From positions 62,001 through 126,000 of the forward strand of contig NZ_JAAEAA010000015.1 in the NCBI RefSeq assembly GCF_010119545.1: DNA of 64,000 bases, given 5' to 3'. Positions 1 through 64,000 of the stretch are shown one piece after another. This DNA is from Pontibacter fetidus (GTDB taxonomy: Bacteria > Bacteroidota > Bacteroidia > Cytophagales > Hymenobacteraceae). Within the stretch, counting starts at the first letter, position 1. The number at the start of each line of letters is the position of its first letter. The notes under the pieces are model-generated. The model was given only the letters and a program-made list of their open reading frames with translations, was not told where the DNA came from and searched no databases. A program made the translations under genes and the position numbers.

Positions 1-288
1 CACCGGGAAAACCACCTGGTGCATGGTATAACCTTCGTAAAAATGGAAGCGGCCCTGCATTACAATTACACGGCGTCCTGCCAGCGTACCCAAAATAAGC
101 TTTCCGGAGTGGCTCTCAACCGTAGAAACAGGGAAGTGCGGAATATCGGCATACGACAGGCTGTACTGTACTTCGATCTCTTTTACCAGTGCACCCAAAC
201 CAGTACCCAGTATAATACCAAACTCAGGGACAAAGTTATCGGTGTTGTTCTGTATGTAAGCTTTCGCTTCGTGTAATTGCTGCATCAT
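1..288 (-). CDS. purine-nucleoside phosphorylase, C-terminus outside the window
   Basis: Open frame running off the left edge; 96 codons are visible, starting at ATG 288 (a second ATG is at 285). The translated N-terminus contains GIILGTGLGALVKEIE, then PHFPVSTVESHSGKL, then VMQGRFHFYEGY, which are the phosphate- and purine-site signatures of the trimeric PNP/MTAP family. The enzyme splits purine nucleosides with phosphate to give free base and (deoxy)ribose-1-phosphate in the cytoplasm, for purine salvage. A good TAnnTTTG promoter lies 37 bases upstream of the start. The call is firm for the family; class-level substrate choice (guanosine/inosine versus methylthioadenosine) cannot be settled from the fragment. 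Confidence 0.88.
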   Translation of the reverse strand, partial: MMQQLHEAKAYIQNNTDNFVPEFGIILGTGLGALVKEIEVQYSLSYADIPHFPVSTVESHSGKLILGTLAGRRVIVMQGRFHFYEGYTMHQVVFPV

Positions 289-324
289 GGGCTTAATCTG
301 TTAATATGCTAATAAGTGAATGTA

Positions 325-357
325 CAAATTTAGATTCAATGAATTTAACAACGCAAA
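325..357 (-). promoter_or_regulatory. promoter of the purine-nucleoside phosphorylase gene
   Basis: On the minus strand the Bacteroidota -7 box TAAATTTG lies at 332-325 and a TTTG (-33 type) at 357-354, 21 bases apart. The start codon is 37 bases downstream of the -7 box. The match to the TTTG/TAnnTTTG consensus is direct; use in vivo is inference. Confidence 0.55.
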
Positions 358-435
358 ATAGGCGATTTTATAGTTGCTAATAAATGACTTTCATCACAGG
401 TTTAACGAGAGGAACTATAAACACCACAGCATCAA

Positions 436-445
436 AACTATAGTT
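436..445. repeat. highly iterated palindrome AACTATAGTT (first of about 20 perfect copies)
   Basis: AACTATAGTT is its own reverse complement. Perfect copies seen by eye start at 436, 2293, 4376, 6041, 6662, 11028, 13009, 18481, 18868, 21743, 25833, 26247, 32837, 32993, 41272, 45331, 50209, 53491, 59446 and 62779. The core CTATAG was counted about 95 times in the window. Copies lie both between genes and inside them; in coding sequence they read Thr-Ile-Val (AI-2E permease, dihydroorotase-like protein) or Asn-Tyr-Ser (DMT exporter). About 15-20 cores and about 0.1 ten-mers would be expected from base composition. Function unknown. Confidence 0.9.
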
Positions 446-470
446 TACGGCAAGTTGCAAAGAATACGTT

Positions 471-514
471 TAGCTTAAAATAAAACCGCCGCAGCTAACT
501 ATAGCCACGGCGGT
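471..514 (-). terminator. terminator of sppA
   Basis: Stem ACCGCCG (485-491) with CGGCGGT (508-514) and a 16-base loop that holds a CTATAG motif. Read on the minus strand it is followed by TTTTATTTTA. It lies just beyond the sppA stop. Confidence 0.75.
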
Positions 515-567
515 CTGTAACCTATATCTGATGAACAATTAAGTTATTCATTCATCAGTCGTTAAAA

Positions 568-2331
568 TTATTCTACGCTCAGGTTGTATAGCATACGCGT
601 CTGGATGCCCTGTAGGTGTTCTACTTTTTTGTACATGTTATACAGCGGGTATAGTTCGCCCAGTTCGGCTTTTACGTACTGCGCTTTTACCTGCGAGCCG
701 GCATCTCCTACCAGTTCCTCCAGGAAAGATTTGCGGGCCGGAAGCTCCGTTAACCGATAGTCGTTTTTGATGTTGGCTTTGGCCGCTGCTACTTCAATGG
801 CTGTCTCCAGTCCCCCGAACATATCAACCAGGTTACGCTGCTTGGCCTCGGCGCCAGACCATACACGGCCCGATGCGTATTCCTTCAGTTTATCCTGCGT
901 CATGCCGCGGCCCTCGGCTGCTTTTTTAGTAAACACATCGTAGATCTGGTTTATCTGGCGCTGCACTACTTCCTGCTCAAAAGCGGTCATCGGGCGTGTA
1001 AGCGTTGGCACATCTGAGTATTTGCCGGTCTTCACGTTATCTATAGTTATACCCAGCTTGTTGTTCATAAAGCCCTGTATGTTAGGGATGATACCAAACA
1101 CGCCAATGCTGCCGGTAATGGTGTTAGGATGCGCTACAATGGTGTCGCAGCCCATGGCCAGGTAATAACCACCCGAAGCCGCCACATCAGACATAGAGGC
1201 AATAACCGGCTTTACTTTACGGGTCAGTTGTATTTCGCGCCACATTACATCCGAAGCCAAAGCGCTGCCACCCGGCGAACTGATACGCAACACTACTGCT
1301 TTTACTTTATCATCGAGACGGGCTTTGCGAATGGCCTCAGCATAACGCTCGCTGCCAATCTCATCGTCGTCGCCTTTGCCATCCACTATATCGCCTTCGG
1401 CATAAATTACGGCAATGCGGTTTTTAGAAGAGTTCTTCTCTTTCTTGCCTTCCGCTTTTTTATACTTGCTAAAGCTTATCAGTTCCAGTTTGCCATCTTC
1501 CTTTATACCCGCTTTTTTCTTCAGGTAAGTGATCGCTTCGTCATAATACCCTACGTCTGTTATCAGGCCATACTTCTTGGCATCGGCGGCATCGCGCACC
1601 AGCAGGTTATCCGAAATGTTCTTTAGTTCTTCGTAAGTCTTGTTGCGGGCTTTGGCTATGTTGCGCAGCTGAAAATCGTTGATCGAGTTCAGGAACGACT
1701 GCATCTGTAAACGGGCAGGGTCGCTCATTTTATCGAGGAAGAAAGGCTCTACAGCGCTTTTAAATTCACCAACTTTAAAAATCTGGGGTTTTATGTCCAG
1801 TTTATCCAGAGTGCCTTTAAAGAAATATACCTCGGAGCTCATGCCGTTAAATTCCATGGTACCTAATGGGTTCACATAAATCTTATCAGCTACGGATGAC
1901 AGGTAATACGCTTTTTCGTTTGCCATATCGGTATAAGACACCACAAACTTGCCCGACTTCTTAAAGTCGATCAGTTCGTTCCGGATCTCTTCCAGTTTGG
2001 CCATTCCTGCATCTACAAACCGCATGTTCAGGAAAATCCCTTTTATGTTGTCGTCGGTTTTGGCTTTGCGGATAGATGCTTTGATCTGGTCCAGTCCGTC
2101 GGTGCTGGACAGGCCACCAAATGCAAAACCAAGTTCCTGCCATGGGTTGTGCGGGTCGCGCTCAGTTATCGGGTTATCGAGTTTCAGTTCCAGTACGGAG
2201 TTCTCCACTATCTTCACTTCTTTATCAGAAGCGGCACTGGCGGCAATACCGATCAGGATAAGGATGCTGATGAAAGCGAATAAGAGCAGGCCAACTATAG
2301 TTGCCAGCACATATTTCAGAAAGTTTAGCAT
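568..2331 (-). CDS. sppA: signal peptide peptidase SppA, 67K type
   Basis: Membrane-bound serine/lysine protease that degrades left-over signal peptides. The 587 residues fit the long (tandem-domain) form. Residues 8-33 form the N-terminal membrane anchor. The general-base lysine sits in GEFKSAVEPF (Lys191) in the first half and the nucleophile in SDVAASGGYY (Ser386) in the second half, so both catalytic residues are present. ITGSIGVFG follows, as in the family. The start MLNFLKYV at 2331 places the anchor at the N-terminus. It stands alone on the minus strand and ends in its own hairpin terminator. Confidence 0.95.
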   Translation of the reverse strand: MLNFLKYVLATIVGLLLFAFISILILIGIAASAASDKEVKIVENSVLELKLDNPITERDPHNPWQELGFAFGGLSSTDGLDQIKASIRKAKTDDNIKGIFLNMRFVDAGMAKLEEIRNELIDFKKSGKFVVSYTDMANEKAYYLSSVADKIYVNPLGTMEFNGMSSEVYFFKGTLDKLDIKPQIFKVGEFKSAVEPFFLDKMSDPARLQMQSFLNSINDFQLRNIAKARNKTYEELKNISDNLLVRDAADAKKYGLITDVGYYDEAITYLKKKAGIKEDGKLELISFSKYKKAEGKKEKNSSKNRIAVIYAEGDIVDGKGDDDEIGSERYAEAIRKARLDDKVKAVVLRISSPGGSALASDVMWREIQLTRKVKPVIASMSDVAASGGYYLAMGCDTIVAHPNTITGSIGVFGIIPNIQGFMNNKLGITIDNVKTGKYSDVPTLTRPMTAFEQEVVQRQINQIYDVFTKKAAEGRGMTQDKLKEYASGRVWSGAEAKQRNLVDMFGGLETAIEVAAAKANIKNDYRLTELPARKSFLEELVGDAGSQVKAQYVKAELGELYPLYNMYKKVEHLQGIQTRMLYNLSVE

Positions 2332-2752
2332 ATAAGTTTTGTGAGATAGAACAATGTGTTGTATTTACAAAGTATACTACTTTAACTACAATAAACGAAT
2401 TTAAAGCTTATAGTTCAATACTTTCTACCCTTCTCGACCAACCCCGCCAAATACTAGACAAACGTTTTGAGTTAGAAAGTTGGGAAGTTAGAAAGTTAGA
2501 AAGTTGTTTGAGTTTTGGAGTTAGTGAGTTTAGGAGTTAAAGAGTTTAGAAGTTAAAGAAGTTAGAAGGTTAAAAATTGATTGTAGAGACGCAATATTTT
2601 GCGTGTTGTTAGCAACGAAGCTGTAAGTTTCAGTAAGTATAAATCTACTTTTAAATCTCAACAATATAACCTCCAACAATTTCAACTCGCTAACTCACAA
2701 ACTCTTTAACTCAAAAACTTCCTCACTTTCTAACTTCCAAACTTTTTAACTC
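2332..2752. other. 421-base non-coding gap between sppA and rarA made of repeats
   Basis: No convincing gene. It contains the sppA upstream region (2332-2400), a purine-rich low-complexity block (about 2468-2575), a short phylum-type palindrome (2580-2604) and a pyrimidine-rich mirror block (about 2682-2752). See the separate repeat entries. Confidence 0.8.
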
Positions 2753-2756
2753 CTAA
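2468..2756. repeat. inverted low-complexity blocks of GAGTTAGAAAGTT-like units
   Basis: The left block (about 2468-2575) is built of irregular units such as AGTTAGAAAGTT, GAGTTTAGGAGTT and AGTTAAAGAGTT. The right block (about 2682-2756) is built of the reverse complements, for example AACTCGCTAACTCACAAACT and AACTTCCAAACT. Together they could fold into a very long imperfect stem. The right block touches the rarA stop codon region. Confidence 0.7.
2580..2604. repeat. short palindromic intergenic repeat (TTGTAGAGACGCAATATTTTGCGT type)
   Basis: GACGCAATATTTTGCGT is a near-palindrome preceded by TTGTAGA. The same motif is familiar to me as a common intergenic repeat in Bacteroidota genomes (recollection, not searched here). 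It sits in the middle of the two low-complexity blocks. Confidence 0.5.
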
Positions 2757-4021
2757 TATCTGTATTTCTTGCCCCACTGGGCTTGTAGTTGTTTTCGCAT
2801 TTCTACTTCGCGGCCGTTGTTTCCGGGGTCGTAAAAAGTGGTGTTGTTCAGGCCGTCGGGCATAAACTCCTGCTCTACAAAATTGCCTTCGTAGTCGTGG
2901 GCGTATTTATAGTTGTTGCCGTAGCCAATTTCCTTCATAAGTTTGGTTGGGGCATTACGGATGTGTAGAGGCACAGGCAAATTTCCGGTTTGTTGCACCA
3001 TTTGCCGGGCTTGCTTTATGGCTTTGTAACTGGCATTGCTTTTAGGCGAGGTGGCTAAATAAACAGTGCACTGCGACAGTATAATTTCCGCTTCGGGGTA
3101 CCCGATCATCTGCACCGCCTGGAAGCACGACGTAGCCATAAGCAAGGCATTGGAGTTCGCCAACCCAATATCTTCCGAGGAAGCAATAAGTAAACGTCGG
3201 GCTATAAACTTAGGGTCTTCGCCGCCTTCTATCATGCGGGCAAGCCAGTAAACCGCCGCATTGGGGTCAGAGCCACGGATGGATTTGATGAACGCCGAAA
3301 CCAAATCGTAGTGCATCTCACCGGACTTATCGTAGAGCACGATGTTTTGCTGGGCAACCTGTTTTACAAGGTCGTTGGTAACTATAACTTCGTCGCCCTG
3401 CACGCCTTCGGCCACAATTTCCAGCAAATTCAGCAGCTTACGCGCATCGCCTCCAGATATAGTTAAAAGCGCTTCGTAATCTTTTACCTTCACGTTACGG
3501 TGGCGCATCCACTCGTCCTGTTCCAGGGCTTTGTCTACCAGTTCTATCAACTCATCTTTGGTCAGGTGCTTTAAAATATATACCTGGCAACGCGACAGCA
3601 ATGCCGATATCACTTCAAAAGACGGGTTCTCGGTGGTAGCGCCCACCAGGGTAACGGTTCCTTTCTCAACAGCTCCCAGCAAAGCATCCTGCTGCGATTT
3701 GTTAAAGCGGTGAATTTCGTCGATGAACAGCACCGTACCCTGCCGCTTTTTAGCCTGATCAATTACCTCCCGGATATCTTTTACACCAGAATTTATCGCA
3801 CTTAAAGCCACAAATGGCACTTTCATCTGGTTAGCAATAATGTTTGCGAGCGTGGTTTTGCCAACCCCCGGAGGTCCCCACAAAATCATGCTTGGTATAA
3901 CACCGCCCTCAATGTAACGGCGCAAAATACCATCCGGGCCAACCAGGTGTTTTTGTCCGTAATACTGGTCTAAATTGTGCGGCCGCATGCGTTCGGCCAA
4001 CGGTATATTCGGGTGGATCAT
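2753..4021 (-). CDS. rarA: replication-associated recombination protein A (MgsA/WRNIP1 family AAA ATPase)
   Basis: Clamp-loader-like AAA+ ATPase acting at stalled replication forks. The 422 residues match the family. Walker A GPPGVGKT is at residues 49-56 and Walker B LFIDEIHRF around Asp101-Glu102; the sensor region ATTENPSFEV follows. The C-terminal tetramerisation part is present (KSNASYKAIKQA, then LHIRNAPTKLMKEIGYGNNY). Start ATG 4021 is preceded by a TAGCTTTG box at 4060-4053. Its stop lies at the edge of the right low-complexity repeat block. Confidence 0.95.
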   Translation of the reverse strand: MIHPNIPLAERMRPHNLDQYYGQKHLVGPDGILRRYIEGGVIPSMILWGPPGVGKTTLANIIANQMKVPFVALSAINSGVKDIREVIDQAKKRQGTVLFIDEIHRFNKSQQDALLGAVEKGTVTLVGATTENPSFEVISALLSRCQVYILKHLTKDELIELVDKALEQDEWMRHRNVKVKDYEALLTISGGDARKLLNLLEIVAEGVQGDEVIVTNDLVKQVAQQNIVLYDKSGEMHYDLVSAFIKSIRGSDPNAAVYWLARMIEGGEDPKFIARRLLIASSEDIGLANSNALLMATSCFQAVQMIGYPEAEIILSQCTVYLATSPKSNASYKAIKQARQMVQQTGNLPVPLHIRNAPTKLMKEIGYGNNYKYAHDYEGNFVEQEFMPDGLNNTTFYDPGNNGREVEMRKQLQAQWGKKYRY

Positions 4022-4052
4022 GGGTGTTATACTTCTCCGGAAACTATAAAAA

Positions 4053-4060
4053 CAAAGCTA
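4053..4060 (-). promoter_or_regulatory. -7 box of the rarA promoter
   Basis: TAGCTTTG on the minus strand, 32 bases upstream of the rarA start, an exact match to TAnnTTTG. No clear TTG at the -33 distance. Confidence 0.45.
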
Positions 4061-4135
4061 CAAAATTGAGTTGAGAACTGCCCCTCTGATTACCAGGGGA
4101 AGGCGCTTTGCCAACGTCAGGTTTGCACGTATAAA

Positions 4136-5290
4136 TCAGTCGGCATTTGGTGGCTCTACCTTGTTTTCCCGGGCCAGTTGCTGCTGTGTCAGTTCGCTGT
4201 CGTCGCGCATGGCAGGTTCTACCATCGGGCTATGTTTTGGTTTCTCGTCTCCAAACAGAACGCCCCACTGTTTATAGTCTTCGGTACGGTCAAATACCAC
4301 TTTTAAAACCGCAATTATCGGCAACGACAGAAACATACCGGCTATACCTGCCAGCTCGCCGCCTACAATTACGCCAACTATAGTTGCCAACGCATTTATC
4401 TTTACTTTAGAGCCCACAATGCGCGGCATCAGGATGTTGTTATCCAGAAACTGCACGCCTGCAATTACGCCCAGCACAGTAAGTATAGGCCATAGTTCCG
4501 ACGACGAAGCCAGCGTTAACAGCACACCTATAATGTTGCCCAGCAGTGCGCCCACATACGGTATCAGGTTCAGGAAGGCGAAGATCAGCCCGATAAGCAG
4601 CGCGTGTTTTATACCGATTATCAGCAGAATGCCTCCCAGCAAAATGGTCATATAGGTTACCTGTATTAACAGGCCAAACAAATAGCTTTTGATGATGACC
4701 TGCATCTCGCGCAAGGTCTCCTCTACTTTCTCATGCTCTTCTTCCGGGAACCATAAAAACACAAACCGAAGCAACAGGTTTTTATAGAACAGCAACAGGA
4801 AAATATAGATCGGCAGCAGCCCCAGCAGAATTACCACCGATGTAACCGAGCCGGCCGCACCCGATAATAACGTGCCGCCATAGTTCAGGAGTTTGTTGCT
4901 TTGCTCGCTTATAAACTTTACCTGCTCCGCCGTGGAAAAAGGTGTTTTAGAGCCTACCCAGTCGCTTAAGGTTTTAAGGTGCTGGGTTACGTTGCGTTGG
5001 ATGAGCGGAAAATCAGAGATCAGGTTGCCGATCTGGATAGAGAAAAACCAGATGATAAGCCCAAATACAACTATAAGTACCAGCAAACTCAGAATAATGG
5101 CCAGGATATCAGGTATTTTTAGCCGCTGCAGAAATCGGTAGACGGGCAGCATCATGATGCTTATAAAAAAAGCCAGCAGCAGCGGCGCCAGTATGCTATG
5201 CCCCAACACAATGGCCCACCCCAGGAAAAACAAGCCCATTATCTCTAAGGCTCTCCGGGCAGTTACCGGCATATTTTTTATCGAATTCAT
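4136..5290 (-). CDS. AI-2E/PerM family transporter
   Basis: Polytopic inner-membrane protein of 384 residues. Paired hydrophobic segments at the N-terminus (about residues 12-45 and 58-86), a central amphipathic soluble part, and a dense hydrophobic C-terminal half with GLIFAFLNLIPYVGALLGN, the hallmark of the AI-2E exporter (TqsA/PerM) family. The C-terminal tail of about 40 residues is charged and cytoplasmic. Substrate is unknown; relatives export AI-2 or exchange Na+/H+. Divergent from the DMT exporter, with a 70-base gap to that gene's start. Confidence 0.85.
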   Translation of the reverse strand: MNSIKNMPVTARRALEIMGLFFLGWAIVLGHSILAPLLLAFFISIMMLPVYRFLQRLKIPDILAIILSLLVLIVVFGLIIWFFSIQIGNLISDFPLIQRNVTQHLKTLSDWVGSKTPFSTAEQVKFISEQSNKLLNYGGTLLSGAAGSVTSVVILLGLLPIYIFLLLFYKNLLLRFVFLWFPEEEHEKVEETLREMQVIIKSYLFGLLIQVTYMTILLGGILLIIGIKHALLIGLIFAFLNLIPYVGALLGNIIGVLLTLASSSELWPILTVLGVIAGVQFLDNNILMPRIVGSKVKINALATIVGVIVGGELAGIAGMFLSLPIIAVLKVVFDRTEDYKQWGVLFGDEKPKHSPMVEPAMRDDSELTQQQLARENKVEPPNAD

Positions 5291-5348
5291 AGTTTCAGAT
5301 TTGATCTTTCAGTGATCGTCCTTATACGGTGCAAAACCAATTACTGTG

Positions 5349-5356
5349 TACCTTTG
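5349..5356 (+). promoter_or_regulatory. -7 box TACCTTTG just before the DMT exporter start
   Basis: An exact TAnnTTTG match, ending 4 bases before ATG 5361. It lies inside the longer reading frame that would begin at GTG 5346, so it argues for ATG 5361 as the true start and for a very short or absent leader. No TTG at -33. Confidence 0.5.
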
Positions 5357-5360
5357 CAGC

Positions 5361-6239
5361 ATGAGTAAACAAGTGCAGGTGCATGGCGCGCTTTTCCTGG
5401 TGGCCGTGATATACGGAAGTAACTATAGTATAGCCAAGGAAGTGATGCCTGCTTATGTAGGCCCCTATGGCCTGATCGTGATTCGGGTTGTATCGGCGGC
5501 CATCTTTTTCGGGATCTTTTCGCGGCTGGTAATTCGGGAGAAGATAGTGGGCTGGGCTGATAACCTGCGCTCTGTGCTATGCGGTTTTACCGGTATAGCC
5601 ATTAACCAGCTTTGCTTTTTCGGTGGCCTTAACCTTACCTCTCCCATTAATGCTGCTTTGCTGATGGTGATCGTGCCTATTATCGTACTCATCTTCTCGG
5701 CTATACTTTTGCGGGAAAGGGTAAGTTTGCGCAAGGTTTCGGGCATTGTACTGGCCTGCGCAGGCGCTTTTCTACTGATCTATAGTTCGCGCGGCGAGAG
5801 CAATTCGGGTAACCTGTGGGGCGACCTGCTTATTGTTTTAAATGCGGCGAGTTATGGTTTATACCTGGTGCTGGTAAAACCGCTGATGCAGAAATACAAT
5901 GCCTTTACCATAGTCAGCCGCATTTTTGCAGTTGGAGCCGTTATAGTTGTTCCGTTTGGTTGGCAACAGGTTATAGCTCCAACCTATAGTTCGTTTCCTA
6001 CAGAGATCTGGTGGGCTATAGTGTTTATGGTGCTGGCCGTAACTATAGTTGCTTATTTGTTCAATACCTGGGCGCTGCGTTATGCTAATCCGTCGTTGGT
6101 TGGCGCTTACATTTACCTGCAGCCGCTAATGGCTATTTTTATTGCTATCGGTTTTGGGAAGGATGTGTTTACCCTGCAAAAAGGAATTTACGCCCTGTTG
6201 ATTTTTACTGGTGTGTATCTGGTTAGCCGCACGCGGTAG
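5361..6239 (+). CDS. EamA/DMT superfamily transporter
   Basis: A 292-residue inner-membrane protein with ten predicted hydrophobic segments arranged as two EamA repeats, the usual drug/metabolite transporter layout. The first repeat starts with GALFLVAVIYGSNYSIAKE and ends with the glycine-rich helix VSGIVLACAGAFLLIYSSRG. The second repeat ends in LLIFTGVYLVSR. I chose ATG 5361 rather than GTG 5346 because the promoter -7 box overlaps the longer version. Substrate unknown (amino acids or metabolites in relatives). The Asn-Tyr-Ser of the first helix is encoded by a CTATAG motif. Confidence 0.85.
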   Translation: MSKQVQVHGALFLVAVIYGSNYSIAKEVMPAYVGPYGLIVIRVVSAAIFFGIFSRLVIREKIVGWADNLRSVLCGFTGIAINQLCFFGGLNLTSPINAALLMVIVPIIVLIFSAILLRERVSLRKVSGIVLACAGAFLLIYSSRGESNSGNLWGDLLIVLNAASYGLYLVLVKPLMQKYNAFTIVSRIFAVGAVIVVPFGWQQVIAPTYSSFPTEIWWAIVFMVLAVTIVAYLFNTWALRYANPSLVGAYIYLQPLMAIFIAIGFGKDVFTLQKGIYALLIFTGVYLVSRTR

Positions 6240-6263
6240 AATGTTGGGAAGAGTGATTAATTA

Positions 6264-6278
6264 TTGTCATTTCGAACG
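6264..6278. repeat. TTGTCATTTCGAACG intergenic repeat, copy 1
   Basis: The sequence matches a short motif I know as frequent between genes in Bacteroidota. A second, longer copy is at 6367-6394. Confidence 0.45.
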
Positions 6279-6366
6279 CTAGCCGGTAAACCTTATACAT
6301 CCTATAGTTGCTAAAGACCTGGCAGCGTGCGTAGCTCCTGTTAGCGTCTTTGCTATAGCTTCTCTT

Positions 6367-6394
6367 TTGTCATTTCAAACATCGTGAGGAATCT
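6367..6394. repeat. TTGTCATTTCAAAC...GTGAGGAATCT intergenic repeat, copy 2
   Basis: Shares TTGTCATTTC and AAC with copy 1, then continues to GTGAGGAATCT, the usual right part of this repeat family (recollection). Confidence 0.45.
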
Positions 6395-6715
6395 ATCTTA
6401 GATAATAGGTGAATTCTCTACTTGCTTGACAAAAGCGATCCTTTCAAACTTCTTGTATTCCTGGGAGCTTTACTTACCTATCGTTTCAATCCAGCTTTGG
6501 TTCCCTCATGGCGGGGGTAGGGGCCCTCTTTAAGGGAGGCCCCGTCTTCGGGCATCGCGCTGCTGCCTTCTTGCTATCCTCGTTCCTCGGATTGGCTACG
6601 CCACCGCAACAAGTCAAAGGCGCTCAACCCAAAGACTGTGATCTTTCTATTATTCACCACTAACTATAGTTTGAACTAGCAAGCTTCGATATTTATCATG
6701 GTTATATTTCCGTAG

Positions 6716-6735
6716 GGACAGGTCGCGACCTGTCC
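6716..6735. repeat. perfect 20-base palindrome centred on GTCGCGAC, copy A
   Basis: GGACAGGTCGCGACCTGTCC is a perfect palindrome, preceded by GTAG. Copy B at 27638-27655 differs by a pair of matching changes that keep the palindrome intact. Confidence 0.8.
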
Positions 6736-6787
6736 GCTCGACAGGCTGTAACTATAGAACCATAAAGCAAACTATAGCAAAGGCAGA

Positions 6788-6821
6788 AATTCCCCTCTTG
6801 TGAGGGCCTATGGGTGTGTTA
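6788..6821. repeat. degenerate solo copy of the DUF559-element inverted repeat
   Basis: Starts AATTCCCCTCTTG and ends GGGTGTGTTA, as in the repeats at 32343-32377 and 32745-32779, with small indels between. No DUF559 gene is attached. Confidence 0.65.
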
Positions 6822-7056
6822 TGACAAAGGCTTATCCTAGCTTTCCACAAGATCCTTCCAGGATGACAGATAAAGTGGTAAAAACTCCCGCTCCTGTTAT
6901 GAGAGTGGGCTGGGCTAAAGTGAAAAACGACAACTATAAAACTGCAAATCCAACTATACAAAAAGCGAAAAACAACTTATGAGCGTCTCCGGCAGCAAGG
7001 CGTTCGAATGAGTTTTACAAGCAGCAAGGTGTAAATCAATCCTGCTCTTTCAAACA

Positions 7057-7082
7057 AATCCTACAAATCCTGATTCAGACAA
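7057..7082. repeat. 26-base direct repeat, copy 1
   Basis: Identical over 26 bases to 27686-27711 (core TACAAATCCTGATTCAGACA). Both copies lie just downstream of minus-strand gene ends or repeats, near a GTCGCGAC palindrome. Confidence 0.8.
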
Positions 7083-7085
7083 CAA

Positions 7086-7112
7086 AGGAAAAGCCCCACA
7101 CAGTGCAGGGCT
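7086..7112 (-). terminator. terminator of the multicopper oxidase gene
   Basis: On the minus strand AGCCC (7112-7108) pairs with GGGCT (7096-7092) and is followed by TTTTCC. Short stem, position fits just beyond the stop at 7140. Confidence 0.5.
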
Positions 7113-7139
7113 ATTTCTCAGCATTCAAGAAACAGGTAC

Positions 7140-9191
7140 TTATCTGCTTAGTACAAGCCGGCTACGGTATACTGTGTCGTTCATTTTAACTTCGCAAATG
7201 TAGAGGCCGGTTTGCAGGTTGGTACTGTTAATTTCGAGTTGGTGATTACCAGCTGCCAGCTGCTTTGCCGGTACTTCCCTTACCAGTCGGCCCCTGATAT
7301 CGAAAAAGCGAACGGCTACCGAGGTGGGTGCTGTTACTTTTAACTGGAGCGTTGCCGTAGTGGCAAACGGGTTTGGGTAGATACTGAACGAGCCATTTTC
7401 GGCAGCTATATCGGTTTTAAGTTGCTGAGTCTGTTCGTGTGTTGCCAATAGGTGGTCTGGCATGTTACCGACATAATAGGGCCGCATCATTTCGTGGTCT
7501 TCGTGCGACAGAATATGGCAGTGCCAGGCATATAAACCAGGCCTGTCAAACTTAGCCACTAAGCGGGTTACTTCGCCGGGGGCTATAGGGTAGGTATCTT
7601 TTCTGCCATCCTGCCCTGGCTCAGGCGCTTTGGGCTGACCAATCAAGCGTACTTTGGAAATTGTTCCGTCATCCGGGTCATCAAAATCAACGCTAAACTT
7701 CTGTGAGTTCAGGACCTGAAAGGTAACAAGGTGCAGGTGTATCGGGTGAGCATCTGGTGTGGTGTTGTAGATCTCCCATACTTCTGTAGCGTTCAGGTCA
7801 GGATTTTCAGTAATGGGGTCTACATATTCTAACGCTCCGTTTTCTATAGTGCCCAGCATGGCTTTTAATCTGCCATATTCATCCATTCCCTCAAAAAGTA
7901 AAAGCTGTCTGGTTTTAGCCGGAGTATCGTGGTCGAACAGGGCACTGGCGCGCAGGTTACCGGAAACGGACGTAAGCGGGTATGTTGTATTGAGTGGTTT
8001 TGATACACTGAAAGCCATAATCTGTCCTTCGGCATTTGGGTCGGGTGCAGCACCTTTGGGATAAGGAGATTTGCCATTGTTGCGGATGATGATGGTTTTC
8101 CCCCAAAGGGCAGGATTTGAAAAATCGATAACTACATCCTTTCTTTCGCCGGGAGCGATTAGCAACTGATTTTGGACAACTGGTGCAGGTAACAACCCAT
8201 TGTCTGAACCAATCTGCACAAAATTGAGCGGCACAGACATAAACAGGTTGTAGAACCTGGAATCGGAGCCATTAAGCATTCTGAAACGATATTGGCGAGG
8301 CTCTACATCCAGTACCGGCCAGGCCTTGCCGTTTACAAGTATAATATTGCCAAAAAATTCAGGTAACACGCTTGGGTAGGCTGCACCAGGTACTTCTGGT
8401 AGCGCAGGGTAGTATAGTTGTCCGTCTGCGGTAAACATGCGGTCTTGTATAGCCAGGCCAATGTCATATGGGTCGGCTGGTAAGTTATTGGTTGCTTTCA
8501 GTTGTTGCTCATGGTCATCGGTAAGTATATAAAAACCTGCCATGCCGGCATAAACGTTAAGCCGGGTTATACCTAGCGTATGGTCGTGGTACCAAAGGGT
8601 GGCGGCTTCCTGGTCGTTAGCATAGTGGTATGGTTCGTTATCTCCTTTTACAAAGTCCTCGCCTACTTTCCTGAAATCAGGGGTAAACCATGCTTCCGGA
8701 AGTCCGTCGCTAGCAGATTCGGTATGGCCGCCATGCAGGTGCGTAACTATAGGCACGCCATACTGCTCCCAGTTTTCTACATGCTCCATCGCCCAGTGTA
8801 TACTTTCATCTATAGGCAGTAAATGGGGTAAGGGGCTACCCTCCGCTGTGCCATCAATAGTAAGTTTGTTATGCCAGAACACCTCTACAGGCACATCTTT
8901 TTTAGCTACCAGGGTCGGCCCGGGATACTGCCCGTTATAGCCCCATACGGTAGTTAGCAGCGGCTGGCCAGACACATCGCGTAAGCCAAGGTCCTGCTCA
9001 AACTGGGTTACCTGCATTTCAAAACGGCCGCCACCTGTAGCGTTTATAGTTGCCGGAATTGGAAGCTGGTTTTGGAATTTAACCTGTGATCGTGGATCGA
9101 GAAGTTGTTGTGCCTGAGAGGATATACAAATACCTGCAGACAGATAAAGTAAGAGACCTGAAAATGCCAGGCCGAAGCGTGTAGAGTTCAT
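7140..9191 (-). CDS. secreted multicopper oxidase with type IX sorting domain
   Basis: A 683-residue exported protein. Residues 1-27 form a signal peptide ending in AQA/Q. The three cupredoxin domains carry the copper motifs THLHGGHT, TLWYHDHTLGITR, HPIHLHLVTFQVL and HCHILSHEDHEMMRPY, so type 1, 2 and 3 copper ligands are all visible; the closest known group is the CotA/bilirubin oxidase type. The last 80 or so residues (SFSIYPNPFATTATLQL to YRSRLVLSR) form a Por-type C-terminal sorting domain for type IX secretion, so the enzyme is probably released or anchored on the outer surface. Natural substrate unknown. Confidence 0.92.
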   Translation of the reverse strand: MNSTRFGLAFSGLLLYLSAGICISSQAQQLLDPRSQVKFQNQLPIPATINATGGGRFEMQVTQFEQDLGLRDVSGQPLLTTVWGYNGQYPGPTLVAKKDVPVEVFWHNKLTIDGTAEGSPLPHLLPIDESIHWAMEHVENWEQYGVPIVTHLHGGHTESASDGLPEAWFTPDFRKVGEDFVKGDNEPYHYANDQEAATLWYHDHTLGITRLNVYAGMAGFYILTDDHEQQLKATNNLPADPYDIGLAIQDRMFTADGQLYYPALPEVPGAAYPSVLPEFFGNIILVNGKAWPVLDVEPRQYRFRMLNGSDSRFYNLFMSVPLNFVQIGSDNGLLPAPVVQNQLLIAPGERKDVVIDFSNPALWGKTIIIRNNGKSPYPKGAAPDPNAEGQIMAFSVSKPLNTTYPLTSVSGNLRASALFDHDTPAKTRQLLLFEGMDEYGRLKAMLGTIENGALEYVDPITENPDLNATEVWEIYNTTPDAHPIHLHLVTFQVLNSQKFSVDFDDPDDGTISKVRLIGQPKAPEPGQDGRKDTYPIAPGEVTRLVAKFDRPGLYAWHCHILSHEDHEMMRPYYVGNMPDHLLATHEQTQQLKTDIAAENGSFSIYPNPFATTATLQLKVTAPTSVAVRFFDIRGRLVREVPAKQLAAGNHQLEINSTNLQTGLYICEVKMNDTVYRSRLVLSR

Positions 9192-9384
9192 ATTTCATAG
9201 CATATTTTTAATGGAGAGCAACAAATAAAACAACCTGAAAACTAGTGCTTTAGAAGCAAAGATCCTGATAAATTATACGTCAATTTAAAATTTAATACTA
9301 TTTAATATGAATAAATTACACAACTATACCTTTTATGAACCGGGTATAGGTTGCAACTAACTATAAACTATAAACTACAAGCAC

Positions 9385-9420
9385 AAAAAAGCCCCTGCCA
9401 GTTTCTACCTGACAAGGGCT
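9385..9420 (-). terminator. terminator of the RhlE-type helicase gene
   Basis: Twelve-base stem (9409-9420 with 9390-9401, two G-U pairs on the minus-strand RNA), followed on the minus strand by TTTTTT. Confidence 0.8.
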
Positions 9421-9443
9421 CTATAGTTTATGCCTTAAACGGG

Positions 9444-10817
9444 TTAATTCGAATGAGACGTACGGTTTCGGTTACCATTGCTACGATTGCCACCGCTTCG
9501 TTGTCCGCCACCACCATTTGTACTACGGTTTTGTGAACTAAAATTTCCGCCACCAGTACTTCTTCCCTGGCTTCCTCCGGCAGAGCTTCCGGCAGGTTTA
9601 TTGCCCCAGCGGCTTCTGCCACCGTTGCCACCTTTTTTCTTCTGCTCTTTCATGGTTGATGCAGCCTCGGCAAAATCCTTGGCTGTCATCGGGTACGGGT
9701 GGTTATCTATCACCGGAACATTCTTAGCGATCAGTTTCTGGATACTTACCAGATAAGAGGTTTCCTCAGCATCGCAGAACGATAAAGCTGTACCGCTTGC
9801 CCCGGCACGACCTGTACGGCCAATGCGGTGTACATAGGTTTCCGGCTCGTTCGGCAATTCATAGTTGATCACGTGGTTCAGGTCGTCCACATCAATACCG
9901 CGTGCGGCAATATCAGTAGCTACCAGTACGCGGGTACGGCTGGCTTTAAAATTATCCAGTGCACGCACGCGGGCATTCTGCGACTTGTTGCCATGTATCG
10001 CTTCGGCTTGAACTCCGGCTTTTGCCATGTCTTTCACTACTCTGTCGGCACCGTGCTTGGTTCTGGTAAATACCAGGGCACGGTCAATTTCATCGCCTTT
10101 CAGTAAGTGTATCAGCAAGTTTTTCTTGTCGGCTTTCTTTACATAGTAAACCGCCTGCTTTATAGTATGTGCCGTGCTCGAAACAGGCGTAACCTCTACT
10201 TTTGCAGGTTCTACCAATATGTTATCAGCCAGTTTCATAATCTCCGGAGCCATGGTAGCCGAGAAGAACAGCGACTGACGTTTCTCTGGTATCACGTTCA
10301 GCACTTTGCGTACGTCATGCACAAAACCCATGTCCAGCATGCGGTCGGCTTCATCCAGTACAAATATCTGCAAATGGCTCAGGTCGATAAACTTCTGCGC
10401 CATCAGGTCGAGTAAGCGGCCCGGTGTTGCCACCAGAATATCTACTCCCCTTTTCAAAGCTTCAGTTTGCGGATGCTGCGATACGCCACCAAAAATTACC
10501 GTGTGTTTTAAGCCGGTGTTACGGCCATAAGCGGCAAAGCTTTCACCAATCTGTAGAGCAAGCTCGCGGGTTGGCGTCAGTATCAACGACTTTATAGTTC
10601 GCTTGTTACGGTCCTGTGGCAAAGCATGTAGCAACTGCAGAATAGGAATAGCAAAAGCAGCCGTTTTACCAGTACCGGTTTGCGCACAACCCAGCAGGTC
10701 GCGTTTCTGAAGTATGTAAGGTATTGCTTTTTGCTGTATGGGGGTGGGGTTGGTGTATCCTTCTGTTTTAAGAGCGTTTAGGATCGGCTCTATCAGGTTC
10801 AATTCGTTAAATGTCAT
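9444..10817 (-). CDS. rhlE: DEAD-box RNA helicase, RhlE type
   Basis: ATP-dependent RNA helicase of 457 residues for RNA remodelling such as ribosome assembly or decay. The Q motif region is at the N-terminus, then motif [32 protein letters not shown], motif [15 protein letters not shown], motif III FFSATM, and the C-terminal RecA lobe with [20 protein letters not shown] and [10 protein letters not shown]. The last 60 or so residues are a basic Gly/Asn/Ser/Arg-rich tail, usual for RhlE of Bacteroidota and likely to bind RNA. A TATCTTTG box lies 155 bases upstream, which would give a long 5' leader, as is common for cold-regulated helicases (inference). Confidence 0.93.
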
Positions 10818-10971
10818 GTAATTGGTCTTATGATGCTGTACAGTACCATGTGCACTGGCTCAGCTTTGCCCGGGAATACATAGCATTTGCAATCAATCCC
10901 GGCGTTATTCTTTCTATCAACCTTAAAAGGGGAAGTATGGTTCTATTTGAGCCATAATGATTGACAGTCTG

Positions 10972-10979
10972 CAAAGATA
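10972..10979 (-). promoter_or_regulatory. -7 box upstream of the helicase gene
   Basis: TATCTTTG on the minus strand, an exact TAnnTTTG match about 155 bases from the start codon. The same TATCTTTGC string also precedes the Bcr/CflA gene (17229-17222). Confidence 0.4.
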
Positions 10980-11042
10980 CACTTAAATATAGTGGTTTCC
11001 TATGCCGGGGTGTTAACGGTGTTTTGCAACTATAGTTCGAGA

Positions 11043-11792
11043 TCAGATCTGGCCAACCCGCATCGCTATCGGAAACTGCACATCATAGGTTCTGCCATCG
11101 GGCCAGGCTTTCTTAAACTTTTCGGTTACACGCTCCAGCGGAGAGTAGCCGTTTTTTTGTATATAATGCTGCACTGCCGACCAGGAGTTAAGGTAGCCCA
11201 GTAAGTTATCTATCGTCCAGGTGGCGGTTATAGTTAGTTCCGGCTTTTCTTCTATTTCTGTAAAAGGGAAAGGAATGGTCGTATAGTTTTCATCAATATA
11301 GTTGCGTTCTGCATCCCAGTAGCCATCCAGCACATTGTGGTAAAAGTCGCCAAGTATAGGGTTTACTTCTGGCGATATGCGCGGCAGGTTATAACACCAC
11401 ACAGCAATGATAGCTTCGGGTTTGGCAATACGGTACACTTCGCGGTAAAAAGCATCAAAATCGAACCAGTGTATGGCCTGTGCCACGGTTACCAGATCGA
11501 TGCTGTTTTCAGGCAAGTTGGTGGCTTCAGCGCGGGCGTGCAGGTAATGGATGTTGTCTTTTTGGATGGCGTTATCGAGTTGCTGCTGGCTGATGTCGGT
11601 GGCATAAACCAAATGGCAGCGTTCGGCTAGTTTGGCTGCTACCTGTCCGTTACCGGTTCCGCAATCCCAGGCGTTGGCGTAATGCGGCTTCAGGCTAAAG
11701 ATAAAGTCATACAGCGCATCCGGGTACACCGGCCGGAATTTTGCATACAAAGCTGCCTGCGCAGAAAAGTTATCTTTTGCTGCTTTCATCAC
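11043..11792 (-). CDS. class I SAM-dependent methyltransferase
   Basis: A 249-residue soluble protein. Motif I WDCGTGNGQVAAKLAE is at about residues 43-58, followed by the acidic strand end YATDIS and, at about residue 100, the post-motif VTVAQAIHWFDFDAFYREV, which matches the Methyltransf_11 family, relatives of which act on small molecules such as trans-aconitate. Its ATG lies directly after the stop of the upstream hydrolase gene (stop ends at 11793), so the two are co-transcribed. The substrate cannot be inferred. Confidence 0.82.
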   Translation of the reverse strand: MMKAAKDNFSAQAALYAKFRPVYPDALYDFIFSLKPHYANAWDCGTGNGQVAAKLAERCHLVYATDISQQQLDNAIQKDNIHYLHARAEATNLPENSIDLVTVAQAIHWFDFDAFYREVYRIAKPEAIIAVWCYNLPRISPEVNPILGDFYHNVLDGYWDAERNYIDENYTTIPFPFTEIEEKPELTITATWTIDNLLGYLNSWSAVQHYIQKNGYSPLERVTEKFKKAWPDGRTYDVQFPIAMRVGQI

Positions 11793-12794
11793 TTACTTTT
11801 TCAGGAATGCCAGCAATGGGTTAATAAACTTATCAAAGGCCTCGATGTGCGGCATGTGCCCTACTCCTTCCAGTTCTACCAGGGTGCTGTTTTTTATTTT
11901 TTTAGCAGTGTCTTTGCCCAGCTGCGGGTAGTTGCCCATAGTTGCCGCCACCTCTTTCGGAGCCAGATTCTTGCCAAGAGCTGTGCGGTCGCGCTGGCCA
12001 ATAATAAGTAAGGTTGGCATTTGTAACTGGTCAAATTCATTAAGCACCGGCTGTGTAAAAATCATATCATAAGTCAACGCAGCATTCCAGGCGATACGCG
12101 GGTAGTTTTCGTTTATAGTCCAGCCGGCCAGCAGTTTTACCCACTCCTCGTACTCTGGTTTCCAGTTGCCGCCGTAGTAGTTTTCCAACTGGTACTTTTT
12201 GATCTTGTCATAAGTTTGCTGCAGTTCGCCTTTGTAGGCCTGGTCTATAGTTTGGTAAGGGGCTTTTCGTTTCCAGTCTTCCAGGCCAATCGGGTTAGCC
12301 AATATCAATTTTTCTGTCATCTCCGGGTACATCAGCGCAAAACGCGTGGCCAGCATCCCGCCCATCGAGTGCCCCAAAACTGCTACTTTTTTAATGTTGA
12401 GCGTATCCAATATAGCCTTGGTATTTTGTGCCAGCAACTGAAACGTATATTGCAGATGCTCCGGCTTAGAGCTCTTCCCAAATCCGATCTGGTCCGGAAT
12501 GATAACGCGATAACCGGCTTTCGAAAGAGCTTCAGCAGTTTGCTCCCAATAAGCCCCATTAAAGTTCTTGCCATGCAGCAACATTACCGTTTTGCCGTTT
12601 GCCTTTGCCGGTTTCACATCCATATAAGCCATGCGCAGATTTTGCTTTTGTATCGTTAGTGGCAGGTATTGCACCTGGTAAGGGTATTTATAGTTCTCCA
12701 GGTTGATGTCCAGATTTTTAAGGTCTTGTTGCTGGGCTATAGTCGGGAGTTGTAACAGTAAAATGGCAAGTATAAGTAAAGTGGCTTTTCTCAT
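11793..12794 (-). CDS. secreted alpha/beta hydrolase
   Basis: A 333-residue protein with a signal peptide (MRKATLLILAILLLQLPTIA, cleavage near AQQ). The alpha/beta hydrolase fold shows the oxyanion segment LLHGKNFNGAYW, the nucleophile elbow GHSMGG (Ser at about 143), an acid in IIGQRDRTA and the catalytic histidine in GVGHMPHIEAF. No family-specific substrate motif is visible. It is the first gene of a two-gene unit with the methyltransferase downstream. Confidence 0.85.
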   Translation of the reverse strand: MRKATLLILAILLLQLPTIAQQQDLKNLDINLENYKYPYQVQYLPLTIQKQNLRMAYMDVKPAKANGKTVMLLHGKNFNGAYWEQTAEALSKAGYRVIIPDQIGFGKSSKPEHLQYTFQLLAQNTKAILDTLNIKKVAVLGHSMGGMLATRFALMYPEMTEKLILANPIGLEDWKRKAPYQTIDQAYKGELQQTYDKIKKYQLENYYGGNWKPEYEEWVKLLAGWTINENYPRIAWNAALTYDMIFTQPVLNEFDQLQMPTLLIIGQRDRTALGKNLAPKEVAATMGNYPQLGKDTAKKIKNSTLVELEGVGHMPHIEAFDKFINPLLAFLKK

Positions 12795-12873
12795 TATTAA
12801 TTAAGTGATGAATTAAACTATACGCAGTTGTCTTAACCGGGATAAGAGGTAATTGTTGGAATATTTGGATTTA

Positions 12874-12957
12874 GACCTCACAGTGTTTTCAAAACCTGTG
12901 AGTGTCTCGCAATGACGCAGAAAAGACACTCACAGGTCTTATAGACGCTGTGAGGTC
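12874..12957. repeat. 84-base nested inverted repeat (GACCTCACAG ... CTGTGAGGTC)
   Basis: Outer arms GACCTCACAG (12874-12883) and CTGTGAGGTC (12948-12957); inner arms ACCTGTGAGTGTCT (12894-12907) and AGACACTCACAGGT (12924-12937). Each half is itself a near-palindrome, so two alternative cruciforms are possible. The motif resembles a known Bacteroidota intergenic repeat (recollection). Confidence 0.7.
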
Positions 12958-12964
12958 AGGATAA

Positions 12965-13005
12965 AAACAAAAACGCCCAACCTGCTTTACCAGATTGGGC
13001 GTTTA
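12965..13005 (-). terminator. terminator of the downstream desaturase gene
   Basis: Stem ACGCCCAA (12973-12980) with TTGGGCGT (12995-13002). On the minus strand it is followed by TTTTTG. It lies just beyond the stop at 13027; A/T on both sides would let it work in both directions. Confidence 0.7.
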
Positions 13006-13026
13006 TCAAACTATAGTTTGGCCTTG

Positions 13027-14145
13027 TTAAGCCATTACTTCATTCAGGTTAGGTAACTTTAGCCTGCCGAAACGGTGCAGTGTGTTTAAATGTGAGCGAA
13101 CGGCCTGCAGAAAGGTTTTACTCTCGATGTAGGTAAGGTTAAATTCTGACGCGGTTTGCTTTACAATGTCTGCAAGGGCCGGGTAATGCACATGACTGAT
13201 GCGCGGGAACAAATGATGCTCGATCTGGAAATTAAGTCCGCCTACGTACCACGACAGCCACTTGCTCTTGCGGGCAAAATTAGCGGTAGTGCTGAGCTGG
13301 TGTATGGCCCAGTCGTTCTCGATAACGCCAGTTTCAGTAGGCAGCGGGTGATGAGTGCCCTCCACGGTATGCGCCAACTGGAACACCGTAGAAAGAATCA
13401 TGCCTGCCACAAAATGCATCAGAAAGAAACCAAGCAGCACCTGCCAGAAAGGTATACCGAAAATTAGCGTAGGAGCTACCAGAATAGAAAAGAAATACAG
13501 CAGTTTAAAGGCTACGATCTTCGAAAATGCCACCGTATTATCTGACTTAGAATTAGCATTCACGCCACTTCTGATATACTTAAAGAACTGCACAAAATCT
13601 TTTATAATAACCCAGTACAGCGTAAGCAGACCATAGAAAAAGAACGCGTATACCCATTGCAGCTTGTGGTAAAAGCGCACCTTAGTGTGCGGCGAAAAAC
13701 GCATGAACACCATGTCGTCAATATCCTCGTCCATTTCCACCACATTGGTGTAGGTATGGTGCAAAATGTTGTGCTGTAGTTTCCAGTTAAAGGCCGAAGC
13801 GCCCAGCAGGTTAACAGAGTGTGCCATCAGGTAGTTGATGATCTTGCTATTGGAAAAAGCACCATGGTTGGCGTCGTGCATTACACTCATGGCCACACCG
13901 GCTACTCCTATACCCATCACCAGCCACAGCACCAAACTGATCAGCACATGGGGGGTAAAGGCAAGCATAGCCGCGAAAGGCAGCACATAGAGCAGCATCA
14001 GAATAATGCTTTTGATAAGCAAGCGGGAGTTGCCGGATTTGGGCAGGTTATTCTCTGAAAAATAAGCGTCCACACGTTTGCGGAGCGTCGGAAAAAACAG
14101 ACTTTTGTCTTTGTTAACGAATTTTACTTTGCCTTTAAGCTTCAT
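13027..14145 (-). CDS. membrane fatty acid desaturase (linoleoyl-CoA desaturase type), copy 2
   Basis: A 372-residue membrane di-iron desaturase. The three histidine boxes are HDANHGA, HNILHHTYTN and QIEHHLFP; the third box in the QxxHH form marks front-end (delta-6 type) desaturases. Two pairs of hydrophobic segments surround the boxes. Start ATG 14145 gives the N-terminus MKLKGKVKFVNKDKS, identical to that of the upstream paralogue at 14368-15480. A TATATTTG box lies about 170 bases upstream, so this copy may have its own promoter. Probable role is membrane lipid unsaturation (inference). Confidence 0.9.
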   Translation of the reverse strand: MKLKGKVKFVNKDKSLFFPTLRKRVDAYFSENNLPKSGNSRLLIKSIILMLLYVLPFAAMLAFTPHVLISLVLWLVMGIGVAGVAMSVMHDANHGAFSNSKIINYLMAHSVNLLGASAFNWKLQHNILHHTYTNVVEMDEDIDDMVFMRFSPHTKVRFYHKLQWVYAFFFYGLLTLYWVIIKDFVQFFKYIRSGVNANSKSDNTVAFSKIVAFKLLYFFSILVAPTLIFGIPFWQVLLGFFLMHFVAGMILSTVFQLAHTVEGTHHPLPTETGVIENDWAIHQLSTTANFARKSKWLSWYVGGLNFQIEHHLFPRISHVHYPALADIVKQTASEFNLTYIESKTFLQAVRSHLNTLHRFGRLKLPNLNEVMA

Positions 14146-14314
14146 TTAATCTACTTGATAATCTAAAAATTACGCACACTCCAAAAGCTGTTCTACAACT
14201 CAACGAGTTACTATAAGTACGCTAGCTTAGCTAAAAACAGTCGTATACCTCTTCATTTCTTTTTACAGAAACTTTCAGATGATACAACAAGCACGGATTT
14301 ACGCGATTGGGGTG

Positions 14315-14322
14315 CAAATATA
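14315..14322 (-). promoter_or_regulatory. -7 box between the two desaturase genes
   Basis: TATATTTG on the minus strand, about 170 bases upstream of the second desaturase, an exact TAnnTTTG match in a 222-base gap. Confidence 0.4.
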
Positions 14323-14367
14323 ACGGAGAAACGGAATACTGTCAGCTTTCAGTAGCTATTTGATTTT

Positions 14368-15480
14368 TTAGCCGATGGCCTCGTTTAAACCGGGCAGCCT
14401 TCCGAAGCGGTGCAATGTAGCAATGTGCGAGCGAACGGCTTCTGCAAATGTTTCGTTCTCCAGGTATGGTACACCAAACTCGGCAGCGGTTTCTTTCACA
14501 ATACCGGATATGGCCGGGTAGTGCACATGGCACACGCGCGGAAACAGGTGATGCTCGATCTGGAAGTTAAGGCCACCCACGTACCACGACAAGATCTTGT
14601 TGTGCCGGGAAAAGTTAACTGTGGTGTTCATCTGATGAATGGCCCAGTCGTTCTCGATAATACCATGCTCGTCCGGCCTCGGGTGACTTGTACCCTCAAC
14701 AGTATGCGCTAACTGAAACACAACCGTCAGGACAATACCCGCCACAAAATGCATTAACAAAAAGCCAAGCAGCACCTGTAAAAACGGAATCCCGAAGAAC
14801 AGCACCGGCACGCCCAGAATGATGAAAAAGTACAGCAATTTCATGGCTACCAGTTTGGCAAACCATGTTCTGTTTTCAGCAGATGTATTGGTGTTTACAC
14901 CGGTCTTTTTGAAGAGCGCGTATTGCACAAAATCTTTTGCCACTACCCAGTAAAGCGTAAGTAACCCATAGAACACAAAAGCATAAAGCCATTGTATTTT
15001 ATGGAAGAACTTTACTTTAGAATGAGGATTGAAACGCAGCACCAGCCTGTCTTGTATGTCTTCGTCCAGTTCTACCACGTTGGTATAAGTATGGTGCAGG
15101 ATGTTGTGCTGTAGTTTCCAGTTAAAAGCGGAGCCACCCACAAAATTTAAGGTATAGCCCATCAGGTCGTTCACACGTTTGCTTTTAGAGAAAGCTCCAT
15201 GGTTGGCATCGTGCATCACGCTCATACCAATACCCGCTATACCCAGGCCCATCATAAACCACAGCAACAAACTAAGCGGGTAAGCCGGCTGAAAAACGAG
15301 CAGCGCCACAAACGGCAGAAAGTAAAGTAACAGCAACACCACACTTTTCACTTTCATGGTAGTATTGGCAGTTGTCGGGATATTATTTTCAGCAAAGTAG
15401 GCATCTACCCTTTTGCGGAGCGTGGGGAAGAACAGGCTCTTGTCTTTGTTAACGAATTTTACTTTGCCTTTGAGTTTCAT
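14368..15480 (-). CDS. membrane fatty acid desaturase (linoleoyl-CoA desaturase type), copy 1
   Basis: A 370-residue paralogue of the next gene, sharing the first 29 residues almost exactly and all three histidine boxes (HDANHGA, HNILHHTYTN, QIEHHLFP). Differences are spread over the membrane segments, so the two copies arose by an old tandem duplication and may differ in chain or position specificity. It inserts double bonds into acyl chains using O2 and an electron donor at the inner membrane (family knowledge). Confidence 0.9.
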   Translation of the reverse strand: MKLKGKVKFVNKDKSLFFPTLRKRVDAYFAENNIPTTANTTMKVKSVVLLLLYFLPFVALLVFQPAYPLSLLLWFMMGLGIAGIGMSVMHDANHGAFSKSKRVNDLMGYTLNFVGGSAFNWKLQHNILHHTYTNVVELDEDIQDRLVLRFNPHSKVKFFHKIQWLYAFVFYGLLTLYWVVAKDFVQYALFKKTGVNTNTSAENRTWFAKLVAMKLLYFFIILGVPVLFFGIPFLQVLLGFLLMHFVAGIVLTVVFQLAHTVEGTSHPRPDEHGIIENDWAIHQMNTTVNFSRHNKILSWYVGGLNFQIEHHLFPRVCHVHYPAISGIVKETAAEFGVPYLENETFAEAVRSHIATLHRFGRLPGLNEAIG

Positions 15481-15880
15481 GCTTTTTGTAATGAGTGATT
15501 TAATAACTCACACAAAGAATTTAAAGCTCAAAGAGTGAATTGCGGGTAAATTAAGTGCTGCATTTAGTACAGCGTAAAACTATAGAAATGCCAGACATCC
15601 GACCCGGCCGTTTTATAAGCTGGTTTATGTCTTGATATCCCTACAAGGTAACTATAAATAGGGAGAATTGATTACAACACCTTTAAATAAGGTTATATAA
15701 ATAAAACTATACTATAGCTGTTTAAGTTTCATAGCTGCGTTTTTCTATACTTTGTAAACTATAGCTCGGGCTACAAAACACAAAAAAGCGCTGACAACAT
15801 TAGCTTGTGTCAGCGCTTTTTTACGGCTTTCGTTTACTTAGGCTACTTCAGTACCTACCATAAGAATGGTACCAATAGGC
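15481..15880. other. 400-base gap without a gene
   Basis: Holds the upstream region of the first desaturase, three CTATAG cores (about 15580, 15712, 15760) and one strong terminator at 15782-15822. I see no promoter consensus or ORF of merit. Confidence 0.7.
15782..15822 (-). terminator. strong terminator downstream of the Bcr/CflA gene
   Basis: GCGCTGACA (15788-15796) pairs perfectly with TGTCAGCGC (15808-15816), flanked by six A on one side and six T on the other, so it can act in both directions. It is 60 bases beyond the exporter stop. Confidence 0.85.
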
Positions 15881-17104
15881 TTAAGCTTTTGCTTCGCATA
15901 ACTGCGTGGTTGCATAGTTACGGCGGGTGTAAAAGTGGTAGCTACCTAAAATCAGTAAGCTCAGGGTGGTTACAAGCGCCATTACGCCCGTCATAGGTAA
16001 AAGTGTTCGATTGTGCAGGTAACTTACTGCCGCAGAGGCCAGGGCACCGGTTCCCATTTGCAAACTACCAAGTATAGCCGAGGCACTTCCCGCATTTTTG
16101 TTGAAAGGCGCCATAGCCAAAGCCGTAGCATTCGGGTTGATAATGCCTAAACTGAACATAAAGCTGAAGAGAAGTATAAGTGTGCCAACCGCTGTAAGGT
16201 TACCGGACAAACTACCAAACAGCAATACGATAGCTGCAATAAACTGGATAACTCCCACTTTTAGAGCAATCTGTTTACTGGTCTGGCGGCGCAGCAGCAG
16301 CCTGTTAAACTGGCTACCGGTAATATAGCCTGCCGCGTTCATGGCAAAAGCTATCCCATACATTTTATCGGATAACCCGAAATACTCCATAAACACAAAC
16401 GGAGAACCAGAGATGTAGGCAAACAAACCAGCCTGCGCCAAACTACTGGCCACTGCATACGTCAGGAAAGAACGCTCTTTTAAAACGGAGGTAAAATCAC
16501 GAAGTATAGCCTGTGGCTTAAGCGAGATAGAGGCATCAGGACCTTTACTTTCGGGTAAAAGGCGTGCGACTGCAAAAAGCACCGCCGCGGCAATTATGGC
16601 CAGCACTATAAATATGGCATGCCAGCCAAAAGTAGCCGTAACATAACCGCCTATAGTTGGCGCAATAATTGGCGCCACCCCCATTACCAGCATCAGGGTA
16701 GAGAAAACGTTTGGTATATCTTTAATCGGGAACAGGTCGCGGACCATGGCACGGCTGGCCACCATACCTACGCAGCCACCAAGCGCCAGCAGTAAACGCA
16801 ACCCGATCAGCCACTCTACGGACGGCGCTAAAGCACAACCCAGGGCAGCCAGCACAAATATACTAAGCCCGATAACCAGCGGCTTTTTGCGCCCGAAGCG
16901 GTCAATTAAAGGGCCATAAATAAGCTGACCCACTGCAATACCGAAAAAGTAACTGGTAAGCGACAGCGCCACATGGGCAATGTCAGTGTTCAGGTCTTTG
17001 GCAATAGCCGGAAAGCCCGGTAAATACATATCGATGGCAAACGGGCCCAGTGCTGCTAAAGCACCCAGCACCAAAATGATTGTTCTGTGTTGTTTGTTTT
17101 TCAT
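15881..17104 (-). CDS. Bcr/CflA family multidrug efflux MFS transporter
   Basis: A 407-residue, 12-helix major facilitator. I chose ATG 17104 (MKNKQHRT), which gives a normal short N-terminus; the open frame extends 40 codons further but lacks family similarity. The first helix ALGPFAIDMYLPGFPAIAKDL is the DHA1 Bcr/CflA signature, and LIDRFGRKKPL is the loop 2-3 motif A. It exports drugs such as bicyclomycin, chloramphenicol or sulfonamides, or cysteine, in relatives. The AraC-type regulator directly upstream on the same strand is a likely controller (inference). Confidence 0.9.
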   Translation of the reverse strand: MKNKQHRTIILVLGALAALGPFAIDMYLPGFPAIAKDLNTDIAHVALSLTSYFFGIAVGQLIYGPLIDRFGRKKPLVIGLSIFVLAALGCALAPSVEWLIGLRLLLALGGCVGMVASRAMVRDLFPIKDIPNVFSTLMLVMGVAPIIAPTIGGYVTATFGWHAIFIVLAIIAAAVLFAVARLLPESKGPDASISLKPQAILRDFTSVLKERSFLTYAVASSLAQAGLFAYISGSPFVFMEYFGLSDKMYGIAFAMNAAGYITGSQFNRLLLRRQTSKQIALKVGVIQFIAAIVLLFGSLSGNLTAVGTLILLFSFMFSLGIINPNATALAMAPFNKNAGSASAILGSLQMGTGALASAAVSYLHNRTLLPMTGVMALVTTLSLLILGSYHFYTRRNYATTQLCEAKA

Positions 17105-17221
17105 ACGTTTCGTTAACAACTGAGAGCGCAAACCCGGCCATTTTGCCATGCTTGCGCTCTCAGAAGCGTTTATACAAGTTTTATTCTTTTCCTGAAAAGC
17201 GGGTTGGCTTAAAAGGAGGTG

Positions 17222-17229
17222 CAAAGATA
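17222..17229 (-). promoter_or_regulatory. -7 box upstream of the Bcr/CflA gene
   Basis: TATCTTTG on the minus strand, 118 bases from the chosen start, in the gap between regulator and exporter. Confidence 0.4.
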
Positions 17230-17280
17230 CTGCCGCAAATACGGGTAGCAGTGGACTGATTCTGACTTTAACTGGACGCT

Positions 17281-18132
17281 TTACGCCTGCTTGTACTTCT
17301 CCCGGAAAAGAGTAGGCGTCATGCTCTCCAACCTCCTGAATACCCGCGTAAAGTGCGAATGATCGGTGTACCCTAACGTATAGGCTATTTGCTGAATGGA
17401 ATCTGACGTATAAATAAGCATGCGTTTGGCTGCCAGCACTACACGCTTCTCAATTACCCGCGAGGGGGTATCGCCGGTTATGGCTTTGCTAAGTTCGCCC
17501 AGTTTTTTTGTGGTAATGTTCAGTTGGTCGGCATAATACTCTACGGTACGGTGATGGGTGAAATGGGCATCGAGCAGGGCCAGAAACTTACTGAAAACGG
17601 TATAGTTGTTAGCTGTATCTCCTACGTTTTGCCCGGAAGCTTTGTGCTGCTGCTCTTCGCGCAAAACGGCCAGCAGCGCCGACAGCAAATGCCTGGTGTA
17701 TACTTTGTTGGGTTCTGCCTGCTGAAAGTCCTGGTGCATGAGCCGGAACAGGCTGGTGATTTTATAGTGCAGCTCCGAGGTATGCACTGGCAATAACGTA
17801 AAACCGGTAACCTGGCTGAAAAGGTTATTGACAGACTGTGATAAAAACTCGTTGGTGAACCGGACTACATACAGGTGGGTCCAGGGTTGGGGCGTAAACT
17901 TATGCACTTTGCCCTGCGCCACTAGCACCACCAAAGGCCCTTTCAGTTCGTTGCGTTCGGTATCTAAGCTAAGCGTGGCGGCTCCTTCTTCTATAAACAG
18001 TATTTCCTGGAAAGCATGTCGGTGCGGACGCGCTTCATCTTTATCATATGTCGCCGGAATCTCCCGGTACCAGATCTGGAAGTCGGCTTCAGGCAGGTCG
18101 GGTAAACGGCGGTTTGGTTGCTCTTTTTGCAT
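17281..18132 (-). CDS. AraC-family transcriptional regulator
   Basis: A 283-residue regulator. The N-terminal half is a cupin-like effector domain with the signature RPHRHAFQEILFIEEGAATL (residues 36-55). The C-terminal third holds two helix-turn-helix units, ending in IQQIAYTLGYTDHSHFTRVFRRLESMTP, the AraC family consensus. Gene order (regulator, then exporter on the same strand, 176 bases apart) suggests that it controls the Bcr/CflA pump. The effector is unknown. Confidence 0.9.
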   Translation of the reverse strand: MQKEQPNRRLPDLPEADFQIWYREIPATYDKDEARPHRHAFQEILFIEEGAATLSLDTERNELKGPLVVLVAQGKVHKFTPQPWTHLYVVRFTNEFLSQSVNNLFSQVTGFTLLPVHTSELHYKITSLFRLMHQDFQQAEPNKVYTRHLLSALLAVLREEQQHKASGQNVGDTANNYTVFSKFLALLDAHFTHHRTVEYYADQLNITTKKLGELSKAITGDTPSRVIEKRVVLAAKRMLIYTSDSIQQIAYTLGYTDHSHFTRVFRRLESMTPTLFREKYKQA

Positions 18133-18184
18133 GGTTGTGCTTACGCAACAGTAAATGCCGGGTATAGTTTATAGTTGGCTGACT

Positions 18185-18222
18185 TTATAGTTATAGTTAT
18201 AGTTATAGTTATAGTTATAGTT
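18185..18222. repeat. six tandem copies of the hexamer TTATAG
   Basis: Exact units at 18185, 18191, 18197, 18203, 18209 and 18215, plus TT. Read on the other strand this is (CTATAA)6. The last unit supplies the TAA stop of the GNAT gene. The unit is the half-site of the iterated CTATAG/TATAGTT motif. Confidence 0.95.
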
Positions 18223-18739
18223 CCAGCTTCAGTATCACCATACCGCGATAGTCGGGCTTCATCCTTTCAAAATCTAACCTGTAGGTGCCACATTGTACGT
18301 AGCCATTCTGTTCATAAAACCGGATGGCATCGTGGCTGCTGTCCATCGCCTTCAGCCAGATAACTTTCTTATCCCGATCTTTTGCAAATTGGTTAGTGAA
18401 ATCCAATACCTGCCTGCCGATGCCTTTGCCCGAGGCTGCTTTTGTAAGGTAGATCCGTTCCAGCTCCAGCGCCTCCTCCGAACTATAGTTTCCCAGCTCT
18501 TTATTAATGTTCAGTTTCAGAAAGCCCGCCAGCTCGTCATCGGCATAGATCAGGAAAAAGGCAGCATTGTTATCTTCCAGTTCACTTTTCAGTGCCGCAT
18601 CGCTAAAGCTTTTTTCGATATACCAGGCACCGCCATCGTCCCACAAATGTAGATAATGGTCACCGTAGGCATTCAGGGCAATATCCTGTAAGGTATGTAA
18701 TGCTGATATAGTAATAGGGACGATAGAAACTGCTGGCAT
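18215..18739 (-). CDS. GNAT-family N-acetyltransferase
   Basis: A 174-residue protein. The acetyl-CoA loop is seen as LTKAASGKGIGRQVLDF (about residues 93-109; RxGxGxG/A type with KGIG), preceded by strand beta-4 ELERIYL and followed by IRFYEQNGYVQCGTYRLDFE. The product probably acetylates an amine on a small molecule or peptide; no substrate is evident. Its stop codon lies within the tandem TTATAG array, so array length changes could alter the 3' end. Confidence 0.87.
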   Translation of the reverse strand: MPAVSIVPITISALHTLQDIALNAYGDHYLHLWDDGGAWYIEKSFSDAALKSELEDNNAAFFLIYADDELAGFLKLNINKELGNYSSEEALELERIYLTKAASGKGIGRQVLDFTNQFAKDRDKKVIWLKAMDSSHDAIRFYEQNGYVQCGTYRLDFERMKPDYRGMVILKLEL

Positions 18740-18766
18740 AAATAAATTGAATTAGATGCGATGCCA

Positions 18767-18774
18767 CAAATGTA
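18767..18774 (-). promoter_or_regulatory. -7 box of the GNAT gene
   Basis: TACATTTG on the minus strand, 28 bases upstream of the start, an exact TAnnTTTG match. Confidence 0.45.
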
Positions 18775-18881
18775 CAGTTCTTTAAACGCCCGGTAAAGCC
18801 AACTATAGCTTTTATAGTTTACGGCCCAGCTTAACGCCAGCCACGGCACCAATTGGCATGAAACCCGAACTATAGTTGTAA

Positions 18882-18916
18882 AAGAAAAAAGACTGCCTTA
18901 TACGGGCAGCCTTTTT
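18882..18916. terminator. bidirectional hairpin between the protease and GNAT genes
   Basis: AAAAAG-A-CTGCC pairs with GGCAG-C-CTTTTT around a short loop; A-run on one side and T-run on the other. Confidence 0.6.
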
Positions 18917-19030
18917 AGTCCTCTGTAAATAAAGCAGCCTGCGCTGCCAACTATATACTATAAAGTAAAAGCTTTAAACAAAAAAGCCACCCGGGTAGAG
19001 GACACAGGCGACCTTTTTGCTTATCAGGGT

Positions 19031-20437
19031 TTAAAAACCACTTACGTTAAGACGACCGCCTGTTACGCATTTACCTGAAAGTGATGCTGTAGGAACAGCG
19101 CTGCTCAGGATGGCATTTTTAATAGCAGCCGCAGTAGAACCCGGATGCGAAGCAGCATATAACGCTACACCACCAGTTACGTGCGGTGTTGCCATAGACG
19201 TACCGTTGTAAGAAGAATAGGTGTTAAAAGCTGTACTTGAGTTGATGGCAGAACCAGGCGCACCGATATCTACTGTAGTGGCACCATAGTTAGAGAACGA
19301 TGATTTGGCACCTGTGTTTGTGATAGCTGCAACGGCAATAACGTTAGGCAGATCCATGTTAGATGGGTAGCTGGCTACGGCATCGTTGTTATCGCCTACG
19401 CCGTCGCTGCCGCCATTACCGGCTGCTGCTACAAACAGTATCTCTTTTGCGTTGGCACGGTTTACGGCATCATAAAGCGCCTGCGAAAAGCCGCCGCCAC
19501 CCCATGAGTTGTTGCTGGCCACTACGTTCATGCCGTGGCGGGTTTTCAGGTCGGTCAGGTAATCTACAGCTTTAACAGCGTTGGCAGTAGTACCACCTCT
19601 GCGGCCCAAAAACTTAAGAGAGATTATGGTTACGTTCCAGTTAACGCCTACCACGCCTTTGCCATCGTTTGCAGCACCTATTGTACCGGCTACGTGTGTG
19701 CCGTGGTCATCCAGGCTGCCTCTTGAGCCACCGTCATATACCTCGTTGTTGTTACCGTCAAAGTCCCAGCCGTGTACATCGTCCACGTAACCGTTGCCAT
19801 CGTTGTCAACGCCGTCAACCGGGTCGTAAGGGTTAGTCCAGACGTTGGCAGCCAGGTCAGGGTGGGTGTACTGGATACCTTCATCAATAATACCCACCAC
19901 TACCGATTTTGAACCAGTGTTACCAGTTGCCCACGCTTCGCCGGCCTGGCTGCCATACTGGTTTGCAGGGCTGGTGCCATCGCCGTACATACCCCACAAC
20001 GAACCATTGGTATAGTAAGGGTCAGAAGATGCCGCTGCATGAGTATAAATATAGTTTGGCTCGGCATACTCAATTTCTGCACCGCCTTTTATTTTGCTGA
20101 TCGCTTCCAGGGCAGCCATTGGGGTATGCACCAGGGTAAGGCCTTCTCTGTCGCCGGCGCGCTCCATCATTTTAGTTAAGATGCGCTCTTTTACTTTACC
20201 GCTAATGCGGGCCAGGGCGGCCGATTTTGCCTCTGCCGATGCACCTGCTTTAAACTTAACAAGCACTTCGTTTGCTACATATTGCTGCCCGATGCCGGCA
20301 GCCGCAGCCGCCTCATGCGAGGTAGCAAATTCTTTATCTTCTAACATCGTTTCTTTTTCGCAGCTGGTAAGCACTGCCGCAGACAGAATGGCCATGGCAA
20401 CAGCAGATTTTCCTGCCGTCAGGTAGTTTTTAATCAT
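19031..20437 (-). CDS. S8 (subtilisin-like) serine peptidase, probable lipoprotein
   Basis: A 468-residue exported protease. The N-terminus has a lipobox (LSAAVLTSC, Cys26), so it is probably lipid-anchored. Residues about 50-130 form an inhibitor/propeptide-like domain ending in IEYAEPNYIY. The catalytic domain has Asp185 (VVVGIIDEGIQ), His245 (DDHGTHVAGTIG), oxyanion Asn341 (VAAAGNGG) and Ser414 (NGTSMATPHVTGG), so the triad is complete. Two Asp-rich loops (YDPVDGVDNDGNGYVDD) look like calcium sites. There is no type IX tail. Substrates are unknown; general extracellular protein digestion is likely. Confidence 0.93.
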   Translation of the reverse strand: MIKNYLTAGKSAVAMAILSAAVLTSCEKETMLEDKEFATSHEAAAAAGIGQQYVANEVLVKFKAGASAEAKSAALARISGKVKERILTKMMERAGDREGLTLVHTPMAALEAISKIKGGAEIEYAEPNYIYTHAAASSDPYYTNGSLWGMYGDGTSPANQYGSQAGEAWATGNTGSKSVVVGIIDEGIQYTHPDLAANVWTNPYDPVDGVDNDGNGYVDDVHGWDFDGNNNEVYDGGSRGSLDDHGTHVAGTIGAANDGKGVVGVNWNVTIISLKFLGRRGGTTANAVKAVDYLTDLKTRHGMNVVASNNSWGGGGFSQALYDAVNRANAKEILFVAAAGNGGSDGVGDNNDAVASYPSNMDLPNVIAVAAITNTGAKSSFSNYGATTVDIGAPGSAINSSTAFNTYSSYNGTSMATPHVTGGVALYAASHPGSTAAAIKNAILSSAVPTASLSGKCVTGGRLNVSGF

Positions 20438-20958
20438 AATAGTTTGTTGTTTTAGGTGAAAAGTTAAGGTGTTGTAAGATCAAATATTCCAATTATAATA
20501 GACTATAAAAAGGAAGAATTTACAGCTCAGGTAACATCTAAATAACACCTGTTAGCCAACCACTTACACCAGATACAATCTATTTTTCACCTTTCCTGGC
20601 TCCAGATAACCGATATACCTAAAACAAAATATTAACAAAAAGTAACAATACTACTTTTGCTATGTTTTAAAAATATTTTGCTGCCCTGGTTAGGCTGGTC
20701 TACCTATAGTTGCAGTTTACATAAACTGACTAAAGCCACGAAAAGGCTCTAAAAACAAAGGCTGCCCTAAACAAATAAGGCAGCCTTCTGGCACTGCAAA
20801 CCAATTCAGGCAGCAATATGGTCAACCAATACTTTTCACTTTTCAGGCTGTCATTTCAGGTTTTGTGAGAGAACAATACTTGGTGCCTGGTAAACAATCA
20901 TACAAAGCCCTCTTTCGCGGAAGTTAAAGTTATTGGCAGTAGGCTAAGTATAGTCTGG
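20438..20958. other. 521-base gap upstream of the protease
   Basis: AT-rich (many A-runs at 20620-20680). It contains the hairpin at 20758-20787 and one CTATAG core (20705). No ORF or recognised RNA. Confidence 0.65.
20758..20787 (-). terminator. hairpin downstream of the DUF3108-like gene
   Basis: AAGGCTGCC (20758-20766) pairs with GGCAGCCTT (20779-20787); on the minus strand it is followed by TGTTTTTAG. It ends the gene at 20959-21720, though 170 bases away. Confidence 0.55.
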
Positions 20959-21720
20959 TTAGATATATTTCCCGGCCAGGGTGCCCAGTTTTACTTTGTA
21001 GCGGATTATGCCGTTAAACTTTTCCTCCATCTTTAGCACTTCATGCGTTTTCTTGGTAACCCAGAAAATGCCATAGTTATCCGGGCTATAGTCTATGCGC
21101 AGCAGCCAGCAATCTATTGTCTGGTTATTTATAGTTGGAAGTTTTTCGGAGCCGGTAACTTTATAACTATAGATTTGCGGACCAGTTTTGCTGCCCGGGT
21201 GGTAAAAGTTTATCAGGAAAACAGTGTTGGCTTTTAGCGGCAGGCTCTCGAAAAACTCCATGTCCAGTTCCCAGTTATAGGTTGGCTGCGCTATAGGCAT
21301 TACAAATTTGCGCCATGGGTTTGTCTTAGCAGTATCGGCAGCTGTTATTTTATCCGGGTAAAAGTTAAAAGCTGCTGTGCCCCTTGCCGATGTGCTGGTA
21401 TGAAAGACAGGAGTAAAGTCCTTCTCCATCACAGACTCAATCGTTCGGTTACTCAGCGTATCAGCCCCGATCCAGTTCTGCCGGATAACCAGCCGTTCTT
21501 TGCCCTGCACCTGCTCAAATTGTACGTCGCGGTTCCAGAGGCTTTGGGTAAGCACTTTCGGGTTTTTGGGGTTGCTTATAGTTACCAGGTACTGCCGTGT
21601 GCCCGGCTTCAGGTGTTTGGTGTTGATGTGTTTACTAGTGACGCGCACCGTGTCGGGTTGGGCCATAGGAGCCGTGAACATGATGCCGAAAAGCACCAAT
21701 AGCATTACTAATTTCTTCAT
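20959..21720 (-). CDS. secreted protein resembling DUF3108
   Basis: A 253-residue protein with a signal peptide (MKKLVMLLVLFGIMFTAPMA, cleavage near AQP). The body is beta-rich, with FNFYPDKITAAD, an IDCWLLRIDY segment and the closing FWVTKKTHEVLKMEEKFNG, a layout like that of DUF3108 periplasmic proteins, which fold into lipocalin-like barrels. No catalytic motif. Function unknown; the DUF assignment is tentative. Confidence 0.6.
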   Translation of the reverse strand: MKKLVMLLVLFGIMFTAPMAQPDTVRVTSKHINTKHLKPGTRQYLVTISNPKNPKVLTQSLWNRDVQFEQVQGKERLVIRQNWIGADTLSNRTIESVMEKDFTPVFHTSTSARGTAAFNFYPDKITAADTAKTNPWRKFVMPIAQPTYNWELDMEFFESLPLKANTVFLINFYHPGSKTGPQIYSYKVTGSEKLPTINNQTIDCWLLRIDYSPDNYGIFWVTKKTHEVLKMEEKFNGIIRYKVKLGTLAGKYI

Positions 21721-21806
21721 AGTTATAGGGTTGGAATGTGTTAACTATAGTTCGATGTTTAAACTATAGTCTGCAAAATAAAGGCTTTTGCAGGAAGTAT
21801 AAAAGC

Positions 21807-21842
21807 AAAAAGGGTTAGCCGAAAATCCGGCCAACCCTTTTT
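21807..21842 (-). terminator. terminator of lpd
   Basis: AAAAGGGTT-A-GCCG pairs with CGGC-C-AACCCTTTT (one mismatch) with short loop; T-run follows on the minus strand. Just beyond the lpd stop. Confidence 0.75.
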
Positions 21843-21861
21843 ATTATAGTTAAAGCTATAC

Positions 21862-23256
21862 TTACAGGTGAATTACTTCGTCGTAAGCAGCGGCGGCAGC
21901 TTCCATAATAGCCTCGCTCATGGTTGGGTGCGGGTGTACTGACTTGATGATCTCGTGGCCGGTAGTTTCCAGTTTACGGGCAACAACCACTTCTGCGATC
22001 ATCTCAGTTACGTTAGCACCGATCATGTGTGCACCTAAGAACTCGCCATACTTGGCATCAAAGATAACTTTCACGAAACCATCTTTAGCACCGGCCGCAC
22101 TTGCCTTACCAGACGCTGAGAACGGGAACTTACCCACTTTGATCTCGATACCCTGCTCACGCGCCGCTTTCTCAGTAAGACCAACCGAAGCGATCTCAGG
22201 AGAGCAATACGTACAGCCCGGTATGTTGCCATAGTTCAACGGCTCCGGATGATGACCAGCAATAGCTTCTACACAGATAATACCTTCAGCAGATGCTACG
22301 TGCGCCAACGCTGGACCAGGAACGATGTCACCGATCGCGAAGATGCCGTCTACATTTGTTTTATAGTACTCGTCAACTATAACTCTGCCACGGTCAACTT
22401 TAATACCCAGCTCTTCAAGGCCAATGTTCTCCAGGTTTGTCTGGATACCTACTGCAGAAAGTACTACTTCCGCTTCCAGAATCTCTTCGCCTTTGGCAGT
22501 TTTAACAGTTACCTTGCACAGGTCGCCGCTTGTATCAACTTTCTCTACCGAAGACTCCGTCATGATGTTGATGCCAGCCTTTTTGAAAGACTTCGCCAAC
22601 TGACGTGATACTTCTTCGTCCTCAACCGGAACAATGTTTGGCATATATTCCACTATAGTTACCTTGGTACCCATGGCGTTGTAGAAGTAAGCAAACTCCA
22701 CCCCGATCGCACCCGAACCAACCACTACCATAGATTTCGGCATTTTATCCAAAGCCATGGCCTGGCGGTAACCTATTATCTTTTTACCATCGATCGGCAG
22801 GTTAGGCAGCTCGCGTGAACGGGCACCAGTTGCGATGATGATGTTGGTAGCTTCTACCGTTTCGGTTTTGCCTTCGGCGTTGGTAACTTCTACCTTACCT
22901 TTGGCAACTACTTTACCAGTACCCATTATCGCATCAATCTTGTTTTTGCGGAACAGGAACTGGATGCCTTTGCTCATGCCATCGGCTACACCGCGGCTAC
23001 GCTGAATTACTTTCGTAAAGTCTACAGAAGCTTCACCGATGTTGATACCATAATCAGCAGCATGGTTGATATATTCAAAAACGTTCGCGCTTTTAAGCAG
23101 GGCTTTTGTCGGGATACAACCCCAGTTAAGGCAAATACCACCCAGCGACTCGCGCTCGATAACACCTACCTTCATACCCAACTGCGATGCACGGATAGCT
23201 GCTACGTAACCGCCCGGTCCGCTGCCAAGCACTACTAAATCGTATTTTGATGCCAT
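21862..23256 (-). CDS. lpdA: dihydrolipoyl dehydrogenase (E3)
   Basis: FAD-dependent disulfide oxidoreductase that reoxidises dihydrolipoamide for 2-oxo-acid dehydrogenase complexes and the glycine cleavage system. With the start at ATG 23256 (MASKYDLV) it has 464 residues, the usual length. GSGPGGYVAA is the FAD site, the redox pair is Cys42/Cys47 (GGICLNWGCIPTKALL), GSGAIGVEFAYFY is the NAD site, and the end HPHPTMSEAIMEAA provides the catalytic His-Glu. The longer frame (nine more codons) is rejected because the promoter lies over it: TAATTTTG 25 bases upstream with TTTG at the right distance. Confidence 0.96.
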   Translation of the reverse strand: MASKYDLVVLGSGPGGYVAAIRASQLGMKVGVIERESLGGICLNWGCIPTKALLKSANVFEYINHAADYGINIGEASVDFTKVIQRSRGVADGMSKGIQFLFRKNKIDAIMGTGKVVAKGKVEVTNAEGKTETVEATNIIIATGARSRELPNLPIDGKKIIGYRQAMALDKMPKSMVVVGSGAIGVEFAYFYNAMGTKVTIVEYMPNIVPVEDEEVSRQLAKSFKKAGINIMTESSVEKVDTSGDLCKVTVKTAKGEEILEAEVVLSAVGIQTNLENIGLEELGIKVDRGRVIVDEYYKTNVDGIFAIGDIVPGPALAHVASAEGIICVEAIAGHHPEPLNYGNIPGCTYCSPEIASVGLTEKAAREQGIEIKVGKFPFSASGKASAAGAKDGFVKVIFDAKYGEFLGAHMIGANVTEMIAEVVVARKLETTGHEIIKSVHPHPTMSEAIMEAAAAAYDEVIHL

Positions 23257-23280
23257 AGTCTCTATTTTTAAAATGATGAG

Positions 23281-23311
23281 CAAAATTAATCGGAAATCCC
23301 AACTTCACAAA
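23281..23311 (-). promoter_or_regulatory. lpd promoter
   Basis: On the minus strand TTTG (23311-23308), 19 bases, then TAATTTTG (23288-23281): both boxes of the Bacteroidota consensus at normal spacing, 25 bases upstream of the start. Confidence 0.65.
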
Positions 23312-23456
23312 ACCACTTATTGGCCACAACTATAGCATAATGGCAAGATGCGGATTGTATCCATTTACTACAGATTCACAAAAACGGAAAAATACTTTTA
23401 AAAGAGCCCTGATCTGCTGTACTTTGCACTGAATTAGAAAACATTACAATTTTTGC

Positions 23457-24065
23457 ATGAGAATACTTTTACCTCTACTCTTAGCTATATTCGTGTCTTT
23501 TACCGCCATCGCCCAGAAAACGGCGAAGGAATATTTTATTAACGGCAACGAAAAGTTTAACGCCGGAAAGTATACTGATGCTATTAAAGCCTACGACCAG
23601 GTGCTGAAGCTGGAGCCGAAACACGCCGCCACTTATACTAACCGCGGCGTAGCCAAAGACAGACTGCTGGATTACCGTGGTGCTATCGAGGATTTTACGC
23701 AGGCTATTACCCTAAACCCAAAGTATACGGAAGCTTACCTGAGCCGTGGCCTGAGCAAGTATAACCTGAAAGATTACCGCAGCGCCCTCCTGGACTATAA
23801 CAAAGGCATTGAACTGAACCCCAAAGATGCCAAAGCCTATAACAACCGCGGTCTGGTGCGTTACGGGTTAAAAGACTACAGCGGTGCCATCGCCGACTAT
23901 ACCAAAGCCCTAACTATAAACACCCGCTACGAAGAGGCCTACTATAACCGAGGAGCTCCCAAGTATAACCTCGGCGACAAAGCCGGTGCCTGCGCCGACT
24001 GGACCAAAGCCAAACAACTGGGCGTAAAAGAAGCCGATCAGTATTTGAAGAAGTTCTGTAAGTAG
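23457..24065 (+). CDS. secreted tetratricopeptide-repeat protein
   Basis: A 202-residue protein with a signal peptide (MRILLPLLLAIFVSFTAIA, cleavage near AQK) and about five TPR units from residue 25 on, each with the pattern YxxRGxxKxxLxDYxxAxxDYxKAIELNP. Probable periplasmic protein-protein adaptor; no partner can be named. A TACTTTGC string, close to the -7 consensus, lies about 35 bases upstream. It ends with a good terminator and is the last gene before the AT-rich island. Confidence 0.88.
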   Translation: MRILLPLLLAIFVSFTAIAQKTAKEYFINGNEKFNAGKYTDAIKAYDQVLKLEPKHAATYTNRGVAKDRLLDYRGAIEDFTQAITLNPKYTEAYLSRGLSKYNLKDYRSALLDYNKGIELNPKDAKAYNNRGLVRYGLKDYSGAIADYTKALTINTRYEEAYYNRGAPKYNLGDKAGACADWTKAKQLGVKEADQYLKKFCK

Positions 24066-24087
24066 ATTCTACCGAAGTATAAAGTAT

Positions 24088-24127
24088 AAACCCCGGCTGC
24101 TCTGATGAAGTGGCCGGGGTTTTGTTT
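24088..24127 (+). terminator. terminator of the TPR gene
   Basis: AAACCCCGGC (24088-24097) pairs with GCCGGGGTTT (24113-24122), followed by TGTTTTTG. Confidence 0.85.
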
Positions 24128-24157
24128 TTGTGTTGTGCGGAATATTGTGGTAATTAG

Positions 24158-24445
24158 ATGTTTGGGAGGAACTACATTTTGACACAATTTGGTTTGATAG
24201 TTACACCATATAATGAATCACACTTACATTTTTCGAAGAAAAGTATGGAAAGAGATCATAATACGATAAGGGTTGGAATTTGTAAATATACAAGTAGAAA
24301 AGTTCTGCAACTAAGGGACTTCCCTTCAAACGATGCAATAGATGAAAAAGGCTGGCTATGTTTACATGATGATACTGAAGAAGAAGAAATTCAAAATATA
24401 ATTAAATTTCTTTACGGCATTGACATAGAAATTCATAATAACTAA
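24158..24445 (+). CDS. hypothetical protein in AT-rich island
   Basis: A 95-residue acidic protein with no family I recognise and no signal peptide. Visible features are RVGICKYTSRKVLQLRDFP in the middle and an acidic stretch DDTEEEEIQ near the end. Codon use is strongly AT-biased, unlike the neighbours on either side. Its stop overlaps the start of the HNH gene by one base (TAATG), so it belongs to the same transcript and may act with it, for example as an accessory, antitoxin-like or specificity protein (speculation). Confidence 0.6.
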   Translation: MFGRNYILTQFGLIVTPYNESHLHFSKKSMERDHNTIRVGICKYTSRKVLQLRDFPSNDAIDEKGWLCLHDDTEEEEIQNIIKFLYGIDIEIHNN

Positions 24446-25083
24446 TGACAAAAGTAGATGCAATAAAGCAAGTTTTAGAAGATAATGGTGGTGTTGCAAT
24501 TTGGAGTATCATATATAACCAAATAGAAAAGTATTATCCTAATATAAAAAACCAAAAGGATTGGAAAGCCGGAGTTCGTGGTGTTTTATATCGCGATTTA
24601 GGTAAAAATTTCAAAATGGTTGATGAAGGAGTGATAGCATTATTATATTATGATGAAAATAATCTTGCATTAACAGAGGACATACAGGATACATCAAAGG
24701 CTATTCAAGTAAAAGTTAGAATAGGTCAGGAAAAATTTAGAAGAAAATTATTAAAATATTTAAAATTTTGTCCAATCACAGGTATTGATGATAAACGAAT
24801 TTTACTTGCAAGTCATATTAAACCTTGGGCATTATCTTCAAACGCTGAAAGATTAGACCCTAATAATGGTTTCATCTTTAGTCCAACCATAGATAAACTA
24901 TTTGATAAAGGATTAATAACTTTTGAAAATAATAAAGAGTTAATTGCTTCTCCTGATCTGTCGATAAACAATATTAAAAAGATTGGATTGCAAGTAGGTA
25001 AAAAATATTCAAAGCTCCCAGTAGATAGTAGAACATCCTATTTAGAATATCATAGAAACAATATTTTTATTTCTGAGTTATAA
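24445..25083 (+). CDS. HNH endonuclease with N-terminal HARE-HTH-like domain
   Basis: A 212-residue protein. Residues 1-70 (TKVDAIKQVLEDNGG, then AGVRGVLYRDLGKNF) resemble the HARE/winged-helix domain found on restriction enzymes. Residues 100-200 match the HNH_2 nuclease: FCPITGIDD, the histidine in LLASHIKPW, then RLDPNNGFIFSPTIDKLFDKG. This is the layout of modification-dependent or solitary restriction nucleases. Translation is coupled to the upstream 95-residue gene. Low GC and atypical codons point to horizontal transfer. No methyltransferase gene is nearby, so it may be methylation-dependent or an orphan. Confidence 0.8.
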   Translation: MTKVDAIKQVLEDNGGVAIWSIIYNQIEKYYPNIKNQKDWKAGVRGVLYRDLGKNFKMVDEGVIALLYYDENNLALTEDIQDTSKAIQVKVRIGQEKFRRKLLKYLKFCPITGIDDKRILLASHIKPWALSSNAERLDPNNGFIFSPTIDKLFDKGLITFENNKELIASPDLSINNIKKIGLQVGKKYSKLPVDSRTSYLEYHRNNIFISEL

Positions 25084-25088
25084 CTAGC

Positions 25089-25367
25089 TTGAAGAATTTT
25101 TATTTCAACATTTTAAAATTTAATTTATCGGATTTCTATGGTGGAGAAATAAGTAAAGGTTTCATAGAAATTTATCATACTAAACCCATCTTCACCTATG
25201 AAAATGAAGACCTTGAAAGTACGCTTGGGAATGCAGTAAAAAACTTAACACCTGTATGCTCCAATTGCCATCGAATGATCCATAGGAACTGGAATAAACT
25301 AGTTGAGATTCAAATACTAATTAATAGTATAAACGCTAACGGAGTATTTAAAAGATTTAATAGATAG
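25089..25367 (+). pseudogene. C-terminal remnant of a second HNH endonuclease
   Basis: The open frame (92 residues, possible TTG start at 25089) contains the right half of a McrA-like HNH domain: GFIEIYHTKPI followed by LTPVCSNCHRMIHRNW, in which CxxC-H is intact. The upstream CxxC zinc pair expected before FxxxYG is missing (Phe/Leu instead), the family's N-terminal domain is absent, and the first histidine pair reads YH rather than HH. A decayed gene is more likely than a working enzyme. Confidence 0.6.
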
Positions 25368-25403
25368 AAATATTTTAAGCAGAAATAAATATCCTGTTAA
25401 AAA

Positions 25404-25447
25404 ACAGAAAAGTCGCCCATACTTTATAGTTTAGGCGGCTTTTCTGT
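25404..25447 (-). terminator. terminator of menA
   Basis: ACAGAAAAGTCGCC (25404-25417) pairs with GGCGGCTTTTCTGT (25434-25447), one G-U pair, loop 16 bases. T-rich on the minus-strand exit (TTTTTTAACAGG). Confidence 0.8.
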
Positions 25448-25466
25448 TTCATAGATTCTATAGTTG

Positions 25467-26402
25467 CTACAACACCTGCCCCAGTCCGAATAGCAAAACA
25501 AACAGCAAGGTAGTTATTGCCATTTGTTTTAAGTAAGGGTCGAGCTCTTTGGATGTTTGCTTGCGCCATACATTTACACCATTAACTATAACCAACGGCA
25601 AAGCAAGTATAAACAGCAGTTGCCACCAACTATAAAAGTTAAGCACCACATAAGCGAAAGCACTCAAAGTACCGGCAGCCAGCAAAAACAGGTGATAGAT
25701 GCGTGCCTTTCTAGGACCTAACCTTACAGGGATAGAGTATTTGCCAGCCAGCACATCAGAGTTTATATCGCGGATGTTGTTTACGTTCAGCACTGCCGTT
25801 GCAAAAAAGCCGCACACCAAAGCAGGAAGTATAACTATAGTTTCCATAGTCTGCGCCTGCAAAAAGTAGGTTCCCAGCACACCCACCAACCCGAAAAAGA
25901 TAAACACGAACACATCGCCAAACCCGGCATAACCATACGGATTAGAACCAGCCGTATAGTTGATAGCAGCCCAAATCGATGCCAGCCCCAAGCCCAGAAA
26001 GAGCAAAGCCAGTAACATCCCCTCGCTACCAAACGCTACCCAAAGCAAAGCCAGACCAGTAAGTAAAGATAGCAAGCTGAACACGACCATCCCCTTCTTC
26101 ATGTGCTCAGCTGTAATATGACCAGCCTGCACAGCTCTTGAAGGGCCTTCACGGTGAACACTGTCTGCTCCGTGTTTGGAATCGCCGTAATCGTTTGCAA
26201 GGTTCGAGAGTATCTGCAGAAAAAGCGTAGTGAGCACGCAAAGCGCAACTATAGTTCCGTTAAAAACGCCGTTGGCAGCTGCCATAAATCCGCCCATACC
26301 AATGCAGCTAAGTGCCAGTGGCAAAGTCCGTGGCCTAAAAGCCGAAATCCAGGCCTTTACCAGGCCTGGATTTGGTGATGTGTGTGGTGTTGTATGATCC
26401 AA
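25467..26402 (-). CDS. menA: 1,4-dihydroxy-2-naphthoate polyprenyltransferase
   Basis: Integral membrane UbiA-family enzyme that joins 1,4-dihydroxy-2-naphthoate with a polyprenyl diphosphate to form demethylmenaquinone, the last but one step of menaquinone synthesis. The 311 residues and eight to nine membrane segments are normal. The diphosphate/Mg motif is NDYGDSKHGADSVHREGPSR (residues 69-88), and the second acidic motif is NNIRDINSDVLAGK. It follows the peroxidase gene by 27 bases on the same strand, so the two are probably one transcript. Confidence 0.94.
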   Translation of the reverse strand: MDHTTPHTSPNPGLVKAWISAFRPRTLPLALSCIGMGGFMAAANGVFNGTIVALCVLTTLFLQILSNLANDYGDSKHGADSVHREGPSRAVQAGHITAEHMKKGMVVFSLLSLLTGLALLWVAFGSEGMLLALLFLGLGLASIWAAINYTAGSNPYGYAGFGDVFVFIFFGLVGVLGTYFLQAQTMETIVILPALVCGFFATAVLNVNNIRDINSDVLAGKYSIPVRLGPRKARIYHLFLLAAGTLSAFAYVVLNFYSWWQLLFILALPLVIVNGVNVWRKQTSKELDPYLKQMAITTLLFVLLFGLGQVL

Positions 26403-26429
26403 CGAATAAACTCCGGTAAGTAGTAAATC

Positions 26430-27035
26430 TTATTTCTGAATGGCCGCGATAATCTCCTCACCCATCGGTTTTACTTTAGACGGGAAAAAAGCCACGACCT
26501 TGCCGTTCTCATCGATCAGGTATTTGCAGAAGTTCCAGGTTGGTTCTTCGTGGTTCGGTGCATGTTCAGCCAGCCAGGTATAAAGCGGGTGCTTATCTTC
26601 GCCAACAACAGAAACCTTCTCCATCATCGGGAAAGTAACGCCATAGTTCTTCTCACAGAAAGCAGCAATCTCCTGGTTAGAGCCTGGCTCCTGTCCGCCA
26701 AAGTTGTTCGCCGGAAAACCAAGTATAACTACCTTATCGCCATGTGCTTCGTGCAGTTGCTGCAGATCTTTGTACTGTGGCGTGTACCCACACTCCGATG
26801 CCGTATTTACAACCAATATCTTTTTGCCTTTATACTTCGCCAAATCTACATCTTCGCCATCCAGGGATGTCAGTTTAAAGTCGTAAAATCCTTGCTGTGT
26901 CTGTGTTTCTGTTGCCATAGTTTTGTCTGATGTTGTAGTAGAAGCAGTAGCTGTATTGCTGTTATTGTTTCCAGAACAGGCTACCATCATACCTAATACA
27001 GGCAGCAGCGTCAAAAGTTTAACAAGTTTTTTCAT
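26430..27035 (-). CDS. lipoprotein glutathione peroxidase family protein
   Basis: A 201-residue thiol peroxidase. The N-terminus is a lipoprotein signal (GMMVACSG, Cys20) followed by a Ser/Thr/Asn-rich linker, so the enzyme sits in the periplasm or on a membrane. The peroxidatic cysteine is Cys82 in VVNTASECGYTPQ, the tetrad glutamine is in FPANNFGGQEPG, and the tryptophan and asparagine are in PTWNFCKYL. FCEKNYGVTFP holds the usual resolving cysteine region. It most likely uses thioredoxin rather than glutathione. Cysteine, not selenocysteine, is encoded. Confidence 0.92.
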   Translation of the reverse strand: MKKLVKLLTLLPVLGMMVACSGNNNSNTATASTTTSDKTMATETQTQQGFYDFKLTSLDGEDVDLAKYKGKKILVVNTASECGYTPQYKDLQQLHEAHGDKVVILGFPANNFGGQEPGSNQEIAAFCEKNYGVTFPMMEKVSVVGEDKHPLYTWLAEHAPNHEEPTWNFCKYLIDENGKVVAFFPSKVKPMGEEIIAAIQK

Positions 27036-27136
27036 ATAGTTTATAGTTTACGGTTGATAACCGGTGTTTATAGTTAATTGTTTGATCAGTGATGAACTAA
27101 GATTTTTCTGATTTATTAAGATTTACTTTAGCAGAT

Positions 27137-27169
27137 AAAAGTCCCCCTTTGAAGGGGGCAGGGGGATGA
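27137..27169. repeat. inverted repeat, left end of DUF559 element A
   Basis: 33 bases identical to the reverse complement of 27554-27586. The core is a hairpin, CCCCCTTTGAAGGGGG, followed by CAGGGGGATGA. It ends two bases from the stop codon of the DUF559 gene. Confidence 0.9.
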
Positions 27170-27170
27170 G

Positions 27171-27536
27171 CTACTTTTGCGAACTTTCAATCCAGCCAAT
27201 TATAACACGCTCCACATTCGGCAGATCTTTCATCACTTCAGTATCAGAAAACCTGAGTGTAGTATACCCTAAATCAGCAATCTCTTTATCCCGTTCTAAA
27301 TCTTCTTCAGTTTTAAAATTGTGTGAGTAGCCATCTACTTCAATAACCAGTTTCAGCTCCTTGCACAAGAAATCAGCAATATAGTTACCAATAGGACGCT
27401 GCCGCAGAAAAGTATAACCAGTTTTACCTTTACTAAGAACTTCACACCATAATCGCACTTCTGCTTTTGTAGATTCTTTTCGGAGCGATCTTGCAAATGG
27501 CTTTAGGTTTTGGTTGTAGTGATTGTTGTTTGGCAT
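27171..27536 (-). CDS. DUF559 protein (Vsr/PD-(D/E)XK-like nuclease fold), element A
   Basis: A 121-residue protein. Residues 15-40 carry the family start SLRKESTKAEVRLWCEVL, then FLRQRPIGNYIADFLCKE and LKLVIEVDGYSHN, in which Asp, Glu-Val-Asp and His match the active-site set of very-short-patch-repair (Vsr) and related PD-(D/E)XK nucleases. The end reads MKDLPNVERVIIGWIESSQK in two parts. About 40% of positions match the second copy at 32382-32747 by eye. No methyltransferase or mutS/mutL gene is nearby, so a Vsr repair role is not suggested; the flanking inverted repeats suggest a role in the element itself. Confidence 0.82.
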   Translation of the reverse strand: MPNNNHYNQNLKPFARSLRKESTKAEVRLWCEVLSKGKTGYTFLRQRPIGNYIADFLCKELKLVIEVDGYSHNFKTEEDLERDKEIADLGYTTLRFSDTEVMKDLPNVERVIIGWIESSQK

Positions 27537-27553
27537 AGCTCATGGTGCGTTTG

Positions 27554-27586
27554 TCATCCCCCTGCCCCCTTCAAAGGGGGACTTTT
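27554..27586. repeat. inverted repeat, right end of DUF559 element A
   Basis: Exact reverse complement of 27137-27169. Starts 17 bases upstream of the DUF559 start codon and ends in the T-run ACTTTTTTG. Confidence 0.9.
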
Positions 27587-27637
27587 TTGCTATAGTTATA
27601 GTTGATCTATAGTTCTAAAGTAACTACCTGTATCGCA

Positions 27638-27655
27638 GACAAGTCGCGACTTGTC
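27638..27655. repeat. palindrome centred on GTCGCGAC, copy B
   Basis: GACAAGTCGCGACTTGTC is a perfect 18-base palindrome followed by CCTAC. Compared with copy A (6716-6735), the inner pair has changed from G-C to A-T on both arms, so pairing is kept. Confidence 0.8.
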
Positions 27656-27685
27656 CCTACAATCCAAATCCTGTTTATCCTTCTT

Positions 27686-27711
27686 AATCCTACAAATCCT
27701 GATTCAGACAA
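27686..27711. repeat. 26-base direct repeat, copy 2
   Basis: Identical to 7057-7082. It ends two bases before the argS stop codon. Confidence 0.8.
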
Positions 27712-27712
27712 A

Positions 27713-29503
27713 TTACATACGCTCCGGCACGGCAATACCCAGCAAACTCATGCTTTCGCGTACAAAACGGGCAACCATAGCTGATAGGGCAATTCTGAAG
27801 TTACGGGCCTGTTCGTCGGTTTCGTTGAAGATCGAGATCTCCTGGTAGAAGCGGTTATAGGCTTTGGCCAGCTCGTAGGCATAGTTAGCGATAACAGACG
27901 GTGCGTGCAGCTTTCCGGCTTCTTCTACCACAGCGCCATAGTTTACCAACTGCGTGATCACTTCCTGCTCCGCCTCATGCATTATCTCTATCGAATCAAA
28001 AGCAGTTACGTCAACCTTTAAGCCCATTTCTGCAGCTTTGCGAAGTATAGCCGCGATACGCGCGTGCGTGTATTGTATGAATGGCCCTGTATTGCCACGG
28101 AAGTCGATCGACTCCTGTGGGTTGAAGAGCATGCGTTTCTTCGGATCAACTTTCAGCAGGAAGTACTTAAGCGCACCCATTGCCAGCGTGTGGTATAGTT
28201 CCTTTGCCTGCTCTGGTGTAAAGCCTTCTATTTTACCCAGTTCTTCGGTCTGCTGACGCGCGGTGTCGATCATTTCCTGCACCAGTTCATCAGCGTCAAC
28301 TACAGTACCTTCTCTGGATTTCATTTTACCGGAAGGCAGGTCCACCATGCCGTAAGACAAGTGATAGATACCTTCGGCGTACGGCTTACCTAATTTCTTA
28401 AGAACAGCTTTCAAAACCTGGAAGTGGTAGTTCTGCTCATCAGCCACTACATATATAGACTGATTGTATGGGAAGTCGTTATACTTCAACTCGGCGGTGC
28501 CCATGTCCTGGGTGATGTATACTGATGTTCCGTCAGCTCTTAAGAGCAGTTTCTCGTCCAGGCCTTCATCGGTCAGGTCAACCCAAACAGAACCATCTTC
28601 TTTTTTAAAGAATACGCCTTTGGCAAGGCCTTCTTCCACACGCTCTTTACCAAGCATGTAAGTTTCCGACTCGTAGTAGAATTTATCAAAATCAACGCCG
28701 ATATTTTTATAGGTGGCGTCAAAGCCTTCGTATACCCAGCCGTTCATCTGCTTCCAGAGGTCTACTACAGCGGTGTCGTTTTGCTCCCATTTCTGCAGCA
28801 TTTCCTGGGCTTCCAGCATCAGAGGGGCTTTTTTCTTAGCTTCCTCTTTGTCCATGCCTCCGGCTACCAGCTCATCAATCTGCTCTTTATAAGCTTTATC
28901 AAACTGCACGTAGTATTTACCGGCCAGGTGGTCGCCTTTCGTGTTGCTGCTTTGCGGGGTTTCGCCGTTACCGAATTTCTGGTAAGCCAGCATCGATTTA
29001 CAAATGTGTATGCCGCGGTCGTTCACCAGGTTGGCTTTCATCACCTCGTGGCCGTTGGCTTTCAGAATCTCCGAAACAGAGTAGCCTAAAAAGTTATTGC
29101 GCAGGTGGCCCAGGTGCAGCGGCTTGTTGGTGTTCGGCGAGGAGTACTCTACCATCACTTTTTTACCACTATCCTTGCCGTAGCCATACTTGTCGTTGCG
29201 CATCAGGTCGCGGAACAGACTCAACCATTCGGTTTGCTCTACTTCCAGGTTCAGGAAGCCTTTAACAACGTTAAAATCTTTTATCTCTTTGGCATTCTCT
29301 TTCAGGTACTCGCCCAGTGCCTGGCCGATCTGCTCAGGACCTTTGCCAGCCTGCTTGGTGTACGGAAAGGTTACGAAAGTAAAAGAGCCGGCAAACTCTT
29401 TGCGGGTTGGCTGCAAAGCAAGTTGGTCGGCATCAATTGTAATATTAAATAGGGCCTGAAGCGCCTCGCTTATGCGTTTAGAAATAGTAGCTTGTAATTG
29501 CAT
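27713..29503 (-). CDS. argS: arginyl-tRNA synthetase
   Basis: Class I synthetase of 596 residues. The N-terminal Add-1 domain is followed by the HIGH motif in SSPNTNKPLHLGHLRNNFLG (HLGH), the Arg-type KMSKS variant SGKMKSREGT, and the anticodon-binding DALR domain at the C-terminus (GPFIQYTHARIAAILRKA ... AYNRFYQEISIF). It charges tRNA-Arg. Its start overlaps the stop of the arginase gene by one base (TAATG), so arginine breakdown and charging genes are co-transcribed here. Confidence 0.96.
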   Translation of the reverse strand: MQLQATISKRISEALQALFNITIDADQLALQPTRKEFAGSFTFVTFPYTKQAGKGPEQIGQALGEYLKENAKEIKDFNVVKGFLNLEVEQTEWLSLFRDLMRNDKYGYGKDSGKKVMVEYSSPNTNKPLHLGHLRNNFLGYSVSEILKANGHEVMKANLVNDRGIHICKSMLAYQKFGNGETPQSSNTKGDHLAGKYYVQFDKAYKEQIDELVAGGMDKEEAKKKAPLMLEAQEMLQKWEQNDTAVVDLWKQMNGWVYEGFDATYKNIGVDFDKFYYESETYMLGKERVEEGLAKGVFFKKEDGSVWVDLTDEGLDEKLLLRADGTSVYITQDMGTAELKYNDFPYNQSIYVVADEQNYHFQVLKAVLKKLGKPYAEGIYHLSYGMVDLPSGKMKSREGTVVDADELVQEMIDTARQQTEELGKIEGFTPEQAKELYHTLAMGALKYFLLKVDPKKRMLFNPQESIDFRGNTGPFIQYTHARIAAILRKAAEMGLKVDVTAFDSIEIMHEAEQEVITQLVNYGAVVEEAGKLHAPSVIANYAYELAKAYNRFYQEISIFNETDEQARNFRIALSAMVARFVRESMSLLGIAVPERM

Positions 29504-30474
29504 TAATGTATGGCTGTACTTTTAGATTCACGGTGTAAAATGGCTTCGGTGGCGGCTTCTAATATATCGAAAGCGTTTTCGGCCATGGTGTTTTCGGTGT
29601 CAAGGGTTGGGTTGATCTCCGTCATTTCGTAGCAGACAATGCGCGGGTCCTGCAGCAAAAGCGAGTTTAGTTCTTTGGCCTGCTCTACGGTTAATCCTAT
29701 TTCAACAGGTGTGCCGGTTCCTTTCGAGAATTTGGAATCGAGACTATCCACATCAAAGGATACATAAATTATATCGCACTCGCGTAAACGGTCCAGGGCT
29801 TCGGCAGCTACCTCGGCAACTCCTTTGGCATTCAGCTCGGCGTAGGTATAATTCTTTATTCCGTATTTGGCCATCAGAAAATCTTCCGGCTCTTCGGTGT
29901 CTCGCACTACCATATACACCAGGTGCTGCGGCTCCAGTTTAGGGCCATCTACACCAAGCTTTTTAAGCGAATTCCAGAAGAAGATCGTTTCCGGCTCTGG
30001 TTCATTTATTTGCCGTTCCAGGTTATCGATGTGCAGGGCAGCGGCCAGGGGCATGCCATGTACATTACCCGAAGGCGAAGTATACGGCGAATGAATGTCA
30101 GCGTGCGCATCGATCCAGATCACACCCAATGTTTTATCAGGGTAAGCGGCTTTGATGCCGGCTATAGTTCCGTGCGCGTTGGAATGATCGCCGGAAAGTA
30201 CCAGCGGAAACATATCCATGGCTATAGTTTGCTGTACGGTATTGGCTATGTTTTTTTGTACAGTAAGTATACTGTCTATGCGGTGCGCATGCGGGAAAAG
30301 ATCTTTGTCGAACAGGGTATAGTTCAGATCCGGTACAGAAACAGAGTTGAAACGCTTGAAGTAGTCAGATCCTTTGTCCCAGCAGGCCACCCGCAGTGCA
30401 TCCACCCCCATGCTGGCGCCGCGCGTACCGGCTCCCAACTCCGACCTCACTTCTATCAGTTTCACTTTTTTCAT
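29503..30474 (-). CDS. arginase family protein
   Basis: A 323-residue ureohydrolase with two-manganese ligands in SGDHSNAHGT, WIDAHADIHSPYTSPSGN and SFDVDSLDSKFSKGTG. The string SGNVHGMPLA and the N-terminal GAGTRGASMG are arginase-like rather than agmatinase-like, so arginine to ornithine plus urea is the favoured reaction; agmatine as substrate remains possible because an arginine decarboxylase is divergently encoded 80 bases away. Translationally coupled to argS. Confidence 0.87.
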   Translation of the reverse strand: MKKVKLIEVRSELGAGTRGASMGVDALRVACWDKGSDYFKRFNSVSVPDLNYTLFDKDLFPHAHRIDSILTVQKNIANTVQQTIAMDMFPLVLSGDHSNAHGTIAGIKAAYPDKTLGVIWIDAHADIHSPYTSPSGNVHGMPLAAALHIDNLERQINEPEPETIFFWNSLKKLGVDGPKLEPQHLVYMVVRDTEEPEDFLMAKYGIKNYTYAELNAKGVAEVAAEALDRLRECDIIYVSFDVDSLDSKFSKGTGTPVEIGLTVEQAKELNSLLLQDPRIVCYEMTEINPTLDTENTMAENAFDILEAATEAILHRESKSTAIH

Positions 30475-30553
30475 AGATTTTGAACAAACTTATTGCAAAG
30501 ATGGTAAATAACGATCAATATTGCATATTTTCTTATAATACCCACAATCGAGA

Positions 30554-31948
30554 ATGGATAAATATACCGACCTCATCCACCAGACATTCGACTTCCCGAC
30601 AGACGAGTTTCAGGTGGAGAATAATGAGCTGCTTTTTAATGGTATTCCGCTAATGGATATCATCAAAAAATATGGCACTCCACTTAAATTAACATACCTG
30701 CCAAAGATAAGTTCGCAGATACAGCGTGCCAAAAAGCTTTTTAACGAAAGTATCGAAAAGCTGGACTATAACGGTACGTATACTTACTGCTACTGCACCA
30801 AGGCATCGCATTTCTCTTTTGTGCTGGAAGAAGCCCTGAAAAACGACATCCATATCGAAACTTCGTCGGGCTACGATATGCAGATCATCAGGTCTCTTTA
30901 CAAAAAAGGCAAGATAAACAAGAACACCTACATCGTTTGCAATGGTTTTAAACGCCAGCAGTACCGCGAGTGGATCTCTGATTTCATTAACGAGGGTTTT
31001 GTAAACTGTATGCCTATCCTGGATCATATTGGCGAGATTGATTATTACAAAGAGCATGTGAAGGCAAAAACGAAGTTGGGCATGCGCCTGGCCTCCGACG
31101 AAGAACCGAAGTTCGAGTTTTATACGTCGCGCCTAGGTGTTCGCTACAACGATGTGATTGATTTGTATGAAAAGCAGATTAAGCCGGATGACAGGTTTGA
31201 GCTGAAAATGCTGCACTATTTTATAAACACAGGCATTAAAGATACATCGTATTACTGGTCGGAGCTTAGCCGTTTTGTGCGCAAGTATTGCGAACTGAAG
31301 AAAGTTTGCCCTGAACTGGATACGATCGATATTGGTGGCGGCTTCCCGATAAAGACCTCGATACAGGTAGAGTACGATTACCGCTACATGACCGAAGAGA
31401 TACTGCGAACTATAAAACGCATTTGTGCTGAAGAGGGAGTGCCGGAGCCGAACATCTTTACCGAATTTGGTATTTTTACGGTAGGCGAGAGTGCGGCCAA
31501 CATCTATTCTATACTGGATGAAAAGCTGCAGAACGATAAAGAACGCTGGTATATGATAGACGGTTCTTTTATCACGAATCTGCCGGATGCATGGGCACTT
31601 AACCAGCGCTGGCCATTGCTTGCCATTAACCACTGGGACAAAGAATATCGCCGCATACAGCTAGGTGGCATGACCTGCGACAGCCAGGATTACTATAACT
31701 CGGAGATGCACTCGTTCCAGGTATTTTTACCTAAACTCCCTAAAGATGAGCAGCTTTATATTGGCTTCTTCCATACGGGTGCCTACCAGGAGCAGCTGAG
31801 TGGTTACGGCGGCATTAAGCACTGCCTGATACCATCGCCGCAGCATATTTTAGTGGATAGAGACGAAAACGGAGAATTAAAAACGTGGCAATTTGCTCCG
31901 GAGCAAACAAGTGAGTCGATGTTACGTATCTTGGGCTACGAAGCATAA
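30554..31948 (+). CDS. speA: arginine decarboxylase, short fold-III type
   Basis: PLP enzyme of 464 residues giving agmatine and CO2, the first step of polyamine synthesis from arginine. The fold III barrel starts with the PLP lysine in YCTKASHFSFVLEEAL, a glycine loop IDIGGGFPIKT binds the PLP phosphate, and the catalytic cysteine is in GMTCDSQDYYNS. The protein is shorter than E. coli SpeA, as is usual in Bacteroidota. Other decarboxylases of group IV (ornithine, diaminopimelate) look alike, but the arginase neighbour and the long inserts favour arginine. Divergent from arginase. Confidence 0.87.
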   Translation: MDKYTDLIHQTFDFPTDEFQVENNELLFNGIPLMDIIKKYGTPLKLTYLPKISSQIQRAKKLFNESIEKLDYNGTYTYCYCTKASHFSFVLEEALKNDIHIETSSGYDMQIIRSLYKKGKINKNTYIVCNGFKRQQYREWISDFINEGFVNCMPILDHIGEIDYYKEHVKAKTKLGMRLASDEEPKFEFYTSRLGVRYNDVIDLYEKQIKPDDRFELKMLHYFINTGIKDTSYYWSELSRFVRKYCELKKVCPELDTIDIGGGFPIKTSIQVEYDYRYMTEEILRTIKRICAEEGVPEPNIFTEFGIFTVGESAANIYSILDEKLQNDKERWYMIDGSFITNLPDAWALNQRWPLLAINHWDKEYRRIQLGGMTCDSQDYYNSEMHSFQVFLPKLPKDEQLYIGFFHTGAYQEQLSGYGGIKHCLIPSPQHILVDRDENGELKTWQFAPEQTSESMLRILGYEA

Positions 31949-31985
31949 GGTAAACGCTATTTTCACTTTTTTTAGTGAACTGTTT

Positions 31986-32014
31986 TTGCTTTAATTGTAT
32001 TTCCCTTATTTTTG
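31986..32014 (+). promoter_or_regulatory. promoter of the small lipoprotein gene
   Basis: TTG (31986-31988), 18 bases, TATTTTTG (32007-32014), both boxes of the consensus, 27 bases upstream of ATG 32042. Confidence 0.6.
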
Positions 32015-32041
32015 ATCTACCATCGTTAAATATTCACCGTC

Positions 32042-32218
32042 ATGAAAAAGTTATTAGTATTCGGTACGCTTTGCCTTGCTATGGGCATGGCTTCCTGCAA
32101 AACCTACTGCCCGGCTTACAACTATAACCTGGGTAACGTAGAAAATCCTACTGTAAAGGAAAAAGTTAGCGTATCGGCATCTAACGAGACTCCAGCAACC
32201 GAGAAAGTAAACGGCTAA
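32042..32218 (+). CDS. small lipoprotein, 58 residues
   Basis: Short gene between arginine decarboxylase and a DUF559 element. The product starts MKKLLVFGTLCLAMG and has a clear lipobox (GMASC, Cys19), then KTYCPAYNYN and a polar Ser/Glu/Lys-rich tail of about 25 residues. CPAY near the lipid anchor is a pattern I associate with small lipoproteins of this phylum (recollection). It has its own promoter with both boxes and its own terminator, so it is very likely a real, independently expressed gene. Function unknown. Confidence 0.8.
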   Translation: MKKLLVFGTLCLAMGMASCKTYCPAYNYNLGNVENPTVKEKVSVSASNETPATEKVNG

Positions 32219-32245
32219 CACAGCTACTTACACCCTGAGAAATAT

Positions 32246-32271
32246 AAAACCGGCTTATGGCCGGTTTTTTT
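32246..32271 (+). terminator. terminator of the small lipoprotein gene
   Basis: AAAACCGGC (32246-32254) pairs with GCCGGTTTT (32260-32268) around a five-base loop, ending in TTTTTT. Confidence 0.85.
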
Positions 32272-32342
32272 ATTTGTGGTGAACTATAGCATTAGGCTAT
32301 AAATTTGGATTGTAGAGTATAACTTTTAAATGAGCAGGGAAC

Positions 32343-32377
32343 AATTCCCCTCTTGAGAGGGGTTAGGGGTGTGTTTA
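32343..32377. repeat. inverted repeat, left end of DUF559 element B
   Basis: 35 bases matching the reverse complement of 32745-32779 with one mismatch (GGGGTTAGGGG against GGGGCTAGGGG). The core is the hairpin CCCCTCTTGAGAGGGG followed by TTAGGGGTGTGTTTA. It ends four bases before the DUF559 start codon. Confidence 0.9.
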
Positions 32378-32381
32378 CATT

Positions 32382-32747
32382 ATGAGAGAACACATACCAT
32401 ACAAACCATACTTAAAAGAACTAGCTAGGCAACTTCGTAACAATAGCACGCTAAGCGAGGTACTTCTATGGCAAGAATTGAAAGGCAGCAAAATGCTGGG
32501 CTTTGACTTCCATCGCCAGAAGCCACTCGATAATTTTATAGTTGATTTCTATTGTAGTGAATTGAAACTGGCTATTGAGATAGATGGAGATTCACACAAC
32601 TATAGCTTTGCAAAAGACACTGCACGTCAGCAACAATTAGAAAGTTTTGAGATTTATTTTCTCCGATGTACTGATTTGGAAGTTAAACAGAATATGCCAA
32701 ATGTTTTGCGGACTATAGAGTGCTGGATATTGGATCAGCAAAAGTAA
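32382..32747 (+). CDS. DUF559 protein (Vsr/PD-(D/E)XK-like nuclease fold), element B
   Basis: A 121-residue protein, the same length as the element A copy. Shared landmarks in order: QLRNNSTLSEVLLWQELKG, FHRQKPLDNFIVDFYCSE, LKLAIEIDGDSHN (with the Asp, Glu, Asp and His of the nuclease site) and NMPNVLRTIECWI. The stop codon is the first three bases of the right inverted repeat and the start codon is four bases from the left one, so the gene fills the element completely. A function in repeat movement, nicking or spread is plausible but unproven. Confidence 0.82.
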   Translation: MREHIPYKPYLKELARQLRNNSTLSEVLLWQELKGSKMLGFDFHRQKPLDNFIVDFYCSELKLAIEIDGDSHNYSFAKDTARQQQLESFEIYFLRCTDLEVKQNMPNVLRTIECWILDQQK

Positions 32748-32779
32748 ACACACCCCTAGCCCCTCTCAAGAGGGGAATT
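32745..32779. repeat. inverted repeat, right end of DUF559 element B
   Basis: Reverse complement of 32343-32377 with one difference. Its first three bases are the TAA stop of the DUF559 gene. Confidence 0.9.
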
Positions 32780-32831
32780 ATGACCTACTTAACTTAGCTA
32801 TATTGCTTTGAAGGCAAGTATTCGGCAAGCT

Positions 32832-33359
32832 TTACGAACTATAGTTTCCACCAACTATAACCTGAGCCGCCTTCCACAAATCATTCACTTGTAACGGGTA
32901 AGTGCCAGCTTCATATTTATCCCCAACCAATACTGACTTCACTCCCACTTTATCTGCAGCTTCCAGATCACGTAACGAATCGCCTACCATCCAACTATAG
33001 TTAACATCTATGTTATGCTTCGCAATGGCACGTTCCAGCATCAGGCTATCGGGTTTGCGCGACAGGGATTCGCTATAGTTTGGGTGTGAGGGTGCATAGT
33101 AAATGGCATCCAGCAGGTTGCCGCAGCTTTGCTGTAGTTTCTGGTGGCAGGCCATCACATCTTCTCTCGTATATAAACCCTTTGCTATACCTCCCTGGTT
33201 TGTAACTACTATCAGCAAATAACCGTTTTGCTTGAGCAATGCCAACGCTTCAGGCACTCCGGAAATTACTTCAAATTCGTCCAACTTGTAAGTATAGTCG
33301 CCGCGCTCGCGGTTAAGTACGCCGTCGCGGTCCAGGAACACGCATTTCTGATAAAGCAT
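32832..33359 (-). CDS. HAD-IIIA family phosphatase (GmhB/HisB-N type)
   Basis: A 175-residue hydrolase. HAD motif I is FLDRDGVLN (residues 8-16, nucleophile Asp10), motif II VVTNQGGIAKGLY, motif III in SRKPDSLML, and motif IV SWMVGDSLRDLEAADKVG. In the family, heptose-1,7-bisphosphate phosphatase and histidinol phosphatase share this layout. The zinc-binding Cys/His loop that precedes RKP in GmhB and HisB-N is not complete here (APSHPNYSESLSRKP has one His and no Cys), so the specific substrate is open. Confidence 0.8.
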   Translation of the reverse strand: MLYQKCVFLDRDGVLNRERGDYTYKLDEFEVISGVPEALALLKQNGYLLIVVTNQGGIAKGLYTREDVMACHQKLQQSCGNLLDAIYYAPSHPNYSESLSRKPDSLMLERAIAKHNIDVNYSWMVGDSLRDLEAADKVGVKSVLVGDKYEAGTYPLQVNDLWKAAQVIVGGNYSS

Positions 33360-33512
33360 GAACTATAAATGGTTTTAAATGCTAAAATAGAAAATAAAGC
33401 GTTGGATATAGGTATAATTTTTCTGCAAGTGCCGTAAATAAAATTAGAACCATCTGTAGAAAAGCATGAAAATATAGTGCAATAGAAGGACGCAAAACGA
33501 TAGAAGAGCAGT

Positions 33513-34862
33513 ATGAGGGTAGCGATAATTGGAGCTGGAATTTCGGGGTTGGCGCTGGCATATTATCTTCAGAAACTGGGGATACCATACGACCTGTTTG
33601 AGGCAGAGGAGCACGTGGGCGGTAACATTAAAACCTTACAGGAAGGAGGCTACCTGCTGGAGCTTGGACCTAATGCCCTGCAATGTACACCCGAACTAAC
33701 AGCCCTGATCAAAGAATTAAAACTTGAACAGGAAGTAATACCCACCGCACATTCTACCAACAACCGGTACGTTTTGCATGATGGCACCTACGAAAAATCA
33801 CCTTCCAATCCTTTCTCGCTGCTATCCAACACGTTTTTTTCCTGGAAGACCAAGCTGCGCATATTAAAAGAAAAAGACGTGCCACCTGCTGATATAACTT
33901 ACGAAACGATAACCCAGTTTTTTGACCGTCGCTTTGGCCCGGGCGTTATCGACTATAGCGTAAACCCATTTGTAACAGGCAACTATGGCGGCGACCCGGA
34001 AAAACTATTGGTGCATAAAGCTATCCCGATACTGAAGGAAATGGAAAACCGCTATGGTTCTGTGCTGAAAGGCCTGGTACAACATAAGAACGGACACCTT
34101 ACGCACCAGAATATTTCCTTTGCCAAAGGTATGCAGGCTTTACCGAATGCCATTGCAGAAAAACTGATATCGCTGCACACCGACCACCGCGTAGAAATGA
34201 TAACCCGCAACCAAGGTAAATACATTATTAGCTGCGCTACCACCGGCGACTACGATACCCAGGAATATAACCTGCTGGTGCTGGCACTACCGGCCCTGCC
34301 CGCCGCTGAACTACTGCACTTCACTTTTCCGGGTATGGCGGCTGCCCTGCAAAACATACATTACCCACCCATGGCCGTGGTGCACACCGTTTATAACCGC
34401 CGCGATGTAAGGCACGACCTGGACGGATTTGGCGTGTTGCACCCAAAAGCTGAATGTCCTTTTACCGTTGGCTCCATCTGGTCTAGTTCATTATTTGATG
34501 GCCGCTGCCGCCCCCACGAAGTGTTGTTTACCAGCTTTGTAGGCGGAGCACAGTACGAAGCCCATGCCATAACCGATAAAAAAACACTGATGCAGTGCGT
34601 ACACCAGGAGTTGGCAGAAAAACACCACATCGCTTCCGACAAACCCATTTTTCAACACATGCATTTTATGGAGCATTCTATTCCGCAGTACGACATGTAT
34701 ATCGAGGATGCCCACCAGATGGCAAAGCAGCTGGAGCAGGATGGCCTGTTTATAGCAGCTAACTGGCAGGCAGGTGTTTCGGTGCCCAGTTGCATCCGGC
34801 ATGCCAAGGAATTAGCACATAAAATTAATTTAAAAAGGCCCGCACCATCAATAGCCGAATAG
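33513..34862 (+). CDS. hemG: protoporphyrinogen oxidase
   Basis: FAD enzyme (HemY type) of 449 residues that oxidises protoporphyrinogen (or coproporphyrinogen in some lineages) in haem synthesis. The FAD-binding site GAGISGLALAYYLQ is at residues 7-20, with the acidic end of the second strand (LFEAEEHVGGNI). RFGPGVIDYSVNPFVTGNYGGDPEKL is split over the family's central signature, and the C-terminus has the second FAD contact GLFIAANWQAGVSVPSCI. It ends 13 bases before the next gene, so the two may be co-expressed. Confidence 0.9.
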   Translation: MRVAIIGAGISGLALAYYLQKLGIPYDLFEAEEHVGGNIKTLQEGGYLLELGPNALQCTPELTALIKELKLEQEVIPTAHSTNNRYVLHDGTYEKSPSNPFSLLSNTFFSWKTKLRILKEKDVPPADITYETITQFFDRRFGPGVIDYSVNPFVTGNYGGDPEKLLVHKAIPILKEMENRYGSVLKGLVQHKNGHLTHQNISFAKGMQALPNAIAEKLISLHTDHRVEMITRNQGKYIISCATTGDYDTQEYNLLVLALPALPAAELLHFTFPGMAAALQNIHYPPMAVVHTVYNRRDVRHDLDGFGVLHPKAECPFTVGSIWSSSLFDGRCRPHEVLFTSFVGGAQYEAHAITDKKTLMQCVHQELAEKHHIASDKPIFQHMHFMEHSIPQYDMYIEDAHQMAKQLEQDGLFIAANWQAGVSVPSCIRHAKELAHKINLKRPAPSIAE

Positions 34863-34863
34863 C

Positions 34864-34871
34864 TATATTTG
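34864..34871 (+). promoter_or_regulatory. -7 box TATATTTG directly before the glycosyltransferase start
   Basis: Exact TAnnTTTG match ending four bases before ATG 34876. If used, the mRNA would be leaderless or nearly so. No TTG at -33. Confidence 0.4.
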
Positions 34872-34875
34872 CGGT

Positions 34876-35610
34876 ATGAAAGAATCGTTGGTGATCATCC
34901 CAACCTATAACGAGCGGGAGAACATAGAGGCTATAGTTAGAAAAGTGATGTCGCTGGCTCACCCCTTTCATCTTTTGATCATTGACGACAACTCACCGGA
35001 CGGCACTGCCAGCATAGTGCGCGACCTGCAACTGGAATACCCGGAACGCCTGCACCTGGAAACCCGCCAGGGTAAATTAGGCCTTGGCACAGCTTATATT
35101 CATGGGTTTAAGTATGCCTTGCGCAACGGCTACGAGTATATTTTTGAGATGGATGCCGACTTCTCGCACAACCCCGATGACCTGATAAAACTACACGACG
35201 CCTGCGCGCTGGATGGCTACGACATGGCCATTGGCAGCCGTTACATACAAGGTGTAAACGTAGTAAACTGGCCCATGAACCGGGTACTGATGTCGTGGTT
35301 TGCGAGTATGTATGTGCGCATCATCACCGGCATGCCCATTGCAGATACCACCGCAGGCTTTAAGTGCTACCGACGCAAAGTGCTACAAACCATACAGCTT
35401 AACAAGATCCGGTTTGTGGGCTATGCATTCCAGATCGAAATGAAGTTCCTGACCTATAAGTATGGCTTTAAGATAAAAGAAGTGCCCATTATTTTTACTG
35501 ATCGTACCAAAGGCCAGTCTAAAATGTCTTCGGGTATATTTAAGGAGGCTGTGCTGGGTGTGCTTAAAATGAAAATAAACAGCTTTTTCCGCCACTTCGA
35601 CCGTTACTAA
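34876..35610 (+). CDS. polyprenol monophosphomannose synthase (DPM1-like GT2)
   Basis: A 244-residue family 2 glycosyltransferase that transfers a sugar, typically mannose from GDP-mannose, to polyprenyl phosphate at the inner membrane. Nucleotide-sugar fold at the N-terminus (IIPTYNERENIEAIV), LIIDDNSPDGT, the DxD-type motif MDADFSHNPDD and the acceptor-site segment DTTAGFKCYRRKVLQ. There is no C-terminal membrane pair, so it is the short DPM1 form. It may supply lipid-linked sugar for cell-envelope glycans or protein O-glycosylation, common in Bacteroidota. Confidence 0.9.
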   Translation: MKESLVIIPTYNERENIEAIVRKVMSLAHPFHLLIIDDNSPDGTASIVRDLQLEYPERLHLETRQGKLGLGTAYIHGFKYALRNGYEYIFEMDADFSHNPDDLIKLHDACALDGYDMAIGSRYIQGVNVVNWPMNRVLMSWFASMYVRIITGMPIADTTAGFKCYRRKVLQTIQLNKIRFVGYAFQIEMKFLTYKYGFKIKEVPIIFTDRTKGQSKMSSGIFKEAVLGVLKMKINSFFRHFDRY

Positions 35611-35772
35611 ATTTCACTCTCTCGGTAATTCCCGGTATCATTCCTGCTTTGCGGCACAATTTCATAGCGGTTAACTATATATCTACGCTCAAATAATTAA
35701 CTTTACCCTACTGTGCTTTGCCAACTATAAAAGCCATGTAAAGTATAAGTTAGCTTCGTATACTATTTATTT

Positions 35773-36741
35773 ATGGATAATATATATTTCTGGATCCTCT
35801 TCAATGTTTTTGTACTCGCGTTGCTTGGCCTCGACCTGCTGGTGTTTCATAAAAAAGAGCATGAAGTAAAGATAAAGGAGGCGTTGCTTTGGAGCGGATT
35901 CTGGATCATGTTATCGTTGGGCTTTAACCTGCTTATTTATTACTGGAAAGGCCCTGCCCCTGCCCTCGAGTTTTTAACGGCTTACCTCATTGAAAAATCA
36001 CTTAGCGTCGATAACCTGTTCGTTTTCATTCTTATTTTCAATTTCTTTAAAGTACCGGCCAAGTTTCAGCACAAGATCCTGTTCTGGGGTATTATCGGTG
36101 CGTTGGTGTTCAGGGCACTGTTTATACTGGTGGGTGTGGCGCTCATTGCCAAATTCCACTTCATTATTTACATACTCGGCGCGTTCCTGATATTTACAGG
36201 TATAAAAATGGCTTTCCAGAAAGGCGACGACGAGCTACACCCGGAGCAAAACCCATTTATAGTTTGGATCAGCCAAAAGCTGCCATTTACGAAGCACTCG
36301 GTTGGCGGTAAGTTCTTTACCAAGATAGACGGAAAGATTTTTGCCACGCCCCTGTTCCTGGTTCTGATCATGGTAGAGACGACCGACATCGTTTTTGCAG
36401 CCGACTCTATACCGGCTATACTTGCCATTTCTAAAGACCCGTTCATCGTTTACACGTCCAATGTGTTTGCGTTACTGGGTTTACGGGCCTTATATTTTGC
36501 CCTGGCCGGTATCATTCAGCTGTTCCATTACCTGCACTATGGCCTATCGGTTATCCTTGTATTTATTGGCTTTAAATTACTGATGAGCGATATTTTCCAC
36601 CTGGATATGCGTATTGCGCTTGGTGTGGTTGGCGGAATTCTGGCCATTTCAGTTATTGCCTCACTACTGTTCCCCAAAAAGGATGAAGCCCTGCCAACAC
36701 CGCAGGATTTTGGCCAGAAACCAGACGCAGACAAAAAATAA
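35773..36741 (+). CDS. TerC/Alx family membrane protein
   Basis: A 322-residue polytopic protein with eight or nine membrane segments. The family's two conserved acidic motifs are both present: SLSVDNLFVF (about residues 75-84) and VETTDIVFAADSIPAILAI (about 200-218). Relatives (Alx, TerC, YceF) handle manganese efflux or metal loading of exported proteins, or tellurite resistance. The upstream gap has no yybP-ykoY-like riboswitch that I can see. Confidence 0.88.
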   Translation: MDNIYFWILFNVFVLALLGLDLLVFHKKEHEVKIKEALLWSGFWIMLSLGFNLLIYYWKGPAPALEFLTAYLIEKSLSVDNLFVFILIFNFFKVPAKFQHKILFWGIIGALVFRALFILVGVALIAKFHFIIYILGAFLIFTGIKMAFQKGDDELHPEQNPFIVWISQKLPFTKHSVGGKFFTKIDGKIFATPLFLVLIMVETTDIVFAADSIPAILAISKDPFIVYTSNVFALLGLRALYFALAGIIQLFHYLHYGLSVILVFIGFKLLMSDIFHLDMRIALGVVGGILAISVIASLLFPKKDEALPTPQDFGQKPDADKK

Positions 36742-36804
36742 TTTCAGCTTAAAAATTGCTTTTAAACGGATTTATACTTTTACTTGCATCAATTAAGATA
36801 ACAC

Positions 36805-36888
36805 ATGACATTATTCTGTACATATTCGTTTACCAATATTTGCAAGGTCCAGCTATGCGGGGCTCTGGTGGTAGACATTTGTGTATAG
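36805..36888 (+). CDS. putative leader peptide for DAHP synthase/chorismate mutase attenuation
   Basis: A 27-codon ORF (ATG 36805, TAG 36886-36888). The peptide begins MTLFCTYSF, so Phe4, Tyr7 and Phe9 fall close together early in the peptide. The ORF overlaps the first of three segments that can form alternative hairpins (36857-36866). The downstream gene makes precursors of Phe and Tyr, which fits ribosome-stalling control by these amino acids. No other homologue was compared; the ORF is small and could be chance. Confidence 0.5.
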   Translation: MTLFCTYSFTNICKVQLCGALVVDICV

Positions 36889-36950
36889 TATAGATATACG
36901 TTAATACAAAGCCATTGAGAGCCCCGCCACAAGCGGGGCTCTTTTGTTTT
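36857..36950 (+). promoter_or_regulatory. transcription attenuator upstream of DAHP synthase/chorismate mutase
   Basis: Segment 1 GCGGGGCTCT (36857-36866) and segment 3 GCGGGGCTCT (36933-36942) are identical; segment 2 AGAGCCCCGC (36918-36927) is the perfect complement of both. Pairing 2:3 gives a 10-bp hairpin with a five-base loop followed by TTTTGTTTT, a strong terminator. Pairing 1:2 gives an equally stable 10-bp antiterminator. The two cannot coexist. The start codon of the regulated gene is 70 bases beyond the T-tract. Confidence 0.72.
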
Positions 36951-37019
36951 TAACACTTTTTAAACCATTAAACCAAACGGCTTCAAAGCCAATTTCTAAC
37001 AGTATTTTTTTAAACAGTC

Positions 37020-38030
37020 ATGAGAGCAAGTAAAACCCCCATCAGTTTGGCACCGCAGTCCAGCTTCAGGAATGCAAGCGGAAGGCCCGTGCTGATTGCT
37101 GGCCCATGCAGCGCCGAGAGCGAAACCCAGGTATTAGAAACTGCCAAATTGCTGCAGAATATGCAGTCCGTTAATATATTTAAGGCAGGTATCTGGAAAT
37201 CGCGCACACGCCCTAATAGCTTTGAGGGTGTCGGTAATGCTGGTTTGCCATGGCTGCAACAGGTAAAAGCACAAACAGGTATGCGCGTAGCCGTAGATGT
37301 ATCGAATGCGCAGCAAGCCGAAGAAGCCCTGAAACATGGGATAGATATACTTTGCCTGAACGGCAGGGTAACTGTAAACCCATACAGTGTGCAGGAAATT
37401 GCAGATGTGCTTCGTGGGACCACTACCCCTGTTTTGGTGAACAACCCGGTTTATCCGGACCTTGGCCTTTGGATAGGTGCCTATGAGCGCTTGCAGCAAG
37501 CCGGCTTAACCGACCTGGGTGCTGTACACCGCGGCTTCTCAGGAGAAGACAAGGAGCTACTATACCGTAACAAGCCCAAGTGGGAAGTAATGCTGCAACT
37601 GCGCCAGGAGCTACCAGGCCTGCCAATACTTTGCGATACAAGCCATATTGCCGGCAAGCGCAGTCTGTTGTACCCGGTAGGCCAGCGTGCTCTTGATTTA
37701 GGTATAGATGGTTTGCTGTTTGAGTCGCACGTGAACCCGGCCGCGGCGCTTAGCAGCCAGCAGCAGCAATTGATGCCGCAGGAACTGGATGTATTGCTAA
37801 ACGCCCTAAAAACCCGCGTGAAGCTGACCGAAACAACTGAACTGGTAGAGCATCTGGATACCCTGCGCCAGGAAGTGGAAACATTGGACAAGCAATTGAT
37901 GGAACTGTTACTGCACCGCACTACCGTAGCCAGCCAGATAAGTAGTTATGGGTTAGGCAGTACGCCGGCAGAAGACCATTTCCGCAAACGCCAGGAGCAG
38001 CTTACCAGTTTACTTAAACCAGTTGCATAA
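37020..38030 (+). CDS. bifunctional DAHP synthase / chorismate mutase
   Basis: A 336-residue fusion. Residues 20-260 form a KDO8P-type DAHP synthase (AGPCSAESE at 27-35, then GIWKSRTRPNSFEG, CDTSHIAGKR and a closing SHVNPAAALS); it condenses phosphoenolpyruvate and erythrose-4-phosphate, the first step of the shikimate pathway. Residues 265-336 form an AroQ chorismate mutase (LDTLRQEVETLDKQLMELL ... FRKRQEQL), which converts chorismate to prephenate for Phe and Tyr. The fusion probably gives feedback control by binding prephenate. Preceded by an attenuator and a Phe/Tyr-containing leader ORF. Confidence 0.92.
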   Translation: MRASKTPISLAPQSSFRNASGRPVLIAGPCSAESETQVLETAKLLQNMQSVNIFKAGIWKSRTRPNSFEGVGNAGLPWLQQVKAQTGMRVAVDVSNAQQAEEALKHGIDILCLNGRVTVNPYSVQEIADVLRGTTTPVLVNNPVYPDLGLWIGAYERLQQAGLTDLGAVHRGFSGEDKELLYRNKPKWEVMLQLRQELPGLPILCDTSHIAGKRSLLYPVGQRALDLGIDGLLFESHVNPAAALSSQQQQLMPQELDVLLNALKTRVKLTETTELVEHLDTLRQEVETLDKQLMELLLHRTTVASQISSYGLGSTPAEDHFRKRQEQLTSLLKPVA

Positions 38031-38166
38031 AATGCTCAGTATCTGGTTATCGGGCAGTTATTTGACTCAAAAGCAGAAGAAGTATGAATTATAGAGCCAA
38101 AGGCACGTTTTACGGAAGTTCTGTGTTAAGTTGCAGCATAATCTGAAAACCTAACTTTTTACTGAT

Positions 38167-38493
38167 ATGAGTACTCCTCTTTCCCGTTTCCGTGCCATTG
38201 CCTTGTATGAAGGTATCTCGTTTCTGGTGTTACTGCTGATAGCAATGCCACTGAAGTATATGTTCGGTATACCTGAACTGGTAAAGTATGTGGGCTGGGT
38301 GCACGGTGTATTGTTTGTATTGTACATGGCTACACTGGCACATGTGTTTTTCGCAGATCGCTGGTCTATACTTAAAGCTATAGTTGCGTTTGCGTTGTCG
38401 TTCGTGCCATTTGGTACTTTCTGGCTCGATAAAAAGCTGAAAGAGGAAGAAAAAGCCAAGCAAGATCTAAAGCGCGAAAAGCAACTAGCATAA
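38167..38493 (+). CDS. DUF3817 family membrane protein
   Basis: A 108-residue protein with three hydrophobic segments (about 8-30, 42-64, 70-90) and a charged tail KLKEEEKAKQDLKREK. The segments FRAIALYEGISFLVLL, GWVHGVLFVLYM and FVPFGTFWLDK match the DUF3817 (YdzA-like) family. Cytoplasmic membrane, function unknown. Ends in a strong terminator. Confidence 0.85.
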   Translation: MSTPLSRFRAIALYEGISFLVLLLIAMPLKYMFGIPELVKYVGWVHGVLFVLYMATLAHVFFADRWSILKAIVAFALSFVPFGTFWLDKKLKEEEKAKQDLKREKQLA

Positions 38494-38808
38494 CCTATAC
38501 TTTTTTAAAACAAAAAGCCCTGCCACCAATGTTGGCAGGGCTTTTTGTTTTTTAAGCTCATAAGACATAGAGCAAAAGGCAGCTATTTTTTTAATATTAT
38601 AATTTAAATATTTTATATTAATATATAAACTTATTTAGTATGTTTGCGTTATTTTAGCAAAACAAAGTATTCTACAAATAATTCAAAAATAAAAACCTGC
38701 ACTTTGTATGGAAGAGGCTGGCAATTAGACACATAAATTAGCTATAGTCTGCTCAAAACACTATTAAACTATACTTACTATCAATCTTTACACTAAAACA
38801 TCTAAAAC
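38494..38808. other. 315-base gap, AT-rich, upstream of a lipoprotein gene
   Basis: After the terminator at 38512-38546 the stretch 38585-38660 is almost pure A/T (TTTAATATTATAATTTAAAT and similar). One CTATAG core at about 38743. No ORF. Confidence 0.7.
38512..38546 (+). terminator. terminator of the DUF3817 gene
   Basis: Fourteen-base perfect stem AAAAAGCCCTGCCA (38512-38525) with TGGCAGGGCTTTTT (38533-38546), loop seven bases. Its stem core GCCCTGCC recurs in the terminator at 39687-39721. Confidence 0.9.
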
Positions 38809-39669
38809 ATGAAAATTTCAAAAACCATTTACCTGCCTCTGTTAGTGTTGCTGGGCGCATTTACAGCGTGCTCCCCTGATTCTGAAGAAGTTTCCCCATC
38901 GGCCAGTTTGAGCCAGGGTGCCAAAACCAAGCCTGCTGCAGCGGCAAAAGAAAGCTTAACCCTAAGCCTAAGCTTTAGTGATAACCCGGTTAAAGTTGGT
39001 TCGGAAGTAACTGTTACAGCTGTTGTAATGCCTAACCCCAATGAAGGTGTTATCCGGATACAGCGCGCTGTAGATGCTTTGGGCAACTATACAACCGTTG
39101 CACTGGCAACTGACTGGCTAACTGTAGATGAGGAAACTGTAACTACAACTGATGCTATGGCTTCTTATACTTACACTCCGGATGCAGTGGGTATGTTTGG
39201 TTTCAGATCACACTACATTCCGAAGGGTGGCAGCGGCTACGGCGCAACCATGTCTACTGCCGATCTGGAAGTGATTGCGGCTTGTACAGGAAAGCTAACC
39301 TTTACGGGCGAAGCAAAAGCAACACAGCTCAGTGGTAACCTGTACCGCATTGAGGCTACCTATACTTTAGCTGCCTGCGAAGATTTTACTAACCTGAAAC
39401 TACAGGGCGGTAACACGGCCCATACTACCTACGTGGAGGCCATACCTATTGCTACTGCTGCACGAGAAACCGGAAACGGCAACGTAGTTACTACCTGGGA
39501 AGGCATAAACATGACAGGCGGTACCACCAGAACTTATAAAGTTATCTTCGACAAAGAACTGAAGTCTGCCGGCACACACACCGTTACAGGCGACTGGTCT
39601 GTAAAAGGAACGGATGCCAGCGGCGCTCCTATTGAAATGCATGTAGCTGAACTAACTGTTACCATCTAA
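38809..39669 (+). CDS. secreted lipoprotein of unknown function
   Basis: A 286-residue protein with lipobox LGAFTACS (Cys21) and a Ser/Ala/Lys-rich linker to about residue 45. The rest reads as two beta-sandwich (Ig-like) units: SDNPVKVGSEVTVTAVV to GMFGFRSHYIPKG and TGKLTFTGEAKATQLSGN to HVAELTVTI, with the two Cys of AACTGKL and LAACED probably bonded. Long AT-rich upstream region and own terminator indicate a monocistronic unit. No catalytic motif; a surface or binding role is possible. Confidence 0.7.
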   Translation: MKISKTIYLPLLVLLGAFTACSPDSEEVSPSASLSQGAKTKPAAAAKESLTLSLSFSDNPVKVGSEVTVTAVVMPNPNEGVIRIQRAVDALGNYTTVALATDWLTVDEETVTTTDAMASYTYTPDAVGMFGFRSHYIPKGGSGYGATMSTADLEVIAACTGKLTFTGEAKATQLSGNLYRIEATYTLAACEDFTNLKLQGGNTAHTTYVEAIPIATAARETGNGNVVTTWEGINMTGGTTRTYKVIFDKELKSAGTHTVTGDWSVKGTDASGAPIEMHVAELTVTI

Positions 39670-39686
39670 CCCATTTCAGTCTACTA

Positions 39687-39721
39687 TAAAAAAGCCCTGC
39701 CAGCAACGGTAGGGCTTTTTT
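39687..39721 (+). terminator. terminator of the lipoprotein gene
   Basis: AAAAAGCCCT and AGGGCTTTTT pair at the base (with inner GCC/GGT), followed by TTTTTA; it could also serve metX from the other side. Confidence 0.8.
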
Positions 39722-39738
39722 ATTTACTAATAGCTAGA

Positions 39739-40770
39739 CTATAGTTTGCTAAGCCACGGCACCAGGTTCGTCGCAATTCTATCCGATTCAATTAAAAAGC
39801 CATCATGGCCATACGATGAATGAATCTCAACATAGGTGGCATCTGGCACCTGCTGGCTTATAAAAACCTGTTCCTGCACCGGGCAAAGTATATCGCTGCT
39901 GATGCCGATAATAAGGGTTGGCTGGGCTATAGTTTGCAATACATCTTCCAGATTTCCACTGCGGCCACGGCTCAGGTTATGGCTATCCATGGCTTTGGTG
40001 AGCAACCAGTAAGTATAGGCGTTAAAGCGGTTAACCAGTTTATCCCCCTGGTACCGGATATACGATTCAGCTCTGTAATTATTTATCTTTTCCGGATCAG
40101 GATCTGACTGGCGCTCAACCATGATCTCGTAATTGCGGTAGGTCAGCATACCGATGGCGCGGGCCGCTTTCAGGCCGGCACTTCCTGCTGTTTCAGATGC
40201 GTTTTGCCAGGTTGGGTCTGCTTCTATAGCTAGGCGCTGGGCAGTATGGATGGCAATGCCCCAGGCACTTTCGGCAGCCGAGGTAGCCAGCAGAAACAGG
40301 TTATCAATCACGGTACTTTCCATTACGCACCATTCCAGTGCCTGGTACCCACCCATACTTCCGCCGGCCAGCAAATAGATTTTATCAATACTTAAGTGCT
40401 TCCTCAGTAAAATATGTACCGCTACCATATCACGGATCGTTACCAACGGGAACTGGCTATAGTATGGCTTCCCGATTTCAGGATTTACACTTGTGGGCCC
40501 AGTACTGCCGTAACATGAACCCAATATATTGGCGCAAACTATAAAATACTTTTCCGGATCAAGTGCTTTGCCTTCGCCTACCAACCCGTTCCACCAATCA
40601 GCTGCATCGGCGTTGGCAGTAAGGGCGTGGCATATCCAGACCACGTTATCTTTGGCAGCATTCAGGGTGCCGTAGGAGTGGTAAGCTATCGTAAGCTCTG
40701 GCAAAACATCGCCACTCTCTAGTGCAAATGGTTGTTTATAGTTAAAATATTGGGTTGCGTTGTTTTTCAT
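39739..40770 (-). CDS. metX: homoserine O-acetyltransferase
   Basis: Alpha/beta-hydrolase-fold acyltransferase that activates homoserine for methionine synthesis. I chose ATG 40770 (MKNNATQYF), giving 343 residues; the open frame runs 44 codons further but crosses the divergent OsmC gene's upstream region and has no family similarity. The nucleophile elbow is LAGGSMGGYQALEW, the acid is in GISSDILCPVQEQ and the histidine in SSYGHDGFLIE. Oxyanion and homoserine-binding parts (ICHALTANADAADWW) are present. Divergent from the OsmC/metZ genes. Confidence 0.93.
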   Translation of the reverse strand: MKNNATQYFNYKQPFALESGDVLPELTIAYHSYGTLNAAKDNVVWICHALTANADAADWWNGLVGEGKALDPEKYFIVCANILGSCYGSTGPTSVNPEIGKPYYSQFPLVTIRDMVAVHILLRKHLSIDKIYLLAGGSMGGYQALEWCVMESTVIDNLFLLATSAAESAWGIAIHTAQRLAIEADPTWQNASETAGSAGLKAARAIGMLTYRNYEIMVERQSDPDPEKINNYRAESYIRYQGDKLVNRFNAYTYWLLTKAMDSHNLSRGRSGNLEDVLQTIAQPTLIIGISSDILCPVQEQVFISQQVPDATYVEIHSSYGHDGFLIESDRIATNLVPWLSKL

Positions 40771-40824
40771 TTGTATGCAAAGTAAGTACATGTTTTCTTT
40801 ACATCCACAACTAAAAACAACAGC

Positions 40825-41250
40825 ATGGCAGCAATAGAAATAAAAAGAGTAAGCGGCGAGTATGGTTTCGAGGCCAAAGATGAACAGGGAAACACGGTAC
40901 ATTTAGATAACAGCCCCGACTCAGGAGGCCATAATTTTGGCGTACGCCCGATGCAGGCCTTGCTCATTGGTCTGGGTTCTTGCAGCGGCATTGATGTGAT
41001 CTCGATCCTTAAAAAACAGCGTCAGGAACTGCAGGGCTACCATATGGTAATTGAAGGCGAGCGCGAAAAAGTACAGGATTTTTCGCTCTGGAAAACTGTG
41101 CACATGACCTTTAACCTGACCGGCAACCTGGACCCCGACAAAGCCTACAAAGCCTGCCAGCTATCCGTAGAAAAATACTGCTCCGTAGCCGAAACATTGC
41201 GCCGCGCGGGCTGCACCATTACCTGGGAAGTAAACGTGAACAAAGTATAA
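40825..41250 (+). CDS. OsmC family protein
   Basis: A 141-residue OsmC/Ohr-fold protein. The first cysteine is in LLIGLGSCSGIDVISIL (Cys53), and the second in VEKYCSVAETL (Cys116), so both redox positions are present, and the family's helix KKQRQELQGYHMVIEGE is intact. It could reduce organic hydroperoxides with a thiol, or, as for the YhfA subgroup, act on a sulfur compound; its place between metX and metZ supports a link to sulfur metabolism (inference). Separated from metZ by 53 bases. Confidence 0.87.
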   Translation: MAAIEIKRVSGEYGFEAKDEQGNTVHLDNSPDSGGHNFGVRPMQALLIGLGSCSGIDVISILKKQRQELQGYHMVIEGEREKVQDFSLWKTVHMTFNLTGNLDPDKAYKACQLSVEKYCSVAETLRRAGCTITWEVNVNKV

Positions 41251-41303
41251 CTATAGCAGTTATACCTGAGTAACTATAGTTTTATACTTTAAAACCCAAC
41301 CCC

Positions 41304-42473
41304 ATGGCCTTAGACCCGATCACGCAGGCAATCCGCATCCAGACAGAGCGCACCAGTCAGATGGAGCACGCCACTCCCCTGTTTCTGACTAGTAGCTTTA
41401 CTTTTGAGGATGCGGAAAGTATGCGCGCCGCCTTTGCCGACGAAACCGACGACAACATTTACAGCCGTTTCAGCAACCCCAACGTGCAGGAGTTTGTAGA
41501 TAAAATGTGTGCTTTGGAAGGCGCTGAGGCAGGTTTTGCTACAGCTTCGGGAATGAGTGCGGTATTTGCCAGCTTTATGGCTTTGCTCAAAAGTGGCGAT
41601 CATTTGCTGGTCTGCAACTCTATTTTTGGCAGCACGCACACCATTGTTACCAAGTACCTGCCCCGTTACGGCATCACTTATACCTATGTAAGTGCCGATA
41701 AGCCGGAAGAATGGGAAGCCGCCATCCAGCCCAACACCCAAATGCTGTACCTGGAAACTCCCACCAACCCGGGGCTGGACATTATTGACCTGGCATTTGT
41801 ATCGGAGCTTACCCAAAAGTATAACCTCATCCTAAACGTTGATAACTGCTTTGCCACGCCTGTTTGCCAGAAGCCGATCGATTTTGGGGCACATCTTTCC
41901 GTACACTCTGCCACCAAATGGATTGATGGGCAAGGTCGTGTGATGGGTGGTGTGGTTGTCGGTAAAAAAGAGCTTATCAAGGAAATTTACCTGTTTTGCC
42001 GTAGTTCTGGTCCTGCCCTTTCGCCGTTTAATGCCTGGGTGCTGAGCAAGAGCCTGGAAACGCTGGATGTACGCATGGAGCGCCACGCTGCCAACGCCCT
42101 TAAAGTAGCTGAAGCTCTGGAAAACCATAAAGCTATTTCGTGGTTGAAGTACCCCTACCTGCCGAGCCATCCGCAGCACGCGATCGCTAAAAAACAGATG
42201 AAGAACGGAGGCGGTATAGTTTGTTTCGAGCTGAAAGGCGGGCTGGAAAGTGGCCGTACATTTTTAAATAACCTACAGATGCTTTCGCTGACAGCTAACC
42301 TGGGCGATACACGAAGTATAGCCTCACACCCGGCCAGTACCACCCACGCCAAACTAACCGAACAGGAAAGAATGGCTGTTAATATCACCCCCGGTTTGAT
42401 CCGGATATCGGTTGGGTTGGAACAAGTGGATGACATACTGCAGGACATTTTGCAGGCCCTGAACAACGTATAA
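41304..42473 (+). CDS. metZ: O-acyl-homoserine sulfhydrylase (MetZ-like)
   Basis: PLP enzyme of the Cys/Met metabolism family, 389 residues. The PLP lysine is Lys205 in SVHSATKWIDGQG; other contacts are YSRFSNPN, ASGMSAVFAS, ETPTNPGLDI and the aspartate in NVDNCFATP. It forms homocysteine directly from O-acetyl- or O-succinylhomoserine and sulfide. With metX upstream the likely substrate is O-acetylhomoserine. It is not covered by the riboswitch, which lies after its stop. Confidence 0.9.
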   Translation: MALDPITQAIRIQTERTSQMEHATPLFLTSSFTFEDAESMRAAFADETDDNIYSRFSNPNVQEFVDKMCALEGAEAGFATASGMSAVFASFMALLKSGDHLLVCNSIFGSTHTIVTKYLPRYGITYTYVSADKPEEWEAAIQPNTQMLYLETPTNPGLDIIDLAFVSELTQKYNLILNVDNCFATPVCQKPIDFGAHLSVHSATKWIDGQGRVMGGVVVGKKELIKEIYLFCRSSGPALSPFNAWVLSKSLETLDVRMERHAANALKVAEALENHKAISWLKYPYLPSHPQHAIAKKQMKNGGGIVCFELKGGLESGRTFLNNLQMLSLTANLGDTRSIASHPASTTHAKLTEQERMAVNITPGLIRISVGLEQVDDILQDILQALNNV

Positions 42474-42537
42474 AACTTCTTAAAAAGTGGCTTTAAACTA
42501 TAGCCAGCGGCATAAAAAATAAAATTTTAGAAAAAGG

Positions 42538-42569
42538 TTGACCTTTATAAAATTCCTGCCGTAGATTTG
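42538..42569 (+). promoter_or_regulatory. promoter of the SAM riboswitch transcript
   Basis: TTG (42538-42540), 21 bases, TAGATTTG (42562-42569), matching the Bacteroidota consensus. The expected start of transcription is just before the aptamer P1 stem at 42581. Confidence 0.65.
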
Positions 42570-42580
42570 TAGCAATAATT

Positions 42581-42683
42581 CTTATCCAGAAAGGTGGAGG
42601 GACAGGCCCGATGATACCTTGGCAACCAATCGATTTGATAATGGTGCCAATTCCTGCTCTGCAGCAATGCAGGGGGAGATAAG
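42581..42683 (+). ncRNA. SAM-I (S-box) riboswitch aptamer
   Basis: P1 is CTTATC (42581-42586) with GATAAG (42678-42683). Between them are the S-box strings AGAAAGGTGGAGGGACAGGC, CCGATGATACCTTGGCAACC and GGTGCCAATTCCTGC in the right order. It senses S-adenosylmethionine and lies upstream of a cystathionine synthase/lyase and homoserine dehydrogenase gene pair. Confidence 0.93.
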
Positions 42684-42751
42684 CAAGAGTGAGCAATCAA
42701 GGTTACGTACCTTTTCTTTGGCTCTTCTGTCTTATCGGAAGAGCTTTTTTT
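42678..42751 (+). promoter_or_regulatory. riboswitch expression platform: terminator with competing antiterminator
   Basis: Terminator: GCTCTTC (42721-42727) with GAAGAGC (42738-42744), followed by seven T. Antiterminator: GATAAG of P1 (42678-42683) and AGAG (42686-42689) can pair with CTTATC (42731-42736) and the bases 42725-42728, which breaks the terminator stem. SAM binding holds P1 and so allows termination. A small extra hairpin AAGGT...ACCTT lies between (about 42699-42713). Confidence 0.85.
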
Positions 42752-42818
42752 ATGCGCTTCCGGTAGGAACTCTGGATAAGTGGTTTTACAATTTTTAACC
42801 ATCAACATCCAGACAGAA

Positions 42819-43994
42819 ATGAAAGAAGCAACCAGCATTCTCCACCACATTCCGGTAGACCTGCAAACAGGCGCCATTGCCGTACCTATTTACCAAACCT
42901 CCACTTTTGTACAGGAAGCGCCCGGTGTAAACAAAGGGTTTGACTATACCCGCTCCAACAACCCGACCCGCAAAGTGTTGGAAGACCTGATAGCCAAACT
43001 TGAAAATGGCGCGAAAGGTTATGCATTTGCCAGCGGCCTGGCAGCGATTGATGCTATAGTTAAGTTACTGGAATATGGCGATGAGATTCTGGCCGTAGAT
43101 GATATTTATGGCGGCGCTTTCCGCCAGTTTGAGCAGGTGTTTAAGAAATTCGGGATAAACGTAAACTATGTAGATGCCACTTCGATTGAGAAAGTGGTAA
43201 ATGCCGTAACGCCGCGCACAAAACTTTTCTGGATAGAATCGCCGACCAACCCAACACTTAAGATTGCCGACATAGCCGAGATTGCCAAAGTAGCCAAAGC
43301 CAACAACTGCCTGCTTTGTGTAGACAACACCTTTGCCTCCCCTATTGGCCAGAAACCAATAGAACTGGGCGCTGACCTGGTAGTACACAGCGGTACCAAG
43401 TATATTGCCGGCCACTGCGATGTAATTGCCGGCCTTATAGTTACGAGCACTCCCGAACTCGGCGAGAAGATAAAATTCTACCAAAATGCTACCGGCGGTG
43501 TACTTAGCCCGTTCGATAGCTGGCTGACGATACGCGGCATCGAAACGCTGCAACTACGCTACAAGCAACACAGCCACAATGCACAGCAGGTTGCCGAATT
43601 TCTAACCACACTGGAAGGTGTTAAAAATGTATACTACCCAGGCCTGGCTTCTCACCCGCACCACGACATTGCCCGCAAACAGCAGAAATATTTTGGCGGC
43701 GTTATTTCTTTCGACTTAACGATAGATTCGGCAGAACTGGCAAAAGAGATTGTTTGTTCTACCAAATACTTTAAGCTGGCCGAAAGCCTGGGCGGGGTTA
43801 AGAGCCTACTCTGCCACCCTGCCACCATGACCCACAAAACTATACCTGCAGATAAGCGGTACCAGGCAGGCGTAACCGACAGCCTGATCCGTTTGTCAGT
43901 TGGGTTAGAGGATGCTGAAGACCTGATAGAAGACCTGCAAACAGCTATTAGTAAGGCGCTTGCAAAAGCGAAACAGGAAAAAATATCAGCCTAA
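42819..43994 (+). CDS. cystathionine gamma-synthase/lyase family PLP enzyme
   Basis: A 391-residue PLP enzyme. I chose ATG 42819 (MKEATSILHH); the frame opens 13 codons earlier, but this start fits the family. The PLP lysine is Lys194 in VVHSGTKYIAGHCDV; other landmarks are YTRSNNPTRKVLE, ASGLAAIDAI and ESPTNPTLKIADI. It could be MetB (cystathionine from acyl-homoserine and cysteine) or a lyase working in the reverse sense; motifs cannot separate them. The SAM-I riboswitch directly upstream favours a methionine-synthesis role (MetB). Hom follows 17 bases downstream. Confidence 0.88.
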   Translation: MKEATSILHHIPVDLQTGAIAVPIYQTSTFVQEAPGVNKGFDYTRSNNPTRKVLEDLIAKLENGAKGYAFASGLAAIDAIVKLLEYGDEILAVDDIYGGAFRQFEQVFKKFGINVNYVDATSIEKVVNAVTPRTKLFWIESPTNPTLKIADIAEIAKVAKANNCLLCVDNTFASPIGQKPIELGADLVVHSGTKYIAGHCDVIAGLIVTSTPELGEKIKFYQNATGGVLSPFDSWLTIRGIETLQLRYKQHSHNAQQVAEFLTTLEGVKNVYYPGLASHPHHDIARKQQKYFGGVISFDLTIDSAELAKEIVCSTKYFKLAESLGGVKSLLCHPATMTHKTIPADKRYQAGVTDSLIRLSVGLEDAEDLIEDLQTAISKALAKAKQEKISA

Positions 43995-44011
43995 GAACAG
44001 AAACTATAGCG

Positions 44012-45262
44012 ATGACCAGGAAAGAATTAACTATCGGATTGTTTGGCTTTGGCTGCGTGGGGTATGGTTTGTTTGAGGTGTTGCACAAAACGCCCGGACT
44101 TAAAACCACCATCAAGAAAATATGCGTGCGGCAGGAAGGAAAACCCCGGCCTATACCTGCCGAGAACTTTACGTTAAACAAACACGACATACTGGACGAC
44201 CCGGAAATCAACGTGGTAGTGGAACTGATCGATGATGCCGATGCTGCTTTTGAGATTGTGTCGGAAGCGTTGAAAAAAGGGAAAGCAGTTGTGTCTGCAA
44301 ACAAGAAAATGATAGCCGAACATTTCGAAGAGTTGCTGGAGTTACAGCGAAAGTATAACTCACCACTACTTTATGAAGCAGCCTGTTGTGCCAGTATCCC
44401 GATCATCCGTAACCTGGAAGAATATTACGACACTGACCTGCTGACTTCTGTGGAAGGCATTGTGAATGGCTCGTGTAACTATATACTTACCAAGATTTTT
44501 GCCGATAACCTGGGTTACGACATCGCGCTGGCCCAGGCACAGGCACAAGGTTATGCCGAAAGCAACCCAAGCCTGGACACCGGCGGCTCCGATGCGAAGT
44601 ATAAACTGCTGTTGCTGATAGCCCACGCCTTCGGACTGGTACTTAACCCGGATGATATTTTTACCCTGGGCATCGACCGAATCGGGAATACAGAGCTGCA
44701 ATATGCCCGCGAAAAAGGCTATAAGATAAAGCTGGTAGCGCAAGCCATCAAAAACCCGGATAACACCATCGGCTTTTTCGTGATCCCTAAATTTGTGGGC
44801 CCGGAAAGCAAGCTCTATACTGTAGATGATGTTTTTAACGGCGTGATTACGCACACCAGCTTTGCTGAAACCCAGTTTTTTGTAGGCAAAGGCGCCGGCG
44901 CTTACCCTACGGCTTCGGCAGTGCTTTCAGACCTTTCGGCACTTACTTATGATTACCGTTACGAGTATAAAAAACTGCACCAGACCGAACCACCAGTACC
45001 CGGCGGTGATACCCTGCTGCATGTGCTTTTAACGGACCTTACAACTGAACTTGCGGCATACGAGCGCTTTTTTGAAAGTATAGAAGAGACCTGCACCCGC
45101 CGGAATGGCAGTTACGTGATAGGCTCCATCACCCTGAGCAAGCTAAAAAAGTTGATAAGCTGCACAGCAGGCAAGCCCTCTGTTATTCTGCAAAGTATAG
45201 CGGAGCCTGTGAAAGCAACCGAACTTCAAACGATAGCTGAACTGGAAGAGCAGGCGGTGTAA
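44012..45262 (+). CDS. hom: homoserine dehydrogenase
   Basis: NAD(P)-dependent enzyme of 416 residues that reduces aspartate semialdehyde to homoserine. The nucleotide-binding site is GLFGFGCVGYGLFE (residues 9-22), then ANKKMIAEHFEEL, ACCASIPIIRNLEEYY, the catalytic/substrate part VEGIVNGSCNYILTKIF and GYAESNPSLDTGGSDAKYKL. No fused aspartokinase; the last 90 residues lie beyond the usual core and may be regulatory (ACT-like not evident). Same transcript as the PLP enzyme, so under SAM riboswitch control; this limits homoserine supply when SAM is plentiful. Confidence 0.93.
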   Translation: MTRKELTIGLFGFGCVGYGLFEVLHKTPGLKTTIKKICVRQEGKPRPIPAENFTLNKHDILDDPEINVVVELIDDADAAFEIVSEALKKGKAVVSANKKMIAEHFEELLELQRKYNSPLLYEAACCASIPIIRNLEEYYDTDLLTSVEGIVNGSCNYILTKIFADNLGYDIALAQAQAQGYAESNPSLDTGGSDAKYKLLLLIAHAFGLVLNPDDIFTLGIDRIGNTELQYAREKGYKIKLVAQAIKNPDNTIGFFVIPKFVGPESKLYTVDDVFNGVITHTSFAETQFFVGKGAGAYPTASAVLSDLSALTYDYRYEYKKLHQTEPPVPGGDTLLHVLLTDLTTELAAYERFFESIEETCTRRNGSYVIGSITLSKLKKLISCTAGKPSVILQSIAEPVKATELQTIAELEEQAV

Positions 45263-45285
45263 AAGATATTTCCTGGATGTGTATG

Positions 45286-45322
45286 AACGGAGGTTGCTAA
45301 AACGGGCAGCCTCCGTTTTGTT
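45286..45322 (+). terminator. terminator of hom
   Basis: AACGGAGG (45286-45293) pairs with CCTCCGTT (45310-45317) and is followed by TTG and TTTAG. It sits between convergent genes. Confidence 0.75.
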
Positions 45323-46377
45323 TAGTTGGTAACTATAGTTTGTGCCGTTTTGCGGGCCGAAGCCTGCGCTAGTATACTTACCACTACCAGCTGCAGCGCA
45401 TGATAAAGCATGATCGGCAGCAGTATAATCCCTACCATGTTGGCATCCGGGAAAAGCACTTTGCTCATGACCGTACCATGCACCAGCGACTTTTTAGAAC
45501 CACAGAAGGTAGCTGTTATCTTATCTTCCCAGGATAAATTCAATAGCCTACTGATGCCCATAACTATAGCATACACCAGAAAGAATAAAGCCAGCATCCC
45601 TGTTCCTAGCCCAATTAAATGCAGCAAACTCAACCCACGAAAGAGTTCCCGGGCAAACGACTCGCAGAACGAACTATACACGATAAGCAGAATGATACTC
45701 TGATCAAAAAACCGTATCCTGGATTTATACTTTTCAGCAAAAGTCCCGAACCGTTTATGAAGTAAAATGCCAAGTATAACCGGCACCAGAACCTGTAGAA
45801 CCAGTTTCAGCATCACATCCTGCATATCTATACTTCTTGCTCCCGCCGAGAGGAAAATACCCATCCAGAGTGGGGTAATAAAAACGCCAAGTAAACTCGA
45901 AATGCTGGCATTAAATATAGCCGCCGGTATGTTTCCTCCCGCCACTGATACCATCACTACTGATGAGGAAACTGTAGAAGGCAGCGCCGCCAGGTAAAAA
46001 ATGCCTAGCCAAAGTAAATTACTGCTATCAGCACCCACAACCTGCATAACTATAAGTATTAGTACCGGGAACAACACAAAAGTACTAAGCTGCACCAGCA
46101 TATGTAAGCGCCAGTTGCTCAGTCCAGTCTTCAGTTTTTCGGGGCTCAGGCGTAAGCCATAGAACAGGAAAATAACCGATACCCCAATATCTGTAATAGT
46201 GCCCAGTGCCAATGGTCCATCCTTTAAACCAAGTTGCGGCCATAAGTAGGCTAACACGATAATGAGCAGCAGCGCCATCATAAACCAGTCTAAGCCTATG
46301 CGGGTGGTATATTTAGTAAGGCGTGGTAGCAGCCCGATACCTTTGTCCGAAGTATAGCTTTCCTGATCTGATTTCAT
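45322..46377 (-). CDS. bile acid:sodium symporter (BASS) family protein
   Basis: A 351-residue, ten-helix membrane protein. The helix pair ALGTITDIGVSVIFLFYGLRLSPE (in two parts) and the tract STVSSSVVMVSVAGGNIPAAIFN match the YfeH/P7 (SBF-like) branch of BASS; the second repeat carries FCGSKKSLVHGTVMSKVL. Solutes in relatives include bile acids, pantothenate and keto acids; the substrate is unknown here. Convergent with hom. Confidence 0.87.
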   Translation of the reverse strand: MKSDQESYTSDKGIGLLPRLTKYTTRIGLDWFMMALLLIIVLAYLWPQLGLKDGPLALGTITDIGVSVIFLFYGLRLSPEKLKTGLSNWRLHMLVQLSTFVLFPVLILIVMQVVGADSSNLLWLGIFYLAALPSTVSSSVVMVSVAGGNIPAAIFNASISSLLGVFITPLWMGIFLSAGARSIDMQDVMLKLVLQVLVPVILGILLHKRFGTFAEKYKSRIRFFDQSIILLIVYSSFCESFARELFRGLSLLHLIGLGTGMLALFFLVYAIVMGISRLLNLSWEDKITATFCGSKKSLVHGTVMSKVLFPDANMVGIILLPIMLYHALQLVVVSILAQASARKTAQTIVTN

Positions 46378-46413
46378 GTTTATACTTATTTGGCTGCTGA
46401 AAATGATGCTAAA

Positions 46414-46451
46414 CTAAACGGCCCGGCAAGTATGGTTGCGGGGCCGTTTAG
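46414..46451 (-). terminator. hairpin after the transglycosylase gene
   Basis: Eleven-base perfect stem CTAAACGGCCC (46414-46424) with GGGCCGTTTAG (46441-46451). No T-run, so it may be a weak or Rho-assisted terminator, or an mRNA end-protecting hairpin. Confidence 0.6.
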
Positions 46452-46471
46452 CTATAGTTTATAGTTTGGGT

Positions 46472-48466
46472 TTAAAAATCGAGCAGGTCTATGGTTTCCA
46501 GTTCAAACTCAGTTGTATCTACTTCTTCTACCTGGCTGGTGTCGTGGGCAGTTACGATCAGGTCGCGGGCCCGGCCATATAGGCGCACGTTCGGGTAAAG
46601 GTTCTCATATTCTGCCTGTGTTATCAAGCCTCTGCGGCGCATAATGCCACCAATCAATCTGTAGTAATAGCCTTTAAAGTTGCGCAGGTTGCCGTAGCTA
46701 TCGAATGATGAACGGTAGCGTTTCGGGCTTGGAATGATGCTGGTCAGGAAAATAGCTTCGGCCAGGTTGAGTTCTGAAGGTTGCTTGCCAAAGTAGAACC
46801 TCGAGGCATCTTTAGCACCATATACGTTCGGTCCCCACTCAATAATGTTCAGGTAAACTTCAAACATGCGGCTTTTCGATACCAGGTCCAGGTTCTCTAT
46901 CAGCCAAACGATGATGGCTTCTTCTACTTTACGGGTTACTGTTTTGTGGCGCGTCAGGAACACGTTTTTTACCAGCTGCATCGAAATAGTACTACCACCA
47001 CGCACAAACTCACCCTCCTTCAGGTTGGCAATAATAGCCTGCCTAAAAGCCTCTTCATGGAAACCGTTATGACTGTAAAATCCTGCATCTTCAGCGGTAA
47101 GTATAGCATTGCGCAAATACGGCGATATGGCATTGATACGGGTAAAGAACGGGTTAGACGGCCCAACCGTAAACGTACGAACAGGCTTGCCATACTCATA
47201 CACCGTGTGCACGAACGAACCGTTTATTTTCTGGATATTGGTTTTACCCCACTGCACGATCTTGAAGTCTTTGGAAGCATCCAGGTCGGAGTTAAATTTC
47301 AGATTTTCCAGGCTATCCATATTCACATGGAAGCTCATTTTATACGTCAGGTCACCCTGCGCCTTAATTCCATCCAGGTTCTCGAACAAGCCCGGCGGCA
47401 GCGACTCGAACACGTTATTGGCAGGTATCGGCTCGGTGTTTATTTTCAGGTCGATGATCTTGGAAGTAGCGTTCTGGTAAGAGGCCTGTATACTGGCTAC
47501 GGCTTTGTTGATGCGTACTTCGGTCGGTTCTTCTATGGCATAAAAGTCTTTACCTATTGTTACCACATAGTCTATGGCACCCTCTTTTAAAAGCACATCT
47601 TCGGTAGCTATTTTCGGATGATTTACCACCAGGTTCTGCACTTTGGCATTGCCTTTCATGGTAAGCTTTTCTTTCTTATAAGTTTTATCCTGCAGGCTCA
47701 GGTGTAGGGTATCAAAGGTAACCGTGCCGCCAAACTTTTCTTTTACATAAGGCAGTCGTATGCCTTTGGCATCGGAGGCATAAAAACTGGCAGCTATGTT
47801 ATAATCTCCCGGGTCTATGGTGCCCTGCACGCGCATGTTGTTTACCATCGAGTCCAGCCGAACAGAGAGTTGTGCGTCAATGTTGCCATCATCAATTTTC
47901 AGGAAGGGCAGCTTTACATCCATAGTGCGGTTCGGGGACACATAGGATACGTTCAGGTTCTTGAAATCCACCTGGTCGGGCACGTTATCGAAAGCAGTTT
48001 CAATCAGCCGGTTCAGTAGTTCACCATAGTTGCGGCCGCCTTTTTTGGTGGTATCTGCCGGCTCTTCTTTATCACCCTCAAGCAAGAAAGAAAAATTATT
48101 GACCTCGCCGTTTTTGCGGGCGGTAACAAAGCCGTTGGCTACTTCCAGTTTTTTAAACCCGATGCGGCCACGTAACAAAGAAGTTAAACTAACCGAGGCA
48201 TGCACGCTGTCGGTAGCAAAAAGGGTATCGCGGTCATGGGGTACCATCGAAATACCGCTCAGCACCACCGAGTTCAGGTCAGTGAATTTTGCCTGTGTTA
48301 TCGTAAAATCTACGGGATATTTTTTCTCAATTCTGGCCTCCACCTGTTTTATAGTGTACTCAAGCAGCTGCCCCCTGAAGATGACAACCAGTACGAAAAG
48401 TATAAGAAACAAAGACACCGCAATGCCCAGTCCAATCAATATTCTTTTTTTCAATCGATGATCCAA
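46472..48466 (-). CDS. AsmA-like domain fused to a GT51 peptidoglycan transglycosylase
   Basis: A 664-residue membrane protein. Residues 10-30 form the anchor. Residues about 35-410 are beta-rich and resemble AsmA-family proteins (KYPVDFTITQAKFTDLNSVV, LLRGRIGFKKLEVANG). Residues about 430-610 are a GT51 glycosyltransferase: TAEDAGFYSHNGF (catalytic Glu459), RGGSTISMQLVKNVFL and EVYLNIIEWGPNVYGAKDAS. It polymerises lipid II glycan chains, like MtgA, and has no transpeptidase domain. The AsmA-like part could guide envelope lipid or lipid II transfer (speculation). Ends in a 50-residue acidic tail. Confidence 0.85.
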   Translation of the reverse strand: MDHRLKKRILIGLGIAVSLFLILFVLVVIFRGQLLEYTIKQVEARIEKKYPVDFTITQAKFTDLNSVVLSGISMVPHDRDTLFATDSVHASVSLTSLLRGRIGFKKLEVANGFVTARKNGEVNNFSFLLEGDKEEPADTTKKGGRNYGELLNRLIETAFDNVPDQVDFKNLNVSYVSPNRTMDVKLPFLKIDDGNIDAQLSVRLDSMVNNMRVQGTIDPGDYNIAASFYASDAKGIRLPYVKEKFGGTVTFDTLHLSLQDKTYKKEKLTMKGNAKVQNLVVNHPKIATEDVLLKEGAIDYVVTIGKDFYAIEEPTEVRINKAVASIQASYQNATSKIIDLKINTEPIPANNVFESLPPGLFENLDGIKAQGDLTYKMSFHVNMDSLENLKFNSDLDASKDFKIVQWGKTNIQKINGSFVHTVYEYGKPVRTFTVGPSNPFFTRINAISPYLRNAILTAEDAGFYSHNGFHEEAFRQAIIANLKEGEFVRGGSTISMQLVKNVFLTRHKTVTRKVEEAIIVWLIENLDLVSKSRMFEVYLNIIEWGPNVYGAKDASRFYFGKQPSELNLAEAIFLTSIIPSPKRYRSSFDSYGNLRNFKGYYYRLIGGIMRRRGLITQAEYENLYPNVRLYGRARDLIVTAHDTSQVEEVDTTEFELETIDLLDF

Positions 48467-48682
48467 AATGTTCGTTGCGAATTACGCTAATAAGATTCAG
48501 TATCTAAAATATGAATACACATATTATACCCGGTAAAGGTACGTTTGCAAGTGCATTACATGTTATATCTCACCTCATACGGGGCTCTTGTGTTTTAGAT
48601 ATAGTTATAGTTGTATACTTGCATCGTTCTGTAAACATAACGCCAAACAGTGCTATAAATTTCGGATACTGTTGTAGTTGCG

Positions 48683-48714
48683 TTGGCGTACTATAGCTTT
48701 CCTGCTTATCTTTG
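48683..48714 (+). promoter_or_regulatory. purB promoter
   Basis: TTG (48683-48685), 21 bases, TATCTTTG (48707-48714), 19 bases upstream of ATG 48734. Confidence 0.6.
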
Positions 48715-48733
48715 AACAAAAACTATACCTGTG

Positions 48734-50086
48734 ATGACCCTTACAACGCTTACTGCCATTTCGCCGGTGGACGGTCGCTACCGCCGCAATACTACTGAGT
48801 TAGCCGGTTACTTTTCTGAGTTTGGCCTGATCCGGTACCGCGTGCTGGTAGAAGTGGAATATTTTATTGCCCTCTGCGAACTGCCACTGCCGCAACTGCA
48901 GCAGGTAGATAAGAGCCTATACCCGGCCTTGCGTGCACTATATGAGCAGTTTACCGAGCAGGATGCCCTAACTATAAAAGAAACCGAAAAAACCACTAAC
49001 CACGACGTTAAAGCGGTAGAGTATTTTATAAAAGATAAGTTTGATGCGTTAGGGCTCGGCCAGTACAAAGAATTTATACACTTTGGGCTTACCTCACAGG
49101 ATGTAAACAACACAGCTATACCGTTATCGTTGCGCGAGGCTGATGAGCGTGTGCTGCAACCGTTATACCAGCAACTGCACCAGACCTTGGTTGAATTAGC
49201 ACAGCAATGGAAAAACATACCCATGTTGGCGCACACCCACGGGCAACCGGCTTCCCCTACCCGACTGGGCAAAGAGATAATGGTATTTGCCGAGCGCCTG
49301 GTACAACAAATGGACTTACTGCGCCAGGTTCCTTTTTCGGCTAAGTTTGGCGGTGCTACCGGTAACTTTAACGCACACCACATTGCCTACCCAACTATAA
49401 ACTGGCCGGAGTTTGGTAACAAGTTTGTGCAGGAAAGCCTGGGCTTGCGCCGCAGCCAGTACACCACCCAAATAGAGCATTACGATAACCTGGCTGCTTA
49501 TTTTGATGGCCTGAAACGCCTGAATACGATACTGATTGATTTCTCGAGAGATGTGTGGCAGTACGTATCGATGGGCTATTTTAAGCAGAAGATTAAAGCT
49601 GGTGAAGTTGGTTCTTCTGCTATGCCGCATAAAGTAAACCCGATCGATTTCGAGAACGCTGAAGGTAACCTGGGCATCGCAAACGCCATATTGGAGCATT
49701 TATCGGCCAAGCTACCTATCTCCAGGCTGCAACGCGACCTGACCGACTCTACTGTTTTAAGAAATGTGGGTGTGCCGCTGGCGCATATTGTAATTGCTTT
49801 AAAATCGTTGGAGCGTGGCATTGGCAAACTGGAACTGAACGAAGCCGCCCTTACCCAACACCTCGAAGATAACTGGGCTGTAGTAGCAGAAGGCATCCAG
49901 ACAGTATTGCGCCGTGAGGGCTACCCGCAACCTTACGAAGCCCTGAAAGCCCTGACCCGAAAAAACGAAAAGATCACCGCCCAAACCATCAGCAGCTTTA
50001 TTGATACCCTGCAGGTAAGCGAAACTATAAAAACCGAACTGAAGCAGATAACGCCTTATAGTTACACAGGTGTGGATATGCTGTAA
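48734..50086 (+). CDS. purB: adenylosuccinate lyase
   Basis: Fumarase-superfamily enzyme (450 residues from ATG 48734; a GTG directly before it is less likely) that splits SAICAR and adenylosuccinate, two steps of purine synthesis. N-terminal TAISPVDGRYRRNTTELAGYF, then HFGLTSQDVNNTA, AHTHGQPASPTRLG and the mobile signature loop GEVGSSAMPHKVNPIDFENAE with the catalytic serine. The promoter has both boxes; a clear terminator follows at 50119-50151. Confidence 0.96.
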   Translation: MTLTTLTAISPVDGRYRRNTTELAGYFSEFGLIRYRVLVEVEYFIALCELPLPQLQQVDKSLYPALRALYEQFTEQDALTIKETEKTTNHDVKAVEYFIKDKFDALGLGQYKEFIHFGLTSQDVNNTAIPLSLREADERVLQPLYQQLHQTLVELAQQWKNIPMLAHTHGQPASPTRLGKEIMVFAERLVQQMDLLRQVPFSAKFGGATGNFNAHHIAYPTINWPEFGNKFVQESLGLRRSQYTTQIEHYDNLAAYFDGLKRLNTILIDFSRDVWQYVSMGYFKQKIKAGEVGSSAMPHKVNPIDFENAEGNLGIANAILEHLSAKLPISRLQRDLTDSTVLRNVGVPLAHIVIALKSLERGIGKLELNEAALTQHLEDNWAVVAEGIQTVLRREGYPQPYEALKALTRKNEKITAQTISSFIDTLQVSETIKTELKQITPYSYTGVDML

Positions 50087-50118
50087 AGTATAAGCCCAAA
50101 CTATAAATCAATAAACAG

Positions 50119-50151
50119 AATCCCTGGTCAGGTAATGGCCGGGGATTTTTT
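50119..50151 (+). terminator. terminator of purB
   Basis: AATCCCTGG (50119-50127) pairs with CCGGGGATT (50139-50147; one G-U), followed by TTTTTTG. Confidence 0.85.
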
Positions 50152-50242
50152 GTTGTGGCAAAACAGATTTTTGGAGCAAATGTATAGTTATTTCGTTTTG
50201 TCTCGTTTAACTATAGTTTACCTTTCGCTGACCACAGGCTTA

Positions 50243-50698
50243 ATGGAAAAATATCTACCGTACGCTGTATTGTTTCTGAGGATTGCGCTGGCCTTTACCA
50301 TCCTGGCTTTTGTAGCCGATAAACTGGGTTACCTGGGTCAGCCGGGCACTTCGGGTATACTTTGGGCCGACTGGGATATGTATATAAAGAAACTGCAGGC
50401 CGCATTGCCCTATATCCCCAAGGGCATCTCTGAAAAACTGGCTATAGCTGCCACCCTCCTGGAAACTATACTTGCCCTGATGCTACTATTTGGAGTAAAG
50501 GTGCGTTGGGCTGCCATTGGTACCGGAATTTATACTTTGCTGCTGGCGATAGTGGTAGGATATGCTATAAGTGTAATAGCTGTTTTAAACTATGGTTTGC
50601 TGGCAGTTAGTGCCGCCGCTTTTCTGCTTGCCTGCTGCCCCATCTATAAATTTACACGGCACGGCATAAAAAAACGCAGCACCTACCATCCCTATTAA
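50243..50698 (+). CDS. DoxX-like membrane protein
   Basis: A 151-residue protein with four hydrophobic segments (from residue 5), consistent with the DoxX/DoxD family. I chose ATG 50243 (MEKYLPYAV); a longer frame would start within the purB terminator. Hydrophobic segments are RIALAFTILAFVADKLGYLG, AIAATLLETILALMLLFG, AAIGTGIYTLLLAIVVGYA and LLAVSAAAFLLACC. Function in relatives: thiosulfate:quinone oxidoreductase subunit or redox partner; not clear here. Its last codons overlap the convergent gene by four bases. Confidence 0.75.
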   Translation: MEKYLPYAVLFLRIALAFTILAFVADKLGYLGQPGTSGILWADWDMYIKKLQAALPYIPKGISEKLAIAATLLETILALMLLFGVKVRWAAIGTGIYTLLLAIVVGYAISVIAVLNYGLLAVSAAAFLLACCPIYKFTRHGIKKRSTYHPY

Positions 50699-51483
50699 AC
50701 GGGCATCGCCTCCGCCTTCAGGTCGTGCTTCAGGAAATAGGCTAAGGTAAACTGTTCATCAGCTAAAGTATAGCTTGCCAGCCGGGGTTCCACTTCAAAA
50801 TCGCCTTCGTTAAAGGGTTTGTAAAAATGCACATTCTCATCTGAATATGGTAGTTGCCTATAGTTTACACCCGCTGCCGCTGCCAGTTCCGCCATACTAT
50901 AATCCTGATTGCCTGTTAAAGCCTGCACCTGTTTTCCGGTAAAATCCTGCTGCAACAAATGTGCGGCTGCCACATGCGCCACTTCATACGACGAGACATA
51001 AGGCAGTTTCAGGTCCGGAGCGTAAGGTGTGTGCAGTCCCCAGTTCAGGTTCTCGAAAAAGTTACCGCAACGCAGGTGCAGCATATGTTGTTCTAGGTAG
51101 TAATTCAGTTCAGCTTCCAGGGCAACCAGGCGTGTGGCTTGCCCGGCTTTTTTAATAATACTGTTACTGATATTAACGATGTGTGTAACCGGAGTATCTT
51201 TCAGCAGCCGCGCCAACCGGGCAGCTGTAGCGTTCAGGTCGCTAAACGCACTGTCGGGTACGGTCAGAAACAGGCTGCTGGCTTTGCGCAGTGCTTCTTT
51301 CAGAAAAGTGTCGTCGTTAAAATCACCAAGCCAAAGTTCTGCTTTTCCTTCAAAACGCTTCAGATTTTCGGGGTTGCGGCCTACTACACCTACCGTTACT
51401 TCTTGTGCAAGCAGGCGGTCTGCAATTTTGCCACCTATGTTACCACCGGCACCTAAAATTAAAATGTAATTCTGCTTTTCCAT
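50695..51483 (-). CDS. NmrA-like NAD(P)-binding protein
   Basis: A 262-residue atypical short-chain-dehydrogenase fold. The dinucleotide loop is ILILGAGGNIGGKIADRLL (GxxGxxG), then VGVVGRNPENLKRF and the active-site-like ITHIVNISNSIIKK; no catalytic YxxxK is in the usual place, as in NmrA/QOR2 proteins. It may be a redox sensor or quinone/NADPH oxidoreductase. Convergent and overlapping by four bases with the DoxX gene. Confidence 0.82.
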   Translation of the reverse strand: MEKQNYILILGAGGNIGGKIADRLLAQEVTVGVVGRNPENLKRFEGKAELWLGDFNDDTFLKEALRKASSLFLTVPDSAFSDLNATAARLARLLKDTPVTHIVNISNSIIKKAGQATRLVALEAELNYYLEQHMLHLRCGNFFENLNWGLHTPYAPDLKLPYVSSYEVAHVAAAHLLQQDFTGKQVQALTGNQDYSMAELAAAAGVNYRQLPYSDENVHFYKPFNEGDFEVEPRLASYTLADEQFTLAYFLKHDLKAEAMPV

Positions 51484-51531
51484 AGTTTATGAGGGCGTAA
51501 TGTAATTTCTGCAATTTCTCTAAAAAACAAA

Positions 51532-53943
51532 CTATAGCGGCTGGCCTACTTTAAAGGTAAGTACCTTGCTGCCAGCCTGGCCACTTGCCGTTAACCCTTG
51601 TATAAATACCAGGTAAGTACCGGGTTGGTCTGAAGTATAAAAGGAGGAAGTTGCTGTAGTTCCGGTTTTTACTTTCAGGTCTGGAGCCCAATGCAACAGG
51701 TTTCTGAGATCTGCCAAACGGCTTTGCTTCTGGGTGTCGGTGTCGTATGCCGGGGCATAAAACTCTCGCTGCAGCTGTAAACCTTCATATTCCTGCATCA
51801 GGGCGCGTGGGTCCAGTTCAAAACCGCCCAGGTCACCTTTGTAGGTGGTATAACTTACAACCCCTTCGTATAGCTGCTGCCCGGTAAAGAATCTGCTGGC
51901 TATCACTTCCAGTTTGTTCACCTTAAGCGGATTGAAAGCCATGATCTTGTTGACATTGAAAACAGGCACGCCATCCAGCAATACCAGCGGTTGCTCCTCA
52001 AATATAGTTTTGTATGGCCTGTTAACTACCATAAAATAGAAATTACGCTTACGCAGCCGCACTACTACGCCCGGCACATACTCGCGCATTACTTCCTCCA
52101 TTACCTTAAAGCGCTTATAGTCGTCCAGGTAATATTGCTCTGTTGCATGCCCGTAAAACGAAATACTATCGATGCCGGCTGCAGCAAACCGGTTGGTGTA
52201 CTGGCCAAAGTACGCCTGCTGCACCTGGCTTTGCACATGGCGCAGGGTCAGGTCCTGGTATAGTTTATCGGAGAGTTTGAAAGCAGGCAGCTGACGAGCA
52301 GCAAACTTATCTGAAAAGGGGCTGAATAATTTAAAGTGGTAGGTGCTGTCTTTTGTGAAATCGCTTTGCACTACAATCTCTTTCTGCCCGAAATAATCCT
52401 TTACTTCATACCTGATCAGGCCGTTGGTATCGCTTTGCGAGCTGTATAACCGGATGTGCTTGCTAGGCGATGCCAGATAGGTCATTATGCCGGGGGCTGG
52501 TGCGCCTGTACTTTTACTGGTTACCTGCCCGGTTATCCAATGCCCGCCAAACTCAGGGGCAAAACTATAGGTAGCGGGTGTTTTGTCCAGGATATCTTCC
52601 CATTTAAAACGACTCCAGCCATGGGTCAGCATCAGGTTATCTATCGCCTGGCTATCTGTTGCGCCGGCAGCCGAAAAGTAGTAGCCCGGGTTTTCTATAG
52701 TTCCTTTCAGGTCAGATGTCAGCCAAAGGTAACTTTCTATGCTGTTGGCAACCGTGGCCTGCAACGAGTCCAGTCGGTATACAGCCATCGAAAGGTTAGC
52801 AGCCGTATTGTTTTCCGGACCGGCCTGGGCAGTAATATCTAACGCTACTTTTTCGCGGGTTGTATAGTGTTGCTTGTCAGTGGCCAGATTTAGGTGCAGC
52901 AGTTGGGTAGGCTGCTTAAAGTATAACCGTTCGCTTACAGGCTTTTTATCCGCGTTAAATACTGTAAAGTGGGTAATTCCGTCTGCCAGCGCATTTTTAT
53001 CTACCAGAAAAGTAGCAGCACCCTGGTTTATAGTTGCCGTTTCCGATACTGCGATCATTTGCCGGGTATGGCCAAGCAGGTATAGTTGTGCTGCCTGCTG
53101 CCCGGTTTGGCTTACGGTTATTTTAAGTTGGTTATTGACTTCTTCCTGCAGGTTTAACGCATTGCCCTGGTCGTAAACTTTGGGCAGCGGTTGTTCAAAT
53201 TTCTGCCCGTTGGGTAAAGTAACTATAGCGGTATAGGCCATTCCTGCCTCAGGCGTAAAAGTAACATGTCCTATCCCGAATCTGTAAGGGGCTATATCGG
53301 CTATTTTCTTGCCTTTTGCGTCTCTTATCTCTCCTTTATAAGCAATGCCTTTACCGGTTCGTTTGTCTGTTGTTTTAAACGCCACTTTGTTGGATACACC
53401 GGCTACTATGTTCCCTCCTTCCGGAAAAAACTGTATTGCGTAGGCAGGTAAAGTTGGTGTTGAGGACATGGCAGGGGTCTGGAACGTGTTAACTATAGTT
53501 ACAGGCTGCTCAAAGTAAAATTCTGGACCAAAGTTGCGCATCCAGGTGGTATATGCCCTTACTGTATAGTTGCCCGAACCAAGTGTAGCCGGAAGTATAA
53601 AAGAGCCGTTACCCGACCCCTCATTTAAAGCTATTTTGCCCTGCAATACCGGTTTCTGAGCTTCATCCAATACCTCAACATAGCCAATTCTGCTAATGGC
53701 CAGGGGGTTGTGCACGGTGCCATCAACAGCATACATTTTAAACCACATGGTTTCGCCGCAGGTATAAACAGGCCGGTCCAGGTGCAGGAATATTTTTTCC
53801 TGCAATGCCTTTTTACGGTACTGGTCAAAATCCTGGGCTATGGTTTTGAAGGTAGCATTCTGGGCAAGTGCCCCGCCGGCGCCAAACCCTGTAAAGCAAC
53901 TGCATACTAGCAGCAGTTTAAACACCAGGCCAGATCGTAACAT
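51532..53943 (-). CDS. exported MG2-domain protein with C-terminal TonB-plug-like segment
   Basis: About 803 residues from ATG 53943 (MLRSGLVF), which gives a good signal peptide ending ALAQ. Residues near 30-140 match the first macroglobulin domain pattern (EKIFLHLDRPVYTCGETMWF; RAYTTWMRNFG), and several beta-sandwich units follow. Residues about 615-700 read VVRLRKRNFYFMVVNRPYK, PLVLLDGVPVFNVNKIMAF and KVNKLEVIASRFF, as in TonB-dependent receptor plugs, but no beta-barrel follows. Last gene of the TonB/DUF4249 operon. Function unknown; it may act as a surface adaptor of the receptor. Confidence 0.72.
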   Translation of the reverse strand: MLRSGLVFKLLLVCSCFTGFGAGGALAQNATFKTIAQDFDQYRKKALQEKIFLHLDRPVYTCGETMWFKMYAVDGTVHNPLAISRIGYVEVLDEAQKPVLQGKIALNEGSGNGSFILPATLGSGNYTVRAYTTWMRNFGPEFYFEQPVTIVNTFQTPAMSSTPTLPAYAIQFFPEGGNIVAGVSNKVAFKTTDKRTGKGIAYKGEIRDAKGKKIADIAPYRFGIGHVTFTPEAGMAYTAIVTLPNGQKFEQPLPKVYDQGNALNLQEEVNNQLKITVSQTGQQAAQLYLLGHTRQMIAVSETATINQGAATFLVDKNALADGITHFTVFNADKKPVSERLYFKQPTQLLHLNLATDKQHYTTREKVALDITAQAGPENNTAANLSMAVYRLDSLQATVANSIESYLWLTSDLKGTIENPGYYFSAAGATDSQAIDNLMLTHGWSRFKWEDILDKTPATYSFAPEFGGHWITGQVTSKSTGAPAPGIMTYLASPSKHIRLYSSQSDTNGLIRYEVKDYFGQKEIVVQSDFTKDSTYHFKLFSPFSDKFAARQLPAFKLSDKLYQDLTLRHVQSQVQQAYFGQYTNRFAAAGIDSISFYGHATEQYYLDDYKRFKVMEEVMREYVPGVVVRLRKRNFYFMVVNRPYKTIFEEQPLVLLDGVPVFNVNKIMAFNPLKVNKLEVIASRFFTGQQLYEGVVSYTTYKGDLGGFELDPRALMQEYEGLQLQREFYAPAYDTDTQKQSRLADLRNLLHWAPDLKVKTGTTATSSFYTSDQPGTYLVFIQGLTASGQAGSKVLTFKVGQPL

Positions 53944-53992
53944 GCTATAGTTGGTGGTGCGCACGCTTGTTTCTTGTTTACAATAAAGCATC

Positions 53993-55147
53993 TTATTCCC
54001 AGAAATAAGGTTTAACATTGGTGCCCATGGTTCTGCAATCCACACAGGATTTTGGCGCGTAGGTATAGCCTACCGGCGAGACTCCACCATCCAAGTATAC
54101 TTCATTAACGGGCATCATACTGCCATTTCCAAAAAAATCGCTAACACTGTTCTCTGATAGCAGCATTGTATCGGCGAAACACGAGGGCGCATTATAATGC
54201 CATTCCCTCGGCAATTCCCGCCTGTCAATAAAAGCGCGTTTTTCTGTTACCGTTGATGCAGAAATAAACCCGATCACGGGCTCATCGGGGTTGGTCAGAC
54301 AACGGATGTTACCTGTAAGCTGCGACGGAAGCGGGTCGAAAAGTGTACCAATGTTTTCGGTGTTCTTTTTCAGAATCTCCCAATACTCGTAAGCCTGTTT
54401 AGTTAGGGCATATTGCTTTACCAGCACGCTATACTTAACAGAAAGTTTCTCGGACCCGGCTGGTATAGTGGTCAGTTTATAGTTGCTGATCACATCCTGG
54501 CTTAGTTTTACAGAAGTACCATACTCAATGGTATTCGATTTCTCAGATTTCCAGCAGTTGTAGATGATCGGGTCGTCTCCTTCGCGCGGCACAACCGCCC
54601 CATTCTCATATTTAAGGGCTGTAAAAAGTGGGGACCGGAATTGCCAGGTGTACTCAAACTGCCAGCGGTAATAGCGCGTTTTGTTGCTTGGGTCGTGGGT
54701 ACTAACGTATAGTTGTACTTCCTCATCAAGCGGTGCCCAGGTTATCGCATCTATCTCCGGCGATCTCTTTACTTGTATAAAATCAGAAGCATATTCCTTG
54801 TTATCATTTGTCCGGATAAACAGGCGGTAGTTGGTTGCATCGTTCAGGTTCAGGTTTTGTACCTGGTAGGTGCCCTGCGGGTAAATTTCCTCCAGCCTGA
54901 AGCTTTCGCCGTTTTCAGCTTCTATCATAACGATAGCTCCGCTCTCAGGGGGCGGTGCCATGTGGTCGTTCAGGTTTTGGGTGCGTACTAACTGTATGTT
55001 GGTAGTGCCGTTCGCGTTTATAAATCCGTTTACTACTAAATAGGTGTTCGGGGCATCCATTACCTCCGGGAAGTAGGGCTCCACACAACTGCTAACCAAC
55101 AGCATCAACAACCAGCCAAGTGTATTTTTCCAACGTTGCGATCTCAT
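53993..55147 (-). CDS. DUF4249 lipoprotein
   Basis: A 384-residue lipoprotein from ATG 55147 (MRSQRWKNT; lipobox LLVSSC at Cys22). It begins CVEPYFPEVMDAPNTYLVVN and carries GFINANGTTNIQLVRTQNLND, the start of the DUF4249 family, known to pair with STN-TonB receptors in Bacteroidota. The body is beta-rich with a Cys pair near the end (APKSCVDC). It starts four bases after the stop of the receptor gene, so it is coupled to it. Probable surface-exposed or periplasmic partner of the receptor in ligand capture. Confidence 0.87.
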   Translation of the reverse strand: MRSQRWKNTLGWLLMLLVSSCVEPYFPEVMDAPNTYLVVNGFINANGTTNIQLVRTQNLNDHMAPPPESGAIVMIEAENGESFRLEEIYPQGTYQVQNLNLNDATNYRLFIRTNDNKEYASDFIQVKRSPEIDAITWAPLDEEVQLYVSTHDPSNKTRYYRWQFEYTWQFRSPLFTALKYENGAVVPREGDDPIIYNCWKSEKSNTIEYGTSVKLSQDVISNYKLTTIPAGSEKLSVKYSVLVKQYALTKQAYEYWEILKKNTENIGTLFDPLPSQLTGNIRCLTNPDEPVIGFISASTVTEKRAFIDRRELPREWHYNAPSCFADTMLLSENSVSDFFGNGSMMPVNEVYLDGGVSPVGYTYAPKSCVDCRTMGTNVKPYFWE

Positions 55148-55151
55148 GGGC

Positions 55152-57938
55152 TTAAAACTTAAAGTTATAGGTAATAGTAGGGATAGGCTGCCCGAAAACA
55201 GACATTTTATACCCCTTGATCTTACCATTCTCTGATTTGAAATAGATAGAATATGGGTTTTTGCGGCCCGTCAGGTTATAAACGGCCAGTGTCCAGGAGC
55301 TATGGGCCAGCTTGTTTACCTTATGGTTGCCCTCCATATTAAAGGCAAAATCTACGCGGTAATAGTCTGGTATGCGGTACTGGTTTCTGTCTGAATATAC
55401 AATGCGTTGCGCGCCGCCATCGTAATACTTGGCCAATGGCAGCGTAATAGGCCGGCCGGTGCTATAGGTAAAGTTTAACGATGAACTGAAGCGCTGGCTG
55501 AACCTATAGTTGCTGATCATGGTAAAATCGTGCGGCTTATCGTAGTTGCTCGGGTAATATTCGCCCCTGTTGATGATCTCAGAAGTGGTAGCATCGTTTA
55601 TGCGTACCAGCGTGCGGGAATACGTATAGCTTACCCAGCCATTTATTTTGCCAGTGGCTTTTTTCAGCATCAGCTCCACCCCGTAAGCTTTACCTTCGGC
55701 GTTGGCTACATCGGTCTCAATGTGGTGGTTCATAATAATAGATGCGCCGCTCCTGTAATCCAGGAAGTCCTTCATCCATTTATAGTAACTTTCCGCCGAA
55801 AACTCGATCGTATTATTTCTGAAGTTGCGGTAATAACCAAAGGCTACCTGGTCGCCTATCTGCGGTCTAATGTTGCTGTCGCTCAGTTTCCAGGTGTCGG
55901 TAGGCGACATAGAGGCCGTGTTTGATAGCATGTGCAGGTACTGGCGTTGCCTGTTGTAACTAACCTTAACCGAAGAATTATCTGTTAGCCCATATCTTGC
56001 TGAAAACCGGAACTCGGGGCCGTGGTAGGTAGCTATACTTTTGCCTGCCCCATAAGCCACCGTATCAATTATAGTTCCTTCGGTTTTAGGTACACCCGGC
56101 GCATACCTGAACACATCGCGGGCGCCCAGGGCATTAAAGAAACTATAGCGCAACCCAAACGACAACGACAGACGTGCACTGATATCATACCGGTCAGCCA
56201 CATACACGGCGGCTTCCATAGCTTTCTCGCGCTGCAGTTTGTCCGCTATAATCAACGACTCAGCGCTGTGCGGGGTAACGCTTCCCGGCTCGGTCTGGTA
56301 AAGTATAGCGCTGGCGCCAAAATCCAGGGTGTGCTGGGCATTCGGGAAGTAGTTAAAATCAACCTGGGCATTGCTCTGATCAATGCCAAAGGCCAGCGTG
56401 GCAGCATTTACTGCATTTTCTTCGTTCGAGATGTCGTAGCTGTAATGGCTGTGCGTACCGGTAACTACGCTGTACAGTTTGTTATGGAAAATGTGCTTCC
56501 ACTTTATGCTGGCGTTCTGGTTTTTAAACCTATACAGGGTGTCAGCGGCCAGCTTAAACCTGTCTTTGCTGAGGTAGCCGGTCAGGTACAAGCTGTTTTT
56601 GCTGTCTATTTCGTGGCTGAGGTGGGCGTTTATGTCGTAAAAAGAGGCTTCGCTTTTATTAAATGATTTGTTGGGTATCTGTTTCAGAAGCCAGTCAGAG
56701 TAGGTGGTGCGGCCACCAACCAGTAGCGAAGTTTTGTCTTTAATGATCGGGCCTTCCAGGGTTAGCCTGCTGGTAAGTAACCCAATACCACCCGAGCCTG
56801 AAAACTGTTTTTTATTACCGTCCCGGGTAGTTACCTCCAGCACCGACGAAAGGCGTCCGCCATACCTGGCAGGTATCGCACTTTTATATAATTCCACCGA
56901 CTTTACTACATCGGGGTTAAAAGCCGAGAAAAAGCCAAACAAATGCGATGGGTTATAAATGGTAGCATCATTCAGCAGGATCAGGTTCTGGTCCGTAGAG
57001 CCGCCGCGCACGTTCATGCCGGTGCTGCCCTCTCCTACTGATTTTACACCCGGCAAGGTAAGCACAACGCGCATTATATCGGTTTCGCCGAAGGCAGTAG
57101 GTACCTGTTTTATAGTTCTGATGTCCAGGCGCTCCATACCCATCTGCAAGCCAGAAACGTTGCGGTCTTTTTCGGCTTCTACCAAAACTTCTTTCAGGGC
57201 TCTTACATCTTCTTCCAGTTCAATATCCAGTTTGCCGTCACCGTTAAGCAGTACCTGCCTTCTGGCATTTTTCAAGCCTATTCCTTTTATCCTGAGCTCA
57301 TGGCGACCCAATGGCAACGTTAACGAGTAGTACCCATACTGGTCTGAAGCCGTGCCTATAGTTGGCGACTCAATGTAAATGTATGCCCCGATAATGGGCT
57401 CGCCTGTTTTAGCTTCGCGCAGTGTGCCAGCCAGGTTAGCCATGCCCGGTTTGCTTACATTACCAGCGGTGCCAATCTCGTATAGTTTTACTTCCGAAAC
57501 CGCTTTCTTTTTTACCGGTTCCTGAGCCAGGTAGCGCTCTTGTGTTGGTTGGGTTGGGTTCTGTTTTGCACCACTGTTGCCGTCCAGGAAAAAGCCTTCC
57601 GGCAAATGCGCCATTATCGCTTTATCTTTTGTAATAAAAACCTGCTTTTGTGCACTAATAGCAAAGCGGAGACCGGTGCCTTGCAAGGCCTGTTCCAAAA
57701 CCTGGCTTAGCGGGCTACCATTAACCTGCACATCTATAGTTAAGCTGTCTGTAGTTGCGGGGTCGTAATAAAAAGTATAGGGCACCTTGCTTTCCAGTTC
57801 CCGGATAAATTGCGGGAAAGGCATTTGTTGATACGTACCTGTTATGAGCGGCTCATTAACTTGCTGCGCCCTACCGGAAACTATGGTTCCGAGGAAAAGC
57901 AGGAGCGTAAGCACAGTGCTTTGGTAAAAAGTAGACAT
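55152..57938 (-). CDS. TonB-dependent receptor with STN and carboxypeptidase-regulatory domains
   Basis: A 928-residue outer-membrane receptor. Signal peptide (1-24), STN domain (about 28-105), a PEGA/CarboxypepD_reg-like beta domain (about 168-245, EPIIGAYIYIESPTIGTASD), plug (about 262-375, VLTLPGVKSVGEGSTGMNVRG and NLILLNDATIYNPSHLFGFF) and a 22-strand-type barrel ending in a C-terminal aromatic (YNFKF). The STN domain suggests signalling to an anti-sigma factor, but no sigma/anti-sigma pair is adjacent. It imports an unknown ligand with energy from TonB-ExbBD. Forms an operon with the genes on either side. Confidence 0.92.
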   Translation of the reverse strand: MSTFYQSTVLTLLLFLGTIVSGRAQQVNEPLITGTYQQMPFPQFIRELESKVPYTFYYDPATTDSLTIDVQVNGSPLSQVLEQALQGTGLRFAISAQKQVFITKDKAIMAHLPEGFFLDGNSGAKQNPTQPTQERYLAQEPVKKKAVSEVKLYEIGTAGNVSKPGMANLAGTLREAKTGEPIIGAYIYIESPTIGTASDQYGYYSLTLPLGRHELRIKGIGLKNARRQVLLNGDGKLDIELEEDVRALKEVLVEAEKDRNVSGLQMGMERLDIRTIKQVPTAFGETDIMRVVLTLPGVKSVGEGSTGMNVRGGSTDQNLILLNDATIYNPSHLFGFFSAFNPDVVKSVELYKSAIPARYGGRLSSVLEVTTRDGNKKQFSGSGGIGLLTSRLTLEGPIIKDKTSLLVGGRTTYSDWLLKQIPNKSFNKSEASFYDINAHLSHEIDSKNSLYLTGYLSKDRFKLAADTLYRFKNQNASIKWKHIFHNKLYSVVTGTHSHYSYDISNEENAVNAATLAFGIDQSNAQVDFNYFPNAQHTLDFGASAILYQTEPGSVTPHSAESLIIADKLQREKAMEAAVYVADRYDISARLSLSFGLRYSFFNALGARDVFRYAPGVPKTEGTIIDTVAYGAGKSIATYHGPEFRFSARYGLTDNSSVKVSYNRQRQYLHMLSNTASMSPTDTWKLSDSNIRPQIGDQVAFGYYRNFRNNTIEFSAESYYKWMKDFLDYRSGASIIMNHHIETDVANAEGKAYGVELMLKKATGKINGWVSYTYSRTLVRINDATTSEIINRGEYYPSNYDKPHDFTMISNYRFSQRFSSSLNFTYSTGRPITLPLAKYYDGGAQRIVYSDRNQYRIPDYYRVDFAFNMEGNHKVNKLAHSSWTLAVYNLTGRKNPYSIYFKSENGKIKGYKMSVFGQPIPTITYNFKF

Positions 57939-57993
57939 AAAACTATAGGCGGCTTGTGTACAGTTATAAGGTAAGGATATCAGGCCGGATGGC

Positions 57994-58737
57994 TTATTTT
58001 TTGAGCGTATCGTATAGTTGCGCTAACTTTACAATAGAAGCTTCGCGGTTTTTCCTGAACTTTAAATTATTGGTTCGTGCAAACCTGTTCAGTTCTTTTT
58101 TCTGGTCTTGCAGCACTTTCAGCATGGTGCTTTTTCTGGTTACAGGGTAATAAATGCCATCTTTCCAGATGTAAAATTTGTCTACCGTAAGATACTCGCC
58201 TTCCATCCCATTTATAGTTGCCCGTTCCTGCTGCTCTTTTTTGCGCCGTGCCAGCACCTTCACGCTTCCCTTGTAACAAAGGTCATAGTAGCCCGGGGGC
58301 ATGTCTGTTCCTGCCACGCTGTCTGCGGTCAGGTTTATAAATGTATGGCCGTCTGTTACAAAAGCACCTGTTTTCTCTTTTATCAGTTTCTGAAAGTACC
58401 CGGTTCCCTGGTGTATTGTCACTACCTCATCCAGCACTACATCGTAAAGTAAGGGCACATCGGTAAACCAGGTGCCATCATAAAAAACAGCACTCTTGCG
58501 CAACAATTTCTCATTAAAAAACTGGTGCCCGGTCATGTAATGCTTGGCAGGCGAATAATACTCTGGACCGGTATATAAGTGTGCCTGCAAGCCAACAGCG
58601 ATCCGGTAACGCTGAACAGCATCGTTTATGGAGTGCTCCAGGAAAGTAGTATCCTGCTGAGTGCGCTGACTAAAGGCTATGGAAGGCAGTAAAAAAAGTA
58701 AAAAAAATGCGGGATAGGATAGTAGATCCTTTCTCAT
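57994..58737 (-). CDS. secreted protein of unknown function
   Basis: A 247-residue protein from ATG 58737 (MRKDLLSYP) with a signal peptide ending near AFSQ. Predicted body: strands with YTGPEYYSPAKHYMTGHQFF and VLDEVVTIHQGTGYFQKLI, then a basic helix KVLARRKKEQQERATINGM and GEYLTVDKFYIWKDGIYYPV, and a C-terminal helix KFRKNREASIVKLAQLYDTL. No family I can name. It is 55 bases upstream of the TonB receptor on the same strand, so is probably the first gene of that operon. Confidence 0.7.
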   Translation of the reverse strand: MRKDLLSYPAFFLLFLLPSIAFSQRTQQDTTFLEHSINDAVQRYRIAVGLQAHLYTGPEYYSPAKHYMTGHQFFNEKLLRKSAVFYDGTWFTDVPLLYDVVLDEVVTIHQGTGYFQKLIKEKTGAFVTDGHTFINLTADSVAGTDMPPGYYDLCYKGSVKVLARRKKEQQERATINGMEGEYLTVDKFYIWKDGIYYPVTRKSTMLKVLQDQKKELNRFARTNNLKFRKNREASIVKLAQLYDTLKK

Positions 58738-58800
58738 TATAAGTTGATTAGCACGATAACTGGATTTTAAACTAAATATAGGAGTTACTACATGTTTAAA

Positions 58801-58808
58801 CAAACTTA
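58801..58808 (-). promoter_or_regulatory. -7 box upstream of the TonB operon
   Basis: TAAGTTTG on the minus strand, 64 bases upstream of ATG 58737. No clear -33 element. Confidence 0.4.
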
Positions 58809-58913
58809 ACTCCCTTATTAATTTGCCGATACCTGAAAACGCTACCTGAAAGTAAAGCTATAGTTGAATTTGGGAAGGGGCTACCCCTGAGGAGAAATAG
58901 GCAAAAAGAAAAA

Positions 58914-60056
58914 TCAGACTTTAGTAGCAAGCTGTAGTATTTCGTGCACAAAATGCTTCCAGCTGAAGCGTTGCTTATAGTTTGCAATGGCCTCCCTAAA
59001 CGTTTCTGCCTTCCCGGAACTATAAAAATCGAGGATGGCACTGGCTATAGTTTCGGGTTCAGGATTTACGACATACCCAACCTCACCGTCGGGTACTAGC
59101 TCGGCGAGGCCACCTACATTGGTTACTACCATAGGTTTGTTAAAATGATAGGCAACCTGTGTTACGCCGCTTTGGGTAGCATGCTTATAAGGCTGCACCA
59201 CCAGGTCAGCGGCACAAAAGTAATGGCGCACTTCGGCGTTAGGTATAAAATCGGTGCGGAGTATAAGTTGGTCCTGCAAACTATTGCTTTCGATCAGCTT
59301 TCGGTAAGGTGCGGCATCTTCATAAAACTCACCTGCAACTATAAGCTTTATATCTTTCCTGCTTTGCAAACGGGCATCGGCCATAGCTTGTAACAACAGA
59401 TCGAGTCCTTTGTAAGCTCGGATGAACCCAAAAAACAGCAGGTAACTATAGTTTGGGTCAAGGCCTAAGGCAGCGCAAGCTTCGGCTTTAGTTTCTATCG
59501 CGCCAAAATTATCATAAAGCGGGTGCGCCAGGTATAGGTTTGGCTTGGTGGGTTCAAAGTATTGCAGCTCCTGCTGCACAGAGCGCGACATCGTTACAAA
59601 ACCATGACAGGAACGCAGGAAATATTTCGTAAACGGTACATCGCCAGGGCGTTTTTCGTGGGGCACCACATTGTCGGTTATGGCCAGTATGCGGCTATAG
59701 TTGTTGCTGCGGATGATACGGGCTATAGTACCCAACGCCGGCCCCATAAATGGCAGCCAGTACCGGAAAATAACCAGATCAGGCTTTTGCTTGCGGATAT
59801 AGTTGCCGGTTTTTAGCCAGCTAATCGGGTTTACTGAATTGATAAGAACTTTAATGCGAAGCCCCTCCGGTGCCGGTTCATCAGAATACTGGCTTTTACC
59901 CGGAAACAGAAACGAAGGATACTGCAAACTAAACGTTACGATCTCTACTTCATCCCCATTCTCCTGGAAAGCCCGCGCCAGGCGCTCGTTAAACGTAGCC
60001 ATGCCGCCACCACGCAAGGGGTGCGCCGGACCAACTATAACGACTTTCCTCGCCAT
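58914..60056 (-). CDS. family 4 glycosyltransferase
   Basis: A 380-residue GT-B enzyme. The N-terminal lobe begins VVIVGPAHPLRGGGMATFNERLA. The C-terminal lobe has FFGFIRAYKGLDLLLQAM and KPMVVTNVGGLAELVPDGEVG, where Glu and the glycine loop bind the nucleotide sugar. It has a retaining GT4 layout with no membrane segment and an exopolysaccharide- or LPS-type context. Coupled to the upstream GT2 gene (start and stop overlap by one base, TAATG). Sugar and acceptor unknown. Confidence 0.87.
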   Translation of the reverse strand: MARKVVIVGPAHPLRGGGMATFNERLARAFQENGDEVEIVTFSLQYPSFLFPGKSQYSDEPAPEGLRIKVLINSVNPISWLKTGNYIRKQKPDLVIFRYWLPFMGPALGTIARIIRSNNYSRILAITDNVVPHEKRPGDVPFTKYFLRSCHGFVTMSRSVQQELQYFEPTKPNLYLAHPLYDNFGAIETKAEACAALGLDPNYSYLLFFGFIRAYKGLDLLLQAMADARLQSRKDIKLIVAGEFYEDAAPYRKLIESNSLQDQLILRTDFIPNAEVRHYFCAADLVVQPYKHATQSGVTQVAYHFNKPMVVTNVGGLAELVPDGEVGYVVNPEPETIASAILDFYSSGKAETFREAIANYKQRFSWKHFVHEILQLATKV

Positions 60057-61030
60057 TAAGCTTTTACTGAACCTACCCGGTCGCGCACCAAGTATTCGTT
60101 CTTCTTGTTGGATGACATCGACACCATTTCGGCCAGGAAACCTGCCAGAAACAGCTGCACACCCAAAATAACGGCCACCAATGCCAGGAAAAACAAGGGC
60201 TGATCTACCACGTCGCGGGCACGACCATCTGCGTATAGTTTAAACAGTTTCTGCACGATAAGCCAAACCGTAATGCCCAAACCAACTAAAAACATCAATG
60301 TGCCCATGGTACCAAAAAAGTGCATCGGGCGTTTTTTAAACCGGCTTACAAACGTTATCGAAAGCAGATCAAGGAAACCATACACAAAGCGCTCCAGGCC
60401 AAATTTGGTAGTACCATACTTGCGTTCCTGGTGCTTTACAACCTTTTCGCCGATTTTGGTAAAACCATTCCACTTGGCAATAACCGGAATGTAGCGGTGC
60501 ATTTCGCCGTGTACTTCTATCGTTTTAACCACCAGTTGGCGGTACGCTTTAAGGCCACAGTTAAAATCGTGCAGCTGTATACCCGATAGTTTGCGGGTGG
60601 CTGCATTAAACAGTTTGGTAGGGATGGTTTTGCTCAGCGGGTCAAAGCGTTTCTGTTTCCAGCCGCTTACCAGGTCGTACTTCTGGTGTTTGATCATGTC
60701 GTACAGCGCCGGAATTTCTTCGGGGCTGTCCTGCAGGTCGGCATCCATAGTAATAACCACTTCACCGGCACAGCGCTCAAAGCCCATGTGCAGTGCAGCC
60801 GATTTGCCATAGTTACGGTTAAAGCTAATGCCTTTTACAGTGTTGTCTTCGGCGCTCAGCTCTTCTATAACTTCCCACGAACGGTCGGTGCTACCGTCAT
60901 CCACCAGTATAATCTCATAAGAAAACTCGTGCGTATGCATCACACGCTTGATCCAACGCACGAGTTCTGGCAGCGATTCTTCCTCGTTATAGAGCGGAAC
61001 TACTACCGAAATATCATAAGGGTATTGCAT
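60056..61030 (-). CDS. family 2 glycosyltransferase with C-terminal membrane helices
   Basis: A 324-residue polyprenyl-phosphate glycosyltransferase. VVPLYNEEESLPELV, ILVDDGSTDRSWEV, the DxD site MDADLQDSPEEI and FNCGLKAYRQLV mark the GT2 DPM/ArnC type. After residue 235 two membrane segments follow (GTMGTLMFLVGLGITVWLIV; PLFFLALVAVILGVQLFLAG). It attaches a sugar to undecaprenyl phosphate, as in the ArnC/GtrB/Rgt class. In Bacteroidota this GT2 type commonly sits beside dihydroorotase-like and DUF4199 genes, as here. Confidence 0.9.
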   Translation of the reverse strand: MQYPYDISVVVPLYNEEESLPELVRWIKRVMHTHEFSYEIILVDDGSTDRSWEVIEELSAEDNTVKGISFNRNYGKSAALHMGFERCAGEVVITMDADLQDSPEEIPALYDMIKHQKYDLVSGWKQKRFDPLSKTIPTKLFNAATRKLSGIQLHDFNCGLKAYRQLVVKTIEVHGEMHRYIPVIAKWNGFTKIGEKVVKHQERKYGTTKFGLERFVYGFLDLLSITFVSRFKKRPMHFFGTMGTLMFLVGLGITVWLIVQKLFKLYADGRARDVVDQPLFFLALVAVILGVQLFLAGFLAEMVSMSSNKKNEYLVRDRVGSVKA

Positions 61031-61033
61031 TTT

Positions 61034-61552
61034 TTATTCGAACTCCGGCCTGTTATTTTTCATGATGGCAGAGATGATCAAAGATAATAGAAATCCAACT
61101 ACAACTGCACCTACCAGGCCACCAAAAATCATGGCTAACGGCCCCTGGAAGTTTTCAGCCATGGCCATACCGGCATCCACCTGCTCATCAGTCATACCCT
61201 GGTCCAGCATTACTTCGCGCTGCTTCTCCATCATACGGCCCATGTACTCGGCATCTACAAAAGAAGTATAGATCCACATGAAAAGGCCAGACAGCAACCC
61301 GAATACAGCTGATACCAACGTACCAATGCCTAGGCCCTGCCCATACGACATATATCCGTAATTGATGGATTTATACTGTTTCATGGCCAGCACTATACCA
61401 ATAATCAGGATCAGGTATGCTAAGCTGGAGAGCAAGCGGTTGTCGCCCATATCAGCCACCATTATAATCAAAGAATAAACAATACCAGCCAGCGCTGTTA
61501 TAAAGCCATACTTTAAAGCTACTGAGGTTACGGATGGTTGAGGTTCAGTCAT
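61034..61552 (-). CDS. DUF4199 membrane protein, copy 1
   Basis: A 172-residue protein with four membrane segments (about 13-33, 40-58, 70-95, 135-160), and a loop YMGRMMEKQREVML. It matches the DUF4199 family, found almost only in Bacteroidota, of unknown function. Paralogous to the upstream gene (61577-62086). Four bases separate it from the downstream GT2 gene. Confidence 0.85.
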   Translation of the reverse strand: MTEPQPSVTSVALKYGFITALAGIVYSLIIMVADMGDNRLLSSLAYLILIIGIVLAMKQYKSINYGYMSYGQGLGIGTLVSAVFGLLSGLFMWIYTSFVDAEYMGRMMEKQREVMLDQGMTDEQVDAGMAMAENFQGPLAMIFGGLVGAVVVGFLLSLIISAIMKNNRPEFE

Positions 61553-61576
61553 GGTTTCTATAGTTTTAGGTTAGAG

Positions 61577-62086
61577 TTATTTACGGTAAAAAACTGCTGC
61601 AATCAGCGCAAAAACCAACCCTCCTAAAAATCTCCTCACAAAATCATCGGCTGCCAGCATAGATGGCGTTATAGAATCAAGGGCTTTATAACCCTGCTCA
61701 AACATTTCTTTGCCCAATAGTTTTATCTGCTCCTCGCGGGTTGCATCCAGAACTGCTTTCATCTCCTTTACATGTTGTTGCAACAGCTCAGGACCTACTA
61801 AAAAGGTAAATATAAAAACCAGCATAGAAGCACAAAGTGCAGCATAAAACGATACCGAAGTACCTACCCTTAAGCCTCTCAAAAAGCCTATTTCGGTATC
61901 GTTAAATTTTTTATAGTACCGAATGCCCATAAAAATAGCAAACGGGATGGGTATGAAACTATAGCGCCCATAGTCGCCGAACGGGTTAAGCCCCATAAAG
62001 TATAGCAGTAACACAATTGCAAAACATGCAACCCCACCTGTTACGCCATAGCGTATGCCCACTCTTGTTATCGCTTGATTAAACAT
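61577..62086 (-). CDS. DUF4199 membrane protein, copy 2
   Basis: A 169-residue protein with four membrane segments, same topology as the neighbour but low identity (GMNPFGD-like loop after segment 2, LRGLRVGTSVSFYAALCASM, QQHVKEMKAVLDATREEQIK). Twenty-four bases separate the two. Probably an old tandem duplication, which may form hetero-oligomers (speculation). Confidence 0.8.
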   Translation of the reverse strand: MFNQAITRVGIRYGVTGGVACFAIVLLLYFMGLNPFGDYGRYSFIPIPFAIFMGIRYYKKFNDTEIGFLRGLRVGTSVSFYAALCASMLVFIFTFLVGPELLQQHVKEMKAVLDATREEQIKLLGKEMFEQGYKALDSITPSMLAADDFVRRFLGGLVFALIAAVFYRK

Positions 62087-62154
62087 GTATGGTAAATGAT
62101 ATTACAGGAGCTATAGTTAGCAACTGTAATATAGTTATAATTTTATAAATAAGA

Positions 62155-63417
62155 TTAATTTAACACCAGCTGCCCTTTGTGCACAATTCCGATCACTTTG
62201 CCGGTTAGCTGTTTGCCAAAGAAGGGACTGTTCACGCCTTTCGAATTTTTACTTTTCTCCTCTACTGTCCATACCTGCTCTGGATCGAACAAGGTAAGAT
62301 TGGCTACTTCGCCGATGGCAAACTGGGGCTGCGGCAACTGTAGTATAGTGCGTGGTGCTATCGTCAGTTTTTCTATGATCGTTTCTAACGGTACCACATC
62401 GGTTAAGGTGGTATTGGCTACTGCAAAGGCGGTTTCCAGGTTTATGATGCCAAATTCTGCCAGGTCAAATTCCAGCTTCTTGGCCTCGGTATCGTGTGGT
62501 TGGTGCCCCGAAACGATAGTATCTATCGTTCCGTCAACAAGACCTTGCTTTATAGCTTCAGCATCGGCAGCACTCCGGAAAGGAGGGTTTACTTTATAGT
62601 TGGTATCAAAAGGCAGGATAGTTTCGTCGGTAAACGTAGCCTGGTAACTGGCAACATCGCAGGTTACCTGCAGCCCATCAGCTTTCGCTTTTCGTATACT
62701 TTCGATGGCAGCTTTTGTAGAGATTAACGAGAAATGAAGTTTGCCACCGGTGTAAGCCAGTAACTGCAAGTCGCGTGCAACTATAGTTTCTTCAGCCAGG
62801 GCAGGCAAGCCTTTCAACCCAAGTGTTGTACTTACTATACCTTCGTGCATCTGCCCAAATGCGGTAAGACGTGTATTTTCTGGCCTGTTTAGTAGCAAGC
62901 CATCAAACAACTGCAGGTATTGCAAGGCTTTTACCATTACCTCGGCTCCCTGTATCGGGTGCGTACCATCTGTAAATGCAACTGCTCCGGCATGCTTCAG
63001 GTCTATCATTTCAGTTAGCTCCTTGCCTTCAGCATCTATAGTTACCGCCGCGGTGGGGTGCAAGGTTACCGGTAAAGTTACTGTCCTGTTTTTTACATAA
63101 GTTACAGCTCCTTTGGTTTGCACTACGGGCTCAACATTTGGCAGGCACAACACTTCGGTAAAACCACCGGCAGCGGCAGCCAGGGCCATACTTTGCAAAT
63201 CTTCTTTGTGCTCCAGGCCTGGTTCGCCGGTTACTGCAAACATATCCACCCAACCTGCAGATACACATAAATGCGATGCTTCTATCGTTTGGTCTGCCTC
63301 CTTTTCGTCAGTACCAATATAGGTTATCTTGCCTTGTTCTATTAAAATATTAAGGCGCTGCAGGTGAAACTCAGATTGAGGATGATAGATGGTAGCGGCT
63401 CTTAGGAAAATGTTCAT
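62155..63417 (-). CDS. dihydroorotase-like protein lacking catalytic residues
   Basis: A 420-residue amidohydrolase-fold protein from ATG 63417 (MNIFLRAATI). In active dihydroorotases the first metal motif reads DxHxHxREPG; here it is DMFAVTGEPG (residues 58-67), so both histidines and the substrate arginine are lost (Phe60, Val62, Gly64). The late catalytic TDHAPH has become SGHQPH, losing the aspartate. Other parts (LCLPNVEPVVQ, NPPFRSAAD) are family-like. It is therefore probably non-catalytic and structural, like PyrC' partners of aspartate carbamoyltransferase, or a second function. A functional PyrC should be elsewhere. Confidence 0.82.
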   Translation of the reverse strand: MNIFLRAATIYHPQSEFHLQRLNILIEQGKITYIGTDEKEADQTIEASHLCVSAGWVDMFAVTGEPGLEHKEDLQSMALAAAAGGFTEVLCLPNVEPVVQTKGAVTYVKNRTVTLPVTLHPTAAVTIDAEGKELTEMIDLKHAGAVAFTDGTHPIQGAEVMVKALQYLQLFDGLLLNRPENTRLTAFGQMHEGIVSTTLGLKGLPALAEETIVARDLQLLAYTGGKLHFSLISTKAAIESIRKAKADGLQVTCDVASYQATFTDETILPFDTNYKVNPPFRSAADAEAIKQGLVDGTIDTIVSGHQPHDTEAKKLEFDLAEFGIINLETAFAVANTTLTDVVPLETIIEKLTIAPRTILQLPQPQFAIGEVANLTLFDPEQVWTVEEKSKNSKGVNSPFFGKQLTGKVIGIVHKGQLVLN

Positions 63418-63418
63418 G

Positions 63419-64000
63419 TCAGAGAAGTCTAATAAGGGCAATTTCGGCCATCAGGAAAAACAGACACAATATTAGACAATATTTCCAAAGCTTCACTCCA
63501 AAATATCTTTTTTCAAATTCATTCTTTACCGATAAGGCATCGCCATAGTCGTACACATGTATATTTTTTTTGTCCGGCCCTACCATACTACGCAGCTCGT
63601 CCGGGGTATACTGGTCAAGTACAGATTCGCGGTTATCGTAATTAAAGGCTATAGTTCCGGCAGTTTCGCCATCTAAGGTAAGAGCGTAAATACCAGCCTC
63701 ATTCAGGTCAGCCGGCATAGTTACGAACAAACTGCCCCCACGTAATTGTTGCTCAGGTATAAACGAAAGGCTGTCTTTTTCGAGTTTGTAGATGCCCTCT
63801 CCCTTCGCAGTTTTAGCTTCCGGCAATTTTATAGTTGATGCACTTAAGGTATAAGCCAACTGCTGCTCCTGCTTATAACCGCTTAGCGCAACTTTATACA
63901 TTACAGGCAACAACAAAGCATGGTTAACCAAAGTGTTGTAATCCTCATGCAGCGGCGCGCTCATCAGGTAAACTTTGCCCGCTCCTTTGTCAAATCTTGA
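63419..64000 (-). CDS. BatA/vWA-type membrane protein, C-terminal part (cut by the edge)
   Basis: The frame is open to the right edge, so only the last 193 codons (63419-64000) are present. It contains SAPLHEDYNTLVNHALLLP, a beta-rich stretch and a final membrane segment (LWKYCLILCLFFLMAEIALI). The pattern and the C-terminal helix fit the BatA-like proteins with N-terminal BatA and vWA domains; this is family recollection from a fragment. The stop is one base from the dihydroorotase-like start. Confidence 0.65.
   Translation of the reverse strand, partial: SRFDKGAGKVYLMSAPLHEDYNTLVNHALLLPVMYKVALSGYKQEQQLAYTLSASTIKLPEAKTAKGEGIYKLEKDSLSFIPEQQLRGGSLFVTMPADLNEAGIYALTLDGETAGTIAFNYDNRESVLDQYTPDELRSMVGPDKKNIHVYDYGDALSVKNEFEKRYFGVKLWKYCLILCLFFLMAEIALIRLL

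Follow-up and report, generated by a model that had tools for sequence, protein, structure and literature searches.

The window, i.e. the whole stretch of 64,000 nucleotides from Pontibacter fetidus that was analysed, contains two small genes encoding DUF559 proteins, each of which is enclosed by a pair of inverted repeats. The two elements are composed as follows:

27137-27169, + strand: type A repeat, tail towards the DUF559 gene; composed of a Y arm at 27143-27148 (CCCCCT), a loop at 27149-27152, an R arm at 27153-27158 (AGGGGG), a linker at 27159-27160 and a third strand at 27161-27166 (GGGGGA)
27171-27536, - strand: DUF559 gene, 121 aa, predicted Vsr-like nuclease fold (PD-(D/E)XK type)
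27554-27586, - strand: type A repeat, exact inverted copy, tail towards the DUF559 gene
32333-32381, + strand: type B repeat, upstream of the gene at 32382-32747, with its motif core at 32347-32371
32382-32747, + strand: second DUF559 gene, 121 aa, 44% identity to the first
32741-32789, - strand: type B repeat, overlapping the 3' end of the gene at 32382-32747, with its motif core at 32751-32775

Both proteins match the Pfam family PF04480 (102.4 bits for the first and 93 bits for the second, at a curated cut-off of 20.6). The original prediction had placed the first gene between perfect 33-bp inverted repeats, 17 bases from one at its start side and one base from the other at its stop side, and this is borne out: the arms 27137-27169 and 27554-27586 measure 33 nt, are 100% complementary and are separated by 384 nt, a space filled by the open reading frame 27171-27536 (- strand). 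With up to three mismatches allowed, the 30-nt core of this repeat matches these two arms only (100 shuffles: no match). Its 16-nt hairpin core has, with at most one mismatch, 58 matches genome-wide, 35 of them exact, a count in which one palindromic site is scored on both strands (reversed control: 0). The type B pair (49 nt, 88% complementary) is unlike the type A pair in sequence. All eight DUF559 matches of the source genome (8/8) lie between inverted repeats of the same architecture, which belong to six sequence types. Boxes of types A, B, C and F (exemplified by L003) are directed inward, with their tails facing the gene; those of types D and E (exemplified by L005) are directed outward, with their tails facing the flanks. 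Elsewhere in the window, two adjoining open reading frames on the + strand (24445-25083 and 25089-25367), which lie in different frames, look like one split nuclease gene, the latter containing the HNH-like stretch VCSNCHRMIHR.

According to an AF2 model of high confidence (pLDDT 90.5) the DUF559 protein adopts a Vsr-like nuclease fold and would presumably cleave DNA. The closest solved chain is NGO0050 (3hrl, Z 15.5), followed by the EDxHD homing endonuclease I-Bth0305I (Z 12.6) and Vsr (1cw0, Z 9.7, rmsd 2.3, 98 aligned residues), while the similarity to Hjc (Z 7.5) may reflect a mere common arrangement. We know of no repeats which box the genes of I-Bth0305I or Vsr. Among 74 DUF559 sequences F43, F56, E66, D68, G69, H72 and D79 are invariant, and E26, D55 and others nearly so. 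As judged from codon comparison the gene is under strong purifying selection, with dN/dS values of 0.05-0.17 in the 9/28 orthologue pairs with measurable dS. A defence system was considered and rejected: PADLOC returned nothing for the first window protein and one weak match (E 0.0017) for the second.

Repeat architecture and related elements

All repeats follow the order pyrimidine arm, short loop, purine arm, linker of 2-3 nt and G-rich tail. When the tail is placed parallel to the pyrimidine arm, G comes to stand opposite C, and A or T opposite T, the pattern required of a third strand that folds back to form a purine-motif triplex of class II (Holder et al. 2015, PMC4666352). A scanner demanding a Y arm, a complementary R arm and a third strand running antiparallel to the latter (G on GC, A or T on AT) returned four motifs in the whole 64-kb window. 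They constitute two pairs, each around a DUF559 gene, and all four satisfy the class II rule with 6/6 triplets each; no motif turned up in any of five sequences shuffled in 2-base blocks. Judged from sequence, the window repeats fit the class II triplex motif and belong to the same class as BoxC/PIT/TM, their folding being predicted.

In the aligned repeats, tail and stem covary in register, both across and within repeat types. For 41 unique arms the parallel match between arm and tail amounts to 0.911, compared to 0.799 +/- 0.013 for permuted tails (0/2000 as high). The reversed mapping likewise exceeds its permutations, but less strongly (0.773 vs 0.722 +/- 0.012), as would follow from the run length shared by arm and tail. 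Among the 25 unique units of type E the tail bears A or T in 29/34 cells opposite an arm T and in 11/91 opposite C (p 1.6e-14, the cells not being independent since the variants are related and columns are shared). Shifts of the register by -2, -1, +1 and +2 yield p 0.29, 0.8, 0.028 (a depletion) and 0.11, respectively, and antiparallel mapping yields p 1. The in-register A/T positions appear to fit a third strand better than a G-quadruplex. For the class II motifs described earlier, triplex formation was found in vitro, with TMECO demonstrated as an isolated strand, but was undetected by an in vivo footprint (PMC4666352); the covariation of arm and tail provides evolutionary evidence for selection of the three-strand fold.

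With BoxC/PIT/TM(ECO) the repeats share the order of Y arm, R arm and third strand, a second loop of 2-3 nt (such as TTA, CCG or CTG) and their occurrence as intergenic inverted pairs in many, strain-variable copies. One triplex motif type was catalogued in 262 proteobacterial genomes and the motifs were linked to variable loci; that study reports no transposase or integrase remnants around TMECO sites, draws no link to mobility genes and contains neither the word DUF nor the word endonuclease (PMC4666352). Unlike TMECO, the window repeats have other sequences and depart from its consensus, CCCTCNCCC N3-6 GGGNGAGGG N3 GGGNGAGGG.

REP/RAYT systems consist of an enzyme gene boxed by a palindromic repeat which is present in solo and paired copies across the genome, and the lineages of enzyme and repeat are matched. 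The DUF559 genes resemble them in that the repeats enclosing them are cognate and also occur, singly or in pairs, in many copies elsewhere. They differ from them in that a putative Vsr-like nuclease (PF04480) and no Y1/HUH transposase is encoded between the repeats, and in that these repeats possess a third strand. A GTAG or CGTC tag is a feature of REP/RAYT repeats (PMC3733652); neither tetranucleotide occurs in the 33-bp type A repeat. The hairpin and the G-run tail which had initially been read as REP architecture are present, but it is the class II triplex motif to which the repeats conform. The accompanying claim that no such element had been described requires a similar division. As the repeat class is already known from Holder et al. 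(PMC4666352), only its pairing with DUF559 is apparently new, as far as searched: we found no paper linking DUF559 to any repeats, with subscription journals and bioRxiv lying outside the search and absence therefore unproven.

Occurrence of boxed genes, repeat types and solo copies

PF04480 matches are present in 46/50 Pontibacter genomes. The genus census comprises 142 rows, from which one duplicate and 23 broken, short or edge rows were subtracted to give 118 full-length DUF559 genes, six weak places having been left out. An inverted pair (score at least 16) surrounds 105/118 of them, compared to 2/176 other open reading frames of the same loci (one of the two being the DUF559 box of L006, seen again via the duplicate locus L119) and 1/299 random spans. 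Among the broken, short or edge rows, 16/23 are still boxed. The explicit motif is found on both sides of 77/116 genes and on at least one side of 97/116, the figures for other open reading frames being 1/231 and 26/231. Chance or artefact was rejected by means of the shuffles, the reversed-pattern controls and the gene controls.

A further, named set, to which one genome scan contributed 80 loci, the best of a longer match list, covers Bacteroidota, Balneola, Ignavibacteria, Planctomycetota, Sphingomonadaceae, Geobacter and others. Of its 83 rows 13 were dropped as fusions, fragments or edges, leaving 70, of which 69 entered the motif count. Among the matches listed, 34/70 genes show an inverted pair, 27/69 motifs on both sides and 53/69 a motif on at least one side. 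Since about eight of these records are Pontibacter entries shared with the genus set, we recounted without them. Outside the genus, again among the matches listed, an inverted pair surrounds 27/62 DUF559 genes vs 1/262 other open reading frames; motifs lie on both sides of 23/61 vs 2/291 and on at least one side of 49/61 vs 20/291, and 12/61 DUF559 genes have no motif on either side. The association of DUF559 with the repeats therefore extends well past the genus, yet it is not universal. Boxing of homologues, as implied by the original prediction, is accordingly the rule in source genome and genus and merely common beyond.

Within the genus each nuclease clade has, as far as can be read from the tree, its own repeat type in an almost perfect match. 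Placed on the nuclease tree, which is built from few columns and has many open forks, the seven repeat types demand 7 changes (minimum 6), while shuffled types demand 69.4 on average (0/200 as low); 3/116 proteins lack a typed repeat. On the basis of flanking proteins the 113 typed genes fall into 39 site clusters, with types A, C and D present in 11, 11 and 13 of them, respectively; clustering by linkage may merge or split sites, and 7 clusters contain more than one type. Because the typed genes are spread over so many sites, the match of clade and repeat goes beyond co-inheritance at a single place. Plain terminators were rejected as an explanation, since they would give neither a common sequence across loci nor clade matching.

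Solo copies of the repeats, which reach dozens in a genome, are scattered between genes. Type A matches occur in 44/50 genus genomes (up to 59 each), type D matches in 46/50 (up to 205, some sites being scored on both strands) and type E matches in 39/50, with reversed controls of 0 in all three cases. Type A cores avoid open reading frames of at least 130 aa (0/30 vs 416/600 random positions). At most one type A copy is found in 0/20 genomes with the matching nuclease vs 9/30 without it; the corresponding values are 0/28 vs 6/22 for type D and 1/19 vs 12/31 for type E (Fisher p 0.005-0.009 for the three, kinship ignored). Nine nuclease types were assigned via the nearest protein, some of them doubtfully, and one of these is the single exception of type E. 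Rank tests of repeat number against the matched nuclease yield p 0.041 (A), 0.0016 (D) and 3e-5 (E); against the mismatched B2 nuclease they yield p 0.007, 0.0015 and 0.034. Many genomes harbour repeats without the matching nuclease, and G039 and G304 harbour repeats without any DUF559 match. The exact type B motif is present in 3/296 genomes of the phylum, G304 being one of them. This distant Bacteroidota genome contains two exact type B motifs (e.g. L370). Several type A solo repeats of the source genome (L009-L038) have in common more extended AT-rich surroundings in which AACTATAG-like words flank the repeat on either side, perhaps another repeat family.

In Escherichia coli K-12, for which 23 TMECO copies are listed (PMC4666352), the end of ycjD, annotated as DUF559, lies 167 bp from TMECO no. 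9 (Table 1 of PMC4666352). By chance 0.003 TM sites would be expected in a span of 167 bp, this span having been chosen after the fact. The TM copies beside ycjD match the TMECO consensus. No motif is found on the 5' side of ycjD in K-12; strain HYM1 has two intact motifs at ycjD, one of which overlaps the end of the gene. Among the listed strains, the median number of motif places is 4 in the 25 with ycjD vs 2 in the 14 without (p 0.004). The strains are related, 5/14 without ycjD have 4-5 places and row H40 was left out, rendering a higher motif number in the presence of ycjD suggestive only. The family search found no DUF559 in the E. coli among its 14 control genomes, so that the gene need not be present in every E. 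coli.

Filled and empty sites

At argS-gpx, two genes which are adjacent in 30/30 genus genomes examined (of 50), 8/30 contain a boxed nuclease and one a remnant. The remaining 21 contain a repeat, a partial repeat, a different repeat type or nothing; the scanner detects a motif in 4/21 of these, and by eye partial and type C repeats missed by the scanner are recognised in addition. A clean insertion was looked for at this site in the 30 genomes and was not found. Of the 7 genomes compared at the window's type B site (source genome included), 3 have the site filled, one retains a remnant and 3 lack the element. At both sites the sequence pattern is one of inheritance and decay and not of fresh insertion.

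In genome G263 about 185 aa are inserted in-frame into IcmF. This insertion contains the nuclease, flanked by two directly oriented motif doublets of 89 bp which agree in 80/89 positions. IcmF was matched in 11 further genomes (26 searched), all of which lack the insertion. MetH contains an insertion of about 150 aa in 2/5 genomes. DUF559 is furthermore found within or fused to predicted frames of HsdR, a UvrD-like helicase, an Eco57I-type enzyme and a GATase_5 protein, and further predicted hosts are coproporphyrinogen oxidase, RNase P protein and CutC. At L372, L374, L377, L383, L386 and L080 DUF559 lies inside, or ends, frames of large conserved proteins. Palindromic elements residing in-frame within protein genes are also described from Rickettsia; unlike those elements, which comprise about 150 bp and encode a short peptide, the present ones code for a nuclease between the repeats (PMC10969869). 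Judging by MetH and IcmF, in-frame insertion may be a route by which proteins acquire extra domains.

Orthologous sites without the element, which the original prediction led one to expect, hence occur at argS-gpx, at the type B site and in IcmF. By eye no target duplication is seen at IcmF or at hrpB-mrcB of E. coli, the flanks at these sites having diverged. Between hrpB and mrcB, K-12 has a motif doublet of about 104 bp which is absent from Ecol_244 and E1739 and reduced to a single hairpin in two other E. coli strains. At L361, L363, L364 and L365 of E. coli, deletion between paired motifs leaves one hairpin. The fabI-sapF interval is not a clean empty site for ycjD, two strains without ycjD having other genes there.

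Possible roles of the nuclease

A pairing of the DUF559 nuclease with a triplex-type repeat is strongly supported. What the comparison brings to light is the boxing of the genes, clade-specific repeats, scattered intergenic copies, filled and empty sites and a conserved relation between arm and tail. The nuclease probably spreads or maintains the repeats, the two forming a selfish or domesticated two-part system comparable to REP/RAYT. Its matched parts would be a small DUF559 nuclease of Vsr fold and a family of class II triplex-type repeats peculiar to that nuclease. The nuclease would recognise the folded repeat on single-stranded or strained DNA and cut in or near it, whereupon host repair or replication would copy a solo repeat, a doublet or the whole unit elsewhere. 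The mode of working would thereby resemble that of REP/RAYT, with an unrelated enzyme. A point against this explanation is that a nuclease alone cannot join DNA, and the sites compared revealed neither a target duplication nor an exact mode of insertion. The pattern of inheritance and decay at the two window sites, the repeats found without their nuclease, the rank-test association with mismatched B2 nucleases and the DUF559 genes without a motif outside the genus likewise speak against it. We propose tentatively, as a possibility somewhat short of even, that the nuclease reads the triplex form itself. With the same reserve, and leaning slightly to the side of doubt, BoxC/PIT/TM and their relatives might be regarded as non-autonomous copies which are unrelated to REP/RAYT and whose sole enzyme is DUF559, recognising its cognate triplex. 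If true, this would amount to a natural partnership of enzyme and triplex and to a class of mobile elements unrelated to REP/RAYT. Triplex-type repeats have so far had no known route of spreading and no known function; the matched nuclease is a candidate mover, readily testable in E. coli K-12.

Alternatively, DUF559 could be a housekeeping or repair nuclease acting on mismatches or odd DNA, with the motifs serving as its own regulators or terminators and the repeats being spread otherwise. The Vsr-like fold, the strong purifying selection and the vertical inheritance at argS-gpx agree with such a role, as does VsrA of Caulobacter, a protein with a DUF559 domain which was reported to be responsible for the SOS response in methylase-less cells and was proposed to be a Vsr-like (mismatch) repair enzyme (PMC12907096). 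That report points to cleavage of DNA in vivo by proteins of this kind. We nevertheless consider a pure repair function unlikely, as it leaves unexplained the clade-matched repeat types at many sites, the hundreds of solo copies and the in-frame insertions of nuclease and doublets in IcmF and MetH.

Somewhat less probable still is a gene behaving like that of a homing endonuclease, which cuts empty alleles and is copied in by repair, the repeats being landing sites or scars. This would be in line with the close match in fold to I-Bth0305I, with clean in-frame insertions missing from relatives and with the lack of visible target duplications, but solo copies are far more numerous than nuclease genes, doublets are found at sites of their own and single types occupy up to 13 site clusters. 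Homing-like behaviour could, however, be combined with the spreading or maintenance of repeats by the DUF559 nuclease which we prefer.

That a RAYT or another transposase moves the repeats, with the DUF559 gene as a passenger in repeat-rich spots, is highly improbable: Y1 transposase matches do occur in 43/50 genus genomes, but 0/12 RAYT-type (Y1) loci of the genus carry the triplex motif on both sides (one weak one-sided match), 6/7 genomes without a Y1 match still have 10-34 type A repeats, and a passenger gene would not match its repeat type to its clade. The RAYT/REP parallel with a different protein, as drawn originally, hence persists as an analogy only, with a Vsr-like fold in the enzyme. 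An inverted pair is present at 6 of the 12 Y1 loci, 4 of these pairs consisting of a GCTGGCGCGAGCTTG-type repeat. The Y1 transposase genes L346, L347, L349 and L351 are boxed by a GCTGGCGCGAGCTTGCAGCTCGTGCC-type repeat and apparently form a REP/RAYT system of their own within the genus.
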